Below, one piece after another: positions 1-64,000 of a stretch of 64,000 nt of DNA; the first letter of the stretch is position 1; each line of letters begins with the position of its first letter. The notes under the pieces are model-generated. The model worked only from the letters and a program-made list of their open reading frames with translations. It ran no database searches and was not told where the DNA came from. The stretch is from positions 3,472,001 to 3,536,000 of the forward strand of contig NZ_CP063849.1 of the NCBI RefSeq assembly GCF_015277775.1, in the 5' to 3' direction. The translations under genes and the position numbers were made by a program. This DNA is from Paludibaculum fermentans. Its GTDB lineage: Bacteria; Acidobacteriota; Terriglobia; Bryobacterales; Bryobacteraceae.

Positions 1-762
1 GCCGTCGCCGCCGAGATTCTCCATGCGATTCTGGCGGATCACCACACCCTTGCCCCCACGCCAGACGATGATGCCGCAGCGGTCAACCCGCTCGATGCGG
101 TTCCCTTCGATGAGCAGGTTCTCCACGGAGCCGGTGCGGTGCCGGTCAGTCTGCCGACGGCCGGCAAAGATTGCGGAGCTGTTGTACATATCCAACGGCC
201 CGCCGCCGCCCAATGTGCCCCAGACATCGTGGATGAAGCAGCCGCGGATCACGATGTTTGAGCAGGTGCCTTCTCCAGTCACCAACGCAACAATCCCCTG
301 CCGGCCGATCCTGGGAACCGCCGGAGCACCGCTGGTCACCTCGATCCCGGAGATCTGCCACCAACTCCGGTTCTCCAGCAGCACGGCTGCGCCTTCCACT
401 GCGCCCATGTCAATGACAGGCAGCGGACCACTGCCGTAACGCCCCAGAACAATGGGCTTATTCTCGGCTCCGGAGCCGTGCAACTGGAGCCGCCCCTTCC
501 AGGCGTCGCCGGACCTCAGCAGAACCGCGTCGCCGGGCTGGAAGGTCTCCCGACTCACTCGCTCCAAGCTCTTCCACGGCTTCTTCGGAGACAAGCCGCT
601 GGCCGAGTCATCGCCGCCCGCGGCGACGTGGAACTTGCGGCCGGCGGGAGCCGCCGCTGCGGTGTCGATGAATCCCAGGGCGGACGAGACGACACCGGCT
701 GTCGCGTCTCTAAGAAAAGAGCGTCTGTCCGTCGAACCAACACGATCTTCCAAGGTCGCCAC
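1..762 (-). CDS. Tat-exported right-handed beta-helix protein (C-terminus outside window)
   Basis: The reading frame stays open from a GTG at 762 to the window edge, so 254 codons of a longer protein are seen. An AAGGAG ribosome binding site lies 6 bases before the GTG. The N-terminus has a twin-arginine motif (DRRSFLRD) followed by a hydrophobic stretch and AAAAP, indicating Tat export. Downstream comes a typical secreted beta-helix opening (FHVAAGGDDSASG, then KPWKSLERV) and repeated short beta rungs such as NIVIRGCFIHDVWG, NLLIEGNRIERVDRCGIIV and GVVIRQNRMENLGG, which are the coils of a right-handed parallel beta-helix. Such proteins are usually polysaccharide lyases or carbohydrate-binding; substrate and catalytic residues cannot be judged from this part. 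No initiating ATG exists, which is why the frame is easily missed. Confidence 0.8.
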   Translation of the reverse strand, partial: MATLEDRVGSTDRRSFLRDATAGVVSSALGFIDTAAAAPAGRKFHVAAGGDDSASGLSPKKPWKSLERVSRETFQPGDAVLLRSGDAWKGRLQLHGSGAENKPIVLGRYGSGPLPVIDMGAVEGAAVLLENRSWWQISGIEVTSGAPAVPRIGRQGIVALVTGEGTCSNIVIRGCFIHDVWGTLGGGGPLDMYNSSAIFAGRRQTDRHRTGSVENLLIEGNRIERVDRCGIIVWRGGKGVVIRQNRMENLGGDG

Positions 763-1171
763 TGTTCACTCCTTCAATAATTCGGATCCGAATACCCGCT
801 CCGCGCCGCCAAAGCCAAGATACAGGATCATCAGGGCCGCCGCGTGGCGATGCCTACCGGCGGTGTGGAAAGTCAGAGTTTCTGCCCTCGCAGTTGACGG
901 GATCTTGCATTTCGCCACGGAGACAGGCCAAAATACTGGAGGGAATGCGCGGGCTCGCGTATTTTCCAATTCTCGACCCAAGGAAGCGGAGGCCAGTATG
1001 TCCCCTATTGCACACCGCCCGATGCCGTCGAGCCCCCTCGCCCTGGCATAACCTAAGCCTGCCGGCCGGGCTCACGCCCATCGCGCTCACCCACACAAAC
1101 CGCAGTTGAGAGATCTCCGCACCCGTGTGCGCGGAGCTCGGGTATTCGTGTGTGCAATTAGGGGAACATTC
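763..1171. other. intergenic region between divergent genes, no gene recognised
   Basis: About 410 bases separate the beta-helix gene (leftward) from the rbfA-like gene (rightward). Short open frames on both strands lack ribosome binding sites and recognisable composition. Promoters for both directions are expected here, but I see no convincing -35/-10 pair. The last 20 bases carry the ribosome binding site AGGGGA of the next gene. Confidence 0.5.
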
Positions 1172-1582
1172 TTGAAAAAGCATAGCCGCGGCTCGAGGGA
1201 GCCGCATTTGATCGATCCGGACTTCGTGGAAGCCCTGGACGAAAGCGAATCGTGCCGCGCGTCAGCCCGCCGGCAGGAAGAACGAAAGACACTGCAGTTT
1301 TGCCGCCAGGTTCAGCGGGCATTGAACGTCGCCCTGGCGGGCCGTGGGACCGGTGAGGGCATCGACGTCTTGTTCGTAGAGGAGGTTTCCGCCGCACCCG
1401 ATTGCGGACGCCTCTTAGTACACGTGCTCATCCCGGACGGCCGGCCGGTGTCCGAGGTAATGGGCCTATTGAGCCGCGAGACCCCGCGTCTCCGGTCGGA
1501 AGTGGCAGCGGCAATCACTCGCAAAAGAGCACCGGAGCTACTGTTTGCGCCTACGTGGGCCGGAGGTGGCGATGAGGAGTGA
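1172..1582 (+). CDS. RbfA-like small protein coupled to rtcB
   Basis: I place the start at TTG 1172, preceded at a good distance by AGGGGA; an ATG at 1106 in the same frame would add 22 unconvincing residues. The 136-residue product has a charged N-terminus and then the order of ribosome-binding factor A: an amphipathic helix (KTLQFCRQVQRAL), strands IDVLFVEEVSAAPDCGRL and LLVHVLIP, a helix (VSEVMGLLSRETPRLRSEVA) and a final RKRAPELLFAPTW that corresponds to the R-x-x-PEL-x-F end of RbfA. Classical RbfA is a KH-like factor for 16S rRNA maturation. This copy is not beside infB or truB but overlaps rtcB by 11 bases, so it is probably a paralogue working with the RNA ligase. The family call is by motif only. 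Confidence 0.65.
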   Translation: MKKHSRGSREPHLIDPDFVEALDESESCRASARRQEERKTLQFCRQVQRALNVALAGRGTGEGIDVLFVEEVSAAPDCGRLLVHVLIPDGRPVSEVMGLLSRETPRLRSEVAAAITRKRAPELLFAPTWAGGGDEE

Positions 1583-2714
1583 GCCGCAGCTTGCCCCCAT
1601 GCGAACCTGGCTCACGGCGCCACTCAGCCACGATGTGTCGGGGGCGCTCGAACGCCTCCGGCGCGCTCCGGATGTCCAGCAACTGGCAATCATGCCCGAT
1701 GTGCATCTCTCCGCCGACGTCTGCATCGGCGTAGCTGTCGCCACAACACACCTGCTCTATCCGCAGGCCGTGGGAGGCGACATCGGCTGCGGCATGTTTG
1801 CAGTCGCGCTGGATATCGAAGCGTCGGCGCTGGCGTCACCTGGCATCGCGGGGAAGGTTCTCGCGGAGATCGGCCGGGCCGTGCCGGCGCGCCGCCGGAA
1901 CCGGAGATTGGTCATCGAGCAGCCGGAAGCAGCCGTGGGCGGTACACTAAGCCATCCCAGCCTTGAGTCCCTTCGCCGCAATGAAGGTGCCCTTGAGTTC
2001 GCAACCCTGGGCGGCGGAAATCACTTCCTCGAGATCCAGGCTGACGAAGAGAGCCGGCTCTGGCTCATGGTGCACAGTGGGTCGCGGGCACTGGGCCAGG
2101 CAATTCGCGATCACCATCTGTCACGAGGGGAACCCGTGGACCACCGCCTTCGGGTCCTCGACGCCAACTCCACCGCAGGTGCGGAGTACCTTCACGATGC
2201 CTCCTGCGCGCGGCGTTACGCGGACGCATCACGCAAGGCCATCGCGGAAGAGGCCGGCCGGGTGTTGGGCAATACCTTGGGGGCGAAGGTCTGCTGGGAG
2301 ACCGCCATCACAACGGACCACAATCACGTCACGCGGGAGGAGTTCGGAGGCCGGGACCTCTGGATCCATCGGAAGGGCGCGATGCCGGCCCACCAGGGCG
2401 AAAGTGGTGTGCTGCCCGGATCGATGGGCAGCCCCAGCTTCCATGTGGCGGGCCGCGGCCATGAACCCGCGCTCTGCTCCAGCGCGCACGGGGCGGGCCG
2501 CGCCATGAGCAGGACTGAAGCTCGTTCGCGCATCAGCGAGCGGACGCTTCGTCGTGAGATGCAGGGCGTTTGGTACGACACCCGCCTCGCGGGGCAACTG
2601 CGAGACGAGGCCCCTTCCGCCTATAAGGACGTCGGCACCGTGCTGAGGGCGCAGAGGGAACTGGTCAAAGTCATCCGCACGCTCCGCCCGATTCTCAACT
2701 ACAAAGGGGTGTGA
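1572..2714 (+). CDS. rtcB: RtcB-family RNA ligase
   Basis: RtcB joins RNA 3'-phosphate or 2',3'-cyclic phosphate ends to 5'-OH ends through a GMP-histidine intermediate with Mn2+. The start is ATG 1572, 6 bases after GGAGG; it overlaps the upstream RbfA-like gene by 11 bases, giving translational coupling. All family signatures are present in the 380-residue product: DIGCGM (metal-binding Cys), GGGNHFLEI, VHSGSR, TTDHNHV, HRKGAMPA and SSAHGAGR, whose His is the guanylylated residue. The protein is somewhat shorter than E. coli RtcB (408). No archease or RtcA/RtcR gene is adjacent; the RbfA-like partner instead suggests repair or processing of ribosomal RNA (inference). Two strong hairpins follow the stop. 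Confidence 0.93.
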   Translation: MRSEPQLAPMRTWLTAPLSHDVSGALERLRRAPDVQQLAIMPDVHLSADVCIGVAVATTHLLYPQAVGGDIGCGMFAVALDIEASALASPGIAGKVLAEIGRAVPARRRNRRLVIEQPEAAVGGTLSHPSLESLRRNEGALEFATLGGGNHFLEIQADEESRLWLMVHSGSRALGQAIRDHHLSRGEPVDHRLRVLDANSTAGAEYLHDASCARRYADASRKAIAEEAGRVLGNTLGAKVCWETAITTDHNHVTREEFGGRDLWIHRKGAMPAHQGESGVLPGSMGSPSFHVAGRGHEPALCSSAHGAGRAMSRTEARSRISERTLRREMQGVWYDTRLAGQLRDEAPSAYKDVGTVLRAQRELVKVIRTLRPILNYKGV

Positions 2715-2718
2715 ACAA

Positions 2719-2788
2719 ACAAGCCGGCGCGGGTGCCGGCTTGTCACGCGCGACGGGCCATCCTCCGGGTGGGACACCCCACCCGGAG
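2719..2788. terminator. two tandem perfect hairpins between convergent genes
   Basis: Just after the rtcB stop, ACAAGCCGGC (2719-2728) pairs perfectly with GCCGGCTTGT (2735-2744) around a 6-base loop. A second stem, CTCCGGGTGGG (2763-2773) with CCCACCCGGAG (2778-2788), has a 4-base loop. Neither is followed by a T-run in either direction, so these are not textbook intrinsic terminators, but they lie in the 100-base gap between convergent rtcB and the esterase and probably separate the two transcripts. Confidence 0.5.
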
Positions 2789-2816
2789 AAGCCAGGCCGC
2801 GTTTCCACGCGTCCTA

Positions 2817-4418
2817 CTACTTTGCCAGAGCCGAATCGATGGCCAGATAGCGGTTCCGATGCGCCTCGGGCTCTGCGTGCGACTCCACGTCGATCCGCAT
2901 GATCTGGTAGTTGTCGCCGGAAGTGTAAGCCGGCCAGTTCGGGAGCCCGGCTCCATTCGGATTGGCCGTCTTGATGAAGTTCACGAAATAGGCCTGCATC
3001 TGCTTGGAGACTTCAAAGTCGGCCGGCTCCCAGGTGTAGCGCTTGTCCAGGATGAGGTTGCCCATCGCATACTGGATCTCGGCCGAGTGCACGGCACCCT
3101 GGGGCCCGGCGGGCAAACCGGCCGGAGCGGCGGGTGGCGGTTGCCCAGGCATCCCGAGGTACGGTGGCCGCACGCGTGCATAGAGATACCGGTAGACCGG
3201 CTTGGTGCCAGACTTCATCTGCAACTCGGTCCACTTCCATGTGCCGTGGGAGATGAAGCGCGCGCTGGCGAGGTGCCGTGCGGCTTCGTACACCTCTTCC
3301 GTAGTCTTGGCAGCATAGGCTTTCTGCACCGCGTCTGCCCGATCGCCATAGAACTTCGTAATTGCATTGGCGAGGGTCTCGGGCGTCGGTTCGCCTGGGC
3401 CCAATACAAACCTCGCCGACTGCTCCTGTGTGTTGGAGCCCGCCAGCAGCGGGATCTTCGCCTGCTCGCCCGCCTCGAAGATCGCGACCAGCGGCTTGGG
3501 CAGGAAGTAGCCATCCAGAGTCGCGCCAAAGCGGAATCCCTGGGTTTTGCTGACGGCTTCCTGGACCTGCTCCGCGGTCATTGTCCGGAGTGCAGTCAAC
3601 GTAGCGGCCCCAACCGCCGTTCCGAACCTCGCGCCATTCTGCTCCGCCGCGGCGAGGGGCTGCGGCGGCAAGCTGGAGATCATCGCTCCGCTCTCGCCGA
3701 TCGCCCCGGCCATCAGATCTCTTGAAAGCGGAGAAGCCATCAGCGCGCTGACCGAGATGGAACCGGCCGACTCGCCGGCGATCGTGATGCGCTGCGGATC
3801 CCCGCCAAACGCGGCGATGTTCTGCTTGACCCACTGGAGGGCCGCCACCTGGTCGAGCAGCCCATAGTTGCCCGCCGCGTGGTGGGGCGATTCCTGGGTG
3901 AGTTCCGGATGCGCGAAGAAGCCGAAGATATTGGTTCGGTAGTTGATCGAAACCGCGACCATCCCTTTGCTCGCCATGTTTTCGCCGTCATAGCGAGGCT
4001 CGGAGCCATCTCCGTTCTGGAAGCCGCCGCCGAAAACATAGAAGAGCACAGGGAGCTTTTCCTTGGATGAGTTGGCGGAGGTCCAGACATTCAGGTAAAG
4101 GCAATCCTCACTCATGCCATTGCTGCGGAACCAGTAGTCGCCGCCAGGGCCGGTGCGCTGCATGCAGCGCGGCCCGAACTGGTCGGCTTTCCGGATCCCC
4201 TTCCAGTTTTTGACAGGCTGCGGAGGACGCCAGCGGAGGTCGCCCACTGGCGGCTGGCCGAACGGGATGCCTTTGAAACTGCGTACGCCGTCCTTCGGCG
4301 CGGTAGTGGATTCGAGAATGCCATTGGCCGTCTTGACTCGATCGGCGGCGAACGCCGGCTGAAGAACTCCGGCACAAATCGCAAGGAGGGGAAGGATCAC
4401 CAACTGGGGGGACTTCAT
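2817..4418 (-). CDS. secreted type B carboxylesterase
   Basis: The frame extends to a GTG at 4433, but ATG 4418 gives a clean Sec signal peptide (MKSPQLVILPLLAICAGVLQ, cleavage after PAFA). The 533-residue mature-type alpha/beta hydrolase follows the carboxylesterase/para-nitrobenzyl esterase pattern: GIPFGQPPVGDLRWRPP near the N-terminus, the disulfide-loop SEDCLYLNVW, the nucleophile elbow GESAGS (Ser about residue 216), an acidic residue in GSNTQEQ and the histidine in GAVHSAEIQYAMG. The oxyanion loop reads FGGGF where HGGG/A is usual, so one histidine is replaced by phenylalanine. It hydrolyses carboxylic esters; the natural substrate is unknown. The gene stands alone, convergent to rtcB. 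Confidence 0.88.
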   Translation of the reverse strand: MKSPQLVILPLLAICAGVLQPAFAADRVKTANGILESTTAPKDGVRSFKGIPFGQPPVGDLRWRPPQPVKNWKGIRKADQFGPRCMQRTGPGGDYWFRSNGMSEDCLYLNVWTSANSSKEKLPVLFYVFGGGFQNGDGSEPRYDGENMASKGMVAVSINYRTNIFGFFAHPELTQESPHHAAGNYGLLDQVAALQWVKQNIAAFGGDPQRITIAGESAGSISVSALMASPLSRDLMAGAIGESGAMISSLPPQPLAAAEQNGARFGTAVGAATLTALRTMTAEQVQEAVSKTQGFRFGATLDGYFLPKPLVAIFEAGEQAKIPLLAGSNTQEQSARFVLGPGEPTPETLANAITKFYGDRADAVQKAYAAKTTEEVYEAARHLASARFISHGTWKWTELQMKSGTKPVYRYLYARVRPPYLGMPGQPPPAAPAGLPAGPQGAVHSAEIQYAMGNLILDKRYTWEPADFEVSKQMQAYFVNFIKTANPNGAGLPNWPAYTSGDNYQIMRIDVESHAEPEAHRNRYLAIDSALAK

Positions 4419-4549
4419 AGGTTTTGGACTCACGGGGATAATATCACCGCCAGAGGAACCCGGCGGAGGGCGACACAGCGGGCAATCGTCCCTGGAGTAC
4501 GAACGCCGCCCTGCGGATCATGGGGTACGGCAGTTCCAGCAGTTGCGAG

Positions 4550-5488
4550 CTAGCGGGACCGCCACCAGAGCAGCGACTCCCGCACCGCCTCATCAGACCG
4601 GTAGCGCGGACGGTAGTCGAGCAGGCGCTGCGCCTTCGCGATGCTGCAGTTCGGCGAACGCGCAATGTGATCCCACGTCATCTCCGCGTCTTTCTGCGAC
4701 ACGGTCTCACGCCACTCGTTCCAGGGCAGGAACGAGAGATTCGCTTCCTTTCCGAACCAGCCGGCCACCCGCTCGGCAAAGCCGCGCAACGTCAGGGCCG
4801 CGGGAGAGACGATGTGGAAAGACTCGCCTGTCGATGCAGACCTGCGCGCGACAGCATTCGTGAACGCCTGCGCCACGTCGGCGGCGTGCACGTGATGCAC
4901 GGTCTCCAGTCCGAAGTTCGGAAGGACCACTGCCCCACCCTGCGCCAGTTTCTCGAATACCTCCGGATTGAAGTTTGCCGCTGGGTTGAGCGGCAGCCAA
5001 CCGCAACCCACCAGGTGTCCGGGATGCAGCAGCGTAGCCGGAAACCCGTGCTCGCGCGCCTCGCCGAGCAGGTACTCCTCGATCGCAGCCTTCTGGCGGC
5101 CATAGTCGCTGATGGGTCTTCGCGGTTGATCCTCAGTCGTGGGGACCTCCACACTGTGGCCGTGGATCCAGATGGTTCCGCAGTGGAGAAAGTGGCCCAC
5201 ATTGCCGCGCAGCGCCTCCACCAATTGCCGCGCACTCCCGAGCGTGTAGCACGTGAGGTCGATGACCGCGTCGGCTTTCAGTTCCGCAAGGCGCGAGCCA
5301 AAGGTACCCGCGGCCTCTTCCACCATGCGATCCAGCGGGACGTGCTCTACCACGGCCCACCCATCGTGCGGTTGATAGGGCTGACGCTGGCCCCGGCTGA
5401 CACACAGCACGGCATGGCCGGCCTCGACGAGTTGTGGAATGAGATAGGTCCCGATGTGTCCGGAACCACCAATGACGGCGATACGCAT
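4550..5488 (-). CDS. NAD(P)-dependent epimerase/dehydratase family protein
   Basis: The 312-residue product begins with a Rossmann motif (MRIAVIGGSGHIGTYL) and has the extended short-chain dehydrogenase YxxxK catalytic pair in SDYGRQKAAIEEYLLG. Other family signs are VIDLTCYTL (strand before the active site), LLHPGHLVGCGW and a C-terminal region, SIAKAQRLLDYRPRY, typical of nucleotide-sugar epimerases and related NAD-dependent reductases. The ribosome binding site is weak. The gene reads in the same direction as the upstream small secreted protein with a 200-base gap, so it may have its own promoter. Substrate is unknown. Confidence 0.85.
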   Translation of the reverse strand: MRIAVIGGSGHIGTYLIPQLVEAGHAVLCVSRGQRQPYQPHDGWAVVEHVPLDRMVEEAAGTFGSRLAELKADAVIDLTCYTLGSARQLVEALRGNVGHFLHCGTIWIHGHSVEVPTTEDQPRRPISDYGRQKAAIEEYLLGEAREHGFPATLLHPGHLVGCGWLPLNPAANFNPEVFEKLAQGGAVVLPNFGLETVHHVHAADVAQAFTNAVARRSASTGESFHIVSPAALTLRGFAERVAGWFGKEANLSFLPWNEWRETVSQKDAEMTWDHIARSPNCSIAKAQRLLDYRPRYRSDEAVRESLLWWRSR

Positions 5489-5688
5489 GAGGGTGAAGTA
5501 CTCTCAGATTAACAGCTCGCCTGGTGAGTGCAGCGGGAGATGAGACCCTGGCGGATAGGCGAAACGTAGCGTGGGCTCCCACGCGCATCCGGCCACCGGC
5601 CGCACCGTCAGAGGCAGCATTCCCGCAGGCAGGGAACGGCGGAGCAGCCCCGCGCATATTGGGAATCCCGGCGAATTACCGCCTGGTG

Positions 5689-6060
5689 CTATTTGGCCAG
5701 GGTCGCCGTAAACTCGCCCTCGACGCTGTATTCTTCCACCAGCACACTACCCGTGATCTTGCTTGTTCCGTCCAGCGTGCCCTTATACTTGATCGTCAGC
5801 GGCGCGCCGTTGTACTCCGACTTGAACGTCCATGCGACCGTCTTGTCCGCCACTTTTCCGGCAAGCTTGCCCGTTGCCTGGTCGGAGTCGCAGGTGCCGG
5901 TGAGATCGCTGCCCTCCTGGGTTAACGTGCAGGTCTGGTCACTCTCGTTACCGGCAACGTTCAAGTGGACCTGCCATTTTCCGCTGAGTGAAACCCTATC
6001 CTGAGCACTGGCAACCACCGCCGTGGAAACGAGCAGGAGTTGGAGGAGCAAGAGTCGCAT
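5689..6060 (-). CDS. small secreted beta-rich protein
   Basis: The start at ATG 6060 gives a 123-residue protein with a Sec signal peptide (MRLLLLQLLLVSTAVVASAQ) and AAAGG upstream as ribosome binding site. A longer frame to 6147 is rejected because it runs through a near-consensus promoter at 6106-6134. The mature part is a single domain of alternating strands (LSGKWQVHLNVAG, CTLTQEGSDLTGTC, LAGKVADKTVAWTF, LTIKYKGTLDG, ITGSVLVEEYSVEGEFTATL), reminiscent of small lipocalin-like or extracytoplasmic beta-barrel proteins common in Acidobacteriota. Two cysteines could form a disulfide. No function can be assigned. Confidence 0.75.
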   Translation of the reverse strand: MRLLLLQLLLVSTAVVASAQDRVSLSGKWQVHLNVAGNESDQTCTLTQEGSDLTGTCDSDQATGKLAGKVADKTVAWTFKSEYNGAPLTIKYKGTLDGTSKITGSVLVEEYSVEGEFTATLAK

Positions 6061-6105
6061 TTGGTGGCCTTTCGGGGACGAGTTTGGCTTGTGGGCCATA
6101 GGGGC

Positions 6106-6134
6106 AGTATATTGGCACACAGTGCCAAAGTCAA
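6106..6134 (-). promoter_or_regulatory. sigma70-type promoter with palindromic spacer
   Basis: Read on the minus strand, TTGACT (6134-6129) and TATACT (6111-6106) are separated by exactly 17 bases, an almost consensus housekeeping promoter. The spacer itself, TTGGCACTGTGTGCCAA on that strand, is a perfect 7-3-7 inverted repeat (6112-6128). A repressor bound there would cover both promoter elements. Transcription would start near 6100, about 40 bases before the ATG at 6060. Confidence 0.75.
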
Positions 6135-6274
6135 CATTAACTGACATGAATGCTTCTTTGTGAAGGTTGCTGCCTTGAGAGGCAGCAGTTCAGTTCCGCC
6201 CGCTCCCCTGGCGGAGGCACTCCCCCCGTTCAGACCTCCGCCCAGCGGCGGGAAAGGGTTGGAGAGAATGCAGC

Positions 6275-6646
6275 ATGGCCCAAATCGTGAATTCGCGCTG
6301 CGTGCTGGCGGTTCGCAACCTCCAGGTATCCACTCGCTACTACACGGATGTCCTCGGCTTCCGCAAAGATCCGATCGATGCCGAAGGCTGGAGCTTTCTC
6401 ACTCGCGATTGCTTCCGCGTGATGCTCGGCGAATGCGTGGACGAGATCCCCGCCGGCGAACTCGGCAACCACTCCTACTACGCATACTGGAATGTCGTAG
6501 GCGTGGATGACCTGTTCCGCGAATTCGCCGCGAAGGGGGCACTCATCACCTCTTCGCCAACGAACAAACCATGGGGTCTGCGAGAGTTCGGCTTGAGCAC
6601 CCCGGACGGACACAGAATCGTCTGCGGTGAGCCGATCGGAGGCTAG
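6275..6646 (+). CDS. VOC/glyoxalase-fold family protein
   Basis: The 123-residue product has the two beta-alpha-beta-beta-beta units of the vicinal oxygen chelate fold: VRNLQVSTRYYTDVLGFRKDPIDAEGWSFL in the first and YYAYWNVVGVDDLFREFAAKGALI, then LREFGLSTPDGHRIVCGEPI in the second. This is the size of single-domain glyoxalase/bleomycin-resistance/dioxygenase relatives. GGAGAG lies 8 bases before the ATG. Metal ligands of glyoxalase I are only partly recognisable, so a precise activity cannot be given. A short hairpin (6672-6692) follows and separates it from the convergent GH51 gene. Confidence 0.8.
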   Translation: MAQIVNSRCVLAVRNLQVSTRYYTDVLGFRKDPIDAEGWSFLTRDCFRVMLGECVDEIPAGELGNHSYYAYWNVVGVDDLFREFAAKGALITSSPTNKPWGLREFGLSTPDGHRIVCGEPIGG

Positions 6647-6671
6647 CTCCCCAGACAGGCTCACCGCAGAA

Positions 6672-6692
6672 CCCCTGATTCCCATTCAGGGG
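6672..6692. terminator. hairpin between convergent genes
   Basis: CCCCTGA (6672-6678) and TCAGGGG (6686-6692) form a perfect 7-base stem with a 7-base loop in the 71-base gap between the VOC gene and the convergent arabinofuranosidase gene. There is no T-run of length, so termination is only likely. Confidence 0.45.
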
Positions 6693-6717
6693 CCATTCGC
6701 GAACTGACGACAGGCGC

Positions 6718-8256
6718 CTACTGCACGTCGAGCATAACGACGGACTTTGCGGGAAGGACAACCTTCAGCTTGCCCGCTTCGATGCTGGCGCCGGTGAAAG
6801 CCGCGGGCTTCACAGCCGTGGGCTGATCGAACGTGTTGTGCGTGTTGATCTCCGGGGCAGTGAGCACGCGTCCGGTGACGGAAGCAGCGGTGATACCGGC
6901 CAGCTCAGCCGTGACCGTCACGGCAGCGTTGGGATCAACATTCACCAGGCCGATATGCATAAGGCCATCCTTGCCACGCACCGCGGTGGCGCTCACGGCG
7001 GGCAGCGTCGAGCCGTCTTTGCTGTACCAGGGTGATTTGACGTCGATGGGCAGAGCCGTGGCGTCCTGATAGGCCTTGAACATCTCGAAGACGTGATAGG
7101 TCGGCGTCAGCACCATCTTCTCGTCCTTCGTGAGGATCATGGCCTGTAGTACGTTGATCATCTGGGCGATATTGGCCATCTTGATGCGGTCAGCATGCCT
7201 GGTGAAGATGTTGATGTTCAGGGCGGCCACGATAGCGTCGCGCAGGGTGTTCTGCTGGTAGAGGAAGCCGGGGTTGGTGCCGGGCTCTGTGTCGAACCAG
7301 GTGCCCCACTCATCCACGGCCAGCCACACCCGCTTCTGCGGATCGTATTTGTCCATGATGGCGGCGTGCTTCGTGATGAAGCCATCCATGCGCATCGTGG
7401 CCTGGAGGGTCGTTGCGTATTCGGATTCGTCGAACACCGTGGCGGAACCCTTCACGCGCCAGTTTTTGGTGATCGTGTAGTAGTGGAGGCCGATCGCATC
7501 GAAGTAGCGGCCGGCGTCACGCATCATGACTTCCATCCAGTGGTAATCTTCATCGGAGGGGCCGGAAGCGGACTTCAGGATTCTGACGCCCGCGGGGACC
7601 TTGATGAAGGTGGAGTAGCGGCGGGTGACGTCCGCTGCATACTCGGCACGCATGTTGCCGCCGCAGCCCCAGAGTTCATTGCCCAGCCCGATGTAGGGCA
7701 GCTTCCAGGGATCCTTGCGTCCATTCGCCGCACGTTCCGAGGCAAGCGAACCGGCCGGTGAAGTGACGTACTCCACCCATTCAGCCAGTTCACGGGGCGG
7801 AGCAGAACCGACGTTCCCGCTGATGTAGGGCTCAGCGCCGACGAGTTCAGCGAAGTCGAGGAACTCATGGGTGCCAAACGAATTGGGCTCGGTCACTCCG
7901 CCCCAGTGCGTGTTGATCTTGACGGGACGCTTGGCGCGCGGCCCGACGCCTTCCCGCCAGTTGTACTCATCGGCGAAGCAGCCGCCGGGCCAGCGGATGA
8001 CGGGGACCTTGAGGTCACGCAAGGCTTGCAACACGTCGTTGCGATAGCCGCGGGTGTTCGGAATCTTCGAGTTCTCTCCAACCCAGATGCCGCCATAGAT
8101 GCCTGCACCGAGATGCTCGGCGAACTGGCCGAAAATCTGGCGGTTGACTTGGGGACCGGGTTGGCCGGCCTGGATGGTGAGGCTGGCGGAGAGGGGTTGC
8201 TGGGCAGAGGCGGAGAAAGCCGCGACGAGGAAGGCGATCAGCGTTCGGATAGGCAT
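6718..8256 (-). CDS. secreted alpha-L-arabinofuranosidase, GH51 type
   Basis: The 512-residue protein starts with a Sec signal peptide (MPIRTLIAFLVAAFSASAQQ). The TIM-barrel region has the GH51 signatures: IFGQFAEHLGAGIYGGIWVG, VIRWPGGCFADEYNWREGVGP, the acid/base glutamate in GLGNELWGCGG (about residue 195) and the nucleophile glutamate in LAVDEWGTW (about residue 316). The C-terminal part is the usual beta-sandwich (VTVTAELAGI to AKSVVMLDVQ). The enzyme releases terminal arabinose from arabinan or arabinoxylan side chains. The export signal points to periplasmic or extracellular action. The gene is monocistronic here; a weak ribosome binding site and a possible TATAGA -10 element at about 8281 lie upstream. 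Confidence 0.92.
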   Translation of the reverse strand: MPIRTLIAFLVAAFSASAQQPLSASLTIQAGQPGPQVNRQIFGQFAEHLGAGIYGGIWVGENSKIPNTRGYRNDVLQALRDLKVPVIRWPGGCFADEYNWREGVGPRAKRPVKINTHWGGVTEPNSFGTHEFLDFAELVGAEPYISGNVGSAPPRELAEWVEYVTSPAGSLASERAANGRKDPWKLPYIGLGNELWGCGGNMRAEYAADVTRRYSTFIKVPAGVRILKSASGPSDEDYHWMEVMMRDAGRYFDAIGLHYYTITKNWRVKGSATVFDESEYATTLQATMRMDGFITKHAAIMDKYDPQKRVWLAVDEWGTWFDTEPGTNPGFLYQQNTLRDAIVAALNINIFTRHADRIKMANIAQMINVLQAMILTKDEKMVLTPTYHVFEMFKAYQDATALPIDVKSPWYSKDGSTLPAVSATAVRGKDGLMHIGLVNVDPNAAVTVTAELAGITAASVTGRVLTAPEINTHNTFDQPTAVKPAAFTGASIEAGKLKVVLPAKSVVMLDVQ

Positions 8257-8568
8257 AGTGCTCTTCTGGAGTGCTTACATTCTATAGAAGGAACGGACCC
8301 GGCGCGCTACCACCCGCGGCCGGCCGCGGTTTCCCCGGCCGGAACCCTTGGACTCTGCCTTCCCTCCGTGTAGGTGGTTGAAGCAATTGTCAGAGCCCAA
8401 AACCCGGCAGGAGGAATACATTGCGGAGGGCGGTCACCTGCCGCGCCCCGGCCTATCTGGAAGACCGGTTGCCCCTGGCGAGTGCCGCCGCCGCTGGGAG
8501 AGGAATGCCCTCGCACATCGCCGTCACGCGCGGCTTCAGCCTTTCTCATTGCGGATTTCCCTTGCGCA
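8257..8568. other. divergent intergenic region, no gene recognised
   Basis: This stretch separates the leftward GH51 gene from the rightward padR gene. I see no coding pattern. The right-hand end runs into the padR promoter/operator described separately. Confidence 0.5.
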
Positions 8569-8602
8569 AAGATATATCTTGCGCTATATCTTGAGATATA
8601 TC
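8562..8602 (+). promoter_or_regulatory. padR promoter with repeated palindromic operator
   Basis: TTGCGC (8562-8567) and TATATC (8585-8590) are 17 bases apart and form a plausible promoter. Superimposed are the perfect palindrome AAGATATATCTT (8569-8580) and the inverted repeat TATATCT-TG-AGATATA (8585-8600). The core TATATCTTG occurs twice in direct orientation. Such a duplicated palindrome directly before a padR gene is the usual layout for PadR autoregulation. Confidence 0.65.
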
Positions 8603-8622
8603 GAAGACAAGGAGAGTGAGTG

Positions 8623-9240
8623 ATGTTTGAACGATTCTTTGGAATGCACGAAGCCCACGCAGCGCCGGAGCGCTGCTTCGCCAGGCGGCCGGGTTTGGGC
8701 GGCCCTGGCGGCGGACCCGGCTTCTGGGATCGATTCCAGGGCGGACCGCGCGGCGGATTTGGCCGTGGTTTCGGCGGCGGCCGCGAACGGCTGTTTGAGG
8801 GCGGCGATGTCAAACTGGTCGTGCTGAAACTGCTGTCTGAGCAACCCAGCTACGGCTACCAGTTGATCAAAACGATGGAGCAGCGGCTGGCCGGCGGTTA
8901 CACGCCCAGCGCCGGTGTCATCTACCCCACCCTCACAATGTTGGAAGAGGAGGGACTAACCAGTTCGTCGACCGAGAACAACAAGAAGGTCTACGCGGTC
9001 ACCCAGGATGGACTGGCATTCCTGGAGGCGAACAAGGATCGGCTCAGTGAGCTCTTTGAGCGCATGGACGAGGCCGGCAAGGGCTTCCAGCGCGGCCGGT
9101 CTCCGGAGATCATGCGCGCTTTCATGGAGTTGCGGAGTGCCGCGGTGGCGCGCCTCTCGTCCGGGCAGGCGACGCCGGAGCTGACAAAGAAGATTGCGCA
9201 AACAATCCGCGCGGCGGCGCAGGCAATTCAGGAACTCTGA
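8623..9240 (+). CDS. PadR-family regulator with Gly/Arg-rich N-terminal segment
   Basis: ATG 8623 lies 8 bases after AAGGAG; a GTG three bases earlier is possible. The 205-residue protein has a winged-helix PadR domain (VVLKLLSEQPSYGYQLIKTM, GVIYPTLTMLEEEGLTSSS, KVYAVTQDGLAFLEANKDRL) followed by a C-terminal helical dimerisation region. Unusually, about 60 residues precede the HTH and consist of a low-complexity Gly/Arg/Phe segment (GLGGPGGGPGFWDRFQGGP and more). PadR proteins repress by binding palindromes, and such palindromes lie directly upstream, so autoregulation is likely. The following methyltransferase gene, 56 bases on, may be cotranscribed. Confidence 0.9.
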   Translation: MFERFFGMHEAHAAPERCFARRPGLGGPGGGPGFWDRFQGGPRGGFGRGFGGGRERLFEGGDVKLVVLKLLSEQPSYGYQLIKTMEQRLAGGYTPSAGVIYPTLTMLEEEGLTSSSTENNKKVYAVTQDGLAFLEANKDRLSELFERMDEAGKGFQRGRSPEIMRAFMELRSAAVARLSSGQATPELTKKIAQTIRAAAQAIQEL

Positions 9241-9296
9241 GCCCCGCCATGGCCTTCGAATCCTCTCAGCACCAATAATTCAAAGGAGATAGCTCA

Positions 9297-9944
9297 ATGC
9301 CGAACGAACCAGCTTCCGTCCACGACGAATTCACGCAAATGTACGCCGGCAACCCGCCGTGGGAAATCGGCCGGCCACAGTCGCCCTTTATCGAGGCCGC
9401 CGGCCAGATCATCAGCCCCGTCCTCGACGCCGGCTGCGGCACAGGCAATGTGTCCCTTTACTTCGCGGCCCTGGGACACCAGGTGACGGGCATCGACTTT
9501 GTGGAGGAGGCGATCCTCCGGGCCCGAGCCAAAGCCGCCGCGCGCGGCCTGCCTGTCCAGTTCGAGATCAAAGACGCCATGACCCTGGGTGAATGGGACC
9601 AACGCTTCGCCAGCGTGATCGACAGCGGTCTGTTCCACATCTATCACGGGCGGGAAAGAGAACAGTACGCCCAAGGCCTGGCCCACATCCTGAATCCCGG
9701 CGGCCGTCTCTTTCTGTTCGGCTTCAGCGACCAGGAGCCGCCGCGTCCCGGCAGACCCGTGGGCCTGTCGCGGCGGGAGCTCAGCGACGCCTTCTCCGAC
9801 GGTTGGACCATCGAATCCCTCAACCTGGTGCGAGGGGAGTTGAACCCCGCTTTCCTGGCCGAGTCCCCGCAGAGTGCAGGGGACGGTGGTCCGCTGATGT
9901 GGTTCGCGGTGATTCGGCGCGCAGCGCCGGGGGTCGAACTTTGA
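9297..9944 (+). CDS. class I SAM-dependent methyltransferase
   Basis: The 215-residue product has motif I (VLDAGCGTGNVSLYFA), motif II around VTGIDFVEEAILRARAKA, and a post-motif region LAHILNPGGRLFLFGFSDQ with the usual proline-glycine turn. WEIGRPQSPF at the N-terminus resembles the thiopurine-methyltransferase/TehB-like subgroup that starts with P-W-E-x-G-x-P. The substrate is not deducible. AAAGGAGAT gives a strong ribosome binding site. Position downstream of padR suggests the pair is one transcription unit, perhaps a detoxification response (inference). Confidence 0.85.
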   Translation: MPNEPASVHDEFTQMYAGNPPWEIGRPQSPFIEAAGQIISPVLDAGCGTGNVSLYFAALGHQVTGIDFVEEAILRARAKAAARGLPVQFEIKDAMTLGEWDQRFASVIDSGLFHIYHGREREQYAQGLAHILNPGGRLFLFGFSDQEPPRPGRPVGLSRRELSDAFSDGWTIESLNLVRGELNPAFLAESPQSAGDGGPLMWFAVIRRAAPGVEL

Positions 9945-10174
9945 GGCCTCGCAGGGAAGGCCAATGGGCCTGCCTGGACACCCGCCGGACAAAGAAGTAG
10001 TGAATATGAACCAGCTAAAACGGTGTCGCCCACCACGCCATGGTAAGGAACAGGCACCAGGATGTCTCGTTTTATCAGTGCATTGGAAAGGGAGGCGGAT
10101 TCCATGCGACTTCCATCCCGAAGAGATGGAGATTAGCACTCATTTTGGTTGAACTGGTGAACAGGGAAACCTCT

Positions 10175-10510
10175 ATGAACATGCTCAAGACGCTCTTTTT
10201 CGCCGCTGCCCTCACCATCGCCAGCCTGACACCAATCTACGCAAAGTCGTATGATTTTTCACTTTCGGCCCCGGCGACTGCCGGAACCGTCAAGTTGGAG
10301 CCCGGCCGCTACACCGTGAAGGTGGACGGAACCAGTGCCACGTTGATCCTGGCCAAGAACAACAAAACTATTGAAGTGCCCATGAAAGTCGCGGAAGGAA
10401 CCACGAAGTTCAAGACCACGGCAATCAACACGAAAAGTGGCGGAGCCATCGTCGAACTGACCTCCATCGATCTGGGCGGGTCCAAGATGAAGGTGGAATT
10501 CAGCAAGTAG
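10175..10510 (+). CDS. small exported beta-rich protein
   Basis: ATG 10175 gives 111 residues and a Sec signal peptide (MNMLKTLFFAAALTIASLTP, cleavage near IYAKS). The upstream AGGGA fits a ribosome binding site; the frame extends to 10040 without support. The mature part is a compact domain with regular strands (YDFSLSAPATAGTVKLEPGRYTV, SATLILAKNNKTIEVPMKV, GGAIVELTSIDLGGSKMKVEF). Similar short secreted proteins are frequent in Acidobacteria and have no known role. I see no metal-binding or catalytic motif. Confidence 0.7.
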   Translation: MNMLKTLFFAAALTIASLTPIYAKSYDFSLSAPATAGTVKLEPGRYTVKVDGTSATLILAKNNKTIEVPMKVAEGTTKFKTTAINTKSGGAIVELTSIDLGGSKMKVEFSK

Positions 10511-10566
10511 CCCCGGCCGCATGCCAAGGATCTTCCTTGGACCTGCTCGCCGGAAAATGAGAACGA

Positions 10567-10688
10567 TCCAGGAGTCTGTCTCTCTCCGATCCTTACCAAC
10601 CCCCACCGCTGATGACCGGCCGGGACAGCGTGCCCAGCGTGTTGCGCGCGGAAGCCGGCCATCGGGTTGTGAGAGACAGATTCCTGGA
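10567..10688. repeat. long-arm inverted repeat, 18 bp arms
   Basis: TCCAGGAGTCTGTCTCTC (10567-10584) is matched by GAGAGACAGATTCCTGGA (10671-10688) with one mismatch in 18 positions and 86 bases between. The intervening DNA shows no open frame. It lies between convergent genes, so it could be a large stem in both 3' UTRs or a short remnant element. Confidence 0.6.
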
Positions 10689-10729
10689 GTCAAAACCCAC
10701 CGGGAGCAGCCTGTGCCGGTGTTCCGCGA

Positions 10730-12817
10730 TTAGCGCTGCGCGAACTCGAGCTCATAGACCTGTGGGCTGTTGTGATCCAGGGTCCTGAGTGGGGATCCGT
10801 AGTTGGACATACCAATCCCGTGCAGGAATCCGCCCAATTCCCCTACCGGCAAGTCGGATACAATCTCGGTCTTATTGCGGCTAACGTCGTAACGCATCAG
10901 ATGGTTACGGGCGAGATAAAAGATCGACTTCCCATCCGGCGACCACACCGGCCAACGGCATTGCAGGTCGGACAACTGGACCCACTTCCGGTCCTCGAAA
11001 CGATAAAGCATCAGGTTGCGCGTTCCAATCAGTCGCAGGGCGGCTACCATTGTGCCGTCCGGAGACCAGCGCGGACTGAACAATCCATCCGATCCATCAA
11101 ACTTCGACACCTTGCCCGTCTGCAGGTCAGCCAGTCGCAGATAGACGTTTTCCCGCGCACTGCTGGCGCTGACGCCGAACATCAGCTTCCGCCCATCCGG
11201 CGACCACGTGGGATCACTCTGCGATCCGGCGTCGGACGGGACAGCCAGGCGCATCGCTCCGGTGTCTGTATCCACGATGTACGTCCGCATCGGCTTGTCC
11301 GGGGCCTCCTGCGCGGAGAAGGCGATGTTATGGCCGTCAGGGGACCAGCGCGGCAGCAGCGGCACCATCGGCGGGCTGGTAAATTGGATGGGCCGCGTCC
11401 CATCCGACTGCCTAACCCACAGTGAGCGCTGGGGATAGCTCACGTATGCGATGCGTCGGCCATCGCGGGCATACTCGGCTTGTTCGGCCGAAATCCCATC
11501 CAGCACAGGCACCCAGGTCTTCGATGTCATGTCGAAACTCTGGAGTTCCCCCAACCGGTCGATGCCAATGGCGTGGAACTTGGCCCCCCCTTGCGACCTT
11601 ACATAGCTCGAGAACTCCGGTTCGTCGGTGGTGAGCTTCGTGGGCTGCCGGGGGCCCGGTTGAAACAGGCTCGGCTCAGGCATCGCCCAGAAATTGCCGC
11701 CAGAGGATAAAAGCCCAAGTTTGCCCTCCAGGGCCCAACCGGCCGGCACAAACGTGGGAGCGTCCCATTCCGGCGCCAACCGGCGGAGGCGGGAACCATC
11801 CGTCCGAACCTCCCAGGCGGAGGCCTGTCCCGAAAGCGGATCCCGCCGGGAGAACCTGAGGTGATCGTCGCTGCGCGACCAGCTGACGGAATCGACGAAG
11901 CTGTCCCTGAGCTCGATGACCCGTTGGGCGGGCGCACCATTGCGAGGGGCGATGTACAGCTCGCTTTCCGTCGAGAACGCAATCTGGGTGCCATCAGGGG
12001 AGAATGCGGCCGAGGTGGCCAGGACGCTCCCGACCCGCCGCGCGGTTCCATCCCCGATGCGCAGGCTCCAAAGCGGCCAAAGCTTTGTGCGGCCAGAAGT
12101 TGACGTTGCCGTCAGCAACAGTTCCTCACCATCCGGCGACAGATCGTGGAGCGTGCAGTCGGGCCCGGGCAGCGTGATGGGCAGCTTCATGGGCAGTCCG
12201 CCGCTGGCCGGTAGCTGCGCGATGAACTGCTCTCCACGGTAGCCGGCCAGGAAATAGAGGCGGCTGCCATCGGTCAGGACCGGCGGAACCTTGCTGTAGT
12301 TATCCGTGGTGAGTTTGCGCCAGTGCGCCGACGGCACGGACGGCTGGGTCCACCGCAAAGCAAGGAAGGCGCCCGCGGCCACGCTCAGGCCAACGACCGC
12401 GAGAATCCACTTCCACCGGATATGGCTGGGTTGTGACTCCACTACCGGGGGTGCTTCCGCCTCGATCGGCCCTATAAATCGATATCCGCGCCCCGGCAGC
12501 GTTTCGACGTACCTGGGGTTGACCGCCGTGTCGCAAAGCGCTTCCCGGACCTTGTTCACTGAACGATTGAGCCCCTGCTCGAAATCCCCGGCGACATCAT
12601 CGCCCCAAAGGATCTGCCGCAACTCCTCGCGGGTCACCAACTCGCCCGGATTGCGCAGCAGGGCCACCAGAATGCGAAACGGCTGATCCGCCAGTCGGAT
12701 GCGAATTCCATTCTTACTGAGTTCACCAGTCCGCACATCCGCCGCAAACAGGCCGAACTTGATGACCGAGTCGCGGTCGCCGACAGGCTCCCACGACCTT
12801 TTTGTACCAGACAGCAT
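10730..12817 (-). CDS. winged-helix DNA-binding, membrane-spanning PD40 propeller protein
   Basis: The 695-residue protein starts with an OmpR/CadC-type winged helix (IKFGLFAADVRTGELSKNG, LADQPFRILVALLRNPGELVTREELRQILW, then VNKVREAL, RYVETLPGRGYRF), continues through one membrane segment at about residues 135-155 and ends in a TolB/PD40 beta-propeller with repeats such as FSPDGTQIAFS, RWSPDGHNIAFS, TWSPDGRKLMFG, RWSPDGTMVAAL and VWSPDGKSIFYL. This CadC-like one-component layout, with DNA-binding in the cytoplasm and a sensor outside, is expanded in Acidobacteria. A dense group of inverted repeats directly upstream (12850-12970) may be its own binding region. The signal it senses is unknown. 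Confidence 0.88.
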   Translation of the reverse strand: MLSGTKRSWEPVGDRDSVIKFGLFAADVRTGELSKNGIRIRLADQPFRILVALLRNPGELVTREELRQILWGDDVAGDFEQGLNRSVNKVREALCDTAVNPRYVETLPGRGYRFIGPIEAEAPPVVESQPSHIRWKWILAVVGLSVAAGAFLALRWTQPSVPSAHWRKLTTDNYSKVPPVLTDGSRLYFLAGYRGEQFIAQLPASGGLPMKLPITLPGPDCTLHDLSPDGEELLLTATSTSGRTKLWPLWSLRIGDGTARRVGSVLATSAAFSPDGTQIAFSTESELYIAPRNGAPAQRVIELRDSFVDSVSWSRSDDHLRFSRRDPLSGQASAWEVRTDGSRLRRLAPEWDAPTFVPAGWALEGKLGLLSSGGNFWAMPEPSLFQPGPRQPTKLTTDEPEFSSYVRSQGGAKFHAIGIDRLGELQSFDMTSKTWVPVLDGISAEQAEYARDGRRIAYVSYPQRSLWVRQSDGTRPIQFTSPPMVPLLPRWSPDGHNIAFSAQEAPDKPMRTYIVDTDTGAMRLAVPSDAGSQSDPTWSPDGRKLMFGVSASSARENVYLRLADLQTGKVSKFDGSDGLFSPRWSPDGTMVAALRLIGTRNLMLYRFEDRKWVQLSDLQCRWPVWSPDGKSIFYLARNHLMRYDVSRNKTEIVSDLPVGELGGFLHGIGMSNYGSPLRTLDHNSPQVYELEFAQR

Positions 12818-12849
12818 CTATCTATTCGATGTCTTCTTCGGTCTGGAGG

Positions 12850-12970
12850 TTACAGGATGTTGCCTGTAATCATCAACTTCCCCGGGGAGTTGATGTAACG
12901 AAATCGAGTTACTCCGCTCAGGAGACAGGTACTTGTCCCATTGACCGATTAGGGACTAAATGAATCCCTA
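12850..12970. promoter_or_regulatory. cluster of four to five inverted repeats upstream of the winged-helix gene
   Basis: Within 121 bases I see TTACAGG/CCTGTAA (12850-12869), CATCAACT/AGTTGATG around TCCCCGGGG (12871-12895), GTAAC/GTTAC (12895-12912), a near palindrome GACAGGTACTTGTC (about 12924-12937) and TAGGGA/TCCCTA (12950-12970). They stand alone in the gap upstream of the leftward winged-helix/PD40 gene. Operator array or structured leader are both possible. Confidence 0.5.
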
Positions 12971-13012
12971 CAGCGGATTTAAGGCACCCGCCAGGTCGTC
13001 CATCACTCGCTC

Positions 13013-13933
13013 TCAGTCCGTCAGCCTGACCACTTCCTCAACAAGCCCGTGCTCACTCCACTGATGGACGGCCAGTTGCCGGTAGAAGCCCAGCGGCTCG
13101 GTCCGCACGAACGCCCGCACCAACCCAAGCGCGGCGGCAGGGTCTTGCTGGCCCAGCAGCCAGCGGGCCCGCTCCCCCATTTCGTTGTACCGGACCAGTC
13201 CTTCCTGGAAGAGGACAGATAACGCCTCCACCCGGCTGTCAAACTCGCCTTGAGGAATCTGACCATCCGCCACCCCAAACGACTGAACAGCGCGTTGCAG
13301 CAGACGCCGGTGCCTCCGCAAGTCCCGCTCTCGATGGCTCGGAGGGATGCGGCAGAACAGCCGCAGCAGCTTCAGCGCCTCAGGAAGGCAGGCCTCGTAG
13401 ACGTGCTTCAACCCCAGGCGAATGCGCAGTTGGGCCTCCGCGTACCGGCTGTGATGAAGGAGAATCTCCACAACCTGAATCTGGTGACACAGATAGTTGG
13501 ACTGGCAGGAGAAGGGCAGATCGTCGCGTTGACGCAGGCTGCGCCAGGCAGCGGCCAAATCGCCGGCCTCTTCCTGGATCCCGGCCTGCATTGCCAGGGC
13601 GTTCCCCCGGAACTCATTCAGTCCCTCATGAACCCGAGTTCTCCTCAGGAACGACTGCACTTCCAGCAACGCCGCATCCAACTCGCCCTGATGCCAAAGG
13701 CGCACCGCCCGGACCGCCACGGCACGCCACTCCTCGTGCTGACTCTCGGAGACAACGCACGCCGGACATCGGAGAACCCGCTGCCGTCCGACCTGTACTT
13801 CTGTCAATCTTCGACGCCGCTTCCCACACACGCCGCAGCGGACTTCGCCGGGCATGCCCAGCCGGATTCCGGCGGTTGCTTCGGCTTCCGGCCGCTGAAC
13901 CTCCAATCTCTTCGCCATCCGCAGTTCTCGCAT
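13013..13933 (-). CDS. zinc-ribbon plus helical-repeat protein of unknown function
   Basis: The 306-residue product carries two CxxC pairs near its N-terminus (RCGVCGKRR and RCPACVV, about residues 33-60), the pattern of a small zinc ribbon. The remaining 240 residues are almost entirely helical, with segments such as AVRLWHQGELDAALLEVQSFL, AGIQEEAGDLAAAWRSL and RWLLGQQDPAAALGLVRAF that look like degenerate TPR or TPR-like repeats. No enzymatic motif is visible. It shares a 130-base divergent promoter region with the ADOP permease gene. A second ATG at 13918 is an alternative start. I cannot name a family. Confidence 0.7.
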   Translation of the reverse strand: MRELRMAKRLEVQRPEAEATAGIRLGMPGEVRCGVCGKRRRRLTEVQVGRQRVLRCPACVVSESQHEEWRAVAVRAVRLWHQGELDAALLEVQSFLRRTRVHEGLNEFRGNALAMQAGIQEEAGDLAAAWRSLRQRDDLPFSCQSNYLCHQIQVVEILLHHSRYAEAQLRIRLGLKHVYEACLPEALKLLRLFCRIPPSHRERDLRRHRRLLQRAVQSFGVADGQIPQGEFDSRVEALSVLFQEGLVRYNEMGERARWLLGQQDPAAALGLVRAFVRTEPLGFYRQLAVHQWSEHGLVEEVVRLTD

Positions 13934-14063
13934 TCACGATAGCAACCATCCGAGCCCCCGCACCGGCAAGCTCCGCCCCCGCCGCAACACCCCCTCCGCT
14001 CCGCTAAGCTGACATCCAGGACCCATCGCGCCTGGCGCCCAATTCAATATCCGGAGACCTTCG

Positions 14064-16538
14064 ATGCTCGACACCCTCCAGCAAACCCTGCGCCAGGCGC
14101 TCCGCTCGCTCCGGACCTCTCCAGCCGTCACCGGCATGGCTGTCCTCTCTCTGGCCCTGGGTATCGGCGCGAACACGGCCATCTTCAGCCTGATCAACGC
14201 CCTCATGCTGCGGACCCTGCCTGTCAGCCACCCGGAACAACTTCTCCAGGTCACCATGGACTCGCCCCAGTTCTTCAGCAATCCCCTGTGGGAGCGGATC
14301 CGCGACCGCCAGCAGGTCTTCGCGGACCTCTTCGCCTACGGCCGCTGGCGCTTCAATCTCGCTTCGGGCGGTGAAGCCCGCTACGCCAATGGGATATTCG
14401 CTTCCGGCCAGTACTTCGACACCCTCGGCGTCCGGCCGGCCTTGGGACGCGCCCTGACGTCGGCGGATGACTGGCGGGGCTGTCCAGGCGCGGCGATCCT
14501 CAGTCATGGTTTCTGGCAGAAAGAGTACGGAGGCCAAACCGGCATCCTGGGCAAAACGATCTCGCTCGACGGACACCCCATTCCCATCGCCGGGGTCACC
14601 GGAGCCGGCTTCACCGGCGTCGATGTCGGCTCCACCTTTGACGTGATCGTGCCGCTCTGCGCGGAAAAGATCCTGCATGGAGAGACCAGCAATCTGGACA
14701 TCCACGCGGCTCCGGGCAACTACAATACGCTCTACGCCTGGCTGCGCCTGGTGGGCCGTCCCAAAGCAGGCATCAGCCCCGATCAAGCCACGGCGCAAAT
14801 GAAAGCACTGGCGCCGGGCATCTTTCAGGCCACCGTGCCCTCCCACTGGCGCGCGCCGGAACAGCAGCGCTACCTGCAGCGGACACTCGTCACCAACCCA
14901 TTCGCCACCGGCCTCTCCTATCTGCGCGAGCAGTACCTCGACGCGCTGATGGTGCTGATGGGCATCGTCGCGGTAGTCCTGTTGATCGCCTGCGCGAATG
15001 TGGCCAACCTGCTGCTGGCTCGCTGCGTGGCGCGGCGCCGGGAGTTCGCCATCCGAATGGCCCTGGGCGCCGGCCGCGGCCGCCTGATCCGGCAACTGCT
15101 GGCGGAAAGCCTGCTGCTCGCCGGACTAGGCGCCCTGCTCGGCTTGCTCTTCGCCAACTGGGCTACCAGCGGCCTGCTGGCTATTCTCGACGTGCCGCTG
15201 GATGCGGCCCCAGACTGGCGTGTGCTCGCCTTTACCGCAACTCTGGCCTTGCTGACCAGCGTGCTGTTTGGACTCGCGCCGGCATGGAGAGGCACGCCCG
15301 TCTCACCTTACGCGGCGATGAAATCGAATTCGCGCGATGTGATCGAAGGCTCCAGGTTCAACACGGCGCGGGCACTGGTTGCCGTGCAAATCGCCCTGTC
15401 GCTCCCGCTGGTTGTGGGCGCCGGCCTGATGCTCACAACCCTGTGGAAGCTGCTGGGCAGTGAGACCGGCTTCGCGAAAGACCAGGTACTGTTGGCCAGT
15501 GTCGACCTGCGCAATGGCCGCTATGCCCCGGAACGCCGCCGCGGCGCCTACCTGCAAATGCTGGCGAAGTTGCGGGCCTTGCCGGGCGTCCGCGCCGCCA
15601 GTGTTTCCAACCTGACACCCGCCTGCGGCTGCGCGTCCACCCGCGAACTGGCTCTCGAGGAGGCGCCAGGCCGGACCGCTCCCGTCGTCGCCGTGGACAG
15701 TAACCTCGTCAGCGAGGGCTTCTTTGAAGCACTCGGCACCACGTTGACCGCCGGCAGGGACTTCGACGCGCATGACACGCCGGACTCGCCCTCAGCCGCC
15801 ATCATCAACCAGGCCATGGCGAAGCGCTACTTCGGCACGGATAGCCCGTTGGGCCGGCGTTTCCGGATCCAGAAGCGCAACACAATGAGCGATCCGGTCG
15901 AGATCGTCGGCGTTGTGGGCGATGTGCGTTACGGCTCGATGCGCGACACGGTCCGGCCCATTGTGTACCTCGCCTGGAATCAGGACCCTGAGCCTTATCC
16001 GATGACGAACTTCGAACTCCGCACCGGAGGCACGGCGCCCGCCGTATTGACCGGCGCGGTCAAGTCCGCCATCGCGGAGGTCAACCCCGCCGTGTCGATC
16101 GAATTCACGACCCTATCCACACGGGTGGAAGAATCTCTCTCCAGGGAACGGCTGATGGCCGTGCTCTCCGGCTGCTTTGGAGCTCTCGCATTGCTGCTGG
16201 CGGGCATCGGACTATACGGAGTCGTGTCCTACGGCGTGGCGCGCCGGACCAATGAAATCGGGATCCGGATGGCGCTCGGCGCGGAGCAATCGCGAATCCT
16301 GCGCATGGTCCTGCGGGAGGTGCTCGCCACGGCTTTCGCGGGCGTGGTGGCGGGCCTCGCCATCACGCTCGGCCTGACACGCTTCCTCACGGGACTCGTC
16401 TATGGCCTGGCCCCGAACGATCCGTCGACGTTCTGCCTGGCAGCCGCGATCCTGATCACCATCGCCGCCTGTGCCGGTTATCAGCCGGCCCGCCGGGCTG
16501 CGCGGATTCAACCACAGGCAGCGCTGCATGAGGAGTGA
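14064..16538 (+). CDS. ADOP-type MacB/FtsX-like permease
   Basis: The 824-residue protein has the duplicated orphan permease architecture: an N-terminal membrane segment (TGMAVLSLALGIGANTAIFSL), a long MacB-like periplasmic domain, a first FtsX block (ALMVLMGIVAVVLLIACANVANLLLAR, then RRREFAIRMALGAGRGRLIRQLLAES), a second periplasmic domain and a second FtsX block (RRTNEIGIRMALGAEQSRILRMVLREV) near the C-terminus. The cytoplasmic motif [EI]-IR-x-ALGA occurs in both halves. No ATPase gene is adjacent, as usual for this family, so its energy partner is unknown. CGGAGA precedes the ATG. This copy lacks the N-terminal helical extension found in the ADOP at 53936-56647 and has no adjacent padR. 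Confidence 0.9.
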   Translation: MLDTLQQTLRQALRSLRTSPAVTGMAVLSLALGIGANTAIFSLINALMLRTLPVSHPEQLLQVTMDSPQFFSNPLWERIRDRQQVFADLFAYGRWRFNLASGGEARYANGIFASGQYFDTLGVRPALGRALTSADDWRGCPGAAILSHGFWQKEYGGQTGILGKTISLDGHPIPIAGVTGAGFTGVDVGSTFDVIVPLCAEKILHGETSNLDIHAAPGNYNTLYAWLRLVGRPKAGISPDQATAQMKALAPGIFQATVPSHWRAPEQQRYLQRTLVTNPFATGLSYLREQYLDALMVLMGIVAVVLLIACANVANLLLARCVARRREFAIRMALGAGRGRLIRQLLAESLLLAGLGALLGLLFANWATSGLLAILDVPLDAAPDWRVLAFTATLALLTSVLFGLAPAWRGTPVSPYAAMKSNSRDVIEGSRFNTARALVAVQIALSLPLVVGAGLMLTTLWKLLGSETGFAKDQVLLASVDLRNGRYAPERRRGAYLQMLAKLRALPGVRAASVSNLTPACGCASTRELALEEAPGRTAPVVAVDSNLVSEGFFEALGTTLTAGRDFDAHDTPDSPSAAIINQAMAKRYFGTDSPLGRRFRIQKRNTMSDPVEIVGVVGDVRYGSMRDTVRPIVYLAWNQDPEPYPMTNFELRTGGTAPAVLTGAVKSAIAEVNPAVSIEFTTLSTRVEESLSRERLMAVLSGCFGALALLLAGIGLYGVVSYGVARRTNEIGIRMALGAEQSRILRMVLREVLATAFAGVVAGLAITLGLTRFLTGLVYGLAPNDPSTFCLAAAILITIAACAGYQPARRAARIQPQAALHEE

Positions 16539-16570
16539 CAGCCAGCCGGGGGTCCATTGAGAGGCTGAGC

Positions 16571-20443
<3,873 letters not shown>

Positions 20444-20580
20444 GTTCCGTTCGGTATGACGAAGTCAGGCGTTTGCCTGACCCGCATGCGGATGCGGAGA
20501 GGGTCGCCTCTCTTATCATCGGCACGGAACGGTGCGCTGATTAGGGTGAAATGCTCAGTGGATTATTATTGTTGCGCGGA
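20444..20580 (-). terminator. possible terminator hairpin downstream of the deoR-like gene
   Basis: GTCAGGC (20464-20470) and GCCTGAC (20475-20481) form a perfect 7-base stem with a 4-base loop in the 137-base gap between the deoR-like stop and the kinase start. Read leftward it is followed by TTCGTC, a poor T-run, so readthrough into the kinase gene is possible. The rest of the gap is AT-richer than its surroundings (20545-20580) and shows no gene. Confidence 0.4.
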
Positions 20581-21396
20581 TTATACGGTGAGAACTTCGA
20601 GACCCTGCTCTCGCAGCGCCTCTACTACCTGCGGGTCCGCTCCAGTGTCTGTAATCAACCGGTGAATCAGGTTGACCTTGCAAATGACTGAGAGGCTGCG
20701 CCTGCGCAATTTGCTGGAGTCCGCAACCACGGTCACTTCCCGCGCCACCTTGATCATTAAGGCATTTAGCTGCGCTTCCAGGATGTCTGGAGTGCTCAAA
20801 CCCAGTTCGGGATCCAGCGCGTCCACACCCAGGAACAGCTGATCCGCGTTCAAGTCCCGTAAGGTCTGCTCGGCTTGCGGCCCCACCAGCGAAAATGACA
20901 TCGGCCGCAGAATTCCGCCCAGCATCACCACCGAAAGCTCAGGGCTGCTGCTGAGTTCCATGGCGGAATTCAGCGCGTTCGTAATTACAGTCACCGGCCT
21001 GACTTTAAGGTGTTTCAGGCGTCTGGCAATTTCCGCCGTGGTGGTGCCGGAGTCCAGGATGATGATCTGCCCGGGCCGGATGAGTTCCGCCGCTGCCTGG
21101 CCAATGCGCGCCTTTTCAGCACTATGCAGCGTTTCCTTGAAGGCAATGGGGTAGTCGGTGCGTGGATCGATGCGCTTGATGGCACCGCCGTGCGAGCGGA
21201 TCAGGGACCCCGACTTCGCGAGCGAATCGAGATCTCCGCGCACTGTTACCGAAGAAACGCCGAACCGCTGGACCAAATCCTCCACGGTGACGCGTTCTTC
21301 CGCCTCAAGGATCTCCAGGATCTTCCTGCGCCGCTCTTCGGTCAGCAAACGGGGACCGCGGGACAGGACATCTTCACTCTGAATCGACTTTGGCAT
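20581..21396 (-). CDS. DeoR-family transcriptional regulator
   Basis: From ATG 21396 the product has 271 residues; an upstream TTG at 21429 would add 11. The N-terminal DeoR helix-turn-helix is clear (TEERRRKILEILEAEERVTVEDLVQRFGVSSVTVRGDLDSLAKSGSLIRSHGGAI). The C-terminal sugar-phosphate-sensing domain has IILDSGTTTAEIARRL, VITNALNSAMEL, GPQAEQTLRDLNADQLFLGVDALD and VADSSKLRRRSL, all diagnostic for DeoRC. Such repressors respond to phosphorylated sugars (AgaR, GlpR, FruR types). An element CGAAAGCAAA 36 bases before the ATG recurs inverted before agaS at 31653, so I infer autoregulation and control of the agaS operon. Confidence 0.9.
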   Translation of the reverse strand: MPKSIQSEDVLSRGPRLLTEERRRKILEILEAEERVTVEDLVQRFGVSSVTVRGDLDSLAKSGSLIRSHGGAIKRIDPRTDYPIAFKETLHSAEKARIGQAAAELIRPGQIIILDSGTTTAEIARRLKHLKVRPVTVITNALNSAMELSSSPELSVVMLGGILRPMSFSLVGPQAEQTLRDLNADQLFLGVDALDPELGLSTPDILEAQLNALMIKVAREVTVVADSSKLRRRSLSVICKVNLIHRLITDTGADPQVVEALREQGLEVLTV

Positions 21397-21431
21397 GAAC
21401 TGCTTCGAGAGTAGCGCAAATCGCGGCAAAT

Positions 21432-21441
21432 CGAAAGCAAA
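21432..21441 (-). promoter_or_regulatory. putative DeoR-type operator before the deoR-like gene
   Basis: Minus-strand TTTGCTTTCG (21441-21432) sits between the deoR-like start and the upstream gene and is followed after one base by TTTG. DeoR-family regulators such as AgaR bind repeats of CTTTC/TTTCG type. The identical 10-mer precedes agaS (31653-31662). Confidence 0.45.
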
Positions 21442-21572
21442 ACAACGCGCGATGCGGCATTCATTCCCGCCGCGTCTGAGACGCTGAGAAATATACGCTG
21501 AAGATTCTTTAACTTAGAGCAAGAGTCGAATCGGGACGAGCTTTCGTTTCACGAGTCTCTGCTTATCTATGC

Positions 21573-24500
21573 TTACTCCAGAGGCGCCTGTCGAAGCGCC
21601 AAAGCACTGAGATGGTGCGCCAGCCCCCGGTCGTCCAGCAGCAGCGCCCGCCGGAATTCGGCCAGGGCTTCGGCTTCACGCCCCGCGCTCCGCAGCAGTT
21701 CGCCGTGGCCGTAAGTGGCGATCCCGCTACCCGGAGCACTGCCGCGCGCCAGCCGCTTCTCCATGGCCTGGGGATCCAGGGGCTTGCCCAGTTTCCGGGA
21801 CGCGCGCGCGGCATAAGCAAGTTCAGCATCCGATCCGCGCCCCGCTCGGTCCATGGCCCGGCGCCAGCACGCTCGAGCCTCGTCCATGTGGCCGGCCTCC
21901 GCCTCCAACTCGCCCAGAATGTACTGAATACGGGCATTCTCGAGAAACACGGCCATGCCGTCCCTGGTGAATTCGAGACCGGGAACGGGCTGTCCCAGCT
22001 TGCGGCCAAGCACGATAGCCTCCTCCTTCCGGCCTGTGCGCGCCAGCTCCTGTGCATGCTGAAGTTCAATCTCAACATAGACTTGGCGGATGTTGGTACC
22101 CAGCTCTTCGCGCGCAAAAAACCGCCCCGAGATCAACTGGAGGGCCACGGCGGCCTGCCCGCTCGCCGCGACAGTCAGAGCCCGCCGGATCAACAGGTTC
22201 TGGGGCATTCCGGCCGGATCGGGATAGCGCTGCAACGCGGCGGCTCGCTCGGACGGTGGACTTGCCTGGATACTCAACGCCTGGTCCAGCGCCTCGTAGA
22301 CGGCCGGATTGCGGGGATCTACACCCAATCCCTCCTGCAAAACTCGCGCAGCTTCTTCGGGCTGGTTCTTGATTCGCAACAGGGCGAGGCCGAGATTCCG
22401 GTGTAGCGTGGCCAGCTTCGAGGATCCTTGCCGGGCAAGTTGCCATTCCACAATTGCTTCATCGACCTGCCCGGCGGCCATCAGCAGGTCACCCAACAGG
22501 AGCTTAGCCCCTGTGTCGGCAGGGTTTAGCGCGATAGCCCGCTGCAGGACCGGCAGCGAGTAGCGCCTGCTCGGGAAGATATAGTCCAACGGCAGGCGCG
22601 CAGCCTCCAGGTAAGCCGGCTGGGCGGAGACGCCTGTCTTTTCCAGGCAATAGGCGCGGTAATAGGCAACCAGGGCATGCCGCTGGGGCAGGACGCTGCC
22701 CGGCTCACGCCAGGTCTCGTCCACCTCCGGATACTGATGGTTCAGCAGTTCCAGGGCCTCCGCCCAGAAGCCCAGATCCATATCGTCTTCAGCGACTTCC
22801 AGCACTCGCTCCGGATCCGCGGCAAGCACTTTCCAGGTCGCATCATCGGCGGAGCGCAGATACCGCAGCCCTACGTTCGTCGGATCCTGAATGAGCCCCT
22901 GATTGACCACTGTGGCCGCTTCTTGGGACCGTCCGAGTCGTTTTAACAGCGCGGCTTGGAGCACCGCCGCACGCACGGCCTCCGGGCCGGATTTCCCTAT
23001 AAGTGCCAGCGCCTCAGTCAGATGGCCCTGCCGCGCTTCCAGCAAACCCAGTTGGATGGCCGCCGCTGGACGGTAAGCCGGAAACAGCATGGCATGTTCC
23101 CACTGCGTCCTGGCGCCCCGCTCGTCGCCCAGTTGGAAGAGGGCTAACCCCAAGAGGTAGTGCGTTTCCGGATCGTTGGTCAGTTGGTTCTGCGCCGCTT
23201 TGAGATACCCCGCGGCCTCCTTGTACCGGAAAAGATCCAGGGCCAGCCGCCCCGCCGCCAAACCTAACTCGCGGCTTTCGGGGAAGCGTGCCAGGCCGTC
23301 CTGATAGAGGGTCCAGGCCCGCAGCCGGTCGCCGTTCAATTCCCGGTCGCGGCCATCCTCCAGAATCCGGACCTCAGCCGATTTCGATTCCGGCACGGGC
23401 TGTACTGGACCAATCGGTATCGATCCAGCCGGAGCCATGTCGTACTCATCCTCTGTGTGGGTCAGCAGCACGCGGCCGTCGCGGCCGGTCAAATTGACGG
23501 TGATTTTACCGTCAATGGACGGCAACTCCACGGTGAAAACGCGGTCTGGCGCCAGGTCGGCTGTCTTGTCGGCTAGAATCCTGGTTCCCTGCCGGATCGA
23601 CACTCGGGCCCCCGGGATCGGATGGGTCACGTTGCAGCGCAGCTTTGTGGCCGTGCCCGAGTGGTCAATGTTCACGATCGCATCCAGATTTGCCCGGACA
23701 AACCCGCCGGTCTGCCGGACGGGCATCCAATATTCGGTGAACTCGAGCGTCTGCTGCGGCTCCAGGAAAGCATAGGTTTCCTGGTTACGGAATACCCCGC
23801 CCTGCACCTCGACATAGGCCGATTCATCGTCGGAGAGGGCCTTGCGCCAGTCGCGGCCATCGGGGTCGACGCCCCAGGCCCAAATCTTGCGGTGAGGTGC
23901 CTGCGACGGCAGAGAATAGTGGATGACGCCCGCGTCGGTCTTCGGATGATACACACCCGCAAAGGGTTCGCGGGATTCGTGCGCGAACTGCGAGACCGGG
24001 CCGGCCGTGTGATTGCCCACCACGCTGAGGTCGAGGCCCGCATGGTTGATGGGCCAGGTGTCGATCTCCTTGAAGCCGTGCGAAGCCGTATACCGCTGAG
24101 GATAAAGGATGCGCGAATCATCCCAGACCCGTACGGCGGCGTTTGTCCACCAATAGAAGCGGTGCCGCGTGGCGCTGCGGTTGTAGAGAAAGTTGTGCTG
24201 TTCCAGTACGGTGGAGCCGGGACGGAGCTTGAGCTCGACGCGCCACTGCATCCCGTAAACCCGGTCCACATTGGACACCCAGACGGAAGCCGACCCATCG
24301 CTATGCCGTTGAATCGCATAGGGAACCGGCGAAAGGGAGACCCAGTTGTGCGAGACCGGGAAATTGAACTCGATGCCAAAGGCAGCCCAGGCCCCACGGT
24401 AGCTGACTTTGGCCTTCTTGATGCTGCGGTTGGCGTAGAACATCTCCGCCCCATTGGTCTTGTCGGTACAACCATAGAGGTGGCCGCCCAGGTCGGGCAG

Positions 24501-24752
24501 CACCGTGCAGCGCAGGTACTGATTCTCCAGGACGACCGCGCGGTACGTCACAGGCACGGTTCGCTGCGTGATTTCGTCCCGTAGCGTATAGGGATAATTG
24601 AACTTGGAGCCGGCGAACTGGTCGAACGGCGGGTTGGGATCAGGCTTGCCCTCCACCGAGGACGGCAGAGTCAACGATTGCTCGGATACCTGGACCTGAG
24701 CGAATGAGACCCCGCACAGAATCAGGCCGGCCACCCACGGAAACAACTTCAC
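21573..24752 (-). CDS. DUF5107 beta-sandwich/TPR-repeat secreted protein
   Basis: The 1059-residue protein has a Sec signal peptide (MKLFPWVAGLILCGVSFAQV). The N-terminal half resembles DUF5107 proteins, a galactose-mutarotase-like sandwich: TYRAVVLENQYLRCTVLPDLGGHLYGCTDKTNGAEMFY, AFGIEFNFPVSHNW and LEQHNFLYNRSATRHRFYWWTNAAV are typical. The C-terminal half from about residue 450 consists of TPR units (for example AAGYLKAAQNQLTNDPETHYLLGLALFQLGDERGA, LHRNLGLALLRIKNQPEEAARVLQEGL). Such proteins are thought to act in carbohydrate metabolism, often near GH genes, but no catalytic role is proven. It is divergently transcribed from the BNR protein at 24861 with a shared promoter region containing a DeoR-like element. 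Confidence 0.88.
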   Translation of the reverse strand: MKLFPWVAGLILCGVSFAQVQVSEQSLTLPSSVEGKPDPNPPFDQFAGSKFNYPYTLRDEITQRTVPVTYRAVVLENQYLRCTVLPDLGGHLYGCTDKTNGAEMFYANRSIKKAKVSYRGAWAAFGIEFNFPVSHNWVSLSPVPYAIQRHSDGSASVWVSNVDRVYGMQWRVELKLRPGSTVLEQHNFLYNRSATRHRFYWWTNAAVRVWDDSRILYPQRYTASHGFKEIDTWPINHAGLDLSVVGNHTAGPVSQFAHESREPFAGVYHPKTDAGVIHYSLPSQAPHRKIWAWGVDPDGRDWRKALSDDESAYVEVQGGVFRNQETYAFLEPQQTLEFTEYWMPVRQTGGFVRANLDAIVNIDHSGTATKLRCNVTHPIPGARVSIRQGTRILADKTADLAPDRVFTVELPSIDGKITVNLTGRDGRVLLTHTEDEYDMAPAGSIPIGPVQPVPESKSAEVRILEDGRDRELNGDRLRAWTLYQDGLARFPESRELGLAAGRLALDLFRYKEAAGYLKAAQNQLTNDPETHYLLGLALFQLGDERGARTQWEHAMLFPAYRPAAAIQLGLLEARQGHLTEALALIGKSGPEAVRAAVLQAALLKRLGRSQEAATVVNQGLIQDPTNVGLRYLRSADDATWKVLAADPERVLEVAEDDMDLGFWAEALELLNHQYPEVDETWREPGSVLPQRHALVAYYRAYCLEKTGVSAQPAYLEAARLPLDYIFPSRRYSLPVLQRAIALNPADTGAKLLLGDLLMAAGQVDEAIVEWQLARQGSSKLATLHRNLGLALLRIKNQPEEAARVLQEGLGVDPRNPAVYEALDQALSIQASPPSERAAALQRYPDPAGMPQNLLIRRALTVAASGQAAVALQLISGRFFAREELGTNIRQVYVEIELQHAQELARTGRKEEAIVLGRKLGQPVPGLEFTRDGMAVFLENARIQYILGELEAEAGHMDEARACWRRAMDRAGRGSDAELAYAARASRKLGKPLDPQAMEKRLARGSAPGSGIATYGHGELLRSAGREAEALAEFRRALLLDDRGLAHHLSALALRQAPLE

Positions 24753-24794
24753 AGGATCCTCCGTAACTCCGAGTGTAGGCGCTGTCTGGCTTCC

Positions 24795-24836
24795 TTGACA
24801 CTCCCTCCTCTACATGGTAAGAAACAAAAAGCAAAG
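24795..24836 (+). promoter_or_regulatory. promoter and putative DeoR-type element in the divergent 24.8 kb region
   Basis: TTGACA (24795-24800) is followed after 17 bases by TAAGAA preceded by TGG, an extended -10 type promoter reading toward the BNR gene. Overlapping its downstream edge, AAGAAACAAAAAGCAAAG (24819-24836) resembles DeoR/AgaR repeats when read on the other strand (CTTTGCTTTTTGTTTCTT). It could control both divergent genes. Confidence 0.45.
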
Positions 24837-24860
24837 CTAGCAATACGAAAATCTTACAAC

Positions 24861-26945
24861 ATGTTTTTCTTCCGTTTTCTCCTGATCGCAGCACTGCTGC
24901 CCGTGTCGACCTCGCACAACGGCTGGAGCGTCGTCGGACCGGGCGGCGGCGGAGCAATGTTCCATCCGACGATTAGCCCGCACGACCCCAACCGCGTGCT
25001 GGTCGGCTGCGACATGACTGGCAGCTATCTGTCGGAAGACGGCGGGAAGAGCTGGAAAATGTTCAACTTGCGCGGGCCTGCCAGGTTCTTCCTGTTCGAT
25101 CCGTCCGACCCCAAAGTGGCTTACGCCAAGACCATCGGCTTGTGGCGCAGCGCGGACTCCGGCCACACCTGGACCATGGTGTACCCAGCCAACGCAGCCA
25201 TTGAGGCGGATGGCGATCACGCCGACGAGCGCGTGGTGAGCGACGAACCAGGCATCGACGCCTTGACCATCCACCAGGGCAGGCTATGGGCCGCGATGGG
25301 CACGGCCCTCAAGAGTTCGCGGGATGGCGGCAAGACCTGGGCACCGGTTGCGACACTGCCGGAGCGCGGCATGCACATCGTGGGAGACGCGGGCCGAATT
25401 CATGTGATTGGAGCGAACAGCCTCTCGACGGTGGAAGGCGGCAAATCATCCACCTGGCCGCATGCAGCGTTTGTCGACGTTGCCGCCGGTATTGAGAATG
25501 GCAAAGTGTACTTTTATGGAGCCTCGAAGGAGGGACTTTTCATTTCCGGGGACGGTCAGTCCTGGCGCAAGTCCAGCCTGCACGGCTCGGTGCGGGCGGT
25601 GGCGGCCTCCGAACGGAATGGGCGCACCGCCTATGCCTCCTACCAGGACGGAGCCAGCTTCGGGGTAGCGCGCACAGCCGATGGCGGCGAGACGTGGACG
25701 CTCGGCTGGAAGGAATCCAGGCAGAAAGCGGTGAATGTGGACGACGGCTGGGTGAGCGACCGGTTCGGCCCAGGCTGGGGCGAGCATCCGCTGACGCTGG
25801 GCGTGTCGCCGACGCAGCCGGAACTGGCGTACGGCACCGACCTCGGCCGCACTCTGCGAACGACAGATGGCGGCGCAACCTGGAGGAACACGTACACGAA
25901 CAAGATGCCCGATGGGTCGTACGCTTCCACCGGCCTGGATGTCACCACCAACTACGGCATCCACTTCGACCCGTTCCGGTCCAGCCACCTGTTTCTCAGC
26001 GTGACCGACATCGGCATGATGATGAGCGAGAACGGCGGCCAGAGCTGGCGCAGTGCAACGGAGCATGGAGTTCCGGAAGCATGGTGGAACACCACCTACT
26101 GGATCGAGTTCGATCCCCAGGTCAAAGACCGAATCTATGCGGTGACCGGCGACACGCACGACCTGCCGCGGCCCAAGATGTGGCGTTTCCGTTCGCCCAT
26201 GCAGTTCAAAGGCGGCGTTGTCCGCAGCGACGACGGCGGCAAGACCTGGCGGGCCCTGAAGAATGGACTACCCGAGACATCGGTAACGCATCTGCTGCTC
26301 GACCGGGACAACCACGAGCGCCTCTATATCACCGGCTTCGGTCGAGGAGTATTCCGCTCGGACGATGGTGGCACTTCCTGGCAGAAGAAGAGCTCGGGCC
26401 TGCCCGAAAAGGAGCCGTTCGCCTGGCGGCTGGCCCAGGATTCGAAGGGGACCCTGTACCTGGTGGTGGCGCGGCGCAGTGAGGATGGCAGCATCGGCAA
26501 CGACCGCGACGGTGCCCTGTACAAATCAGCCGATCACGGGGACACCTGGCAGCGCGCGTCGCTGCCTGAGGGAGTGAATGGCCCTAACGGGATTGTGGTG
26601 GACAGCAAAGACCCGCGACGGCTCTATCTTGCGGCCTGGGCGCGCAAGGGTGCAAAGAACGGCGGCATCTTCCTTTCGGAAGACGCGGGCGTCTCGTGGA
26701 AGAATGTCCACAGCGCTGACCAGCACGTCTACGATGTGACGCAGGATCCGGCTCGACCGGAAGTCCTATACGCGACCGGCTATGAATCGTCAGTCTGGCG
26801 GTCAGGCGATCGCGGAGCCACCTGGAAGCGGGTGCCCGGCTACGATTTCAAATGGGGCCAGCGTGTGACGGTGGATCCGTACGCAAAGGACATGATCTAT
26901 GTCTCCACGTTTGGCGGCGGCGTCTGGCATGGACCGGCGCGCTAG
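24861..26945 (+). CDS. secreted BNR/sortilin-like repeat propeller protein
   Basis: A TTG at 24795 in frame is part of a TTGACA promoter element, so I choose ATG 24861, which gives 694 residues and a short signal peptide (MFFFRFLLIAALLPVSTS). The rest is a repeated propeller with BNR/Asp-box type units S-x-D-x-G-x-TW: SEDGGKSWKMF, SADSGHTWTMV, SRDGGKTWAPV, TADGGETWTLG, TTDGGATWRNT, SENGGQSWRSA, SDDGGKTWRAL, SDDGGTSWQKK, SADHGDTWQRA, SEDAGVSWKNV, SGDRGATWKRV. The layout fits GH74-like or sortilin-like proteins. I cannot place both catalytic aspartates of xyloglucanase, so enzymatic activity is unsettled. Its stop codon shares CTAG with the stop of the convergent PAS gene. Confidence 0.85.
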   Translation: MFFFRFLLIAALLPVSTSHNGWSVVGPGGGGAMFHPTISPHDPNRVLVGCDMTGSYLSEDGGKSWKMFNLRGPARFFLFDPSDPKVAYAKTIGLWRSADSGHTWTMVYPANAAIEADGDHADERVVSDEPGIDALTIHQGRLWAAMGTALKSSRDGGKTWAPVATLPERGMHIVGDAGRIHVIGANSLSTVEGGKSSTWPHAAFVDVAAGIENGKVYFYGASKEGLFISGDGQSWRKSSLHGSVRAVAASERNGRTAYASYQDGASFGVARTADGGETWTLGWKESRQKAVNVDDGWVSDRFGPGWGEHPLTLGVSPTQPELAYGTDLGRTLRTTDGGATWRNTYTNKMPDGSYASTGLDVTTNYGIHFDPFRSSHLFLSVTDIGMMMSENGGQSWRSATEHGVPEAWWNTTYWIEFDPQVKDRIYAVTGDTHDLPRPKMWRFRSPMQFKGGVVRSDDGGKTWRALKNGLPETSVTHLLLDRDNHERLYITGFGRGVFRSDDGGTSWQKKSSGLPEKEPFAWRLAQDSKGTLYLVVARRSEDGSIGNDRDGALYKSADHGDTWQRASLPEGVNGPNGIVVDSKDPRRLYLAAWARKGAKNGGIFLSEDAGVSWKNVHSADQHVYDVTQDPARPEVLYATGYESSVWRSGDRGATWKRVPGYDFKWGQRVTVDPYAKDMIYVSTFGGGVWHGPAR

Positions 26946-27778
26946 CCGGATGCGTCCGCCAGTGGATAGCAGAGGTGCGCGATGGCGCGCAGTGCTCCGT
27001 TCTGCATCAGTGGCTTGAGCACCACATCCACGGGAACCAGGCCGCCGCCCTTATGCAGGTGGACCATGCGCAGTTTCCGGGTAGGCCGCATGGTCTCGAG
27101 TACGGCACGGCACGCGTTGGACTCCCGCACCTGCTCGTCCTCCGGCAGCAGGAACCAGACGTGATGGCCAAGCACCTCCTGGCTGGAGTAGCCGAAGAGC
27201 TCCTCAGCCCGGTGGTTCCAGGTCTGGACTACCCCGTCGACCCGTTTCGAGAACACGGTGAAAGGCACCGAATCAACGAGCAGCGACGATTCGAGCGCGA
27301 CGGCATCGAGGCCGCGGAGCTGGGAGATGTCGCGATAGTTGTGGACTATCGCCAGGACGCTGGGATTGTCGAGCATGTCGGTGACAGTGCCTTCCACCCA
27401 GACGTGCGACCCGTCCGGCTTCATCAACCGTAATTGATGCTGGACGACGCCCGCGCGCTGCTCGATGAGGCGCTGGTAGCTCGCGCGCATGGCCGGCTGA
27501 TCGTCAGGGTGGGTGATATTAAGAAAAGACGTCCCGGCCAGGGCAAGGGGTGCATAGCCGAGGATCGACTTCACCACACGGATCACAGTGGCGTCGGCCG
27601 TCGTGAGGGTGATGCCGTCGCGGCTGCCGGCGAGAAGAGACTCGAAGAGAAGGGCGTTCCGGCGGACGGCGTCCTCCAGCCGCTGGAGATTGCCGACCCG
27701 CTCTTCCAACTCGGACACACGCTCCAGCAGGAGCTGATGCACGGGGTCTGGAGCGGCGATGGGTTCCTGTGTGGTCAT
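26942..27778 (-). CDS. tandem PAS-domain protein without output domain
   Basis: ATG 27778 gives 278 residues; the frame extends further upstream but overlaps the preceding gene and has no ribosome binding site there. A short coiled-coil (HQLLLERVSELEERVGNLQRLEDAV) precedes PAS 1 (LFESLLAGSRDGITLTTADATVIRVVKSILGYAPLALAG to VHNYRDISQ) and PAS 2 (LLVDSVPFTVFSKRVDGVVQTWNHRAEELFGYSSQEVLG to VDVVLKPL). No kinase, GGDEF, EAL or HTH domain follows. It lies 4 bases after the degenerate-GGDEF gene, so the two are cotranscribed and may form a sensor pair. The ligand is unknown. Confidence 0.82.
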   Translation of the reverse strand: MTTQEPIAAPDPVHQLLLERVSELEERVGNLQRLEDAVRRNALLFESLLAGSRDGITLTTADATVIRVVKSILGYAPLALAGTSFLNITHPDDQPAMRASYQRLIEQRAGVVQHQLRLMKPDGSHVWVEGTVTDMLDNPSVLAIVHNYRDISQLRGLDAVALESSLLVDSVPFTVFSKRVDGVVQTWNHRAEELFGYSSQEVLGHHVWFLLPEDEQVRESNACRAVLETMRPTRKLRMVHLHKGGGLVPVDVVLKPLMQNGALRAIAHLCYPLADASG

Positions 27779-27782
27779 GGCG

Positions 27783-28796
27783 TTAGCAGTAGTCGAGAGG
27801 AGTCTGGGATGCGATGAACTTGCTGATGAACATGGAGGTGTTCGTGATGGGCGGGATGAGAGCGATGACGGACCAGGCAATGGAGAGCGGCAGCAGGACC
27901 GAGCGGCCGCCAATGTCGACTTCGTTCTGGAGCGGCACATCCAACGCGCGCTTGAGCTTCGAGCGGATCTGATCGATGGTCTCCTGGCGAGGCAACAGCG
28001 CCACAAGTGTGGGGCCGGTCCAGCGGAAGATCTGCTCCCCCTCCTGCATTACTTGAGCCTGCACGTGTTTCTTGAGCAGGCGCAGCATCTCGTCGCCGAC
28101 GGCCTGGCCAAAGCGGGCATTGATGGGCTGCATCCGGCCCACGACCAGCGTAAGGACGTACTTGCGGCCCGCAGTCTTCAACCCTTCCTGAAACGCAGTC
28201 ATGGCAGCAGCCTGATCCGGGAGGTTCGTCACTGGATCCAGGCTGGAGCTTTTGAGCTGGGCAACGGGCGCTTGCGCACGCAGCAGGTGGCCGCGCAGCT
28301 CATTGATGGCCGCGTCGTTCTCCTGTTTCTGGCGGGTTGCCTCGTCGCGCACTTTGACGAGACACGCGCCCAGCCGGGACTTCAAACTCTGCACTGTTTC
28401 AAAGGAAGCGGCCTGCTCCAGGTCTGTACGGATCTCGTTCAGCGCCGGGGCTGCCCGTTCGTTACCTCCGCTGATGGCAATGACTGTCTGTGCCAGCATA
28501 TCGATCATGTTCTGGAGTTCGGAGTCCTGACGCCGGATGGCACGAGTGGTGCGGACAGCGTAGCAATCGAGCGCGTGGATGGCGGCGCCGGCGATGACCA
28601 GCAGTTGATCGTGACTGCAGTCCTGATTAGCCGCTTCCTCGATAGACTGCATGTCCTGCCGGAAGCTGTCGTGCTCCTGCGGGTCGGCGCAGACGGCGTG
28701 ATCCGCCATGCCATGCAGTAGCATGGATACGATTTTGTGCAGCCCGATCTCGTCATCCGAGTTGCTGAGGTACCTCTTGAGCGTGATCAGGGGCAT
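27783..28796 (-). CDS. degenerate GGDEF-domain protein
   Basis: The 337-residue protein has an N-terminal helical region, a coiled coil around EATRQKQENDAAINELRGHLLRAQ, and a C-terminal diguanylate-cyclase fold introduced by SSLDPVTNLPDQAAAMTAFQEGL (the usual D-x-LT-x-L-P-N/D-R linker), then MQPINARFGQAVGDEMLRLLKKHV. At the active-site hairpin the family sequence R-x-GGDEF is replaced by FRWTGPTLVALLP: residues 260-264 read TGPTL, so the metal-binding and catalytic signature is gone and cyclase activity is very unlikely. The downstream PAS gene begins 4 bases after its stop. It may bind GTP or c-di-GMP as a sensor, or act as a scaffold (inference). Confidence 0.8.
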   Translation of the reverse strand: MPLITLKRYLSNSDDEIGLHKIVSMLLHGMADHAVCADPQEHDSFRQDMQSIEEAANQDCSHDQLLVIAGAAIHALDCYAVRTTRAIRRQDSELQNMIDMLAQTVIAISGGNERAAPALNEIRTDLEQAASFETVQSLKSRLGACLVKVRDEATRQKQENDAAINELRGHLLRAQAPVAQLKSSSLDPVTNLPDQAAAMTAFQEGLKTAGRKYVLTLVVGRMQPINARFGQAVGDEMLRLLKKHVQAQVMQEGEQIFRWTGPTLVALLPRQETIDQIRSKLKRALDVPLQNEVDIGGRSVLLPLSIAWSVIALIPPITNTSMFISKFIASQTPLDYC

Positions 28797-28868
28797 GAGT
28801 CCGCCATGACACTGGACTCATCGGCCCGAACGCCGGGCCTTTCAGTAACTTTGCTGTCTCTCCTCCAG

Positions 28869-29738
28869 CTATCGCCCCAACGAGAGAGTCACTACGCCCG
28901 AAGCGATCGAAGCGGCGCTGAGCAGTCGTAGGCGCCCCTGCCGTTCTCCGAGCACCGCTGCGCCCAGCAGGACCGCGAAGAGCATGGAGACCTCCCGTGC
29001 AGGGGCAACCCTGGTCACCGGCGCGTTCTGCATCGCCTGTAGAACCAGGATGTACGCCATGGGCGCGAGCACGGCCACGACCAGGGCGGCCCGGCCGTGC
29101 CGGCGCGCGGCGTCCACAAGATGACGCCCGCGATGCACGACAACCGGCAGCAGAATCAGGGTGCGTGTTGCGTTGGAGAGGTAATCCAGCAGCAGCGGCG
29201 GCATGCGCACGACGCGGACAGACGTCGCGTCCACCACGGTGTAGAGAGCAATGCACACGCCCGTCGCCAGGCCATAGAGGATTCCGCGCCGGCGGGCGCC
29301 AGGGACGGCGGCCACGTGCCCATCCGGCCGCGACAATCCGAGGATCCCCAGCACCACCAGGACCAGGCCGGCGGCGGACGCCAGGGTCACGCGCTCGCCC
29401 AGCAGCACGACGGCAGCCAGGCTGGAGAGCAGGGGACCTGTTCCGCGCGCCACCGGGTAGACCACGCTGAGGTCCGCCACCTGGTAGCCGCGCTGGAGCA
29501 CGAGCCCATACACCACATGGAGCATCCCGCTCAGCGCCACCAGTGCCCAGCCGCGCCAGCCGATCGTGGCGGGCATCGACGGCCAGAACCACACAGCGGC
29601 GGGCGCATAGACGAGGCAGGTGAGGCTGGAGTAGAGAATGACGAAATCCGCTCCGGCGGCCGCGCGTTTGGCCGCCAGGTTCCAGGTGGCGTGCAGCAGG
29701 CCGGAGAGCAAAACAAGAAGAAGAGCGGTGACAGGCAT
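28869..29738 (-). CDS. EamA/DMT-superfamily transporter under a ykkC-type riboswitch
   Basis: The 289-residue membrane protein has ten predicted hydrophobic segments in two EamA halves: the first begins PVTALLLVLLSGLLHATWNLAAKRA, with VLQRGYQVADLSVVYPVARGTGPLLSSLAAVVLLGERVTL closing it; the second ends with RVAPAREVSMLFAVLLGAAVLGERQGRLR. These are the repeated P-x-x-S/LGE features of drug/metabolite exporters. The ribosome binding site GGAGGGA is 8 bases from ATG 29738. The leader 35-160 bases upstream folds like a ykkC subtype-2 riboswitch, which implies control by a nucleotide-type ligand such as ppGpp or PRPP and hints at export of an amino acid or nucleotide-related metabolite. Confidence 0.88.
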   Translation of the reverse strand: MPVTALLLVLLSGLLHATWNLAAKRAAAGADFVILYSSLTCLVYAPAAVWFWPSMPATIGWRGWALVALSGMLHVVYGLVLQRGYQVADLSVVYPVARGTGPLLSSLAAVVLLGERVTLASAAGLVLVVLGILGLSRPDGHVAAVPGARRRGILYGLATGVCIALYTVVDATSVRVVRMPPLLLDYLSNATRTLILLPVVVHRGRHLVDAARRHGRAALVVAVLAPMAYILVLQAMQNAPVTRVAPAREVSMLFAVLLGAAVLGERQGRLRLLSAASIASGVVTLSLGR

Positions 29739-29771
29739 GGGGGCAATCCCTCCAACGCACAGATTGGGTAG

Positions 29772-29896
29772 CCCGACTTGTCCGCCTCTGGGGTTTTGTC
29801 CCTAGGGTGCAGGCCGCAAACACGGCTCTCTGTGACGCTCGGACCGTGCGCTTGGCCAGCGCGGCCAGCAGGAACCCTAGTCACCACTCGGTCGAG
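29772..29896 (-). ncRNA. ykkC-family (subtype 2-like) riboswitch
   Basis: On the minus strand I read in order CTAGGGTTCC (29880-29871), a stem CCGCGCT/AGCGC-CGG, GGTCCGAGCG then TCACAG, a second stem GCCG/CGGC, and GCACCCTAGGGACAAAACC. These are the conserved blocks of ykkC RNAs. GAGCG with nearby AC-G and CACC..AGGGACAAAA match the subtype-2 (ppGpp, PRPP, ADP) branch as I recall it, whereas guanidine-I RNAs have GAGAG and CGG-GGGATAAAAG. CTCGAC (29896-29891) can pair with GTCGGG (29777-29772) as outer helix. The EamA gene starts 34 bases downstream. Ligand class cannot be settled by eye. Confidence 0.75.
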
Positions 29897-30014
29897 TGGA
29901 CTCAGTCTAGCATGGGGCCGGCCGGCCACGGCGAGGTGCGATCGGCTGCGCCGGCTCAGCCGCCGGCAGGCTCGCGGTGACGGCGCTCTTGTCAAATGAT
30001 TTCCCTGGTTTTCC

Positions 30015-30031
30015 TTTGCTTGTTATTGACA
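30015..30031 (+). promoter_or_regulatory. -35-like element with DeoR-like motif before the sugar operon
   Basis: TTTGCTT (30015-30021) resembles the DeoR-type motif seen at 21432 and 31653, and TTGACA (30026-30031) follows. A convincing -10 is not visible at 17 bases (AGAAGG), so promoter function is tentative. Confidence 0.3.
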
Positions 30032-30116
30032 GGGCTAACCAAACTTGTAGAAGGTAAAGAAACGATAGCCCGGAGCTTGCCGGGGTGCCGGAGATCGCTG
30101 CCTGTGAGGTGCCAAC

Positions 30117-31616
30117 GTGAGTACAGTTTCCCGCCGTATTTTCCTGCAGACAAACGTGTCTGCCGCCGCGTTGGCGGCCGCACAGGCCCCCGCCTGGACG
30201 GGTCCCGCAGCCGCCGATCGCCTGGATCAGGGGCCTTTTGAAGCCGAGCAGGACGACGGTTGGATGACACTCTCTTCAACGTCGGCTCACGAAGGCCCGC
30301 TGCGGAATCCAGGACTGGGCCTGATGGGCTACACATGGGAGGAAGGCGGCCCGTCGCTGGCGGCGCGTAGTGGAAAAGAGACCCTCGAACAACATGTAGA
30401 CCGGTTATCGAGCCTGCCCTTTGTCGACATTCTGTACATCCGGTGCGACTGGCGGCATGTACAGAAACAGGCCGGCCGGCTGGATCTGCACCCCATCTGG
30501 AAGCTGACGCTGGATGCCGCCAAAGCGAGAGGGCAGAGGGTGGCGTTCCGCGTCCAGCTCTCCAATCCCAGCGCGCCGGATGAGCCTATCGCCATGCCGG
30601 CCTTCGTCCGCGAAAAGGTGCCGCTGGTGAACATCGGGCGCGATCGGGCAAACGGCCAGACGAAGGATTCGTTCGAGCCGCGCTACGACCATCCGGAGTT
30701 CCGCAAGGCCTTCAGGGAATTGAACGAATTGCTCTCGGCACAGTTCGACGGGCATCCTCAGGTGGAGTTCGTCGACCTGATGCAGTACGGGTATTGGGGC
30801 GAAGGCCACACGGCCAATCTGCACAATCCCTTTCCTGACTATGCGACAGCCGAGCGGACGTTTGTGGACTTCACGCGGCAGCAGCTCGAGGCATGGAAGC
30901 GGACGCCGCTGGCAGTGAATACCGAGCCCGACATCAGCCTGGTGGGCAACCGCCGGGTGATCGAGATGTGCACCGGCGCCGGGGCCTGGCTGCGTTCGGA
31001 CAGCATCCTGGTGGAAGAACCGATTCAAATCGACATGCTCGCCAACCGGCCGCCCTGGCTGGCGGTGATCATGGAGGACGGCTATGACAGGCAGTACAAG
31101 CTCGCCATGCAGCCGAGGCTGGAACGGGCCATGCGGCACGTGCTGAACGTCGGAGGGAACTACTGGTCGCTGTGGACCGAGGCCGCCAACCTCGATGCGT
31201 TTCACAAGGCCTTCCCGCGGGGTTTCGAGAGCCTGCGCAGCCGCATGGGTTACCGCCTGCGCCCGGGCTGGCTCTGGCAACGTAAACGCCGCGGCGCCTA
31301 TGAGTTGGTGACCGCCATCGTGAATGAAGGGGTGGCCGGCGTGCCAGGTGTTCTGCGGGTGAAAGCGGCCACGCCTGACGGTAAGTTCCAGGCGCAGGGA
31401 TCGCTGGATCCAGGACACCCTTACGCGGGCAAGCTTCGGCAGTGTGCCTTTGCCATCCCACGGGAGTTGGAAGGGCAGACACTGCGGCTGGAGGCGGAAA
31501 TCGAGTTGCGGCCCGGGGTGCGGCGTCCGGTCCAGTGGGCCTCCGAGCCGCTGGGGCAGCCCGTCGAAGTGCAACTGATGCGTTGGTCGGATGCTCGCTG
31601 GCGCAAGAATATTTAA
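30117..31616 (+). CDS. Tat-exported glycoside-hydrolase-like (DUF4832-type) protein
   Basis: The start GTG 30117 has GAGGTG upstream and yields a twin-arginine signal (SRRIFLQTNVSAAALAAAQA). The 499-residue product looks like a TIM-barrel hydrolase of the DUF4832/GH42-related group: RNPGLGLMGYTWE, FVDILYIRCDWRHVQ, HPQVEFVDLMQYGYWGEGH (a possible acid residue), VNTEPDISLVGN, WRxxxILVEEPI-type segment and YWSLWTEAAN, followed by a C-terminal beta-sandwich (ELVTAIVNEGVAGVPGVLRVKA to VEVQLMRW). Substrate is unknown, but the gene heads an operon with a sugar isomerase and a sugar kinase, so it probably liberates or binds the sugar taken up. Confidence 0.7.
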   Translation: MSTVSRRIFLQTNVSAAALAAAQAPAWTGPAAADRLDQGPFEAEQDDGWMTLSSTSAHEGPLRNPGLGLMGYTWEEGGPSLAARSGKETLEQHVDRLSSLPFVDILYIRCDWRHVQKQAGRLDLHPIWKLTLDAAKARGQRVAFRVQLSNPSAPDEPIAMPAFVREKVPLVNIGRDRANGQTKDSFEPRYDHPEFRKAFRELNELLSAQFDGHPQVEFVDLMQYGYWGEGHTANLHNPFPDYATAERTFVDFTRQQLEAWKRTPLAVNTEPDISLVGNRRVIEMCTGAGAWLRSDSILVEEPIQIDMLANRPPWLAVIMEDGYDRQYKLAMQPRLERAMRHVLNVGGNYWSLWTEAANLDAFHKAFPRGFESLRSRMGYRLRPGWLWQRKRRGAYELVTAIVNEGVAGVPGVLRVKAATPDGKFQAQGSLDPGHPYAGKLRQCAFAIPRELEGQTLRLEAEIELRPGVRRPVQWASEPLGQPVEVQLMRWSDARWRKNI

Positions 31617-31652
31617 CACGAAATAAATCAAACGAAACTCTTGAAAGCTTCA

Positions 31653-31675
31653 TTTGCTTTCGTTAGCATGCTAAC
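31653..31675 (+). promoter_or_regulatory. putative DeoR-type operator plus perfect 14 bp palindrome before agaS
   Basis: TTTGCTTTCG (31653-31662) is identical to the element before the deoR-like gene at 21432. It runs directly into GTTAGCATGCTAAC (31662-31675), a perfect palindrome. The palindrome ends where the ribosome binding site AGGAAG starts, so a bound protein, or a hairpin in the RNA, would also hinder translation of agaS. Confidence 0.5.
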
Positions 31676-31686
31676 AGGAAGATCCA

Positions 31687-32826
31687 ATGAACCTTGCAAT
31701 GAGGACGGACTCCGACACCCAGCGGGAGATCTGGCAACAGCCGTCCATCTGGAGGAACACGGCGGAGCGCGTCATGGCATCCTCCGGGCGGCTGCAGGAG
31801 TTGCTGGAAGGGTGTGGCGCCGTCGTCTTGACAGGTTCAGGCAGTTCGCAGTTCGCGGGTGAGTGCGTGGACGCCGCCCTGGAGGCGCGATTGGGGCGCC
31901 CGGTCCGTACCGTCGGCGGCGGAGCCCTGCTGACCCATGGAGCGCTGGCCCTGCCGCCCTTGCGGCCCCTGCTGCTGGTCTCGTTGGCGCGCTCGGGCGA
32001 CAGCCCGGAGAGTGCCGGCGCCGTGGAATTGATGCTGCGGGAAGAGCCGGAAGTCCGGCACCTGATCTTCACCTGCAACCGCGAGGGCCGCCTGGCACGG
32101 AATCTGCGGCAGGAGCCGCGCGCGGGCGTGGTGGTGCTGGACGAGCGCACCAACGACCGCAGCCTGGTGATGACCAGCAGTTTCACCAATCTTGTGCTGG
32201 CGGCCCGCGCCCTGGGCTGGCTGGCGGACGCGGCCGGTTTTCAGTCGATGGTGAGTGACCTGAGCCGGGCCGGATCGGCCATACTGGAGAACGCCGAGCA
32301 GTTGGAACAGGTGGCGGGATGGCGTTCGCGGCGGGCTATCTTCCTGGGCTCGCACTGCCGGTTTGGAGCCGCGCGCGAGGCGGCTCTCAAGACACTGGAA
32401 ATGACGAATGGGCGAGTCATGACAGCGGCTGACACGTATCTGGCACTGCGCCACGGACCCATGTGCGCGATTGACGACCGTACGCTGGTGGTGTGTTTTC
32501 TATCGAACAGTCCGACGGTGCGGGCTTATGAATGTGACCTGATTGAGGAGCTCAACCGGAAGCGGCTTGGGCGTAAGCTACTGGTAGGGTCAGGCGTGCC
32601 GACGGGGCTCGCCGCCGAAGAGGATGCGGTTTTCGAGACCGTGGAGGCCGGTGCGGTGAACGACAATGACGCGCCGGTGCTCGATGCGCTCGTGGGTCAA
32701 CTGCTGGGTTACTTCCGTTGCCTGGAAGAGGGTTTGTGGCCGGACGCTCCGTCGAAGGACGGAGTCATCAACCGTGTAGTGGAGGACTTTCGTCTGCACA
32801 CCAAGGTCGAGGACGGCGGATGGTGA
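31687..32826 (+). CDS. agaS: AgaS-type SIS-domain sugar-phosphate isomerase/deaminase
   Basis: AGGAAG lies 6 bases before ATG 31687. The 379-residue product has two SIS domains: VVLTGSGSSQFAGECVDAAL, then LLVSLARSGDSPESAGAVELML and HLIFTCNREGRLA with TNDRSLVMTSSFTNLVLAAR in the first, and RRAIFLGSHCRFGAAREAALKTLEMTNG, RHGPMCAIDDRTLVVCFLS in the second. These blocks match AgaS (galactosamine-6-phosphate or tagatose-6-phosphate ketose/aldose isomerase) better than GlmS or the single-SIS proteins. It probably converts a hexosamine-6-phosphate to the ketose phosphate handled by the kinase encoded next, whose start overlaps its stop by 7 bases. Confidence 0.88.
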   Translation: MNLAMRTDSDTQREIWQQPSIWRNTAERVMASSGRLQELLEGCGAVVLTGSGSSQFAGECVDAALEARLGRPVRTVGGGALLTHGALALPPLRPLLLVSLARSGDSPESAGAVELMLREEPEVRHLIFTCNREGRLARNLRQEPRAGVVVLDERTNDRSLVMTSSFTNLVLAARALGWLADAAGFQSMVSDLSRAGSAILENAEQLEQVAGWRSRRAIFLGSHCRFGAAREAALKTLEMTNGRVMTAADTYLALRHGPMCAIDDRTLVVCFLSNSPTVRAYECDLIEELNRKRLGRKLLVGSGVPTGLAAEEDAVFETVEAGAVNDNDAPVLDALVGQLLGYFRCLEEGLWPDAPSKDGVINRVVEDFRLHTKVEDGGW

Positions 32827-33743
32827 GAATCCTGATTGCCGGTGAGCTGAATCCGGACCTGATCCTGCGCGACTTCAACAAGTTCCCCCGGTTGGGGCAT
32901 GAAGTCGTGGTGGATGACATGGCCCTGACGCTGGGCAGCGCGTCGGCTATCTGCGCGGTCGGACTGGCCCGGCTGGGTGATGCGGTTTCGATTCTGGGCA
33001 AGGTGGGCTGCGATGGCTGGGGCGATTTCTGCTGTGACTTCCTGAGAAGGTCCGGCGTGGACATCTCCACGGTGATCCACGATCCGGCGGTACGCACCGG
33101 CCTCACTGTTTCCATCACCTCCGCCGCCGACCGGGCGCTGATCACCTACCTGGGCGCCATCGAGAATCTGAAGGCCTCGGAAATCCAGCTGCCGCATGGC
33201 TTCACACACCTGCACATCTCCTCTTACTTTCTGCAGCGGGGCCTGCGGGCCGGCTGCCTGGGTCTGTTCCGGGAGGCACACAGCCGCGGCTGGACGACAT
33301 CTCTGGATCCGGGCTGCGACCCAACAGACGAGTGGGGCTCGGACATTCTCGACACCCTGGAGGAAGTGGACATCTTCCTGCCGAATGAGGTCGAACTGGC
33401 GGGGATTTCGCGGCTGAGCGATCCGGAGAGGGCGCTGCGGCGGCTGCAGAACGGGCGGACGCTTACGGTAGCCAAACTCGGTGCGAGAGGCTGCATGACG
33501 CTGGACGGGGGACGAGTGATCCACGCTCCGGCGCTGAGAGTGAGACCGATCGACACGACCGGCGCTGGCGACTCGTTCGATGCGGGTTTCCTGCATGCCT
33601 GGCTGGGCGGCCGGACCCTGATGCAGGCACTGCGGTTCGCGGTGGTATGCGGAGGAGTTTCAACCCAAGGCAGCGGCGGCACGGGCTGCCAGGCATCTGA
33701 GGAAGAAGCGGAGGAGAAGCTGCGTGAACTGGCCTGGCATTGA
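32820..33743 (+). CDS. PfkB-family carbohydrate kinase
   Basis: ATG 32820 overlaps the agaS stop by 7 bases; GAGGA lies just upstream. The 307-residue protein has the ribokinase/PfkB signatures: ILIAGELNPDLILRDFNKFPRLGHEV, the G-x-G-like SASAICAVGLARLGDAVSILGKVG-D region, the EADIFLPNEVELA-type strand (DIFLPNEVELAGI) and the catalytic DTTGAGDSFDAGF, whose last aspartate is the base. The substrate is probably a sugar or sugar phosphate produced by AgaS, such as tagatose-6-phosphate, but this is inferred from context. Confidence 0.9.
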   Translation: MVRILIAGELNPDLILRDFNKFPRLGHEVVVDDMALTLGSASAICAVGLARLGDAVSILGKVGCDGWGDFCCDFLRRSGVDISTVIHDPAVRTGLTVSITSAADRALITYLGAIENLKASEIQLPHGFTHLHISSYFLQRGLRAGCLGLFREAHSRGWTTSLDPGCDPTDEWGSDILDTLEEVDIFLPNEVELAGISRLSDPERALRRLQNGRTLTVAKLGARGCMTLDGGRVIHAPALRVRPIDTTGAGDSFDAGFLHAWLGGRTLMQALRFAVVCGGVSTQGSGGTGCQASEEEAEEKLRELAWH

Positions 33744-34650
33744 CTTCCATACGCATCCGGTGCTGGTCCGCGAAATGGTACGCCGCCATCCCGGACTGGA
33801 AACAGCGGCGCGCGAGCGCTTCTACATTGGGAACACATATCAGCCACTGGAGACGCTGCATCTGGAACTGGATGCCTCCGGACTGAGCCAGGCCGTGGTG
33901 CTGGCCATGGATGCACGCTCCAGCGGCAAAGGCACGGTCTATTCGAACGAGGAAATCGCCGAGTTGTGCGCGATGAGCGACCGGCTCATCGGCTTCGCCA
34001 GCGTGGATCCGGGCTGCGCTGATGCCCTGCCGAGGCTGCGGTCCGCGATTGAGGAACTGGGCCTGCGCGGCCTGAAGCTGAATCCGGCGATGCAGGAGGT
34101 CTTCCCTGATGACGAGCGGGCCTTCCCCATCTACGAGCTCGCGCAGGAGTTGGGCATTCCCATCCTGTTCCACGCGGGCATGAGCTGGGAGCCGGGCAGC
34201 CGCCTGGAATACGGCCGGCCCGGCCGTTTTGAAGCAGTGGCCGCCGGGTTCCCGCGGCTCGACATCGTCCTGGCGCACCTGGCATGGCCATGGACCATGG
34301 AGGCCGTGGCGTTGGCCCTGAAGTACCCGAACGTCCACCTGGATACCTCAGCCTTGTATTTCGAAAACCCCAGGGACTTCCTGAGCTTCGTCATGTCGAA
34401 ACAGATTCCGCTGGGCGTCTTCGAGCACAGCCTGCGCAAGCAGATCCTGTTCGGCTCGAACTATCCGCGTGTCGAGATCAAAAACATGGCGAGAGCCGTC
34501 CGGTCTCTCGGGTTCTCGGAAGATTGCCTGGACCTGATCTTCCGCGCCAATGCCGAGCGGCTGCTAGGGAAGCGGAAGCTGAACCGGCACGAGCCGGTGG
34601 ACGACGCCCTGCTGGCCGGCGGCGTGGCGCATGGCGGAGTGACCGCATGA
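33724..34650 (+). CDS. amidohydrolase-2 family protein with Asp-to-Asn change
   Basis: GTG 33724, 7 bases after GAGGAG, overlaps the kinase gene by 20 bases. The 308-residue TIM-barrel protein has the metal-binding GIDFHTHPV, a lysine strand LRGLKLNPAM, the histidines in ILFHAGMSW and IVLAHLAWPW and the terminal block LFGSNYPRVEI. In the family the last block is GSDYP, whose aspartate is a metal ligand/general base; here residue 246 is Asn (codon 34459-34461). The protein may therefore be a lyase, lactonase variant or inactive. Neighbouring genes suggest work on a sugar derivative. The next gene starts in ATGA overlap. Confidence 0.85.
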   Translation: MNWPGIDFHTHPVLVREMVRRHPGLETAARERFYIGNTYQPLETLHLELDASGLSQAVVLAMDARSSGKGTVYSNEEIAELCAMSDRLIGFASVDPGCADALPRLRSAIEELGLRGLKLNPAMQEVFPDDERAFPIYELAQELGIPILFHAGMSWEPGSRLEYGRPGRFEAVAAGFPRLDIVLAHLAWPWTMEAVALALKYPNVHLDTSALYFENPRDFLSFVMSKQIPLGVFEHSLRKQILFGSNYPRVEIKNMARAVRSLGFSEDCLDLIFRANAERLLGKRKLNRHEPVDDALLAGGVAHGGVTA

Positions 34651-35099
34651 TTATCAAGCTGGAACGCATTGAAGTGCAGTCGCGGCGCGATCTGGAAATG
34701 ATCGACATCACGAATGAAGTGGATCGGGTGGTGACGGCCAGCGGCGTGCGCGACGGTGTGGTGATGGCCATGACGACGCATACCTCGTCGGGCCTGCTGG
34801 TGACGGAAGGCGTGGAGTGCCTGGAACGGGACGTACTGGCGCATCTGGAGCGGCTGGCCCCCAAGGATCCGCCGCGGGGCGAATACAGCTACTGGCACAA
34901 CCGCTACCTGGATTACGATGGACGTCTGGGCTTCAACGCGGGCGACCATCTGAAGAGTATTCTAGGTGGAACGCAGTGTTTCTTCCCGATTGAAAACGGC
35001 AGGACGATGAGAGGAGGGCGGCAGAGAGTGTACTTCGTCGAATATGATGGCCCGCTGGCGCGCACGGTGGCGATTCAGGTGTTAGGAGAAGGCGGGTGA
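34647..35099 (+). CDS. YjbQ/UPF0047 family protein
   Basis: The ATG overlaps the previous stop (ATGA, 34647-34650). The 150-residue protein has the family pattern: VVMAMTTHTSSGLLVTEG, then DVLAHLERLAPKD, YWHNRYLDYDGRLGFNAGDHLKSILGGTQCFFPIENGRTMRGGRQRVYFVEYDGPLARTV, with the conserved T-H-T, the N-A-D-H-like GDH-LKS and G-x-QRI/V-xFxE-DGP. Members are called secondary thiamine-phosphate synthase enzymes on limited evidence; a metal-dependent phosphatase- or isomerase-like role is possible. Its location inside an operon of sugar genes, rather than thiamine genes, suggests a carbohydrate-related task. Confidence 0.88.
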   Translation: MIIKLERIEVQSRRDLEMIDITNEVDRVVTASGVRDGVVMAMTTHTSSGLLVTEGVECLERDVLAHLERLAPKDPPRGEYSYWHNRYLDYDGRLGFNAGDHLKSILGGTQCFFPIENGRTMRGGRQRVYFVEYDGPLARTVAIQVLGEGG

Positions 35100-36238
35100 G
35101 GCGCCGGGACCTCTTCCCCGCCCTGGCTGGAAGCTGCCTGGCGGCTCGCGCAGCGCAGGATCCACAGGACCCGCGGCTGCCGCTGCCCACCTATCAGCCC
35201 AAGAGCATGCTCTCGGTGCACGAGACCCGCATCGAGAAACCACGCTTTCCGCTCATCGACATCCATACGCACATCTCGTTCTCGCGCGGCGAGAAGATGC
35301 AGTTCCCGGCCACACCCGAGGAATTGCTCGCCGTGATGGACAGCTGCAACATCCGCATGATGGTGAACCTCACCGGCGGACGGGGCGCCGGGCTGCGCGA
35401 GGCAGTTGCCGGATATGACAGGAAACATCCCAAGCGGTTTCTGACCTTCACCGAACCCTGGTGGAGCAAGGTGAACGAGCCCGGCTATGCGAAGTTCCAG
35501 GGGGACGAGATCGCCAAGGCCAAGGCCGACGGCGCACACGGCCTGAAGATCCTCAAAATGCTGGGGCTCACCGTGCGGGACAAAGACGGGCATCTGGTGA
35601 AAGTGGACGACACTCGCTTCGACCCCATGTGGGCGGCGTGCGGCGACCTCAAGATGCCGGTGACGATCCATGTCTCCGACCCGCTGGCGTTCTTCGAGCC
35701 CATCGACCGCTTCAACGAGCGCATCGAGGAACTGGGCAATCATCCCGACTGGTCGTTCCGCGGCAAAGACTTTCCCAGCAATGCCGAACTGCTGGACGCG
35801 CGCGACCGCGTGATTGCGCGCCACCCGAAGACGCAGTTCATCGTCCTGCACGTAGGCAACTTCGCCGAGAACCTGGCGCATGTGTCCGCGCGCCTCGACA
35901 AGTACCCGAACATGTTCGTCGACATCGGCGCGCGCGTGGGAGAACTGGGCCGGCAGCCGAGAACGGCACGGAAATTCTTCGATCGTTATCAGGACCGGAT
36001 CCTCTTCGGCACGGATGCCACGCCAAAGGGGAAGGACTTCCCGCAACAGTACTTCTGCAAGGAGCTGTATCAGATTTACGCGCGCTTCCTGGAGACGGAG
36101 GACGAGTATTTCGACTACGCCCCCGCGCCAGTGCCGCCTCAGGGCCGTTGGAGGATCTACGGCATCGGGCTGCCGGAGCAGATTCTGCGGAAGGTCTACT
36201 ACGGGAATGCCGAGCGATTGCTGGGGCTGCGCTCGTAA
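35096..36238 (+). CDS. exported amidohydrolase-2 family protein
   Basis: GTG 35096 overlaps the YjbQ stop (GTGA). The N-terminus RRRDLFPALAGSCLAARAAQ looks like a short Tat-type export signal. The 380-residue amidohydrolase keeps the metal set: LIDIHTHISF, GLKILKMLGL (lysine strand), VTIHVSDPLAFFEPI, FIVLHVGNFAEN and ILFGTDATPKG with the aspartate present, unlike the paralogue at 33724. The C-terminus ends YYGNAERLLGL, the usual family ending. The two amidohydrolases thus seem to act in different compartments, one outside and one inside. Substrate unknown. Confidence 0.86.
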   Translation: MRRRDLFPALAGSCLAARAAQDPQDPRLPLPTYQPKSMLSVHETRIEKPRFPLIDIHTHISFSRGEKMQFPATPEELLAVMDSCNIRMMVNLTGGRGAGLREAVAGYDRKHPKRFLTFTEPWWSKVNEPGYAKFQGDEIAKAKADGAHGLKILKMLGLTVRDKDGHLVKVDDTRFDPMWAACGDLKMPVTIHVSDPLAFFEPIDRFNERIEELGNHPDWSFRGKDFPSNAELLDARDRVIARHPKTQFIVLHVGNFAENLAHVSARLDKYPNMFVDIGARVGELGRQPRTARKFFDRYQDRILFGTDATPKGKDFPQQYFCKELYQIYARFLETEDEYFDYAPAPVPPQGRWRIYGIGLPEQILRKVYYGNAERLLGLRS

Positions 36239-36258
36239 CCCTGGCCGCTTATCCTTCT

Positions 36259-37359
36259 TCAGGCGAAAACGACTTCACAACGCGGCGCGTCGCCGGCCAG
36301 GAACTTCACCAGGCCGGCGGCCTCCGCTTCGACCGCCTTCTTCACCTTGGCTGTCAGCGGGCTGAACGGCTTCACGGTTACCGTGACCACGGTCTTGCGC
36401 AGGGTCACATCCCAGGTAGCGGCCACGAATCCATCGGCCAGCACGGTAGGCAGCACCTGCAGGTTCTTCGTGGTCACGAGCGAGCGGTGCTCGTCGGCGA
36501 TGATCCGCGAGCGGTCCTGGTGCGCCAGGATGGCGTTGTCGAAGCCGGGCAGGAAGCGGACCGGCGCGGGCGTATCCTCCTGCGGCAGCGGCGCGCCCGG
36601 CACGTCGAAGAGTTCCTTGCCGTTCTCGTCCTTGTACACATCGAGCTTGGGGCGCAAGGCTTCAAATGCCGGCTTCAGCTTGCCCAGGCCGGACCAGCAT
36701 TGGGCATCATTGACGGACGCAGGTCCAAAGGCTGCCAGATAGCGCAGCAGCAGGCCGTCCAATCCACCGGCATCGGGCACCGGCTGGCCCAGCCAGTGAG
36801 TCGCGGGCGTGAAGATGGGATCCGCACCATAAGCGAATGGGCTGTCATCCGGCACCATGCAGAGCGGAAGCTGCATGCGGACGGCGTAGCCCATGGCTCG
36901 CTCGTCCACACCCGGGAACTGCTCCATCAGCGTGGTGCGTAAATCCTCAAAGGTCTGGGGCCGCTTGCCGAAATGGCTCTCGGCCGCCTGCACGACCGCC
37001 TCGATGTCCAGCACCGCGCCACGCTGTTTGAGGATGGAATGCATGCCCGCGCTGAGCACAGGCTGCATCGCCCCACGCAAGGCGAGGTAGTCCGTGGTGG
37101 TGAGCAAGTGCAGGGTGCCGCGCAGATGGGTGACACGCACCACTTGCCGGTCACGCAGCAAGGCTGCCAGCTCAGGCGCCGTGAAGCCGTCGATCCGTGT
37201 CCAGAGCCCGATGAACGGCGGGCGTGGCTGCTGGGCCTGCATCGCGATCAGACGTTGGATCACTTCCAGCACCGGCGTACGCTCGCGCCGCAACAGCATC
37301 TGGCGTTCGAGCAGGGCTCGATTGAGTTCACGTTTCGTCAGGATCCGGGTCGGCGGCAT
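36259..37359 (-). CDS. AlkZ-like winged-helix DNA glycosylase (HTH_42)
   Basis: Although the frame is open to 37692, ATG 37359 gives the conserved beginning ILTKRELNRALLERQMLL. The 366-residue protein shows the HTH_42 pattern: VIQRLIAMQAQQPRPPFIGLWTRIDGF, VRVTHLRGTLHLLTTTDY, GPASVNDAQCWSGL, VRFLPGFDNAILAHQDRSRI, LPTVLADGFVAATWDV. QAQ (within AMQAQQ) corresponds to the catalytic QxQ motif of AlkZ and AlkZ-like glycosylases, while the YcaQ/AlkX branch has QxD. AlkZ enzymes unhook bulky alkylation and crosslink damage. It follows the first Oar receptor gene by 35 bases; a functional connection is not obvious. Confidence 0.82.
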   Translation of the reverse strand: MPPTRILTKRELNRALLERQMLLRRERTPVLEVIQRLIAMQAQQPRPPFIGLWTRIDGFTAPELAALLRDRQVVRVTHLRGTLHLLTTTDYLALRGAMQPVLSAGMHSILKQRGAVLDIEAVVQAAESHFGKRPQTFEDLRTTLMEQFPGVDERAMGYAVRMQLPLCMVPDDSPFAYGADPIFTPATHWLGQPVPDAGGLDGLLLRYLAAFGPASVNDAQCWSGLGKLKPAFEALRPKLDVYKDENGKELFDVPGAPLPQEDTPAPVRFLPGFDNAILAHQDRSRIIADEHRSLVTTKNLQVLPTVLADGFVAATWDVTLRKTVVTVTVKPFSPLTAKVKKAVEAEAAGLVKFLAGDAPRCEVVFA

Positions 37360-37394
37360 GAATCCACCAGTGTAACCGCCCGGCGGCCTGCGCC

Positions 37395-40300
37395 TCAGAA
37401 CAGCAGCTTCAAACCGAACTGCACCAGGCGGGGCGCGCCGGCCGTCAGCACGCGGCCGAAGTTCGACGAGGAGATGTCGTTCTCCGGCAGCCCGAAATTG
37501 GCGTGGTTCGCGATGTTGAAGCACTCCGCCCGGAACTGCAGGCGGGTTCGCTCCGTCAGGGCGATGGACTTCAACAGGGAGAGATCGACGTTGGCGATGC
37601 CGGGCCCGCGCACCGTGTTGCGGCCCGCGCTGCCGAACTGCCCGGATTGCGTCAGCGGATCCAGGCGCCGGAAGGCGGAACGGCTCACCCACTGGTCGGG
37701 CGAGTGCGAACCCGCATTGGGATCCGCGATCGCGTCGGGCCGGCTGGAGTAGAAGCCCGTAATCTCGGGCGCGCTGCCCTGCAGCGAGACATTGGCGCTG
37801 TCATACACCGTGAACGGCGTGCCGGACGCGAAGTTCATGATTGAGTTGAGCTGCCATCCGCCCAGCAGCGCGCGGGCCGCCGGCGCCGCGGACTTCGAAG
37901 GCCCCGGCAGTTGATAGCTGCCGCTGAAGACGAAGCGATGGCGGGCATCGAATAGCGACGGACCGTGCTCGGCTTTCAGATTGAAAGGGTCCTGCGCGAG
38001 ATCGTTCTCACCTCCAACCAGGCGCGGAGCCGAACCGGCCACGTTGAAGCTGGACACGTAATCGAGCGTCTTCGAATAGGTGTAGGACCCCAGGAACGAC
38101 AGACCGTCGCGGAACCTCCGCGAGACGGAGAACTGCGCCGCATGGTAGGTGGAATTCGTCTGGTTTGTGATGAGACCGACGGAGGCAAAATCGCACGGCC
38201 CGCCGGCTCCGCGGCACCCCGCATAGATGCGGCGCTGGTCGGCGTCATTCGAGCTGGCGCCCGGACCGTAGACGGAGGGATTCGCCTCAATCATCCGCGG
38301 CAGGCGTGTGCCTTTGTTGCCGATGTAGCGGAGTTCAAACAACACATCCTGGACCAGTGCGTGCTGCACGGAGAAGTTCCAGTTCTGGGAGTAAGGCGGG
38401 CGCATGCCGTTCTCAATCGTGAGGACGGTGGTGGGCTGCGGGAACGTACCGGCGACAAACGGGTTGGCGCCGTTCCAGGGATCCGTGAAGTTGATCGGCG
38501 CCGAAAGCTGGCGCGCCTGGGTCCAGGGCAGTGCGCTGAGAGGCGCCTGCAGCGGGCCGCCGACGCCGTTGGTGAAAGAGTCGTAGTAGATGCCGTAGGC
38601 TGCGCGGACCGAGGTGCGGCCATTGCCATTCGGGTCCCAAGCCAAGCCCACGCGCGGCATCAGGCTCTTCCAATAGACGGGCGCGATGCCATCCGGCACG
38701 CCGGCATCACCGGGGAACAGCAGGCCCTTCGGAGCGTTCGGGTATACCGTCGACTGCTTGCCCGGCGACCACGAGTTCATCCGGTTCCGGATGTCGACGT
38801 AGGGCGTGCTCACCTCCCAGCGGGCGCCGTAGTTCAACGTCAGCCGCGAGGTGACGCGCCACTCATCCTGGCCGTAGGCGGCGAACTCCACATTGCGCAG
38901 GCCGCGGTTCATATCTCCGCCGCCCTGAAAGAAGACGACCGGAAATCCGATCAGGAAGCTGGCAAACGAGTCGCTGATGGGAAAAGGGGCAAAGACAAAG
39001 AAGCCGTTCGAGGCGATGCCCTGCGTCATGTTGATCTGGTTGCGGCGGAAGTCGACGCCGAACTTAAAGCTATGCGCGCCGCGGACGTGCGACAGGGAGT
39101 CATTCACCTCATAAGTATTCTGGGAGGTATCGCGCGGGCCGGTGATGGGATTGCCGGTGCTGGCATAGCCGCTGACGATGAAGAAGGGCGGGCCTTGCGC
39201 GGCGCTCAGCGTCGTGTCGTAGTTGAACCCGAGCTGACGAGTCGTTGTCCGGTTCTCCGGGTTGCCGGTGAAGAACACGTTGCGGAAGAACTGGGCGCGG
39301 AAGTTGTTCACCGTGGCGCCGCTGAACAGGTGCGTCTCCGACACGGCAGCGCGCGTCGTGGTGATGTCTTCGCTCACCGGGAAGCCGGGCACATTTGCCC
39401 CCGCAATGGAGAGCGGGTTGAGGTTCGCGTTGGCCGAACGGGTGAAGTGCGCCGAAAACTGGTCGCGATCGTTGAACAGGTGGTCGAACCGGAGCCCGCC
39501 CTGGTCGGCCTGGTTCTGCATCGTCTGCGTCGTGATATAGAGATTCGGACCAGCGTTGGCGTGCGGGTAGAACTCCATGATCTTTAGCGCAACGGGGCTC
39601 ATGGCCTGGGTCGGAATCTGGTTATTCGGAAAGGGCTGGCCGGTGAAGTAGTTGATCAGCGGCACCGGCTGGCCGGTCTGCGGATCACGCAAGCCGGAGA
39701 AGTCGCCGGCCCGCTGGGCATCGCTCGGCACGGTCGCGCCGCGCGTGACGCCCTGGCGGTTGCGGAAGCCTTCGTAGTAGCCGAAAAGGAAGTCGCGATT
39801 GCGGCGGATCGGGCCCCCGAGCGTCGCGCCAAACTGATTCTGCTTGAGGGTCTCCACCTTGGACGCGAAAAAGTTCCGGGCATCCAGCTTGTCGTTCCTC
39901 AGGAACTCATAGACCGTGCCATGCACCTCATTGCCGCCCGATCGCGTGACCACGGTCGTGGTGGCGCCGGCCGTGCCGCCATATTCCGGCGGAGCAGTCT
40001 GCGTGAGAATGCGGAACTCCTGAATCGCATCGACCGGTGTCTTCAACGCAAACCCGCCGTCGACGCGGTTCACGTTCGAGACACCGTCCAGCAGGTAGTT
40101 GTTCGACTCAGGGCGTTGCCCATTGACGGCGTAGGCTTGTCCGGCACGCAGGGAGCCGCCCGCCTCCGAAAGCCCCGCCGTCATGGGCGCAACACCCGGC
40201 TGGAGCAACCCCAGCTGGGTGAAATTGCGGCCGTTCAGTGGCAGATCCACCAATTCCCGGCCGGAAACAACATTTCCGATTGTGTTTGAACTCGAATCCA

Positions 40301-40655
40301 CAAGGGTGGCGGCCGCGCTGACATTCACCGTCGTCTTCGACCCGGCCACCTGGAGTTGGACGTCCACGCGCACTGTGCGGCTGACGTTCAGAATAATGGC
40401 GTTTTGTTTGAACTCGGCGAGGTTCGGGGCGGTAATGGAGAGATCGTACTCACCAACAGGCAGCGCGAGGTGATAGGCGCCCGCATTCGTGGTGGTCTGC
40501 GACCGGGCCAGGCCGGTTGTGCGCTCGGTCGCGCTGACAACGGCCCCCGCGACAACTCCGCCCGAGGCGTCGGTCACGTGGCCTTCCAGAACGGCGCCCG
40601 TATCCTGCGCCCACACGGCTACACATAGAACGAACAGACTGAGTGCGTTCCTCAT
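37395..40655 (-). CDS. Oar-like TonB-dependent outer-membrane receptor
   Basis: The 1086-residue protein has a Sec signal (MRNALSLFVLCVAVWAQ), a carboxypeptidase-regulatory/Ig domain (TGAVLEGHVTDASGGVVAGAVVSATERTTG), a plug domain (GRELVDLPLNGRNFTQLGLLQPGV; YAVNGQRPESNNYLLDGVSNV) and a long beta-barrel with alternating strands and many aromatic residues. The last residue is phenylalanine (LVQFGLKLLF), as needed for barrel assembly. Oar-like receptors are abundant in Acidobacteria and probably import oligosaccharides or peptides. It is separated from the second receptor by 141 bases containing a terminator for that gene. Confidence 0.9.
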   Translation of the reverse strand: MRNALSLFVLCVAVWAQDTGAVLEGHVTDASGGVVAGAVVSATERTTGLARSQTTTNAGAYHLALPVGEYDLSITAPNLAEFKQNAIILNVSRTVRVDVQLQVAGSKTTVNVSAAATLVDSSSNTIGNVVSGRELVDLPLNGRNFTQLGLLQPGVAPMTAGLSEAGGSLRAGQAYAVNGQRPESNNYLLDGVSNVNRVDGGFALKTPVDAIQEFRILTQTAPPEYGGTAGATTTVVTRSGGNEVHGTVYEFLRNDKLDARNFFASKVETLKQNQFGATLGGPIRRNRDFLFGYYEGFRNRQGVTRGATVPSDAQRAGDFSGLRDPQTGQPVPLINYFTGQPFPNNQIPTQAMSPVALKIMEFYPHANAGPNLYITTQTMQNQADQGGLRFDHLFNDRDQFSAHFTRSANANLNPLSIAGANVPGFPVSEDITTTRAAVSETHLFSGATVNNFRAQFFRNVFFTGNPENRTTTRQLGFNYDTTLSAAQGPPFFIVSGYASTGNPITGPRDTSQNTYEVNDSLSHVRGAHSFKFGVDFRRNQINMTQGIASNGFFVFAPFPISDSFASFLIGFPVVFFQGGGDMNRGLRNVEFAAYGQDEWRVTSRLTLNYGARWEVSTPYVDIRNRMNSWSPGKQSTVYPNAPKGLLFPGDAGVPDGIAPVYWKSLMPRVGLAWDPNGNGRTSVRAAYGIYYDSFTNGVGGPLQAPLSALPWTQARQLSAPINFTDPWNGANPFVAGTFPQPTTVLTIENGMRPPYSQNWNFSVQHALVQDVLFELRYIGNKGTRLPRMIEANPSVYGPGASSNDADQRRIYAGCRGAGGPCDFASVGLITNQTNSTYHAAQFSVSRRFRDGLSFLGSYTYSKTLDYVSSFNVAGSAPRLVGGENDLAQDPFNLKAEHGPSLFDARHRFVFSGSYQLPGPSKSAAPAARALLGGWQLNSIMNFASGTPFTVYDSANVSLQGSAPEITGFYSSRPDAIADPNAGSHSPDQWVSRSAFRRLDPLTQSGQFGSAGRNTVRGPGIANVDLSLLKSIALTERTRLQFRAECFNIANHANFGLPENDISSSNFGRVLTAGAPRLVQFGLKLLF

Positions 40656-40733
40656 CCCCAGGCAATGCCCCCTTCGGCACTACGTGAGAATAGCGGTATC
40701 GATATCAGTTATTCAATAATCAAAATGCACTAG

Positions 40734-40770
40734 ACAAAAAGAATGAGGCGTGGATTTTCACCCACGCCTC
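40734..40770 (-). terminator. intrinsic terminator after the second Oar gene
   Basis: Read leftward, GAGGCGTGG (40770-40762) pairs with CCACGCCTC (40753-40745) across an 8-base loop and is followed by ATTCTTTTTG. A perfect 9-base GC-rich stem with a T-run is a textbook Rho-independent terminator for the gene ending at 40797. Confidence 0.85.
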
Positions 40771-40796
40771 TCTGAAATAGAAACTATGCGCAAAGA

Positions 40797-43700
40797 CTAG
40801 AAGTTGATCTTGGCCCCCAGTTGGATCTTGCGCGAGCTGCTCAGGACGGTATCGCGAATACGCCCAAAGATAGAGGAAGTCGCGGTGGCCGTCGGCGCAC
40901 CAAATTGCGGAGTGTTCGTCAGGTTGGTCATGTCGGCACGGAACTCGAAGTTCACACGCTCAGTGATGGGCGTGCGCTTCAGGAAAGAGCCGTCGAGACC
41001 CCAACCGCCCGGAGCGCGGAAGAAATTGCGGCCGGTGTTGCCGAGCTCACCCATCGCCAGAGGCTTGAACTTCGCCAACTGGTCGGCCGAGAAATACCAC
41101 TTCACGCCACCCGGCCCGTCCAGCACATTACCCATGGTCGGCGTGCAGCCGTCGCAATTCGCAAAAGACTGCACGACGTTGTTAAACGTGTTGAAGCCGG
41201 AGTACACAGAGAAGGGACGTCCGCTTTGGAAAGTACCGACTCCCGCCACCTGCCAGCCACCCAGCAGGCGCTGGGTCCAACCCGAGGCGTTGCCTACAAA
41301 CTTGCGACCCTTGCCGAACGGGAGTTCATACAACCAGTAGGTCTGCGCCACGTGCCGGCGGTCAAAATCGCTGGGCCCATAGTTCAGGCGGCGATTGTTG
41401 ACATCGAAGGGCGTGCTGCCGGCCGTCGTGGCATTTGCTGTACCCACCGTGGAAAGAGCCGGATCGAACGACCGTGTATCCAGCGACTTCGAGAACGAGT
41501 AGCTGAACTGAACTTCCAGGCCGTTCGTCATGTGCCGCTGCACCTGAGTCTGCAGTCCGTGATAGGTGGACCAGTCGTTTGAGTCCACCACATTCAGTCC
41601 ATTGGCGAACTGCGGATAGGGGATGAAGAAGAAAGGCGACAGCCCCGCCGCCTCTGGCTGGCCCTTGCCGCCCACTGAGCGGCGGGAGAGATCCTGCGCG
41701 ATGAAGGCGACGTTGTTGTTGGTGAGGTCCACCGAGTAGATGCGGCGCATCGCCGCCGAACCTGTTTCGGATGCGGTCCGGCGTGAGTCGACCGACATCA
41801 ACTGATTGATGAGTGGACTCTCGCCGCCGGCCTTCACGGTACTCAGCGCGCCGATGAATCCGTTGTTACGAATATCCGCCTGGTTGGCGTTATAGGCGCC
41901 GAACAGGTTGTAGGCGCGGCGGCCGACATAGTTCACTTCGACAACGGTGTTGTGCAGGACCTCGCGCTGGATGCCGAAGCTCCACTGGTGAGTCGTCGGA
42001 GCCTGGAAGTTCGGATCGGCCACGGTGATGTTCCGAGTCGAGAAAGGAACCGGCTGTGCCAGATCGGACGGTTTGCCTGTGGGCGCATTCAAAGTGGGCA
42101 GGCTGGTCAACCGGCCGCCGTTCTGGCCGAAGGTCGTGTTCTGGTCTCCAATCACGATTCCGGGTAGATTCTGGAAGACGGTCGAGCTGAAGACAAACGT
42201 GTTGATGCGATCGTAGGCGATTCGGTAGTTGCCGCGGATCGACGTCTTGCCGCTGTTGAACGGATCCCAGGCGAAGCCGAGCGAGGGACCCCAATTGTTG
42301 ATCGCATTGCGGTACAGGCTGCCGGGCACCCAGGTGAGCGAATTGGACGGGAGCCCACCGGCGACCGCAGCCTGGTTGGGCAACCGCACACGGCCATCGG
42401 GATTGGTCGGCGCCATCTTCATCTCCAGGCGCAGGCCCATGTCGATGGTCAGATTGCGGCGGGCCTTCCATGTATCCTGTGCGAAGAAGTCGTACTCGTT
42501 GAACCTGGTTTCGAAGTTGTACACATCGACCACATAGGAGTCGGCGGTGGAGGGGAACCCGCGGTTGGTATTGCCCACGCGGCCCAGCAGGAAGTTGATG
42601 CTCGACTCCAGCGGGTTGCGGTCGTTTGCCTGGTTGATATCCGTGGGCAGGCCGAACTTCGTCGCATCGACCGTATTGACGGTACGGGAGAAATCCACGG
42701 CCTGGGTCACGTTGAAACCGCCGATGGAGCCGCGCGTATCGGTATGGCTTCCGAAACGCATGTTGGTGCCAAACTTCAGGCTGTGCGCGCCTTTGAACCA
42801 GGCGAAGTTGTCGACCACCTGCCACGTCTTCAGTGCGCGCTGATTGCCCACGGACCAGTCATCGGGATTGGCGACCGGCAGCGAAGTCAGGTTGAGCTTG
42901 GTGATGTCGGCGCGGGGATTCTCGAAATTGAAGGCAAACTGGTTCAGGCCGAACACCAATTCGTTGGTCGTCGAAGTGCTGGGCGTGGACCGCCAGTTGA
43001 ACGCGTAGTTCTTCGGGTCGCGCATCGTGTTCACCAGGCAGGGGGTGGTGGGAAACACCGGCGCGCCGCCGTTGCCGCGGTCGCAATTGGAGTTCTGGTT
43101 GCCCAGGCTGATGCGGGCGAACAACGTGTTGCGGCTGTTCAGGATGTAGTCGAGCCGGGTGGTGAGGTCGTACTGCTTCTCGAACTGCAATGCGGTGAAA
43201 GTATAGGCCGCCGTGTTCAGCCCGTCTCCGATGGAGAAGTTGTTGGGCAGCGGCGCACCCTGTGCAACGGCCTTGGTTGTAGCATTGAGGCCCAGGCGAT
43301 CCGGATCGCTGGTGGCGATGTTGTAGGTACCCAGGTTCACACCGGCCAGCACATTGCCCTGCGCGTCGACCGAAGCTCCAGTGACGCCAGCCGGCTGATT
43401 GCGGCCGCCCTTAACATAGCGCCACAGTCCATCACGGGCCGATTGCGTATACACGGTGCTGTTGACGATAGCCGATTCGCGCGTCCGCAGAATCTGCAGG
43501 TTCGCATAGTAGAACAGCTTGTTCTTTAGCGCCGGACCGCCAACCGAGAAGCCGGGCATGTTCTGAACATACTGCCGCTTGCCGACGTTGTTCAGATTAC
43601 TCTCCCACTCGTTCGCATTGAGGCGCGGCGTGCGATAGAACCAGAACAGGCTGCCGTGCAGTTCATTCGTGCCGCTCTTGGTGACCATGGCCACCTGGCC

Positions 43701-44399
43701 GCCGGAGTTGCGCCCGTATTCCGCCGTCGCGTTCCCGGTGAGGACCTTGAATTCCGCGAGGCCGTCAGGATTCATGCGGATCGGTGCGAAGTTCGACCCG
43801 CCGGCGCTGGTCTCATTGGCGTCGATGCCGTCCACCGTGTAGTTCCAGGCTCGATCCCTGGCGCCGTTCACGTGCACGCCGCCGCCGGTGTTCGCGCCGC
43901 TGACGACGCCCGGTTGCCTCACCACGAGGTCGAGTGGATTGCGCCCGCGGGTGCCGACGATGGGCAGGTCTTTGATCACTTGCTCGCTGAACAGGTTACC
44001 GATGTTACCGGAAGTGGACGTTTGTACGACTTCGGCCGTGTCCGCCACGGTGACCACCTCGGAGATCTGGCCGAGTTCCAGCTTGACGTTGACGGTAGTC
44101 GGCTGGCCGATCGCCACCCGGTTGCGCGGCGAGCTGAACTTCTTGAAGCCCGTGGCTTCCACGGTTACCGTGTACAGACCGCTCTGCACGGCTTCAAAGA
44201 AATAGGCGCCGTTATCGGCAGTCTTCGTGGAAAATGTTGAGTTCGTGCCCTCGTTGATCAGCTTGACCGTCGCGCCTATGACAGGCGCGCCACTGGGATC
44301 CTGCGCAATGCCGATCAACCGCGATGTTGTGCCTTGGGCGAACAGCCCGCAAACGGCGAGCGCCGCCAGCGAGGTCACCAGAAAAGCCCTTTGTAGCAT
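40797..44399 (-). CDS. Oar-like TonB-dependent outer-membrane receptor
   Basis: The 1200-residue protein starts with MLQRAFLVTSLAALAVCGLFAQ (Sec signal), then a carboxypeptidase-regulatory domain (SRLIGIAQDPSGAPVIGATVKLINEGTNSTFSTKTADNGAYFFEAV), a plug (VIKDLPIVGTRGRNPLDLVVRQPGV, VHVNGARDRAWNYTVDGIDANETSAGG) and an approximately 900-residue barrel ending in the strand KIQLGAKINF with terminal Phe. Compared with the neighbour at 37395 it is longer and has little close similarity in the barrel, so the two probably import different substrates. A 17 bp palindrome lies 18 bases before the ATG. Confidence 0.9.
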   Translation of the reverse strand: MLQRAFLVTSLAALAVCGLFAQGTTSRLIGIAQDPSGAPVIGATVKLINEGTNSTFSTKTADNGAYFFEAVQSGLYTVTVEATGFKKFSSPRNRVAIGQPTTVNVKLELGQISEVVTVADTAEVVQTSTSGNIGNLFSEQVIKDLPIVGTRGRNPLDLVVRQPGVVSGANTGGGVHVNGARDRAWNYTVDGIDANETSAGGSNFAPIRMNPDGLAEFKVLTGNATAEYGRNSGGQVAMVTKSGTNELHGSLFWFYRTPRLNANEWESNLNNVGKRQYVQNMPGFSVGGPALKNKLFYYANLQILRTRESAIVNSTVYTQSARDGLWRYVKGGRNQPAGVTGASVDAQGNVLAGVNLGTYNIATSDPDRLGLNATTKAVAQGAPLPNNFSIGDGLNTAAYTFTALQFEKQYDLTTRLDYILNSRNTLFARISLGNQNSNCDRGNGGAPVFPTTPCLVNTMRDPKNYAFNWRSTPSTSTTNELVFGLNQFAFNFENPRADITKLNLTSLPVANPDDWSVGNQRALKTWQVVDNFAWFKGAHSLKFGTNMRFGSHTDTRGSIGGFNVTQAVDFSRTVNTVDATKFGLPTDINQANDRNPLESSINFLLGRVGNTNRGFPSTADSYVVDVYNFETRFNEYDFFAQDTWKARRNLTIDMGLRLEMKMAPTNPDGRVRLPNQAAVAGGLPSNSLTWVPGSLYRNAINNWGPSLGFAWDPFNSGKTSIRGNYRIAYDRINTFVFSSTVFQNLPGIVIGDQNTTFGQNGGRLTSLPTLNAPTGKPSDLAQPVPFSTRNITVADPNFQAPTTHQWSFGIQREVLHNTVVEVNYVGRRAYNLFGAYNANQADIRNNGFIGALSTVKAGGESPLINQLMSVDSRRTASETGSAAMRRIYSVDLTNNNVAFIAQDLSRRSVGGKGQPEAAGLSPFFFIPYPQFANGLNVVDSNDWSTYHGLQTQVQRHMTNGLEVQFSYSFSKSLDTRSFDPALSTVGTANATTAGSTPFDVNNRRLNYGPSDFDRRHVAQTYWLYELPFGKGRKFVGNASGWTQRLLGGWQVAGVGTFQSGRPFSVYSGFNTFNNVVQSFANCDGCTPTMGNVLDGPGGVKWYFSADQLAKFKPLAMGELGNTGRNFFRAPGGWGLDGSFLKRTPITERVNFEFRADMTNLTNTPQFGAPTATATSSIFGRIRDTVLSSSRKIQLGAKINF

Positions 44400-44417
44400 A
44401 TGAAATAAAGGTTAACA

Positions 44418-44434
44418 AACGACCTCTGGTCGTT
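44418..44434 (-). promoter_or_regulatory. perfect 17 bp palindrome before the second Oar gene
   Basis: AACGACC-TCT-GGTCGTT is a perfect 7-3-7 inverted repeat 18 bases before the ATG at 44399. It may be an operator or a leader hairpin near the ribosome binding site. No -35/-10 pair around it is convincing. Confidence 0.45.
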
Positions 44435-44522
44435 AGAAGAGATTTCTGCCCACTCTCGACATTCACTGCCGGACAGGACAGTTGTTTACACCCCGCGAGC
44501 TGTATCCAGGCCTTTCGTGGTG

Positions 44523-44666
44523 CTCGGCATCCCGCCCCAAGGCAAAGGGGACGCAAAGACCAGCCATCGGAGCCGAGGCGCGGAGGGGGAGAAGAATCCG
44601 CGGGGCGGTGCAATCCGAACGCAACGGCGCTCCGTAGTTCCCAATGAGTCCCGCAGTCAAGCGGGA
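44523..44666 (+). ncRNA. structured leader of the fasciclin gene, GEMM-like core
   Basis: CTCGGC (44523-44528) can pair with GCCGAG (44572-44577), enclosing a CCCC/GGGG hairpin and the sequence GGCAAAGGGGACGCAAAGACC (44541-44561). GGGGACGCAAAG and AGCCGAG-GC-GCGGAGG strongly recall blocks of c-di-GMP-I (GEMM) riboswitches, but the usual GGCAAACC before the GNRA-capped hairpin is not in the usual place and P3 would be very short. A second hairpin CCCGC/GCGGG (44650-44665) precedes the ribosome binding site. A degenerate or unusual GEMM RNA is possible, chance similarity is not excluded. Confidence 0.35.
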
Positions 44667-44684
44667 AACAGAAAGAGGAAGAAG

Positions 44685-45233
44685 ATGAACCGCCGTACTG
44701 TTTTGAGCATGCTGGGCGCCGCGACATTGTTCGTGTCGGGTGCACTGGCTAAGAATCCCATGGTCGGGGGCAAGGAGATGTTCCCGGGCAAGAACATTGT
44801 GATGAACGCGATGAATTCCGCGGACCACACGACACTTGTCGCCGCAGTGAAGGCTGCCGGGTTGGTCGAGACATTGGAGGGCCCGGGCCCTTTCACCGTT
44901 TTCGCTCCCGTGAACTCGGCCTTCGACAAGCTGCCGGCCGGCACGGTGGATACGCTGTTGAAGCCCGAGAACAAAGATGCGTTGGTGAAAGTCCTCACCT
45001 ACCACGTGGTGGCTGGCAAGTGGTCCAGCGCCGACCTGAAGAAGCGGATCAAATTGGGCGGAGGCAAGGCCGAGCTCAAGACGGTCGAGGGCGGTTCCCT
45101 GTGGGCCATGCTGGATGGCGGCTTCGTCGTGCTGAAGGACGAGAAGGGCGGCACATCCAGGGTCACGCAGGCCGACGTTTTCCAGTCGAATGGTGTCATC
45201 CACGTCGTTGATAGCGTCGTGCTGCCTCAGTAG
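44685..45233 (+). CDS. secreted fasciclin (FAS1) domain protein
   Basis: ATG 44685 after AGAGGAAG gives 182 residues; the frame is open further upstream but only through the structured leader. A signal peptide (MNRRTVLSMLGAATLFVSGALA) precedes one FAS1 domain with both conserved regions: TTLVAAVKAAGLVETLEGPGPFTVFAPVNSAFDKLPAGTVDTLL (H1) and VLTYHVVAGKWSSADL, and the C-terminal VTQADVFQSNGVIHVVDSVVLP (H2). FAS1 proteins mediate adhesion to surfaces or matrix. The stop is followed by a strong hairpin. The gene is divergent from the second Oar receptor. Confidence 0.92.
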   Translation: MNRRTVLSMLGAATLFVSGALAKNPMVGGKEMFPGKNIVMNAMNSADHTTLVAAVKAAGLVETLEGPGPFTVFAPVNSAFDKLPAGTVDTLLKPENKDALVKVLTYHVVAGKWSSADLKKRIKLGGGKAELKTVEGGSLWAMLDGGFVVLKDEKGGTSRVTQADVFQSNGVIHVVDSVVLPQ

Positions 45234-45252
45234 CAGCACAGCCATAACGCAC

Positions 45253-45291
45253 CAGCTCCTTACCCGCCGGACTATCGTGGGCAAGGAGCTG
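45253..45291 (+). terminator. terminator hairpin after the fasciclin gene
   Basis: CAGCTCCTT (45253-45261) and AAGGAGCTG (45283-45291) form a perfect 9-base stem in the 76-base gap between convergent genes; TCATTGTG follows, so the T-run is weak. Confidence 0.55.
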
Positions 45292-45309
45292 TCATTGTGA
45301 CCGTGCCGG

Positions 45310-47982
45310 CTAGTTTCGCGCGCGCCGCCGGGATGAGCCGGACGGACTCACGTCCTGGCCATGTTGCGTCACGGCCCACACCTTCTGACGCGGCTGGAAC
45401 TCCGCCAGGCGCACAGTTTCCACCGCGGAGTTGCCGGCCAGCACAATGGCCAGTTCGCGATTCTTGCATCTGGTCCTGCCGGCCCATGCCAGGCCATCTC
45501 GCTGATCAGTGTAGGTTTTCCCGCCCACTTCAAACGTCGCGCCCTCAAATCGCGGCAAATTGCTGGGCGGCTCGGCTCGCAACGCAGAGTTCGTTTCGGG
45601 GCGGCCGATGAAGATGAGTGTCTTGCTGCCACATTCAGCAGGGCTGAGTTCGAAATCGCGTCGGATGGGCACGCGTGTCTCATACCAACCGTTCAACTGA
45701 CTCTGCAGCACCTCCGCGGCATACCGGTTCGCGCCGGCTTCCATATCGGTGCCATACACGATTACGGCGTTACCCAACTTCCCAATCAGGCTGCTAAGCA
45801 GTGCTTCCGGGCCAACGGCAGGGATATTCAAATCCGGCCGCTTCACAGGGAAATCCGCCGAACTGACGGTCTTGGTCGTGTGGGTGGTATAGAAGCTCTC
45901 CATCATCTTGACGAAAGCCTCATCGCCCATCTGCTTCCTGATTTCGTCGAAGGCGAAAACCGCACGGGCCGCCTTGAGATCCAACGGCGAGTCGTCCATC
46001 TTCAGCCGGTAGCTCTCCAGCACCTCGGCCGGATTGTCCGACGCCAGCACCTGGCGGTAGGAAGCGGAACCGAGCGTGATCCATTCGTCGGCCTCCGAGG
46101 CGGGCAGCACCCAGCCCTTCCACAGCTTCGACTCCTCCACCTTGTGAATCGTAGGTTCGGGCTCCTTGGGAGCAGCCGGCGGCAGGGCGGACTCGGGAGC
46201 CTTGTCGTGTGCCTGGAACAACGAGTAGCCCGAGGAGTGAATGCCCTCGTTCCCCTCGTAGCTCTCCTTCTGCCATCTGCTCGGGACCCATTCCCGTTCA
46301 TTCGGCTTCCCAAGCAGAGCCCAAAGCATCATCTTCGGGGCCATCTCGGAAGTCGTCACCTTGGAATCGAACGCGGAGCCGGAAACCAGCGGAGCCGTGC
46401 GGAACGCGGTGAAAGCGAACTGTTCGTCGATGGAGCCCTTATATTGCGCGTACATCTCCTGCCACTTTAGATCGCGCGCCGTGGGCTGGAACGGCAGATG
46501 CACCGGACGGCCCTTGGGGTCGGGCACGTACTCGAGCCGGACGTTCAGGTCCTTTGAGTTGTTGCAGCCCCAATAAAAGCCTTCGGTTCCGTTGAACCAT
46601 TCGTTCTTCGAACTGCGCCACAGCTTCGTGCGGTTGGTACCCAGTTCGAACATGGCGATCTCGTCGTTCTTGGCGTCGCCGATCAGCCACTCGTTCGTAT
46701 ACAGGCCGTTGTTGCGCTCGGACAGATGCTTTACGACGGCGTCGACGTCGTCGCCATACTGGATCGCCTTCCGCGCGCGGTAGGCCACCGGCGTGCCGTT
46801 GATGTTGAACGGCGACTGGCGGATAGTCGTCTCGGTAAGGATGACGCCGGCATCGTTCTGGTACCAGTCCGTGCCACTCTGGATGCCGCCCGGATAGGAC
46901 TGCATCAACACACGGTGGCCCTTCTCCGGCTTCACGTCGAGCATCACGTTTGTCTGTTCAGCCAGGGTCAGGGGCCACCAGGTGATGTGGCCGATGACCA
47001 TGCGCCCATCCTTGGTAGCCTTGCCGGTCGCGGCGAAAGCCGAGCAGCGCTCCGTGATGGAGACGTCTTTGCGCGGATCATAGTAGGCGGGTGGAGTCAG
47101 CCCCAGCCCCTCCAGCCCGGTGGGCGTGATGGAGGACGCCGGATTCAGCAGGCCGATCTCGGTAATGGTGTTGGCGGCCACAATGTCGATCAGGTCCACT
47201 TTCCGGCCCTGGTAGCGGGCTCCGGATGCGGCGGCCCCGTCGGCGATGCCTTTCATCTCGGCCAGGATCTCTTCGTCGAAGCCGCGCAGGAACACTGAGT
47301 TGGCGATCGTTCGGGCCTGCTCCCAGCCCAGCGCGCGATCCTTCGAATTCACTTCGGCGGCCGAGCGGTCGAGGTAGCCCTCGATCTCCTTCGGCATCAG
47401 GTAGCCATGCTGGAAGCCGCGCTCATAAGGCTGCCCCTCAATGTGCAGGTAGATCCAGCCGGCCTTGGGATAGCGGTAGGCCGGGCCGAAACTCTTCACC
47501 GCGATCTTCGAAGGCCACGCCGGAGCCTCGTTGATCTCTTCCACCGATACGCCGGCCACCCAGGATTTGCCCTCGAACGAGGCGCCCGGCGCGATGCGGA
47601 TTTCGGCTGCGTCGTTCCCGCGAGTGGCGGTGAACTTCAACTGGACGCGCGTCCAGTCTCGATTGCCGCCCACCGACTCGGAGTGCACGTCCCACGGCAT
47701 GGAGGCCATGGAGAGCGAAAGCCCGGTGGGCACGCTGCTGCGATTTCCTTCCGACACCGTCAGGCCTTGCGTCTTCAGCCAGCCGTTGAGGACGTACCTC
47801 TTGCCAATGGTCAGCCGCGTCTCCTGGCCGCGGACCAGGGCGTCGCGTCCGTTAGCGTCCGGCTCGATGCGTACCGACGCTTTGCCGTCATGGATGACTT
47901 GTGGGTCCACCGTGGCTGTGGAGCGCAGCGGTTTCCAATCGTTGGGAGCAAACAGCAGGGCGGCGGCGAGCAGCATCATCAT
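45310..47982 (-). CDS. C45/phospholipase B-like Ntn hydrolase
   Basis: I choose ATG 47982, 8 bases after AAGGA, rather than the ORF limit at 48033; it gives 890 residues with a hydrophobic start (MMMLLAAALLFAP). An N-terminal carbohydrate-binding-like sandwich (about 20-165: NDWKPLRSTATVDPQVIHDGKASVRIEPDA) is followed by the hydrolase with WIYLHIEGQPYERGFQHGYLMPKEI and the presumed autocatalytic cysteine in TERCSAFAATGKATKDGRMVIGH (about residue 312), as in C45/acyl-CoA:6-APA acyltransferase and phospholipase B-like enzymes. After cleavage that cysteine would become the N-terminal nucleophile. The C-terminal 200 residues are unassigned. Amide or peptide hydrolysis outside the cytoplasm is likely. 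Confidence 0.82.
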   Translation of the reverse strand: MMMLLAAALLFAPNDWKPLRSTATVDPQVIHDGKASVRIEPDANGRDALVRGQETRLTIGKRYVLNGWLKTQGLTVSEGNRSSVPTGLSLSMASMPWDVHSESVGGNRDWTRVQLKFTATRGNDAAEIRIAPGASFEGKSWVAGVSVEEINEAPAWPSKIAVKSFGPAYRYPKAGWIYLHIEGQPYERGFQHGYLMPKEIEGYLDRSAAEVNSKDRALGWEQARTIANSVFLRGFDEEILAEMKGIADGAAASGARYQGRKVDLIDIVAANTITEIGLLNPASSITPTGLEGLGLTPPAYYDPRKDVSITERCSAFAATGKATKDGRMVIGHITWWPLTLAEQTNVMLDVKPEKGHRVLMQSYPGGIQSGTDWYQNDAGVILTETTIRQSPFNINGTPVAYRARKAIQYGDDVDAVVKHLSERNNGLYTNEWLIGDAKNDEIAMFELGTNRTKLWRSSKNEWFNGTEGFYWGCNNSKDLNVRLEYVPDPKGRPVHLPFQPTARDLKWQEMYAQYKGSIDEQFAFTAFRTAPLVSGSAFDSKVTTSEMAPKMMLWALLGKPNEREWVPSRWQKESYEGNEGIHSSGYSLFQAHDKAPESALPPAAPKEPEPTIHKVEESKLWKGWVLPASEADEWITLGSASYRQVLASDNPAEVLESYRLKMDDSPLDLKAARAVFAFDEIRKQMGDEAFVKMMESFYTTHTTKTVSSADFPVKRPDLNIPAVGPEALLSSLIGKLGNAVIVYGTDMEAGANRYAAEVLQSQLNGWYETRVPIRRDFELSPAECGSKTLIFIGRPETNSALRAEPPSNLPRFEGATFEVGGKTYTDQRDGLAWAGRTRCKNRELAIVLAGNSAVETVRLAEFQPRQKVWAVTQHGQDVSPSGSSRRRARN

Positions 47983-48133
47983 ATGCGGAATCCTTGGCTG
48001 AAATGTAACCGCGACGGAGACGGGCTGAATCAACGTGGATAATTGATTCTACTCGCTCTGTCCACTCCCAGGCAGACGCTGTTATCGCCGCCGGCGCTCG
48101 CCTGGGGGCACGGAGAAACTGGTCGGAATCCAG

Positions 48134-49894
48134 CTATTTGTCTTTTTCCTTGTCGTAGTTCTCGAACAGGTCGTCACGCCGCACGTGCTCGCCTTTGAAC
48201 AGGACGAACCAGACACGCTCGGTGGCGCTGATGTCTTCCAGGGGATTGCCCTCGACGATTAGCAAAGTTGCCTCGTAGCCGGGCTGGACAAGCCCCAACC
48301 GGCCTGCGGCGCCAATCGCCTTGGCCGCGGTGAATGTCGCGGCCTGCAGGGCGTCCTTGGTGGAAATGCCGGAGGCCACCCACAGCTTCAACTCACGGTG
48401 CAGCGCCGGGCCATGCGGCAGCAGCGGCAGGCCCGAGAGCGAGGCCGGCGGCAGCGGGAACGCGGGGGCCGGCAACTTCGCTTCGGTGTTCGGCGTGCGG
48501 CTCTGCGCCATCCGGCGGAGGATCTCCATCGACTGCGGCCTTACCACCTGCTGCAGCAAGGTGTCTTTCAAAATGTCGGTGCGGCCGGCGGCCAGTTCCC
48601 CCGCCACCAGCGAGGGCGCGGAAGGTATGCTGCCCAAGGACAGCTCGGCGCCCAGCAACTCGCCGGATTCGAGACGAGCCTGGATTCCAGGGGCCACGCC
48701 CAGCGGATCCGGCGCACTGCGGACGGCGGTGACGCCGCAGTAGAGATACGCGGCGAGTTCCCGCTCCATCGCCTTGATCAGGCGGTCCTGCTGCATATCT
48801 GGGGTCCCGGTTCCGGGCAGCATCAGTTGCACGCCCGAATCGATCAGGCCGGGGAGCACTGTCTTGCCAGACGCGTCGATCGCCTCCGCATTCAGGCTCT
48901 TGGCGTCGGGCGACTTGCCTTCGAAGATCTCCACGATCCGGCCATTGCGGATCAGGATCGAACTGGATTCCAGCACGCGGCCGTCGCCCACGAAGATGCG
49001 GGCATCGCGGATGAGCCAGTTCTGCGTCCTGCGCATCTGGCGCGCCAGGATCTCGGTCTTCTTCAGGTTCGAGCGGCTCTGCGACTGCCACACGCCCATC
49101 ACGATGAACGGCGCGAGCACGCCCAGCACCCAGAACTTGGCGCTCGGCTTGAACTTGTCTTCCTTCTCCCAGCGGAACAGCTTCACAGACAGCACAGTGC
49201 CGATGATCGCCGTCAGCACGAGAGAACCGACGGAAGTCAGATTCTGCGCCAGGCTTTCATTGCGCACCAGGATGCCCTGCATCCCCAGATAGAGGTGGGT
49301 GGAAGGCAGGAACTGGGCGACGATCTGCAGCCAGTCGGGCATGATGTTTAACGGGACGGTGGCGCCCGAGAGCATCAGCATGGGCAGGTACATCAACTGG
49401 ATGATGATCTGCGATTCGGCCATCGAATTGACGACCGAGGCGATTATGGCGCCCAGGCTGCGGAAGGCGAGCACCCCGGCGCTGACCATCACGAGTAACG
49501 AAATGATGTGCTCGGGGAACGGCATCCCGTAGCGCAGCTTGGCGATCAGCACGAAAAAGATTACCGTGGGCAGAAACAGTACCCAGCCGGTCACCAGGCC
49601 CGCGGTCACGATGGGTGCCGGTGTAATGGGCGCTACCTTGAAGCGGCGCAGGATGCCGGATTCACGCTCGACCGTGGCGCGCATGCCGGCGCCAAAGAAG
49701 CCCGAGCCGAGCACACCAATCACCAGCACCATCGTCAACACCTGCGACATCGCACCGGTGGATGTTCTGGCGCCGAAACCTTCGCCGAAGGCAACAAAGA
49801 AGATCAGCGGAAACAGGAAATTGAAGAAGACCACGAGCCGGTCGCGGGTGGTGAGCAACAAGGTGCTCTTGATGTAGGCGAGATAGGCTTTCAT
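48134..49894 (-). CDS. ABC-2 type permease fused to a degenerate amidohydrolase domain
   Basis: The 586-residue protein begins as an ABC-2 exporter permease: MKAYLAYIKSTLLLTTRDRL, six membrane spans, with LRRFKVAPITPAPIVTAGLVTG between the second and third and MYLPMLMLSGATVPLNIMPDWLQIVAQFLPSTHL as the usual family block. A seventh hydrophobic span (FWVLGVLAPFIVMGVW) leads into an imidazolonepropionase/amidohydrolase-like segment (LIRDARIFVGDGRVLESSSILIRNGRIVEIFEG, TVLPGLIDSGVQ). Canonical enzymes read PGLID-x-HxH; here residues 352-356 are DSGVQ, so both histidines are lost, and the middle of the barrel is shortened while the C-terminal HRELKLWVASGISTKDALQAAT and YEATLLIVEGNPLEDI remain. Gene order with ATPase 49905 and PfpI 50837 makes one operon. 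Confidence 0.85.
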   Translation of the reverse strand: MKAYLAYIKSTLLLTTRDRLVVFFNFLFPLIFFVAFGEGFGARTSTGAMSQVLTMVLVIGVLGSGFFGAGMRATVERESGILRRFKVAPITPAPIVTAGLVTGWVLFLPTVIFFVLIAKLRYGMPFPEHIISLLVMVSAGVLAFRSLGAIIASVVNSMAESQIIIQLMYLPMLMLSGATVPLNIMPDWLQIVAQFLPSTHLYLGMQGILVRNESLAQNLTSVGSLVLTAIIGTVLSVKLFRWEKEDKFKPSAKFWVLGVLAPFIVMGVWQSQSRSNLKKTEILARQMRRTQNWLIRDARIFVGDGRVLESSSILIRNGRIVEIFEGKSPDAKSLNAEAIDASGKTVLPGLIDSGVQLMLPGTGTPDMQQDRLIKAMERELAAYLYCGVTAVRSAPDPLGVAPGIQARLESGELLGAELSLGSIPSAPSLVAGELAAGRTDILKDTLLQQVVRPQSMEILRRMAQSRTPNTEAKLPAPAFPLPPASLSGLPLLPHGPALHRELKLWVASGISTKDALQAATFTAAKAIGAAGRLGLVQPGYEATLLIVEGNPLEDISATERVWFVLFKGEHVRRDDLFENYDKEKDK

Positions 49895-49904
49895 GGGTGC
49901 TTTC

Positions 49905-50834
49905 TCAATCGCGCAGGGACTTGCCGGTCAATTCGATGAAGACGTCTTCCAGGGTGGGGCGTTTGATGTGGAGGTCGTCCAGCTCCGCGCCGGCCGCGTC
50001 CAGCCACTTCACCAGATCCACCACGGCCCGGGCGGGCTTAGGCGCGGGCACCGTCAGCTTTTTGCGATCGTCGGTGAAGTGAATCGGAAACTCTTCCGGC
50101 CAGTCTTTAGGCAGGTCGAGCGGCATGGGGGACAGCGTGCAGATCTCCACCCGCGAATGGCCCAGGATCTTCTGCTGCAGCTCCCGGGGCGTCCCGATGG
50201 CGATCACCTTGCCTTCGTCGACGATGGCCACACGGTGGCACAGGCGTTCGGCCTCTTCAATGTAGTGCGTCGTCAGCAGGATGGTGCGCTTCTGGTCGCG
50301 CAACTCCTCGATCAGGGAGTGAATCTCCAGGCGAACCTGCGGGTCCAGGCCCGTCGTGGGCTCGTCCAGGAAGACCACCTGCGGCTCATTGATCATGGCC
50401 AGGGCCAGTGCGAGGCGCTGCTTCTGCCCGCCCGAAAGGGTGGAGTAGAACGCGCCGCGCTTCTCCCAGAGTTGCAGCCGCTTCAGCAGGTTGGTGATGT
50501 CCGTCGCACGGGAGTAGAAGGCGGCGAAGAGCTCCACCGCCTCCAGCACTTTCATCTTCTCCGGCAGATTGGTCGCCTGCAGGCTGACGCCAATCCGGTC
50601 TTTCACCGCCATCGTGTCGTTCGCCGGATCAAATCCCAGAACCGAGACCTCTCCCGACGTGCGCGAGCGCAGTCCCTCCAGGATCTCGACCGTGGTGGTC
50701 TTGCCGGCCCCATTCGGTCCCAACAGACCAAAAACTTCGCCCTGGGCGACTTCGAAATCGATGCCGCGCACGGCCTCGAAGTCACCATAGGACTTATGCA
50801 GGCCGGTGACGCGGATGGCGGGTTGTGTCGGCAT
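49905..50834 (-). CDS. ABC transporter ATP-binding subunit
   Basis: The 309-residue protein contains Walker A (GLLGPNGAGKTTTVEILEG), Q-loop around VSLQATNLPEKM, signature LSGGQKQRLALALAMI, Walker B with catalytic Glu (VVFLDEPTTGLDPQ) and the H-loop (ILLTTHYIEEAE). The C-terminal 70 residues carry a short regulatory segment. It is the energising subunit for the permease/amidohydrolase fusion, whose start lies 10 bases downstream, and starts 2 bases after the PfpI gene stop. Drug/antibiotic-type exporters (DrrA/NatA group) share this layout. Confidence 0.93.
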   Translation of the reverse strand: MPTQPAIRVTGLHKSYGDFEAVRGIDFEVAQGEVFGLLGPNGAGKTTTVEILEGLRSRTSGEVSVLGFDPANDTMAVKDRIGVSLQATNLPEKMKVLEAVELFAAFYSRATDITNLLKRLQLWEKRGAFYSTLSGGQKQRLALALAMINEPQVVFLDEPTTGLDPQVRLEIHSLIEELRDQKRTILLTTHYIEEAERLCHRVAIVDEGKVIAIGTPRELQQKILGHSRVEICTLSPMPLDLPKDWPEEFPIHFTDDRKKLTVPAPKPARAVVDLVKWLDAAGAELDDLHIKRPTLEDVFIELTGKSLRD

Positions 50835-50836
50835 GT

Positions 50837-51361
50837 TTATTGTTTGGACAGCACTTCAATGCAGGCCCGCATGAACGCGGGCAGGTCTGCGGGCTTGCGC
50901 GAGGTGACGAGGTTCTTGTCGACCACCACCTCGGAGTCTTCCCAAACGCCGCCGGCGTTCACTACGTCATCCTTGATGGCGAAGAACGAGGTGCAGTGGC
51001 GCCCGCGCAACACGTTGGCGGAGCACAGGCACCACGGACCATGGCAGATGCCGGCTACGAGTTTACCCTGCGCGTCCACCTGGGCGATGAAGGCGCTGGA
51101 TGCGGGGTGGCGGCGGATGAAGTCGGGAGCGAAGCCCCCGGGCGCGATGACGCCGTCGTAATCGAACGGCTTCACTTCGTCGTAGGACTTGTCCGACTTG
51201 CACGGGTAGCCGGTCTTGGAAGGGTAGGTCTTCCCAGCCTCGGCCGCGATCACATGGACCTCGGCGCCTTCCTCAACCAGGCGGTAGTAGGGATACCAGA
51301 CTTCCATCTCCTGGTACTGCTGGTCGACAAAAATGGCGACTTTCTTTCCCTGTAGGCTCAT
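50837..51361 (-). CDS. DJ-1/PfpI family protein
   Basis: ATG 51361 gives 174 residues; the longer open frame has no support. The flavodoxin-like fold shows VAIFVDQQYQEMEVWYPYYRL at the start, a glutamate in that first strand, DGVIAPGGFAPDFIRRHP and the nucleophile elbow VAGICHGPWCL with Cys about residue 105 next to His. PfpI-type members are proteases or, more often, deglycase/glyoxalase-like stress proteins. It heads the ABC operon, suggesting a stress-induced exporter (inference). Confidence 0.88.
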   Translation of the reverse strand: MSLQGKKVAIFVDQQYQEMEVWYPYYRLVEEGAEVHVIAAEAGKTYPSKTGYPCKSDKSYDEVKPFDYDGVIAPGGFAPDFIRRHPASSAFIAQVDAQGKLVAGICHGPWCLCSANVLRGRHCTSFFAIKDDVVNAGGVWEDSEVVVDKNLVTSRKPADLPAFMRACIEVLSKQ

Positions 51362-51472
51362 AGGCTTTAGTTTACGTGATGAGGTACGAAGGGATGACAA
51401 AGGAAGTTCAAACGGCGGGGAAACAGGATGAAAGGTAGCTGGCGGCGGATGTAACGGAGCGGGCGGGCGGAC

Positions 51473-51513
51473 ACAAAAAGAGCGGCGAGGTGTTCCAGGA
51501 GGGCCTCGCCGCT
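51473..51513 (-). terminator. intrinsic terminator after rmuC
   Basis: On the minus strand AGCGGCGAGG (51513-51504) pairs perfectly with CCTCGCCGCT (51490-51481) over a 13-base loop and is followed by CTTTTTGTG. It ends the leftward rmuC transcript before the PfpI-ABC operon. Confidence 0.85.
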
Positions 51514-51533
51514 GTTGCGAGCAGGGACTGCCG

Positions 51534-53066
51534 TTACTCGATGACCAGCGCGCCGTTCGTGGTGGCCGCCGCCAACATGGCGAGTTCCGGAGTCTGAAGA
51601 GGACGGGGTGTCTTTTCCACAATCTCAGCGGCCGGAATATCCTCGCCGGTTCCGGCCGAAAGCTCCTTGAAGCGTCGGGCGGAGACGAGAACGCGGCCCT
51701 CCAGGGAGCCAACCGCTTTGTTGTAGGCGTCGACCGAACGGTCCAGTCCGCCGCGCACGCCGTCCATATGAGCGGCAAAGACGCGCAGGCGGTCGTAGAG
51801 TTCTTTGCCCAGATCGGAGATCTCCTGGGCGTTCTGGGTGAGCTTCTCCTGTCGCCAGCCGTAGGCAACGGCCTTGAGCAGGGCAATGAGAGTGGTGGGC
51901 GTCGCCAGCAGGACCTTGTTCTCGACGCCGAATTCGATCAGCTCGGGATCCTTCTGCAGCGCGGCGCTGAAGTAGGTTTCACCGGGTAGGAAGGCCACAA
52001 CAAAATCGGGGGCGTGGTCGAACTGATCCCAGTAGGCCTTGCCGGAGAGCCGTTGCACGTGCTGCCGCACCTGCTGGGCGTGTTCGGCAAGCTTGCCCGC
52101 GCGCTCGTTGTCGTCGGCCAGCTCCAGGGAGTCCAGGTAGGCGGCCAGCGACACCTTGGCATCGATGACGATCACCCGGTGGTTGGGCAGGCGGATGATC
52201 ATGTCCGGGCGCAGGCGCCCGCCCTCGGTTTCGACCGAGACCTGCTCTTCGAAGTCACAATACTCGACCATCCCGGCCATTTCGACGACGCGGCGGAGCT
52301 GCATCTCGCCCCAACGGCCGCGAACACCGGGCGAACGGAGCGCGTTCACCAGCTTGCCGGTTTCGGCTTCCACCTTGGCCTGGGCGCTGTGCAGCAGGCT
52401 GATCTGCTCGCTCAGGCCGGCGTAGGCGGAGGTCCGGTCCTTCTCAATCCGGGTGAGGGCCTCACGCAACGGCGTCAGTGTCTCCTCAATCGACTTCTGG
52501 CGTACGTCGAGGTCACCCTTGTTGGATTCCTGCGCCTTCTGGAAGGCGGTCTCCGCCAGGGTGAGGAAATTCTGGTTATTCGAGGCCAGCGCTTCGGCCG
52601 CGACCCCCTTAAACGTCTCAGCCAGCTTGGCTTGGGCCTCCTCCAGGGAGCGCAGTTTGTCTGCCTGCGACTTCTCGGCCTCGTCCAGCCTCGTCAACAG
52701 CGAGGCATGCCGCGCTTTCAGGTTGGCGCCTTCCTCGAGCAGGGCGGAAATGGCTCGATCTTTCTCCGTCAGCATGGCGTCCATGCGCGGAATCGCCAAA
52801 GCGCGTTCCTCCGCGGCCGTCCGGGCACCCACCGCTTCCAGAAGGTGCTCCTGCAGCTTGGCGGCGACGGCGCGTTCATCCTCCACCTGCTTGCGCAGGT
52901 CCTTGATCGCGTTGTCCCGTTCCTCGATGCGGGCCTTGAACTCTGCCAGCTCTGCTTCGCTGGCGGCCAGATTGGGGCCGCGGCTTCCCTTCACCAGCAA
53001 ACTGGTGAGGATGCCTCCAAAAATCAGCCCAATCAGCAGGATTCCTAACAGAAAAATGGGTTCCAT
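51534..53066 (-). CDS. rmuC: RmuC-family DNA recombination protein
   Basis: The 510-residue product begins with a membrane anchor ([25 protein letters not shown]), continues as a long coiled coil (about residues 30-230, e.g. [39 protein letters not shown]) and ends in the RmuC nuclease-like core with [52 protein letters not shown] and [17 protein letters not shown]. The DAK-x-L/S catalytic-type motif IDAKVS is intact. RmuC limits inversions at short repeats in E. coli. It is followed by a terminator and seems monocistronic. Confidence 0.92.
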
Positions 53067-53496
53067 GGCTTGCTACAGATCTAACGGCGGTTCCTGTTGT
53101 GTGAAAGATCCGACAATCTACCTAGAGAGGTATAGGGGAGGCACGCAGGCCGAGCGGCGGGCGGCTACTAGGGCGTGCTAGCCTGCCCCTCGGAAAACCC
53201 CGAGGCCGGCCGCGCAGGACAAACGCTTCGCCGCAGTTCCTCTGGCGTGCGGCGGCAACCTCTCCAGGGTAAGCGCAGAACCCGGCCGTTCGCTGGATTC
53301 CACGCCAGACAAACGCCGGAGGCCGGCAGGCTGGCCTCTCCTGCAGCGCGCCAAGGGGACTGAAAGATGCATCTTCCCCGATCAGTACCTCGGAGCAAGG
53401 GGCTTTGTCAAAAGGTACTGGGGCCGTGGCGTGGGGGCTCAACCGCCCTTGTTCCGTACTCGCGAACCGTTGAACCAGGACAGTCAGCGCCGTACC
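53067..53496. other. intergenic region with two short inverted repeats
   Basis: About 430 bases lie between divergent rmuC and arsR-like genes. I see no gene. The part next to the arsR-like gene has the perfect palindrome AAGATGCATCTT (53364-53375) and the inverted repeat CAGTACCT (53383-53390) with AGGTACTG (53413-53420), either of which could be an ArsR-family operator. Confidence 0.5.
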
Positions 53497-53895
53497 ATGA
53501 AAGAGATGAGACCGCTGCTGCACCCCTCAGTCGATGAGATTACGGTCGAATCCATCCTCCACGCGCTGGCCGACCCCGTGCGCGTGGCCATCTACGCCGG
53601 CCTCTTCAAATCCGACTCCGCGCAGAACTGCACCAGCTTCCTCGGCAACTGCGGCGCCAATATCCCCAAATCCACCCTGTCCCAACACTTCAAGGTACTG
53701 AGGGAAGCCGGCCTCATCCACAGCGAACGCCGCGGCGTGGAGATGCACAACACCACCCGTTGCGCCGAAATCGAAGCCCGCTTCCCCGGCCTCCTCCTCG
53801 CCATCCTCAACGCGCACCGCCTCCAGCAGGAGCGGAAGGTGAAAACCGCCGCCACGGTCAGGCGCAAGGCGAGCACTTCGGCGAAGAGGCAGTAG
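53497..53895 (+). CDS. ArsR-family winged-helix regulator
   Basis: ATG 53497 gives 132 residues (MKEMRPLLHPS); a GTG at 53431 would add an unlikely 22. The ArsR fold is evident: ITVESILHALADPVRVAIYAGLF, then NIPKSTLSQHFKVLREAGLIHSERRGVEMHNTTR and FPGLLLAILNAHRLQQERK. There is a CTSFLGNCG stretch between helices but not the ELCVCDLM metal site of ArsR/SmtB, so it is more likely a ligand- or stress-responsive member. Inverted repeats upstream at 53364-53420 suggest autoregulation. The convergent ADOP gene ends 41 bases downstream. Confidence 0.85.
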   Translation: MKEMRPLLHPSVDEITVESILHALADPVRVAIYAGLFKSDSAQNCTSFLGNCGANIPKSTLSQHFKVLREAGLIHSERRGVEMHNTTRCAEIEARFPGLLLAILNAHRLQQERKVKTAATVRRKASTSAKRQ

Positions 53896-53935
53896 AGCCT
53901 CGTCCTGTCGCGATCCCGCCGGCAGCCCGCGGCCC

Positions 53936-56647
53936 CTACTCGCAGCGCAACGCTGAAGCCGGATCCATGCGCAATGCCCGCCGCAGCGGAGCATAGCCCG
54001 CCACCAGCGCCACACTCAACAGCAGCACCGCCGCCGTAACCAGCGTCAGCGGATCCGAAGGCGCCACCTCGAACAACAACGACTTCGTATAGCCCGCGCC
54101 CAGCATGGCCGCCGGTACGCCCAGCGCGACACCGGCGAGCGTCAGCAGCAGCGCCTCTCGCTGGATCAACCAGAAGAGATGGCGCCGCGGAGCGCCCAGC
54201 GCCGTCCGGATCCCAATCTCCGGGATTCTGCGTGCCACGTTATACGCGATCAACCCATAGAGGCCGATGCAGGCCAGCAGCAGCGCCACGCCGCCGAAAA
54301 AGCTCGACAGCATCGCCAACAGTTGCTCCTTTAGCAACGACTGCGCCATCTGCACCTTCAGCGTGCGCACCCGGAACAGTGGCAACGACCGGTCCACCGC
54401 CTCCACTTCCCTGCGCACCTGCTCGCCCAGGTTCACGCCGCCCACTGAGCGCAACTCGTAGGAGACGAAGCCCCAGCGGAAGCCCTGCTCCCGCCCATGC
54501 TGGAAGATCGAGTAGTACAGCACCGGCCGCGGCTCGTCGCGCATGCCGTTGTACAGCGAGTCCTTCACCACACCCACTATCGTCGTCAGCCCGATCCGAT
54601 GGCCGATGGGATTCTCGTTCGGGAACGCCCGGTTGGCGAACGACTGGTTCACCACCACCACCTTCGGCGCCGTCGCATCGTCACCCGCCTGGATGTCGCG
54701 GCCCAGCAGAATCGGCGTCGCAACGGTGTCGAAATACCCGTGACTCACGGCATTCCAGGCCACCTTGATCGTGTCCCGCTGCGCCAGCGCCCGGCCGTCG
54801 ATCTCGTTCACCCGGTCGATCAGGTAAAACTGGTCATCCACCGGACGCACAATTGAAACCCCAGCCGACCGCACCCCCGGCATCCCCCGCATCCTGCGCA
54901 GGATCTCGCCATACAGTGCGGCTGTCCGCTCCTGGTCGCTCCCGTAACCAGCCAGCTTCGCATCCACCGAGAACATCAGCACGTCGTCACGCTGGAACCC
55001 TGGATCAATCCCCCACAGATTCTGGAATGTCCGCACGAACAGCCCGGCGCCCGCTACCAGCGCGACCGACAACGCCACCTGCGCGACAATCAGGCCTCGG
55101 TCCAGCACACGGGAGCCCTGCCCCGTCTGGCGCGAGCCCGTCCGCATGCCGCTCCTAGACCCTCTCGACGCACGCAGCGCCGGAGCCACCCCAAACAAAC
55201 CCGCGGCCAGAAATGTCGCCAGCGCGCTGAACGCCAGCACCTTGGTATCGGGACTCAAATCGATCGACATCGGCGTATCCCCTGTGGAGATCACCCGCAC
55301 CAGCAGCGCGGAACTCCCACATGCGAGCCCCATCGCCAACGCCCCGCCCAGCAACGCCAACACGCTGCTCTCCGTCAGCAGTTGCTGCACGATGCGCCGC
55401 CGCCCCGCCCCCAGCGCCTGCCGTATCTCGATTTCGCGACGCCGGCTCGACGCCCGCGCCAGCAACAGGTTCGCCAGGTTCGCGCACGACGCCAGCAGCA
55501 CCAGCCCCGCAATGCCCATCAGCACTTTCAAGGGCAGCGCGTACGTCGCCCGCACGCCGCTGTGCATGCCCGCCGCGGCCGGACGCAGCATCAGGTGGCT
55601 CGCCTGTACAAAGCGCTGCGTGCTCTCTTCCCTGCCCAGCGGAGAAACCGCCAGTTGCTCCAGCAGCACCCGGCGATGCACCAGGTCCAGCTCCGCCTCG
55701 GCCTGCCGGCGGGCGACGCCTGCCCGCACGCGTCCACCCAGCAGCAACCAGCTCGCGAACGGTTCAATCCAGCGCTCCTTCCTCTCCGGAGCCAGCCGGT
55801 CCAGCGACCGCAGCGGCACCCAGGCGTCAGGTCCATTCCCAACCGCGATCCCGAGGAACTCCGGAGGTGTCACGCCGGCTACAGTAAAGGACACCCGATT
55901 AATCGTCACCACTCGCCCGACGACAGCCGGATCCGCCGCGAAACGCGTGCGCCAGTACCGGTCGCTCAGCACCACCACAGAGGCGTCAGGTTGGTCCTCC
56001 TCCTCGGAAAACAGCCGGCCCAATGCCGGCCGCACACCCAGCACCGTGAAGAAGTTACCCGAATACGCATCCAACACCGCCAGTCCCGGCGCCCCGCCCG
56101 ATTCCAGGTTCACCCGCCCCACTCGAGTGCCGCCGAACACGCCCGAAAACGTCCGCGACTCCTTCCGCAGCCGCTCAAACTGCGGGTAGTCGAACCAGCT
56201 GTTCCGGTTGTTCGGATTCGTCTCCCACAGCGGCAGTGTGTACGTCAGCTGCACCAGCTCCTCCGGAGCGGGCACCGGCAACGGCCGCAGCACCAACCCA
56301 TTCAACAGACTGAAGATCCCGGTCGGCGCGCCGATGCCGAGCGCGAGTGAGAGAATGGCTGCCGTCGCAAAGGCAGGCGCTCGGCGCAGGTTGCGCACCG
56401 CGTACCGGCCATCCTGCAGCAGCGATTCCACCCACTGCCAGCCCCATGCAGCCCGCGTGTCTTCCGCCACCAGCGTGGGGTTCCCGAGATCCCTCCGCGC
56501 CGCCAGCCCGGCCTCGTCCGCCGGTAGCCCGGCCGCCTGACGTTCCCTGGCCTCCATCTCGAGGTGAAACTGCAGCTCCTCCGCCAGTTCCGCATCCCGG
56601 GTGCGCCGCCGCAGCAGCCAGCCAACCCTGCGCAGCGCGTCTCTCAT
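53936..56647 (-). CDS. ADOP-type MacB/FtsX-like permease with N-terminal helical extension
   Basis: ATG 56647 overlaps the padR stop in ATGA. The 903-residue protein begins with a charged helical N-domain (RRVGWLLRRRTRDAELAEELQFHLEMEARERQAAG) absent from the other two ADOP-like proteins of this window, then the first membrane segment (ATAAILSLALGIGAPTGIFSLLNGLVLRPL), MacB-type periplasmic domain, FtsX block (VLMGIAGLVLLASCANLANLLLARASSRRREIEIRQALGAG), second periplasmic domain and a C-terminal FtsX block (RRIPEIGIRTALGAPRRHLFWLIQREALLLTLAGVALGV). Coupling to PadR is characteristic of this subgroup. Transport substrate unknown. Confidence 0.9.
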   Translation of the reverse strand: MRDALRRVGWLLRRRTRDAELAEELQFHLEMEARERQAAGLPADEAGLAARRDLGNPTLVAEDTRAAWGWQWVESLLQDGRYAVRNLRRAPAFATAAILSLALGIGAPTGIFSLLNGLVLRPLPVPAPEELVQLTYTLPLWETNPNNRNSWFDYPQFERLRKESRTFSGVFGGTRVGRVNLESGGAPGLAVLDAYSGNFFTVLGVRPALGRLFSEEEDQPDASVVVLSDRYWRTRFAADPAVVGRVVTINRVSFTVAGVTPPEFLGIAVGNGPDAWVPLRSLDRLAPERKERWIEPFASWLLLGGRVRAGVARRQAEAELDLVHRRVLLEQLAVSPLGREESTQRFVQASHLMLRPAAAGMHSGVRATYALPLKVLMGIAGLVLLASCANLANLLLARASSRRREIEIRQALGAGRRRIVQQLLTESSVLALLGGALAMGLACGSSALLVRVISTGDTPMSIDLSPDTKVLAFSALATFLAAGLFGVAPALRASRGSRSGMRTGSRQTGQGSRVLDRGLIVAQVALSVALVAGAGLFVRTFQNLWGIDPGFQRDDVLMFSVDAKLAGYGSDQERTAALYGEILRRMRGMPGVRSAGVSIVRPVDDQFYLIDRVNEIDGRALAQRDTIKVAWNAVSHGYFDTVATPILLGRDIQAGDDATAPKVVVVNQSFANRAFPNENPIGHRIGLTTIVGVVKDSLYNGMRDEPRPVLYYSIFQHGREQGFRWGFVSYELRSVGGVNLGEQVRREVEAVDRSLPLFRVRTLKVQMAQSLLKEQLLAMLSSFFGGVALLLACIGLYGLIAYNVARRIPEIGIRTALGAPRRHLFWLIQREALLLTLAGVALGVPAAMLGAGYTKSLLFEVAPSDPLTLVTAAVLLLSVALVAGYAPLRRALRMDPASALRCE

Positions 56648-57003
56648 GCCGGATCCTCCTCTTCCGGGGCGTTCAACACCAGCCCCATCGCGCGCGCGAA
56701 CGCCTCCCACTTCGAGCGCTCCTTTTGCAGCTCCTTCCGGCCCTTGGGCGTCAGCCGGTAATACTTGGCGCGCTTGCCCGTCTCGGCCAGTTCCCACCCG
56801 GCCTCCACCAGCCCTCGCCCTTCCAGCCGGTGCAGTGCGGGATAAAGCGACCCCGTCTCCACCTGCAGCTGGTCTTCTGATGTTCGCTGGATATGCTTGG
56901 CGATGGCATGTCCGTGGTTTGGTCCAAACAGCAGCGTGCGGAGGATCAGGACATCCAGAGTCCCCTGCAGGAATTCCATGCGCGGCGTATCACGAGTTGC
57001 CAT
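56644..57003 (-). CDS. PadR-family regulator coupled to ADOP permease
   Basis: The 119-residue protein has a typical compact PadR domain: FLQGTLDVLILRTLLFGPNHGHAIAKHIQRTSED, VETGSLYPALHRLEGRGLVEAGWELAETGKRAKYYRLTPKGRKEL and a C-terminal helix. It is repressor-like and lies in ATGA overlap with the ADOP gene. ATG 57003 abuts the operator, so the leader is very short; ATG 56979 (MEFLQGTL) is an alternative start. The strong inverted repeat directly upstream (57003-57047) should be its own binding site. Confidence 0.92.
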   Translation of the reverse strand: MATRDTPRMEFLQGTLDVLILRTLLFGPNHGHAIAKHIQRTSEDQLQVETGSLYPALHRLEGRGLVEAGWELAETGKRAKYYRLTPKGRKELQKERSKWEAFARAMGLVLNAPEEEDPA

Positions 57004-57047
57004 TCCGTAGACACTCTACACCAGGATGCTGTAGGATGTCTACGGAA
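57003..57047 (-). promoter_or_regulatory. PadR-type operator with nested inverted repeats
   Basis: TTCCGTAGACA (57003-57013) and TGTCTACGGAA (57037-57047) are perfect 11-base inverted arms. Nested inside are CTACA (57016-57020) and TGTAG (57030-57034). GTAGACA-type palindromes before padR-ADOP pairs fit autoregulation. The left arm overlaps the first codon, so bound repressor would also block the start. Confidence 0.7.
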
Positions 57048-57217
57048 AACTTATCCCTGCTCGTGGCCGCAAAGCAGCTGAATACAAAAGGCAAGCCCCG
57101 GCCGAAAAGGCAACGAGGATATAGAGGGATTAACCACCGCGTAAGAGGTTTCAGCAAACGCGCAGCGGCCGGTCCGCTGCTCCAGAACTAGCCGCGCATT
57201 GGCGATATTCTATCCGT

Positions 57218-57667
57218 GTGACTCCAGCAACACCCCCCCAGACCAAGACATCGGTGAAGTCGAACCCGCACCGTATCCTGGGTTGGAGCGCGCTGGCCGC
57301 TGTGGGCGGAGCAGCGATCTACGCCCTGTTCTCAAATCTGACCGGCATGGAACCTTCGCTTTTCGGCATCCCGGTCGGTTTGGGAATCGGTCAGAGCATG
57401 TACTACGCATCCGGCAAGCAGGGTGGCCGGAGATTTCAGATCCTGGCCGTCATTCTCGCGTTTGCGGCGTTCGACCTTACCTACGCCCCTGGCATGGCGA
57501 GCGTGGCGTTGAAGCATGGGATCACTGCGCCCGCCTTCGCATTCTTCGTCTTCATGACCCTGGTCTCTCCCGCTATCGATGCGCAGAACGGCTTTATCGG
57601 CCTATTCATGGTGGCCGGTGGAATGTGGCTGGCCTGGACACTGGCTCGAGCTCGCGAACTGGGCTGA
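57218..57667 (+). CDS. small membrane protein with about four spans
   Basis: The frame from GTG 57218 gives 149 residues with hydrophobic segments ILGWSALAAVGGAAIYALF, ILAVILAFAAFDLTYAPG, ITAPAFAFFVFMTLVSPAI and GFIGLFMVAGGMWLAWTLA. No SD is visible, but TATTCT about 10 bases upstream could be a -10 box of a leaderless message. The family is not recognised. It resembles small integral membrane proteins found beside permease genes; codon use matches its neighbours. Confidence 0.65.
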   Translation: MTPATPPQTKTSVKSNPHRILGWSALAAVGGAAIYALFSNLTGMEPSLFGIPVGLGIGQSMYYASGKQGGRRFQILAVILAFAAFDLTYAPGMASVALKHGITAPAFAFFVFMTLVSPAIDAQNGFIGLFMVAGGMWLAWTLARARELG

Positions 57668-57758
57668 AATCTCAAACGTAGATCGCATTAACGTAGAATT
57701 CTGGAACACGTCGCGCGCAAACACGTCAGAGACAAATGCAGGCCGGAGTGCGCGCGGC

Positions 57759-57785
57759 CAGGTGCGGCAATCCCGATTCCACCTG
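57759..57785. repeat. hairpin before the second rightward ADOP-like gene
   Basis: CAGGTG (57759-57764) and CACCTG (57780-57785) enclose AATC-CC-GATT (57769-57778). The nested symmetric element sits 28 bases before the ATG at 57814 and might be a regulatory hairpin. Confidence 0.4.
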
Positions 57786-57813
57786 CACCAGTGAGGCCAC
57801 CTAGCCCTAGCCT

Positions 57814-60276
57814 ATGAAAATCCAGTCAGACCTCCTTCTCGCCTTGCGCCAACTGCACAACCGCCCCATCATCTTCACATCCGTTGTTCTTTCACTCGGC
57901 CTCGGAATCGGCGCCCGCCTCACCTTCTTCCGCCTCGCCAACGAGCTCTACCTCAAGGAACTGCCAGTCCCCGACCCCGGCAGCCTGGTCTCCATCTACA
58001 CTTACGACCAGAAGCAGTCCGATTTCCTTGACGTCTCATTTCCCGACTACCTCGATTTCGCCACCGCCCTCCAATCCAGGGTCAATTTGGCCGCTTTCAC
58101 GCGCGAAACGCTGAATTGGAACCGCGGCACGAACAGTGAACTGGTTGTAACCGACCTCGTCACCTCCAACTACATGGAGATCCTGGCCCCGAAGGTGATC
58201 GCCGGACGCAGCTTTGCTCGCGACGACTTTGCTCCGGGCCGCAGCGCCGTGGCCATCATCAGTGGCGCACTGTGGGAAACCGCCTTCGGCCTCGACCCCG
58301 CCGTCATTGGAAAGTCGCTGTTCCTGAATGGACGGCACTTCCAGATCATCGGCATCCTGCATCGCGAGTTCGCTGGAACCCTGCGCATGGGAAAGCCACC
58401 CGCTGTCTTTCTCCCGCTCTCTGAGGAAACGGCAGCCGGCATCCCGGGCCTACGGCGCCTGATGCAGCAGCGCGGCGAACGATCGTTCCTCACTATAGGC
58501 CGAATGGCCTCCGGCATCAGGCAGGCTGAGGTGGAATCAACCGCTGCGGCCCTCGCGCAACGACTATCGGAGCAATTTCCTAACTCAAACGCCCGGCTCA
58601 CCACGCGCCTCCGCTCCGGAGCAGCCCGGCAACTATGGCCGAGCCAGGACTCTGCTATTGCGGCTTCCCTCCTCGTCTTCAACATCTGCCTGGGCTCCGT
58701 GCTCATTGTGGCTTGCGGCAATGTCGCCAGCCTGCTGGTCGGCCTCATGTCCCTTCAGCAACGCGACCTCGCGATCAGGATGGCCATCGGAGCGCGCACG
58801 TGGCAACTGGTTCGCCATCCACTTCTGCTCGCCGCCGTCCTCTCATCAGCAGGCGTCGGTGCCGGATTTGCGGTTGCTGCTGTCTGTCAGGAGTTGCTCC
58901 AGCGATCAGACAGAATTTTCGGGGTGCCCGTCTACTTCGACTTCGCTACCGATTGGCGCGTAGCGGCTTTCACCTTGGCCGTCGCGGTTGTCCTGACCTT
59001 AGCCTGCGCCCTGCTTCCCTCGGTGGCGGTCGGGCGCGTAGGGGTGCTTTCAGTTCTCCACGCGGCAGACCGTCTCGGATCACGCCGGCTCCAGGCGAGG
59101 CACCTGAGTTCCTGGATCCTCGGGATTCAGGGAGCCGTCGCCATGGCCCTTCTTCTGACTTGCCTCTCCCTCGTTCGATCAGTTCTCACCGCCAACTCCG
59201 TGGGCTCGGGCTACGCCGAAGCAAACATTGCGTCACTCCTGATCGACGCGGATGCAGTGCCCCTGGCAAAGACCGACGCGCTCCCCGTCTTCGGCCGCCT
59301 CCGCCGAGAACTCTCCGCGCTACCCGGAGTGACCAGCGTCACACTTTCCGCCCTGAGCCCCTCCGATCCCAGCCATATCCCCATCTCCGCATTCCTGCCA
59401 GGCACTGCTGCAAAGGACGCTGGCGTGCCCGCCGAGATGAACATTGTCGGGCCGGACTACTTCCAAACCCTGGGCGTCCCTTTGTTGGCCGGCCGTGAGT
59501 TGGGCGATGCCGACACCGCATCCAGCCCACCCGTGGCCGTCATCAGCGCTGGCCTGGCCGCCAAGCTCTGGAACACCCCCAGTCCTCTCGGACGGCAACT
59601 CGGCCTGCGCCAAGGCGGCGGCCCGCCCCACTTCGTGAATGTCGTCGGAGTGGCGCCGGACCTCCGGCATGCCTCCCCTCGGGACTTGCCACGTCCGTAT
59701 CTCTACCTTCCGGTCACCCAGAATTATTCGGGCCTGATGAATGTAATCTTGCGCACCTCCGGCACTCCGCGTCCAATTCTTGTCACCGCGGCGCGCACCA
59801 TTCGCAACATTGAGCCCCTCATCCCCATTGCCAGCGCGATGACCGGCCCGGAACTGCGAGCCCAGTCCATGGCGGCGGAGCTCTTCGGCGCCTGGCTGAT
59901 GTCCGCACTCAGCGCCTTTGCCCTGGTCCTATCCGCCGTCGGTCTGTATGGAACCCTGCAGGCCGCCGTGGCACAAAGAACACGGGCCATTGCAATTGAA
60001 GTGGCGCTGGGCGCCGGCCCCTGGGCACTGGGAATGAAGCTGGCCAGGAATCACCTCGCCTGCCTGGTCGCCGGTTGCTCCGCGGGCGGTCTGGCATTCC
60101 CGTGGATCCAGTCGGGGCTGACGGTCCGTATGTCGCTTTCGAATCCACAGCCGGTAGACCTCCTGACGGTCCTCGCCGCGGCAGCCCTTCTGACCCTGGT
60201 AGGAGTGGCCGGATGCGCGATGCCCATGGCCCGAGTCGCCACCTGCGAGCCCAGCCGGGTTCTGCGCTCAGAGTAG
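57814..60276 (+). CDS. ADOP/MacB-like FtsX permease
   Basis: The 820-residue product begins MKIQSDLLLALRQLHNRPIIFTSVVLSLGLGIGARLTFF, has MacB-type periplasmic segments, an internal FtsX block (FNICLGSVLIVACGNVASLLVGLMSLQQRDLAIRMAIGARTWQLVRHPLLLAA) and a C-terminal FtsX block (LSAVGLYGTLQAAVAQRTRAIAIEVALGAGPWALGMKLARNHL). The conserved ALGA is present in the second half and AIGA in the first. No ATPase or padR gene adjoins it. It is more divergent than the other two and may serve another substrate. It has no clear SD. Confidence 0.87.
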   Translation: MKIQSDLLLALRQLHNRPIIFTSVVLSLGLGIGARLTFFRLANELYLKELPVPDPGSLVSIYTYDQKQSDFLDVSFPDYLDFATALQSRVNLAAFTRETLNWNRGTNSELVVTDLVTSNYMEILAPKVIAGRSFARDDFAPGRSAVAIISGALWETAFGLDPAVIGKSLFLNGRHFQIIGILHREFAGTLRMGKPPAVFLPLSEETAAGIPGLRRLMQQRGERSFLTIGRMASGIRQAEVESTAAALAQRLSEQFPNSNARLTTRLRSGAARQLWPSQDSAIAASLLVFNICLGSVLIVACGNVASLLVGLMSLQQRDLAIRMAIGARTWQLVRHPLLLAAVLSSAGVGAGFAVAAVCQELLQRSDRIFGVPVYFDFATDWRVAAFTLAVAVVLTLACALLPSVAVGRVGVLSVLHAADRLGSRRLQARHLSSWILGIQGAVAMALLLTCLSLVRSVLTANSVGSGYAEANIASLLIDADAVPLAKTDALPVFGRLRRELSALPGVTSVTLSALSPSDPSHIPISAFLPGTAAKDAGVPAEMNIVGPDYFQTLGVPLLAGRELGDADTASSPPVAVISAGLAAKLWNTPSPLGRQLGLRQGGGPPHFVNVVGVAPDLRHASPRDLPRPYLYLPVTQNYSGLMNVILRTSGTPRPILVTAARTIRNIEPLIPIASAMTGPELRAQSMAAELFGAWLMSALSAFALVLSAVGLYGTLQAAVAQRTRAIAIEVALGAGPWALGMKLARNHLACLVAGCSAGGLAFPWIQSGLTVRMSLSNPQPVDLLTVLAAAALLTLVGVAGCAMPMARVATCEPSRVLRSE

Positions 60277-60328
60277 GGCGTTGACGTTCAAATCGCAGGC
60301 AACATCCGCCGACTGGTCACCCGCCCCC

Positions 60329-61501
60329 CTAGTACGGCAACGCAGTAAACGCCCCGCCCGGAGTAAACCTCAGCCCCAGCGGCACAAAATTCGCCGGATT
60401 CCCGGCCGCATCCGTAGCCCGGATCTCCACCAGTCCATTTCGCTCAGCCACCAGCGGAAACTTCGCGGGAATCGCGAACGACAGGTGCGCATTCGGGCCT
60501 AGCGGCAAACTCGCCGTCGACAGAATCCCGCCCGCGCTTCCGTGAAAGACAAATGCCAACGTCAGCGGAGCACTCCCGGGATTCACCACGGCCAGCCCGG
60601 TAGTGAACCCGACGTTGTCATAAGGAGCCACCGTCTCCGTCGTCAACTCCCGCGCCAGCACCGTGGCTTCCAGATCCAGCCGGCCCGCCACCGCGCTGCG
60701 AAAGATCACGGTCGCCTGCAGCGGTTCGCTCGACTGCACCTTCACCCAACCGGTCCGCAAAGCCGGCGGCTGCGGCGAATCGATCACCGTCGAAGCCGTC
60801 GGCCCCAACGTAACGGCTCCGTTCAGCAGCGGGTCCAATTCCGTCCCATCGTCTCCATATACGGTGTATTGCACGGTCGCCGCGAAGTTCGGCGACGTAT
60901 TCCCCAGGGAGAGGCTGGAACTCCATTCCGCCCCGTCGGCGTAGTGAGGAAGGTAATAGGTGTACCCCAGCCGCGAGCCCGCCGCCGGAATGGGCGTCAC
61001 ACTCACCTCGTCCACCAGATCCCCCAGGCTGTCGCTCGGCCCGTCCGCCGCAATGCCAAACCGGCTCACCGTCTTGGTAGCCACCACCTCGGCGGCGAAC
61101 CGCCCAAACGTAGTCTGCCCGCTATCCCGCAGGGCCGTGCCGAGCAGCGCCTCGTCCCACAGCACCCGGAACGCACTCCGCGTCGAACCAATCCGATTGG
61201 CGGCCCAGAATCGGATCATGTACCGTTGCCCTGGGACGGTCGGAATGTCCTGGTAAATGTCGGAGTTTGTATTCACGTCCAGCTCGACGTATTGCGTCCC
61301 GATGACACCCTGCACATAGCCGGCGCTCTTGTTCTGAACTTCCAGCTTCTGCGTGGTGCTCGAATGCCAGCACGGCATGTCCGTGAATCCACCGCTGGCG
61401 CCAAGCTGCGGCGATTCAAACCCTCCATTACAGATCAGGTTCTGAGCCGAAATGCGGCCGGCAAATCCGGCCAGAACGATACCCAGGACGAAATTCTTCA
61501 C
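60329..61501 (-). CDS. secreted DUF642/choice-of-anchor-like protein
   Basis: GTG 61501 gives 390 residues with a signal peptide (VKNFVLGIVLAGFAGRISAQ). The N-terminal domain starts NLICNGGFESPQLG and contains WHSSTTQKLEVQNKSAGYVQGVIGTQYVELDVNTNSDIYQDIPTVPGQRYMIRFWAA, a galactose-binding-like sandwich of the DUF642/choice-of-anchor type. The remaining part has Ig-like repeats (FAATVQYTVYGDDGTELDP, LTLAFVFHGSAGGILSTASLPLGPNAHLSFAIPAKFP). It probably binds cell-wall or matrix polysaccharide. No catalytic motif is seen. Confidence 0.75.
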   Translation of the reverse strand: MKNFVLGIVLAGFAGRISAQNLICNGGFESPQLGASGGFTDMPCWHSSTTQKLEVQNKSAGYVQGVIGTQYVELDVNTNSDIYQDIPTVPGQRYMIRFWAANRIGSTRSAFRVLWDEALLGTALRDSGQTTFGRFAAEVVATKTVSRFGIAADGPSDSLGDLVDEVSVTPIPAAGSRLGYTYYLPHYADGAEWSSSLSLGNTSPNFAATVQYTVYGDDGTELDPLLNGAVTLGPTASTVIDSPQPPALRTGWVKVQSSEPLQATVIFRSAVAGRLDLEATVLARELTTETVAPYDNVGFTTGLAVVNPGSAPLTLAFVFHGSAGGILSTASLPLGPNAHLSFAIPAKFPLVAERNGLVEIRATDAAGNPANFVPLGLRFTPGGAFTALPY

Positions 61502-61703
61502 TGATGGCCCCCCGGTGGTGGAGCCATTGTAGCTCACACGCCGCGCCCGCTTCGGGTAACGCGGGGCCCATTCAAAGAGAGAACCAGTGCCGCCCACAAT
61601 CCGGAGCCCGGTGATCGCGTGTCGCCCGCCAGCAATTCGGAACCGGCGCTGCCGCGAACCGTCACCGGCGCCGCGCGTTCCCGCTCACACTAAACACGAT
61701 TCC

Positions 61704-62117
61704 TCACCGCGCCACCATCAACTTGATCCCATACGGCGGTATGATCTTCTCCTTCTGCGCGTTGGCAGGAGCGGCGGCGAGCAGCACCACCGACTTCCCG
61801 CGCAACGCATCCAGCACGGAGAGCACCGTCTGGAACGGCGCCCGTGCGTCGGCCTTGACATACACGGTCTCCGCCTTCACCTCGCTCAAGGCCCCGGGCT
61901 CGGTGCGTTGGACGCCCACATACACTTCTCCATTCGCCCCTATGGCGACAACCGTGGAATTGGGCTCGTCGGCCGCCCTCATCTCCACCGCATGCGCCGC
62001 CACGGGCATCTGAACAGAGACGCCTTTCCGCAGTGCGGGCTGCCGGGCTTCCTGGGCGCCCGCCACGCAGGTCAACAGGGAACCCGCTACAAACATTTCG
62101 ATCCACAGTTTCATCAT
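61704..62117 (-). CDS. ExbD/TolR-like periplasmic domain with signal peptide
   Basis: AAAGGA precedes two consecutive ATGs (62117, 62114). The 137-residue product has a cleavable-looking signal (MMKLWIEMFVAGSLLTCVAGAQ) followed by a domain that resembles the periplasmic part of ExbD/TolR: VSVQMPVAAHAVEMRAADEPNSTVVAIGANGEVYVGVQR, VYVKADARAPFQTVLSVLDALRGKSVVLL. ExbD normally has one uncleaved N-terminal membrane helix with a key aspartate; no such aspartate is visible here, so it would not conduct protons. No exbB or tonB gene is adjacent. Confidence 0.7.
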   Translation of the reverse strand: MMKLWIEMFVAGSLLTCVAGAQEARQPALRKGVSVQMPVAAHAVEMRAADEPNSTVVAIGANGEVYVGVQRTEPGALSEVKAETVYVKADARAPFQTVLSVLDALRGKSVVLLAAAPANAQKEKIIPPYGIKLMVAR

Positions 62118-62286
62118 GCCGAGTCCTTTCTCCTATGCTCTCTTCGTAAGTCGATGCCGCGCTGACAATTTAGCACTCTCGCCTCTGAATAGGTGAGGGC
62201 CGCCGCCCGAATCGCCGTTCGAACCCCACAGGCCCGCCAGCATCCAACCCGAAAACGCTATGCTTTGAAGAGCAAAAGGCCCCAGC

Positions 62287-62637
62287 ATGGACAACGCCAG
62301 AGTCTACAGAATGTCGTTCGCGAGCGTGTACCCGCACTACGTCGCCAAAGTCGAGCGAAAAGGCCACACGAAGCAGGAACTCCACACCATCATCCACTGG
62401 CTCACGGGCTACGACGAAAAGGCCCTGCAGCAGGTGATCGAAAAGAAGGTCGATTTCGAGACCTTCTTCGCCCAGGCGCCGCAAATGAATCCCAACGTCT
62501 CCAAGATCACCGGCCTCATCTGCGGCTACCGCGTCGAGGAGATTGAGGACAAGCTCATGCAGAAGGTCCGTTACCTCGACAAACTGGTGGATGAACTGGC
62601 CAAGGGCAGGGCCATGGACAAGATCCTGAGGAAGTAG
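62287..62637 (+). CDS. DUF2200 family protein
   Basis: The 116-residue cytoplasmic protein matches the family opening [45 protein letters not shown] and ending with [41 protein letters not shown]. Family members are small, mostly helical, and of unknown function. No clear SD lies before the ATG. No functional neighbour is evident. Confidence 0.88.
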
Positions 62638-62987
62638 CTTCGAGCGCGCCGGCCACGGCATAACGGCCCATCACAAAGCTGTTGATTCGATCCGCCAATA
62701 AGCTCGCATCGCCCTGCACTCCCCTCGGATCGTCTGGGCCCCAACACCGTCACGGGTGCCGGGAGCCTCCTGTGAAGGAATGGATCCCCGTTCGACCATC
62801 GGCCAACCGACGAACTGCCCTCATCGTCCGGCTGCCGCGCCCTCCACGCAGCATTGGGTGTAACAAGATGAGCCGGCAGGACTGACCACGGAACCCAAAC
62901 TGCCAATTCCACGTAGCAGCTAGAAACGATCACTGCCATTCCCCCACAGATGGGAAACGGCTGGGGATTCGCGAGGAGGCGCCATTC
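62638..62987. other. intergenic region, no gene recognised
   Basis: About 350 bases separate DUF2200 from the serine hydrolase gene. Short frames on both strands lack ribosome binding sites or recognisable content. No clear promoter or terminator was found apart from GAGGAGG at 62973 serving the next gene. Confidence 0.45.
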
Positions 62988-64000
62988 ATGAGAGATTTCT
63001 GCGAGGTGAGCAGGCTGCTTGTAGCAGGGGCAGTCACTCTTGGGGTAATAGGAGCCCCGAGGCTACAGGCACAAACGCCCTCACCGCGGTCGACGCAGGA
63101 TGTGATCTCGCGGCTAAAAAGCGAGGCACCAGGCTTGATGCAACAGGGCGGAGTTCCTGGACTGTCAATCGCCCTGATCCGAGGAGGGAAGACGGTCTGG
63201 CTGCACGGCTTCGGGGTGAAGGACAAGAAGACAGGAGCACCAGTCAGAACGAACACGGTCTTTGAAGCCGCCTCCCTGAGCAAACCCGTGTTCGCGTACG
63301 GCGTGCTGAAGCTGGTCGACCAAGGGAAACTCGATCTCGATACCCCGCTGAGCTCCTACCTGGCAAAGCCCTACATTCCGGATGAACGCATAGGCAGCAT
63401 CACCGCTCGCTTGGTATTGAGTCATCGAACCGGCTTCCCGAATTGGCGGGGTGACGACGGCTCGCTGCCCATTTACTTCCCCCCCGGCGAACGTTTCAGC
63501 TACTCAGGTGAGGGCTACATCTATCTGCAGCGCGTCGTCGAGCAGATAACCGGGAAACCGCTGGAAATTTACATGGACCAAGCTGTTTTCAAGCCCCTGG
63601 GGATGACCAACAGCAGCTATGTGTGGAAACCGGGCTTTGATGCCCTGACCGCTACAGGCTATGACTCCAAGGGCGCACCGGGTGAACTGTGGAAGCCCAA
63701 GGAAGCCGGAGCCGCATCCAGCCTGAATACCACAGCCAAAGACTATGCGCTTTTCGTCGACGCGGTCCTGAATGGCAAAGGGCTTTCGTCCTCCGCGCTC
63801 CGTCAGATGGAGACGCCTGAGATCGCGCTCGACCCGGCGTGCAGGATCTGTGTGAAACAACAACCCACGGAGCTGTCGAAGACGCTCTTCTGGGGTTTGG
63901 GATGGGGCATCCAGCGCGAACCGAAGGGCATCCTGCTCTGGCATTGGGGCGACAACGGCGCCTTCAAAGCCTTTGTCATGGCCGACCCGGCAGGAAAGTC
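62988..64000 (+). CDS. beta-lactamase-family serine hydrolase (C-terminus outside window)
   Basis: GAGGAGG lies 8 bases before ATG 62988 and the frame stays open to the window edge (337 codons). A Sec signal (SRLLVAGAVTLGVIGAPRLQA) is followed by the beta-lactamase/transpeptidase fold: FEAASLSKPVFAYGVLKL with the S-x-x-K nucleophile (SLSK), HRTGFPNWRG, FSYSGEGYIYLQRVVEQITG (YSG in place of YSN) and HWGDNGAFKAF, the usual H-x-G third box. The family includes class C-like esterases and D-amino-acid peptidases. It is exported; exact substrate is unknown. Confidence 0.88.
   Translation, partial: MRDFCEVSRLLVAGAVTLGVIGAPRLQAQTPSPRSTQDVISRLKSEAPGLMQQGGVPGLSIALIRGGKTVWLHGFGVKDKKTGAPVRTNTVFEAASLSKPVFAYGVLKLVDQGKLDLDTPLSSYLAKPYIPDERIGSITARLVLSHRTGFPNWRGDDGSLPIYFPPGERFSYSGEGYIYLQRVVEQITGKPLEIYMDQAVFKPLGMTNSSYVWKPGFDALTATGYDSKGAPGELWKPKEAGAASSLNTTAKDYALFVDAVLNGKGLSSSALRQMETPEIALDPACRICVKQQPTELSKTLFWGLGWGIQREPKGILLWHWGDNGAFKAFVMADPAGK

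Follow-up and report, generated by a model that had tools for sequence, protein, structure and literature searches.

In the 64,000-nucleotide stretch of Paludibaculum fermentans DNA analysed here (the window), a single exporter gene has a 5' leader that, judging from its sequence, is probably a cis-acting riboswitch of ykkC subtype 2d. The RNAs of ykkC subtype 2 have been divided into 2a, which recognizes ppGpp, 2b, which recognizes PRPP, 2c, which recognizes nucleoside diphosphates, and 2d, according to the accounts in PMC5912903 and PMC7266159. In these accounts, the genes found with 2d encode phn_DUF6/EamA and TauE transporters, and 2d was still an orphan in 2020. We recognized no report of a 2d ligand among the titles and abstract openings of the open-access papers that a search listed, and one may exist elsewhere. 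By sequence comparison, the window holds a real and well-supported member of this orphan riboswitch class, and, together with the gene behind it, this acidobacterial RNA extends the one ykkC class that the papers of 2018 and 2020 left without a ligand. The new content consists of the class assignment, a split at a marker base and a comparison that narrows the ligand.

The minus strand of segment [29766-29900] reads CUCGACCGAGUGGUGA-CUAGGGUUCC ... GGUCCGAGCG-UCACAG ... GCACCCUAGGGACAAAACCCCAGAGGCGGACAAGUCGGG. An earlier note on this DNA had quoted four motifs from this strand, all of which are present in the order that it gave. It had also placed the element at 29772-29896, which is the right site but slightly too narrow, as the element with its P0 helix runs from 29900 to 29766. 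The comparison with Rfam models that it proposed had a mixed outcome. Nothing in the whole window reached a gathering threshold, but in a search of 301 bases the Guanidine-I model, RF00442, matched the leader over its full length with 40.3 bits (E 4.3e-6). The gathering score of RF00442 is 63 bits, and the leader therefore lies outside the cut-off of the Guanidine-I family. Guanidine-I was the only Rfam family that matched the leader above chance, and in the whole 9.5 Mb genome, where 150 of 262 candidates were scored, the leader was the one match reported at E<=0.001. RF00442 also matched all eight subtype-2 loci that were tested, with 42.8-55.7 bits, each below 63. A second model, R1, was built from an alignment (A2) of 42 transporter-linked RNAs that excluded the window. 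R1 matched the leader with 92 bits (E 1.8e-28), and this was its sole match in the window at E<=1. Both scores agree with the ykkC identity proposed earlier, and the R1 match is the opposite of the lack of a significant covariance-model hit that had been named as grounds for dropping it. The features of the leader and of its gene are listed in Table 1.

Table 1 Coordinates of the putative riboswitch and of the exporter gene in the window.
Feature	Position	Strand	Basis or remark
EamA transporter, phn_DUF6-like, 289 aa	28869..29738	-	PF00892, E 2.3e-22
GGAGG, likely ribosome binding site	29749..29753	-	sequence; inference
Probable ykkC subtype 2d aptamer, whole model match	29766..29900	-	R1 92 bits, E 1.8e-28; RF00442 40.3 bits at 29784-29891
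P0 helix, 3' strand GUCGGG	29772..29777	-	sequence and R1 alignment
G96 equivalent	29788	-	G, as in PRPP riboswitch
P3 hairpin GGG-ACAAAAC-CCC	29790..29802	-	R1 alignment
Pocket motif CACC, equivalent to C75, A76, C77, C78 of PRPP riboswitch	29806..29809	-	sequence; contacts from PMC6031431
P2 hairpin (GCCG/CGGC)	29813..29826	-	R1 alignment
P1, 3' strand GUCAC	29832..29836	-	sequence and R1 alignment
Conserved GGUCCGAGCG, with subtype marker C at 29837	29836..29845	-	sequence
P1b, with U29870-A29847 in place of the G-C pair of relatives	29847..29870	-	A2 pair columns
Conserved CUAGGGUUCC	29871..29880	-	sequence; conserved core in A2
P1, 5' strand GUGAC	29880..29884	-	pairs with 29832-29836
P0 helix, 5' strand CUCGAC	29891..29896	-	pairs with 29772-29777

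The named structure is well represented in A2, where 92.3% of its pairs are standard and where its covariation score is 0.343, compared with 0.153 (sd 0.010) for shuffled alignments and a maximum of 0.080 when the structure was slid. The columns of P0 are paired in 91.4% of cells, with changes on both sides in three of five pairs. The corresponding values are 98.6% and three of five for P1 (helix 2 of A2), 72.0% and four of four for P2, and 95.2% and two of three for P3. Further pair types were no more numerous than in shuffles (82 of 500 had as high a count). Minimum-energy folding alone gave the leader no support (z-score +0.38; 135 of 200 shuffles fold as well or better). Over 36 columns conserved in 29 relatives, the window keeps 34, and its only two departures form the compensatory U-A pair in P1b.

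The binding pocket of the PRPP riboswitch, as described in PMC6031431, contacts the 5-phosphate through G48, C49 (via a metal) and C78, the ribose through C77, G96 and G104, and the pyrophosphate through A5, G6, A101 and G105. The same description states that C49 is an A in guanidine-I, that the P0 helix is absent from guanidine-I, and that the change G96A makes the PRPP aptamer one for ppGpp. In the window, sites 48, 49, 77, 78 and 96 are occupied by G29838, C29837, C29807, C29806 and G29788, respectively, and on account of these bases it is of neither the guanidine-I nor the ppGpp type. The earlier assignment to subtype 2 rather than to guanidine-I thus stands, on the marker base, which is C and not A, on the CACC motif and on the P0 helix.

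Relatives were collected with a DNA pattern in which CACC and GAGG were fixed and the marker position was left free. A scan of the genome contig collection gave 101 stretches, and 80 were fetched, from hosts that include alphaproteobacteria, actinomycetes, Chloroflexi, a cyanobacterium, acidobacteria, Bipolaricaulota and Firmicutes. This pattern fixes CACC, G48 and G96, and the training rows of R1 were of the same kind; the marker, which was free, is C in all 80 loci. By tblastn, the gene that follows encodes an EamA or TauE protein in 67 loci (42 phn_DUF6-like, 19 other EamA and 6 TauE). The remaining 13 consist of eight loci with a purine gene, one with a histidine phosphatase and four that were unreadable at record ends. 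Representative downstream proteins were checked, seven by Pfam and six by NCBIfam. The EamA protein of the window has an identity of 59% over 171 residues to its homologue from an acidobacterial MAG, of 40-50% to 22 others and of 28-34% to ten. The gene families that recur beside the transporter in the 67 relatives, inspected by eye for the 45 largest clusters listed, could be put down to close-kin sets, to reverse-strand shadows or to widespread families, an example being a dehydrogenase-like family in nine loci. At one purine-gene locus (L024), a purine-riboswitch match also adjoins the ykkC RNA, which is the guanine-PRPP tandem arrangement described in PMC5912903. The histidine-phosphatase gene, in a proteobacterial MAG, is preceded by a PRPP-like ykkC RNA (L054, 2677-2797).

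Three types, alpha, beta and gamma, are distinguished among the transporter-linked RNAs. The gamma (actinobacterial) type, which includes L016, L020, L031, L062 and L063, has a long P1b insert of 42-81 nt in 22 RNAs, compared with 15-33 nt in 46 of 47 alpha and beta RNAs. By eye, gamma RNAs also have a recurrent ACAAUCAGGG-like motif and a distinct 3' flank, and the type is common to phn_DUF6 and TauE genes. These RNAs are possibly a further subclass.

Since the pattern fixed CACC, genomes were searched with R1 instead. In an alphaproteobacterial class, 16 of 240 genomes had matches at E<=1e-4, and in an order of that class 32 of 297 had matches at E<=1e-12, with 30 of 33 places fetched. The 47 model-found RNAs that were aligned include the window, its sister species, two pattern-set sites and one actinobacterial RNA; the window, the sister and the two pattern-set sites are among the 29 that are transporter-linked. 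In all 29, which precede a phn_DUF6 homologue, the marker is C, and 28 have CACC, the sister having CAUC. In the remaining 18 the marker is A (17) or G (1), every one carries CACGG, and L139, which was added later, has A with CACGG and is of the same kind. After 13 of these 18 RNAs the reading frames, judged by eye, resemble one substrate-binding protein at their start (10), ABC permeases (2) or an agmatinase-type enzyme (1), and we take the 18 to be guanidine-I RNAs. The R1 search found A-type RNAs but none before a transporter; as R1 was trained on CACC rows, weak A-type RNAs in that position could be missed. R1 scores are 65-71 bits for purine-gene RNAs, 30-55 bits for the actinobacterial type and 55-114 bits for transporter-linked alphaproteobacterial RNAs. 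The last range overlaps that of the purine-gene RNAs, and so the bit score alone cannot separate the classes; in the RNAs compared, they are separated by base pattern and gene.

At positions 5-7, the window reads GUG. The eight purine-gene RNAs read AGU (7) or AGC (1), and the 18 transporter-linked RNAs of the window's type read GUG (12), AUG (4) or ACG (2), without any A5-G6. In the other transporter types, nine of the 29 beta RNAs read AGG, and none of the 22 gamma RNAs has AG. Because nine beta RNAs read AG, the loss of A5-G6 is not a mark of the whole transporter-linked class. We infer that the ribose-5-phosphate half of the pocket was kept and that the pyrophosphate edge was rebuilt in most types; the DNA pattern itself had fixed several of these bases, however, and kept pocket bases are no proof of a kept ligand.

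The window shares its ykkC fold and core, its non-A marker and its downstream phn_DUF6/EamA gene with the published 2d RNAs, and differs from them in its acidobacterial host and in the U-A pair that replaces G-C in P1b. This assignment rests on fold, marker and downstream gene. The earlier note had instead placed the leader in the branch that binds ppGpp, PRPP or ADP, and this placement was not supported by the comparison. It is improbable that a PRPP, ppGpp or nucleoside-diphosphate riboswitch was recruited to a transporter here, even though the window shares the P0 helix, the marker C, CACC and G96 with PRPP riboswitches, keeps the bases that contact the 5-phosphate and the ribose, and is compatible with PRPP at 48, 49, 75-78 and 96. 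All eight purine-gene RNAs have A5-G6, but neither the window nor any of the 18 RNAs of its type does, which disfavours PRPP. The window also differs from PRPP riboswitches in its P0-P1 and 3' linkers and in having a transporter gene in place of one for purine biosynthesis or salvage. With ppGpp riboswitches, the leader shares the subtype-2 marker, but position 96 is G in the window and not G in 2a, which disfavours ppGpp, and an amino-acid biosynthesis gene is missing. Subtype 2c is set apart on gene context, with a NUDIX or HAD hydrolase gene downstream where the window has EamA. The gene context is the one published for 2d, as far as PMC5912903 and PMC7266159 describe it. On R1, the window reaches 92 bits and the purine-gene RNAs 65-71, although some transporter-linked RNAs score no higher than these and go down to 55. 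A divergent guanidine-I riboswitch is very improbable. The window has P1, P1b, P2, P3 and most core bases in common with RF00442, but the match to this family, which all eight subtype-2 loci also produce, stays below the gathering score. Moreover, the leader has C for A at the marker, where 17 of the 18 model-found RNAs without a transporter have A, it has CACC for CACG and a P0 helix, and no known guanidine gene was recognized beside it. Nor is the leader likely to be a decaying relic that has lost its switching, which we regard as quite improbable. Among 37 close genomes only the window and its sister match above chance level, the sister departs from the consensus at seven of 36 conserved columns, and the window has no clear expression platform; the window itself, however, keeps 34 of these columns, and its two changes compensate each other within one pair.

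For a 2d riboswitch, the nature of the ligand can be discussed on the same bases. Our tentative reading is that the ligand could be a small compound, either phosphorylated (5-phosphoribosyl-like) or a phosphonate. The reason is that the PRPP contacts to ribose and 5-phosphate persist, with A5-G6 replaced in the window's type. A phosphorylated ligand being possible, the chemistry guessed in the earlier note may have been near the truth. More tentatively, 2d RNAs, including that of the window, might generally sense a phosphorylated sugar or phosphonate and not a guanidine-like cation, and three groups of exporters, namely two EamA subfamilies and the unrelated TauE proteins, might export that compound. 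A literature search on glyphosate or phosphonate export by EamA proteins gave nothing usable. Sherlock et al. (2018, PMC5912903) consider the 2d consensus most like that of guanidine-I, note that its transporters and the guanidine exporters belong to a common DMT superfamily, and propose a small toxic charged ligand. The use of TauE and of two EamA subfamilies also suggests the export of something unwanted. We nevertheless consider a toxic cation or guanidine-like compound somewhat unlikely, since at the sites that distinguish guanidine-I (marker A and CACG) all 29 transporter-linked model-found RNAs have C and 28 of them CACC, and since they have the P0 helix that guanidine-I lacks in the description of PMC6031431. 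The C/CACC combination before transporters, the A/CACGG combination elsewhere and the kept ribose-phosphate contact bases narrow the search for the ligand. Its identity would point to what is exported by phn_DUF6-like proteins, by the second EamA subfamily and by TauE proteins. If the phosphorylated or phosphonate reading is true, the leader would belong to a phospho-metabolite export system and would give a ligand family to a ykkC class that was an orphan in 2020.

The best NCBIfam model for the protein of the exporter gene is TIGR03340, phn_DUF6 (E 3.3e-43); the score of 148 bits falls short of its equivalog cut-off, 288. The EamA gene that the earlier note had placed 34 bases away was found as described, with a start codon at 29738, at that distance from 29772. 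The note had called it the only gene downstream, but two more genes of this strand, one for a GGDEF protein (27783-28796) and one for a PAS protein, lie 3' of the EamA gene. However, a block of about 1.9 kb with these two genes (window 26941-28873) is absent from the same site in the sister species; they are thus no fixed operon partners of the EamA gene, which fits a single regulated gene. On the other side of the leader, TGCTAGACT (29904-29912, minus strand) is possibly an extended -10 element; its letters are identical in the sister species, and a promoter scan found none. On the plus strand, the stretch 29927-29995 adjoins the leader and lies upstream of a reading frame at 30117. In a search of 301 bases it matched the SAH riboswitch, RF01057, weakly (22.6 bits against 37, E 0.029), and by eye it is poorly conserved in the sister, so that this match is probably due to chance.

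The aptamer would bind the substrate of the exporter or a close relative of it, and the ligand would close P0 against P3. Translation would then rise, as in an ON switch, and the cell would export the accumulated compound. The guanidine, ppGpp and PRPP riboswitches are ON switches according to PMC6031431, and both the ON direction and the expression platform are putative for the window's leader. No terminator-like site was found between aptamer and start codon, which makes control at translation the likelier mode. Complementarity between the 3' strand of P0 and the ribosome site was tried for 26 leaders and scored, with 300 shuffles each, in 22; the sister, L026, L145 and L146 had no scorable ribosome site. 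In 14 of the 21 scored relatives, often alphaproteobacterial, 5% of shuffles or fewer were as good, but many of these leaders are near-identical and therefore not independent. The other seven were above 5% (L025, L035, L082, L086, L089, L093 with 46% and L038 with 71%). In the window, the complementarity was not significant, about 50% of 300 shuffles being as good. Folding of the window's leader with the aptamer forced, at a cost of 28.5 kcal/mol relative to the free minimum, left the start codon less accessible, which argues against the simple ON picture.

In 37 close genomes, R1 gave above-chance matches only in the window's genome (92 bits) and in the sister, G002 (46 bits), and six other matches at E<=0.1 had 16.7-20.9 bits. 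The sister aptamer (L118 / L003) has changed at seven of 36 conserved columns, including C77 to U, while its transporter is 89% identical. Given these seven departures, the sister copy may be decaying or may have changed its specificity. Across the phylum, RF00442 matched in four of 396 genomes and missed the window's own, which makes this multi-genome search lossy. Its matches in three Acidobacteriota genomes (L012, L013 and L014) lie before an EamA gene. Another (L015, 25.4 bits) is inside a coding sequence and looks like chance. R1 matched in two of 297 genomes of the phylum, the window's and G121. In a tree, one row of which (L056) is a wrong-frame reading frame with a very long branch, the window groups with the sister and the acidobacterial MAG L093 at 87/91, on a branch that is not starred. 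Transfer from Proteobacteria was considered; the 87/91 grouping not being a starred branch, it shows nothing on this point.

Copies on plasmids were found as well. From 76 plasmid records with a match, six copies were examined, which had no common neighbour gene, and in four of them an R1 match of 86-109 bits lies just upstream of the exporter gene. These four are the Ti plasmid pTiCFBP5877 (L174, 5795-5926) and three other alphaproteobacterial plasmids.
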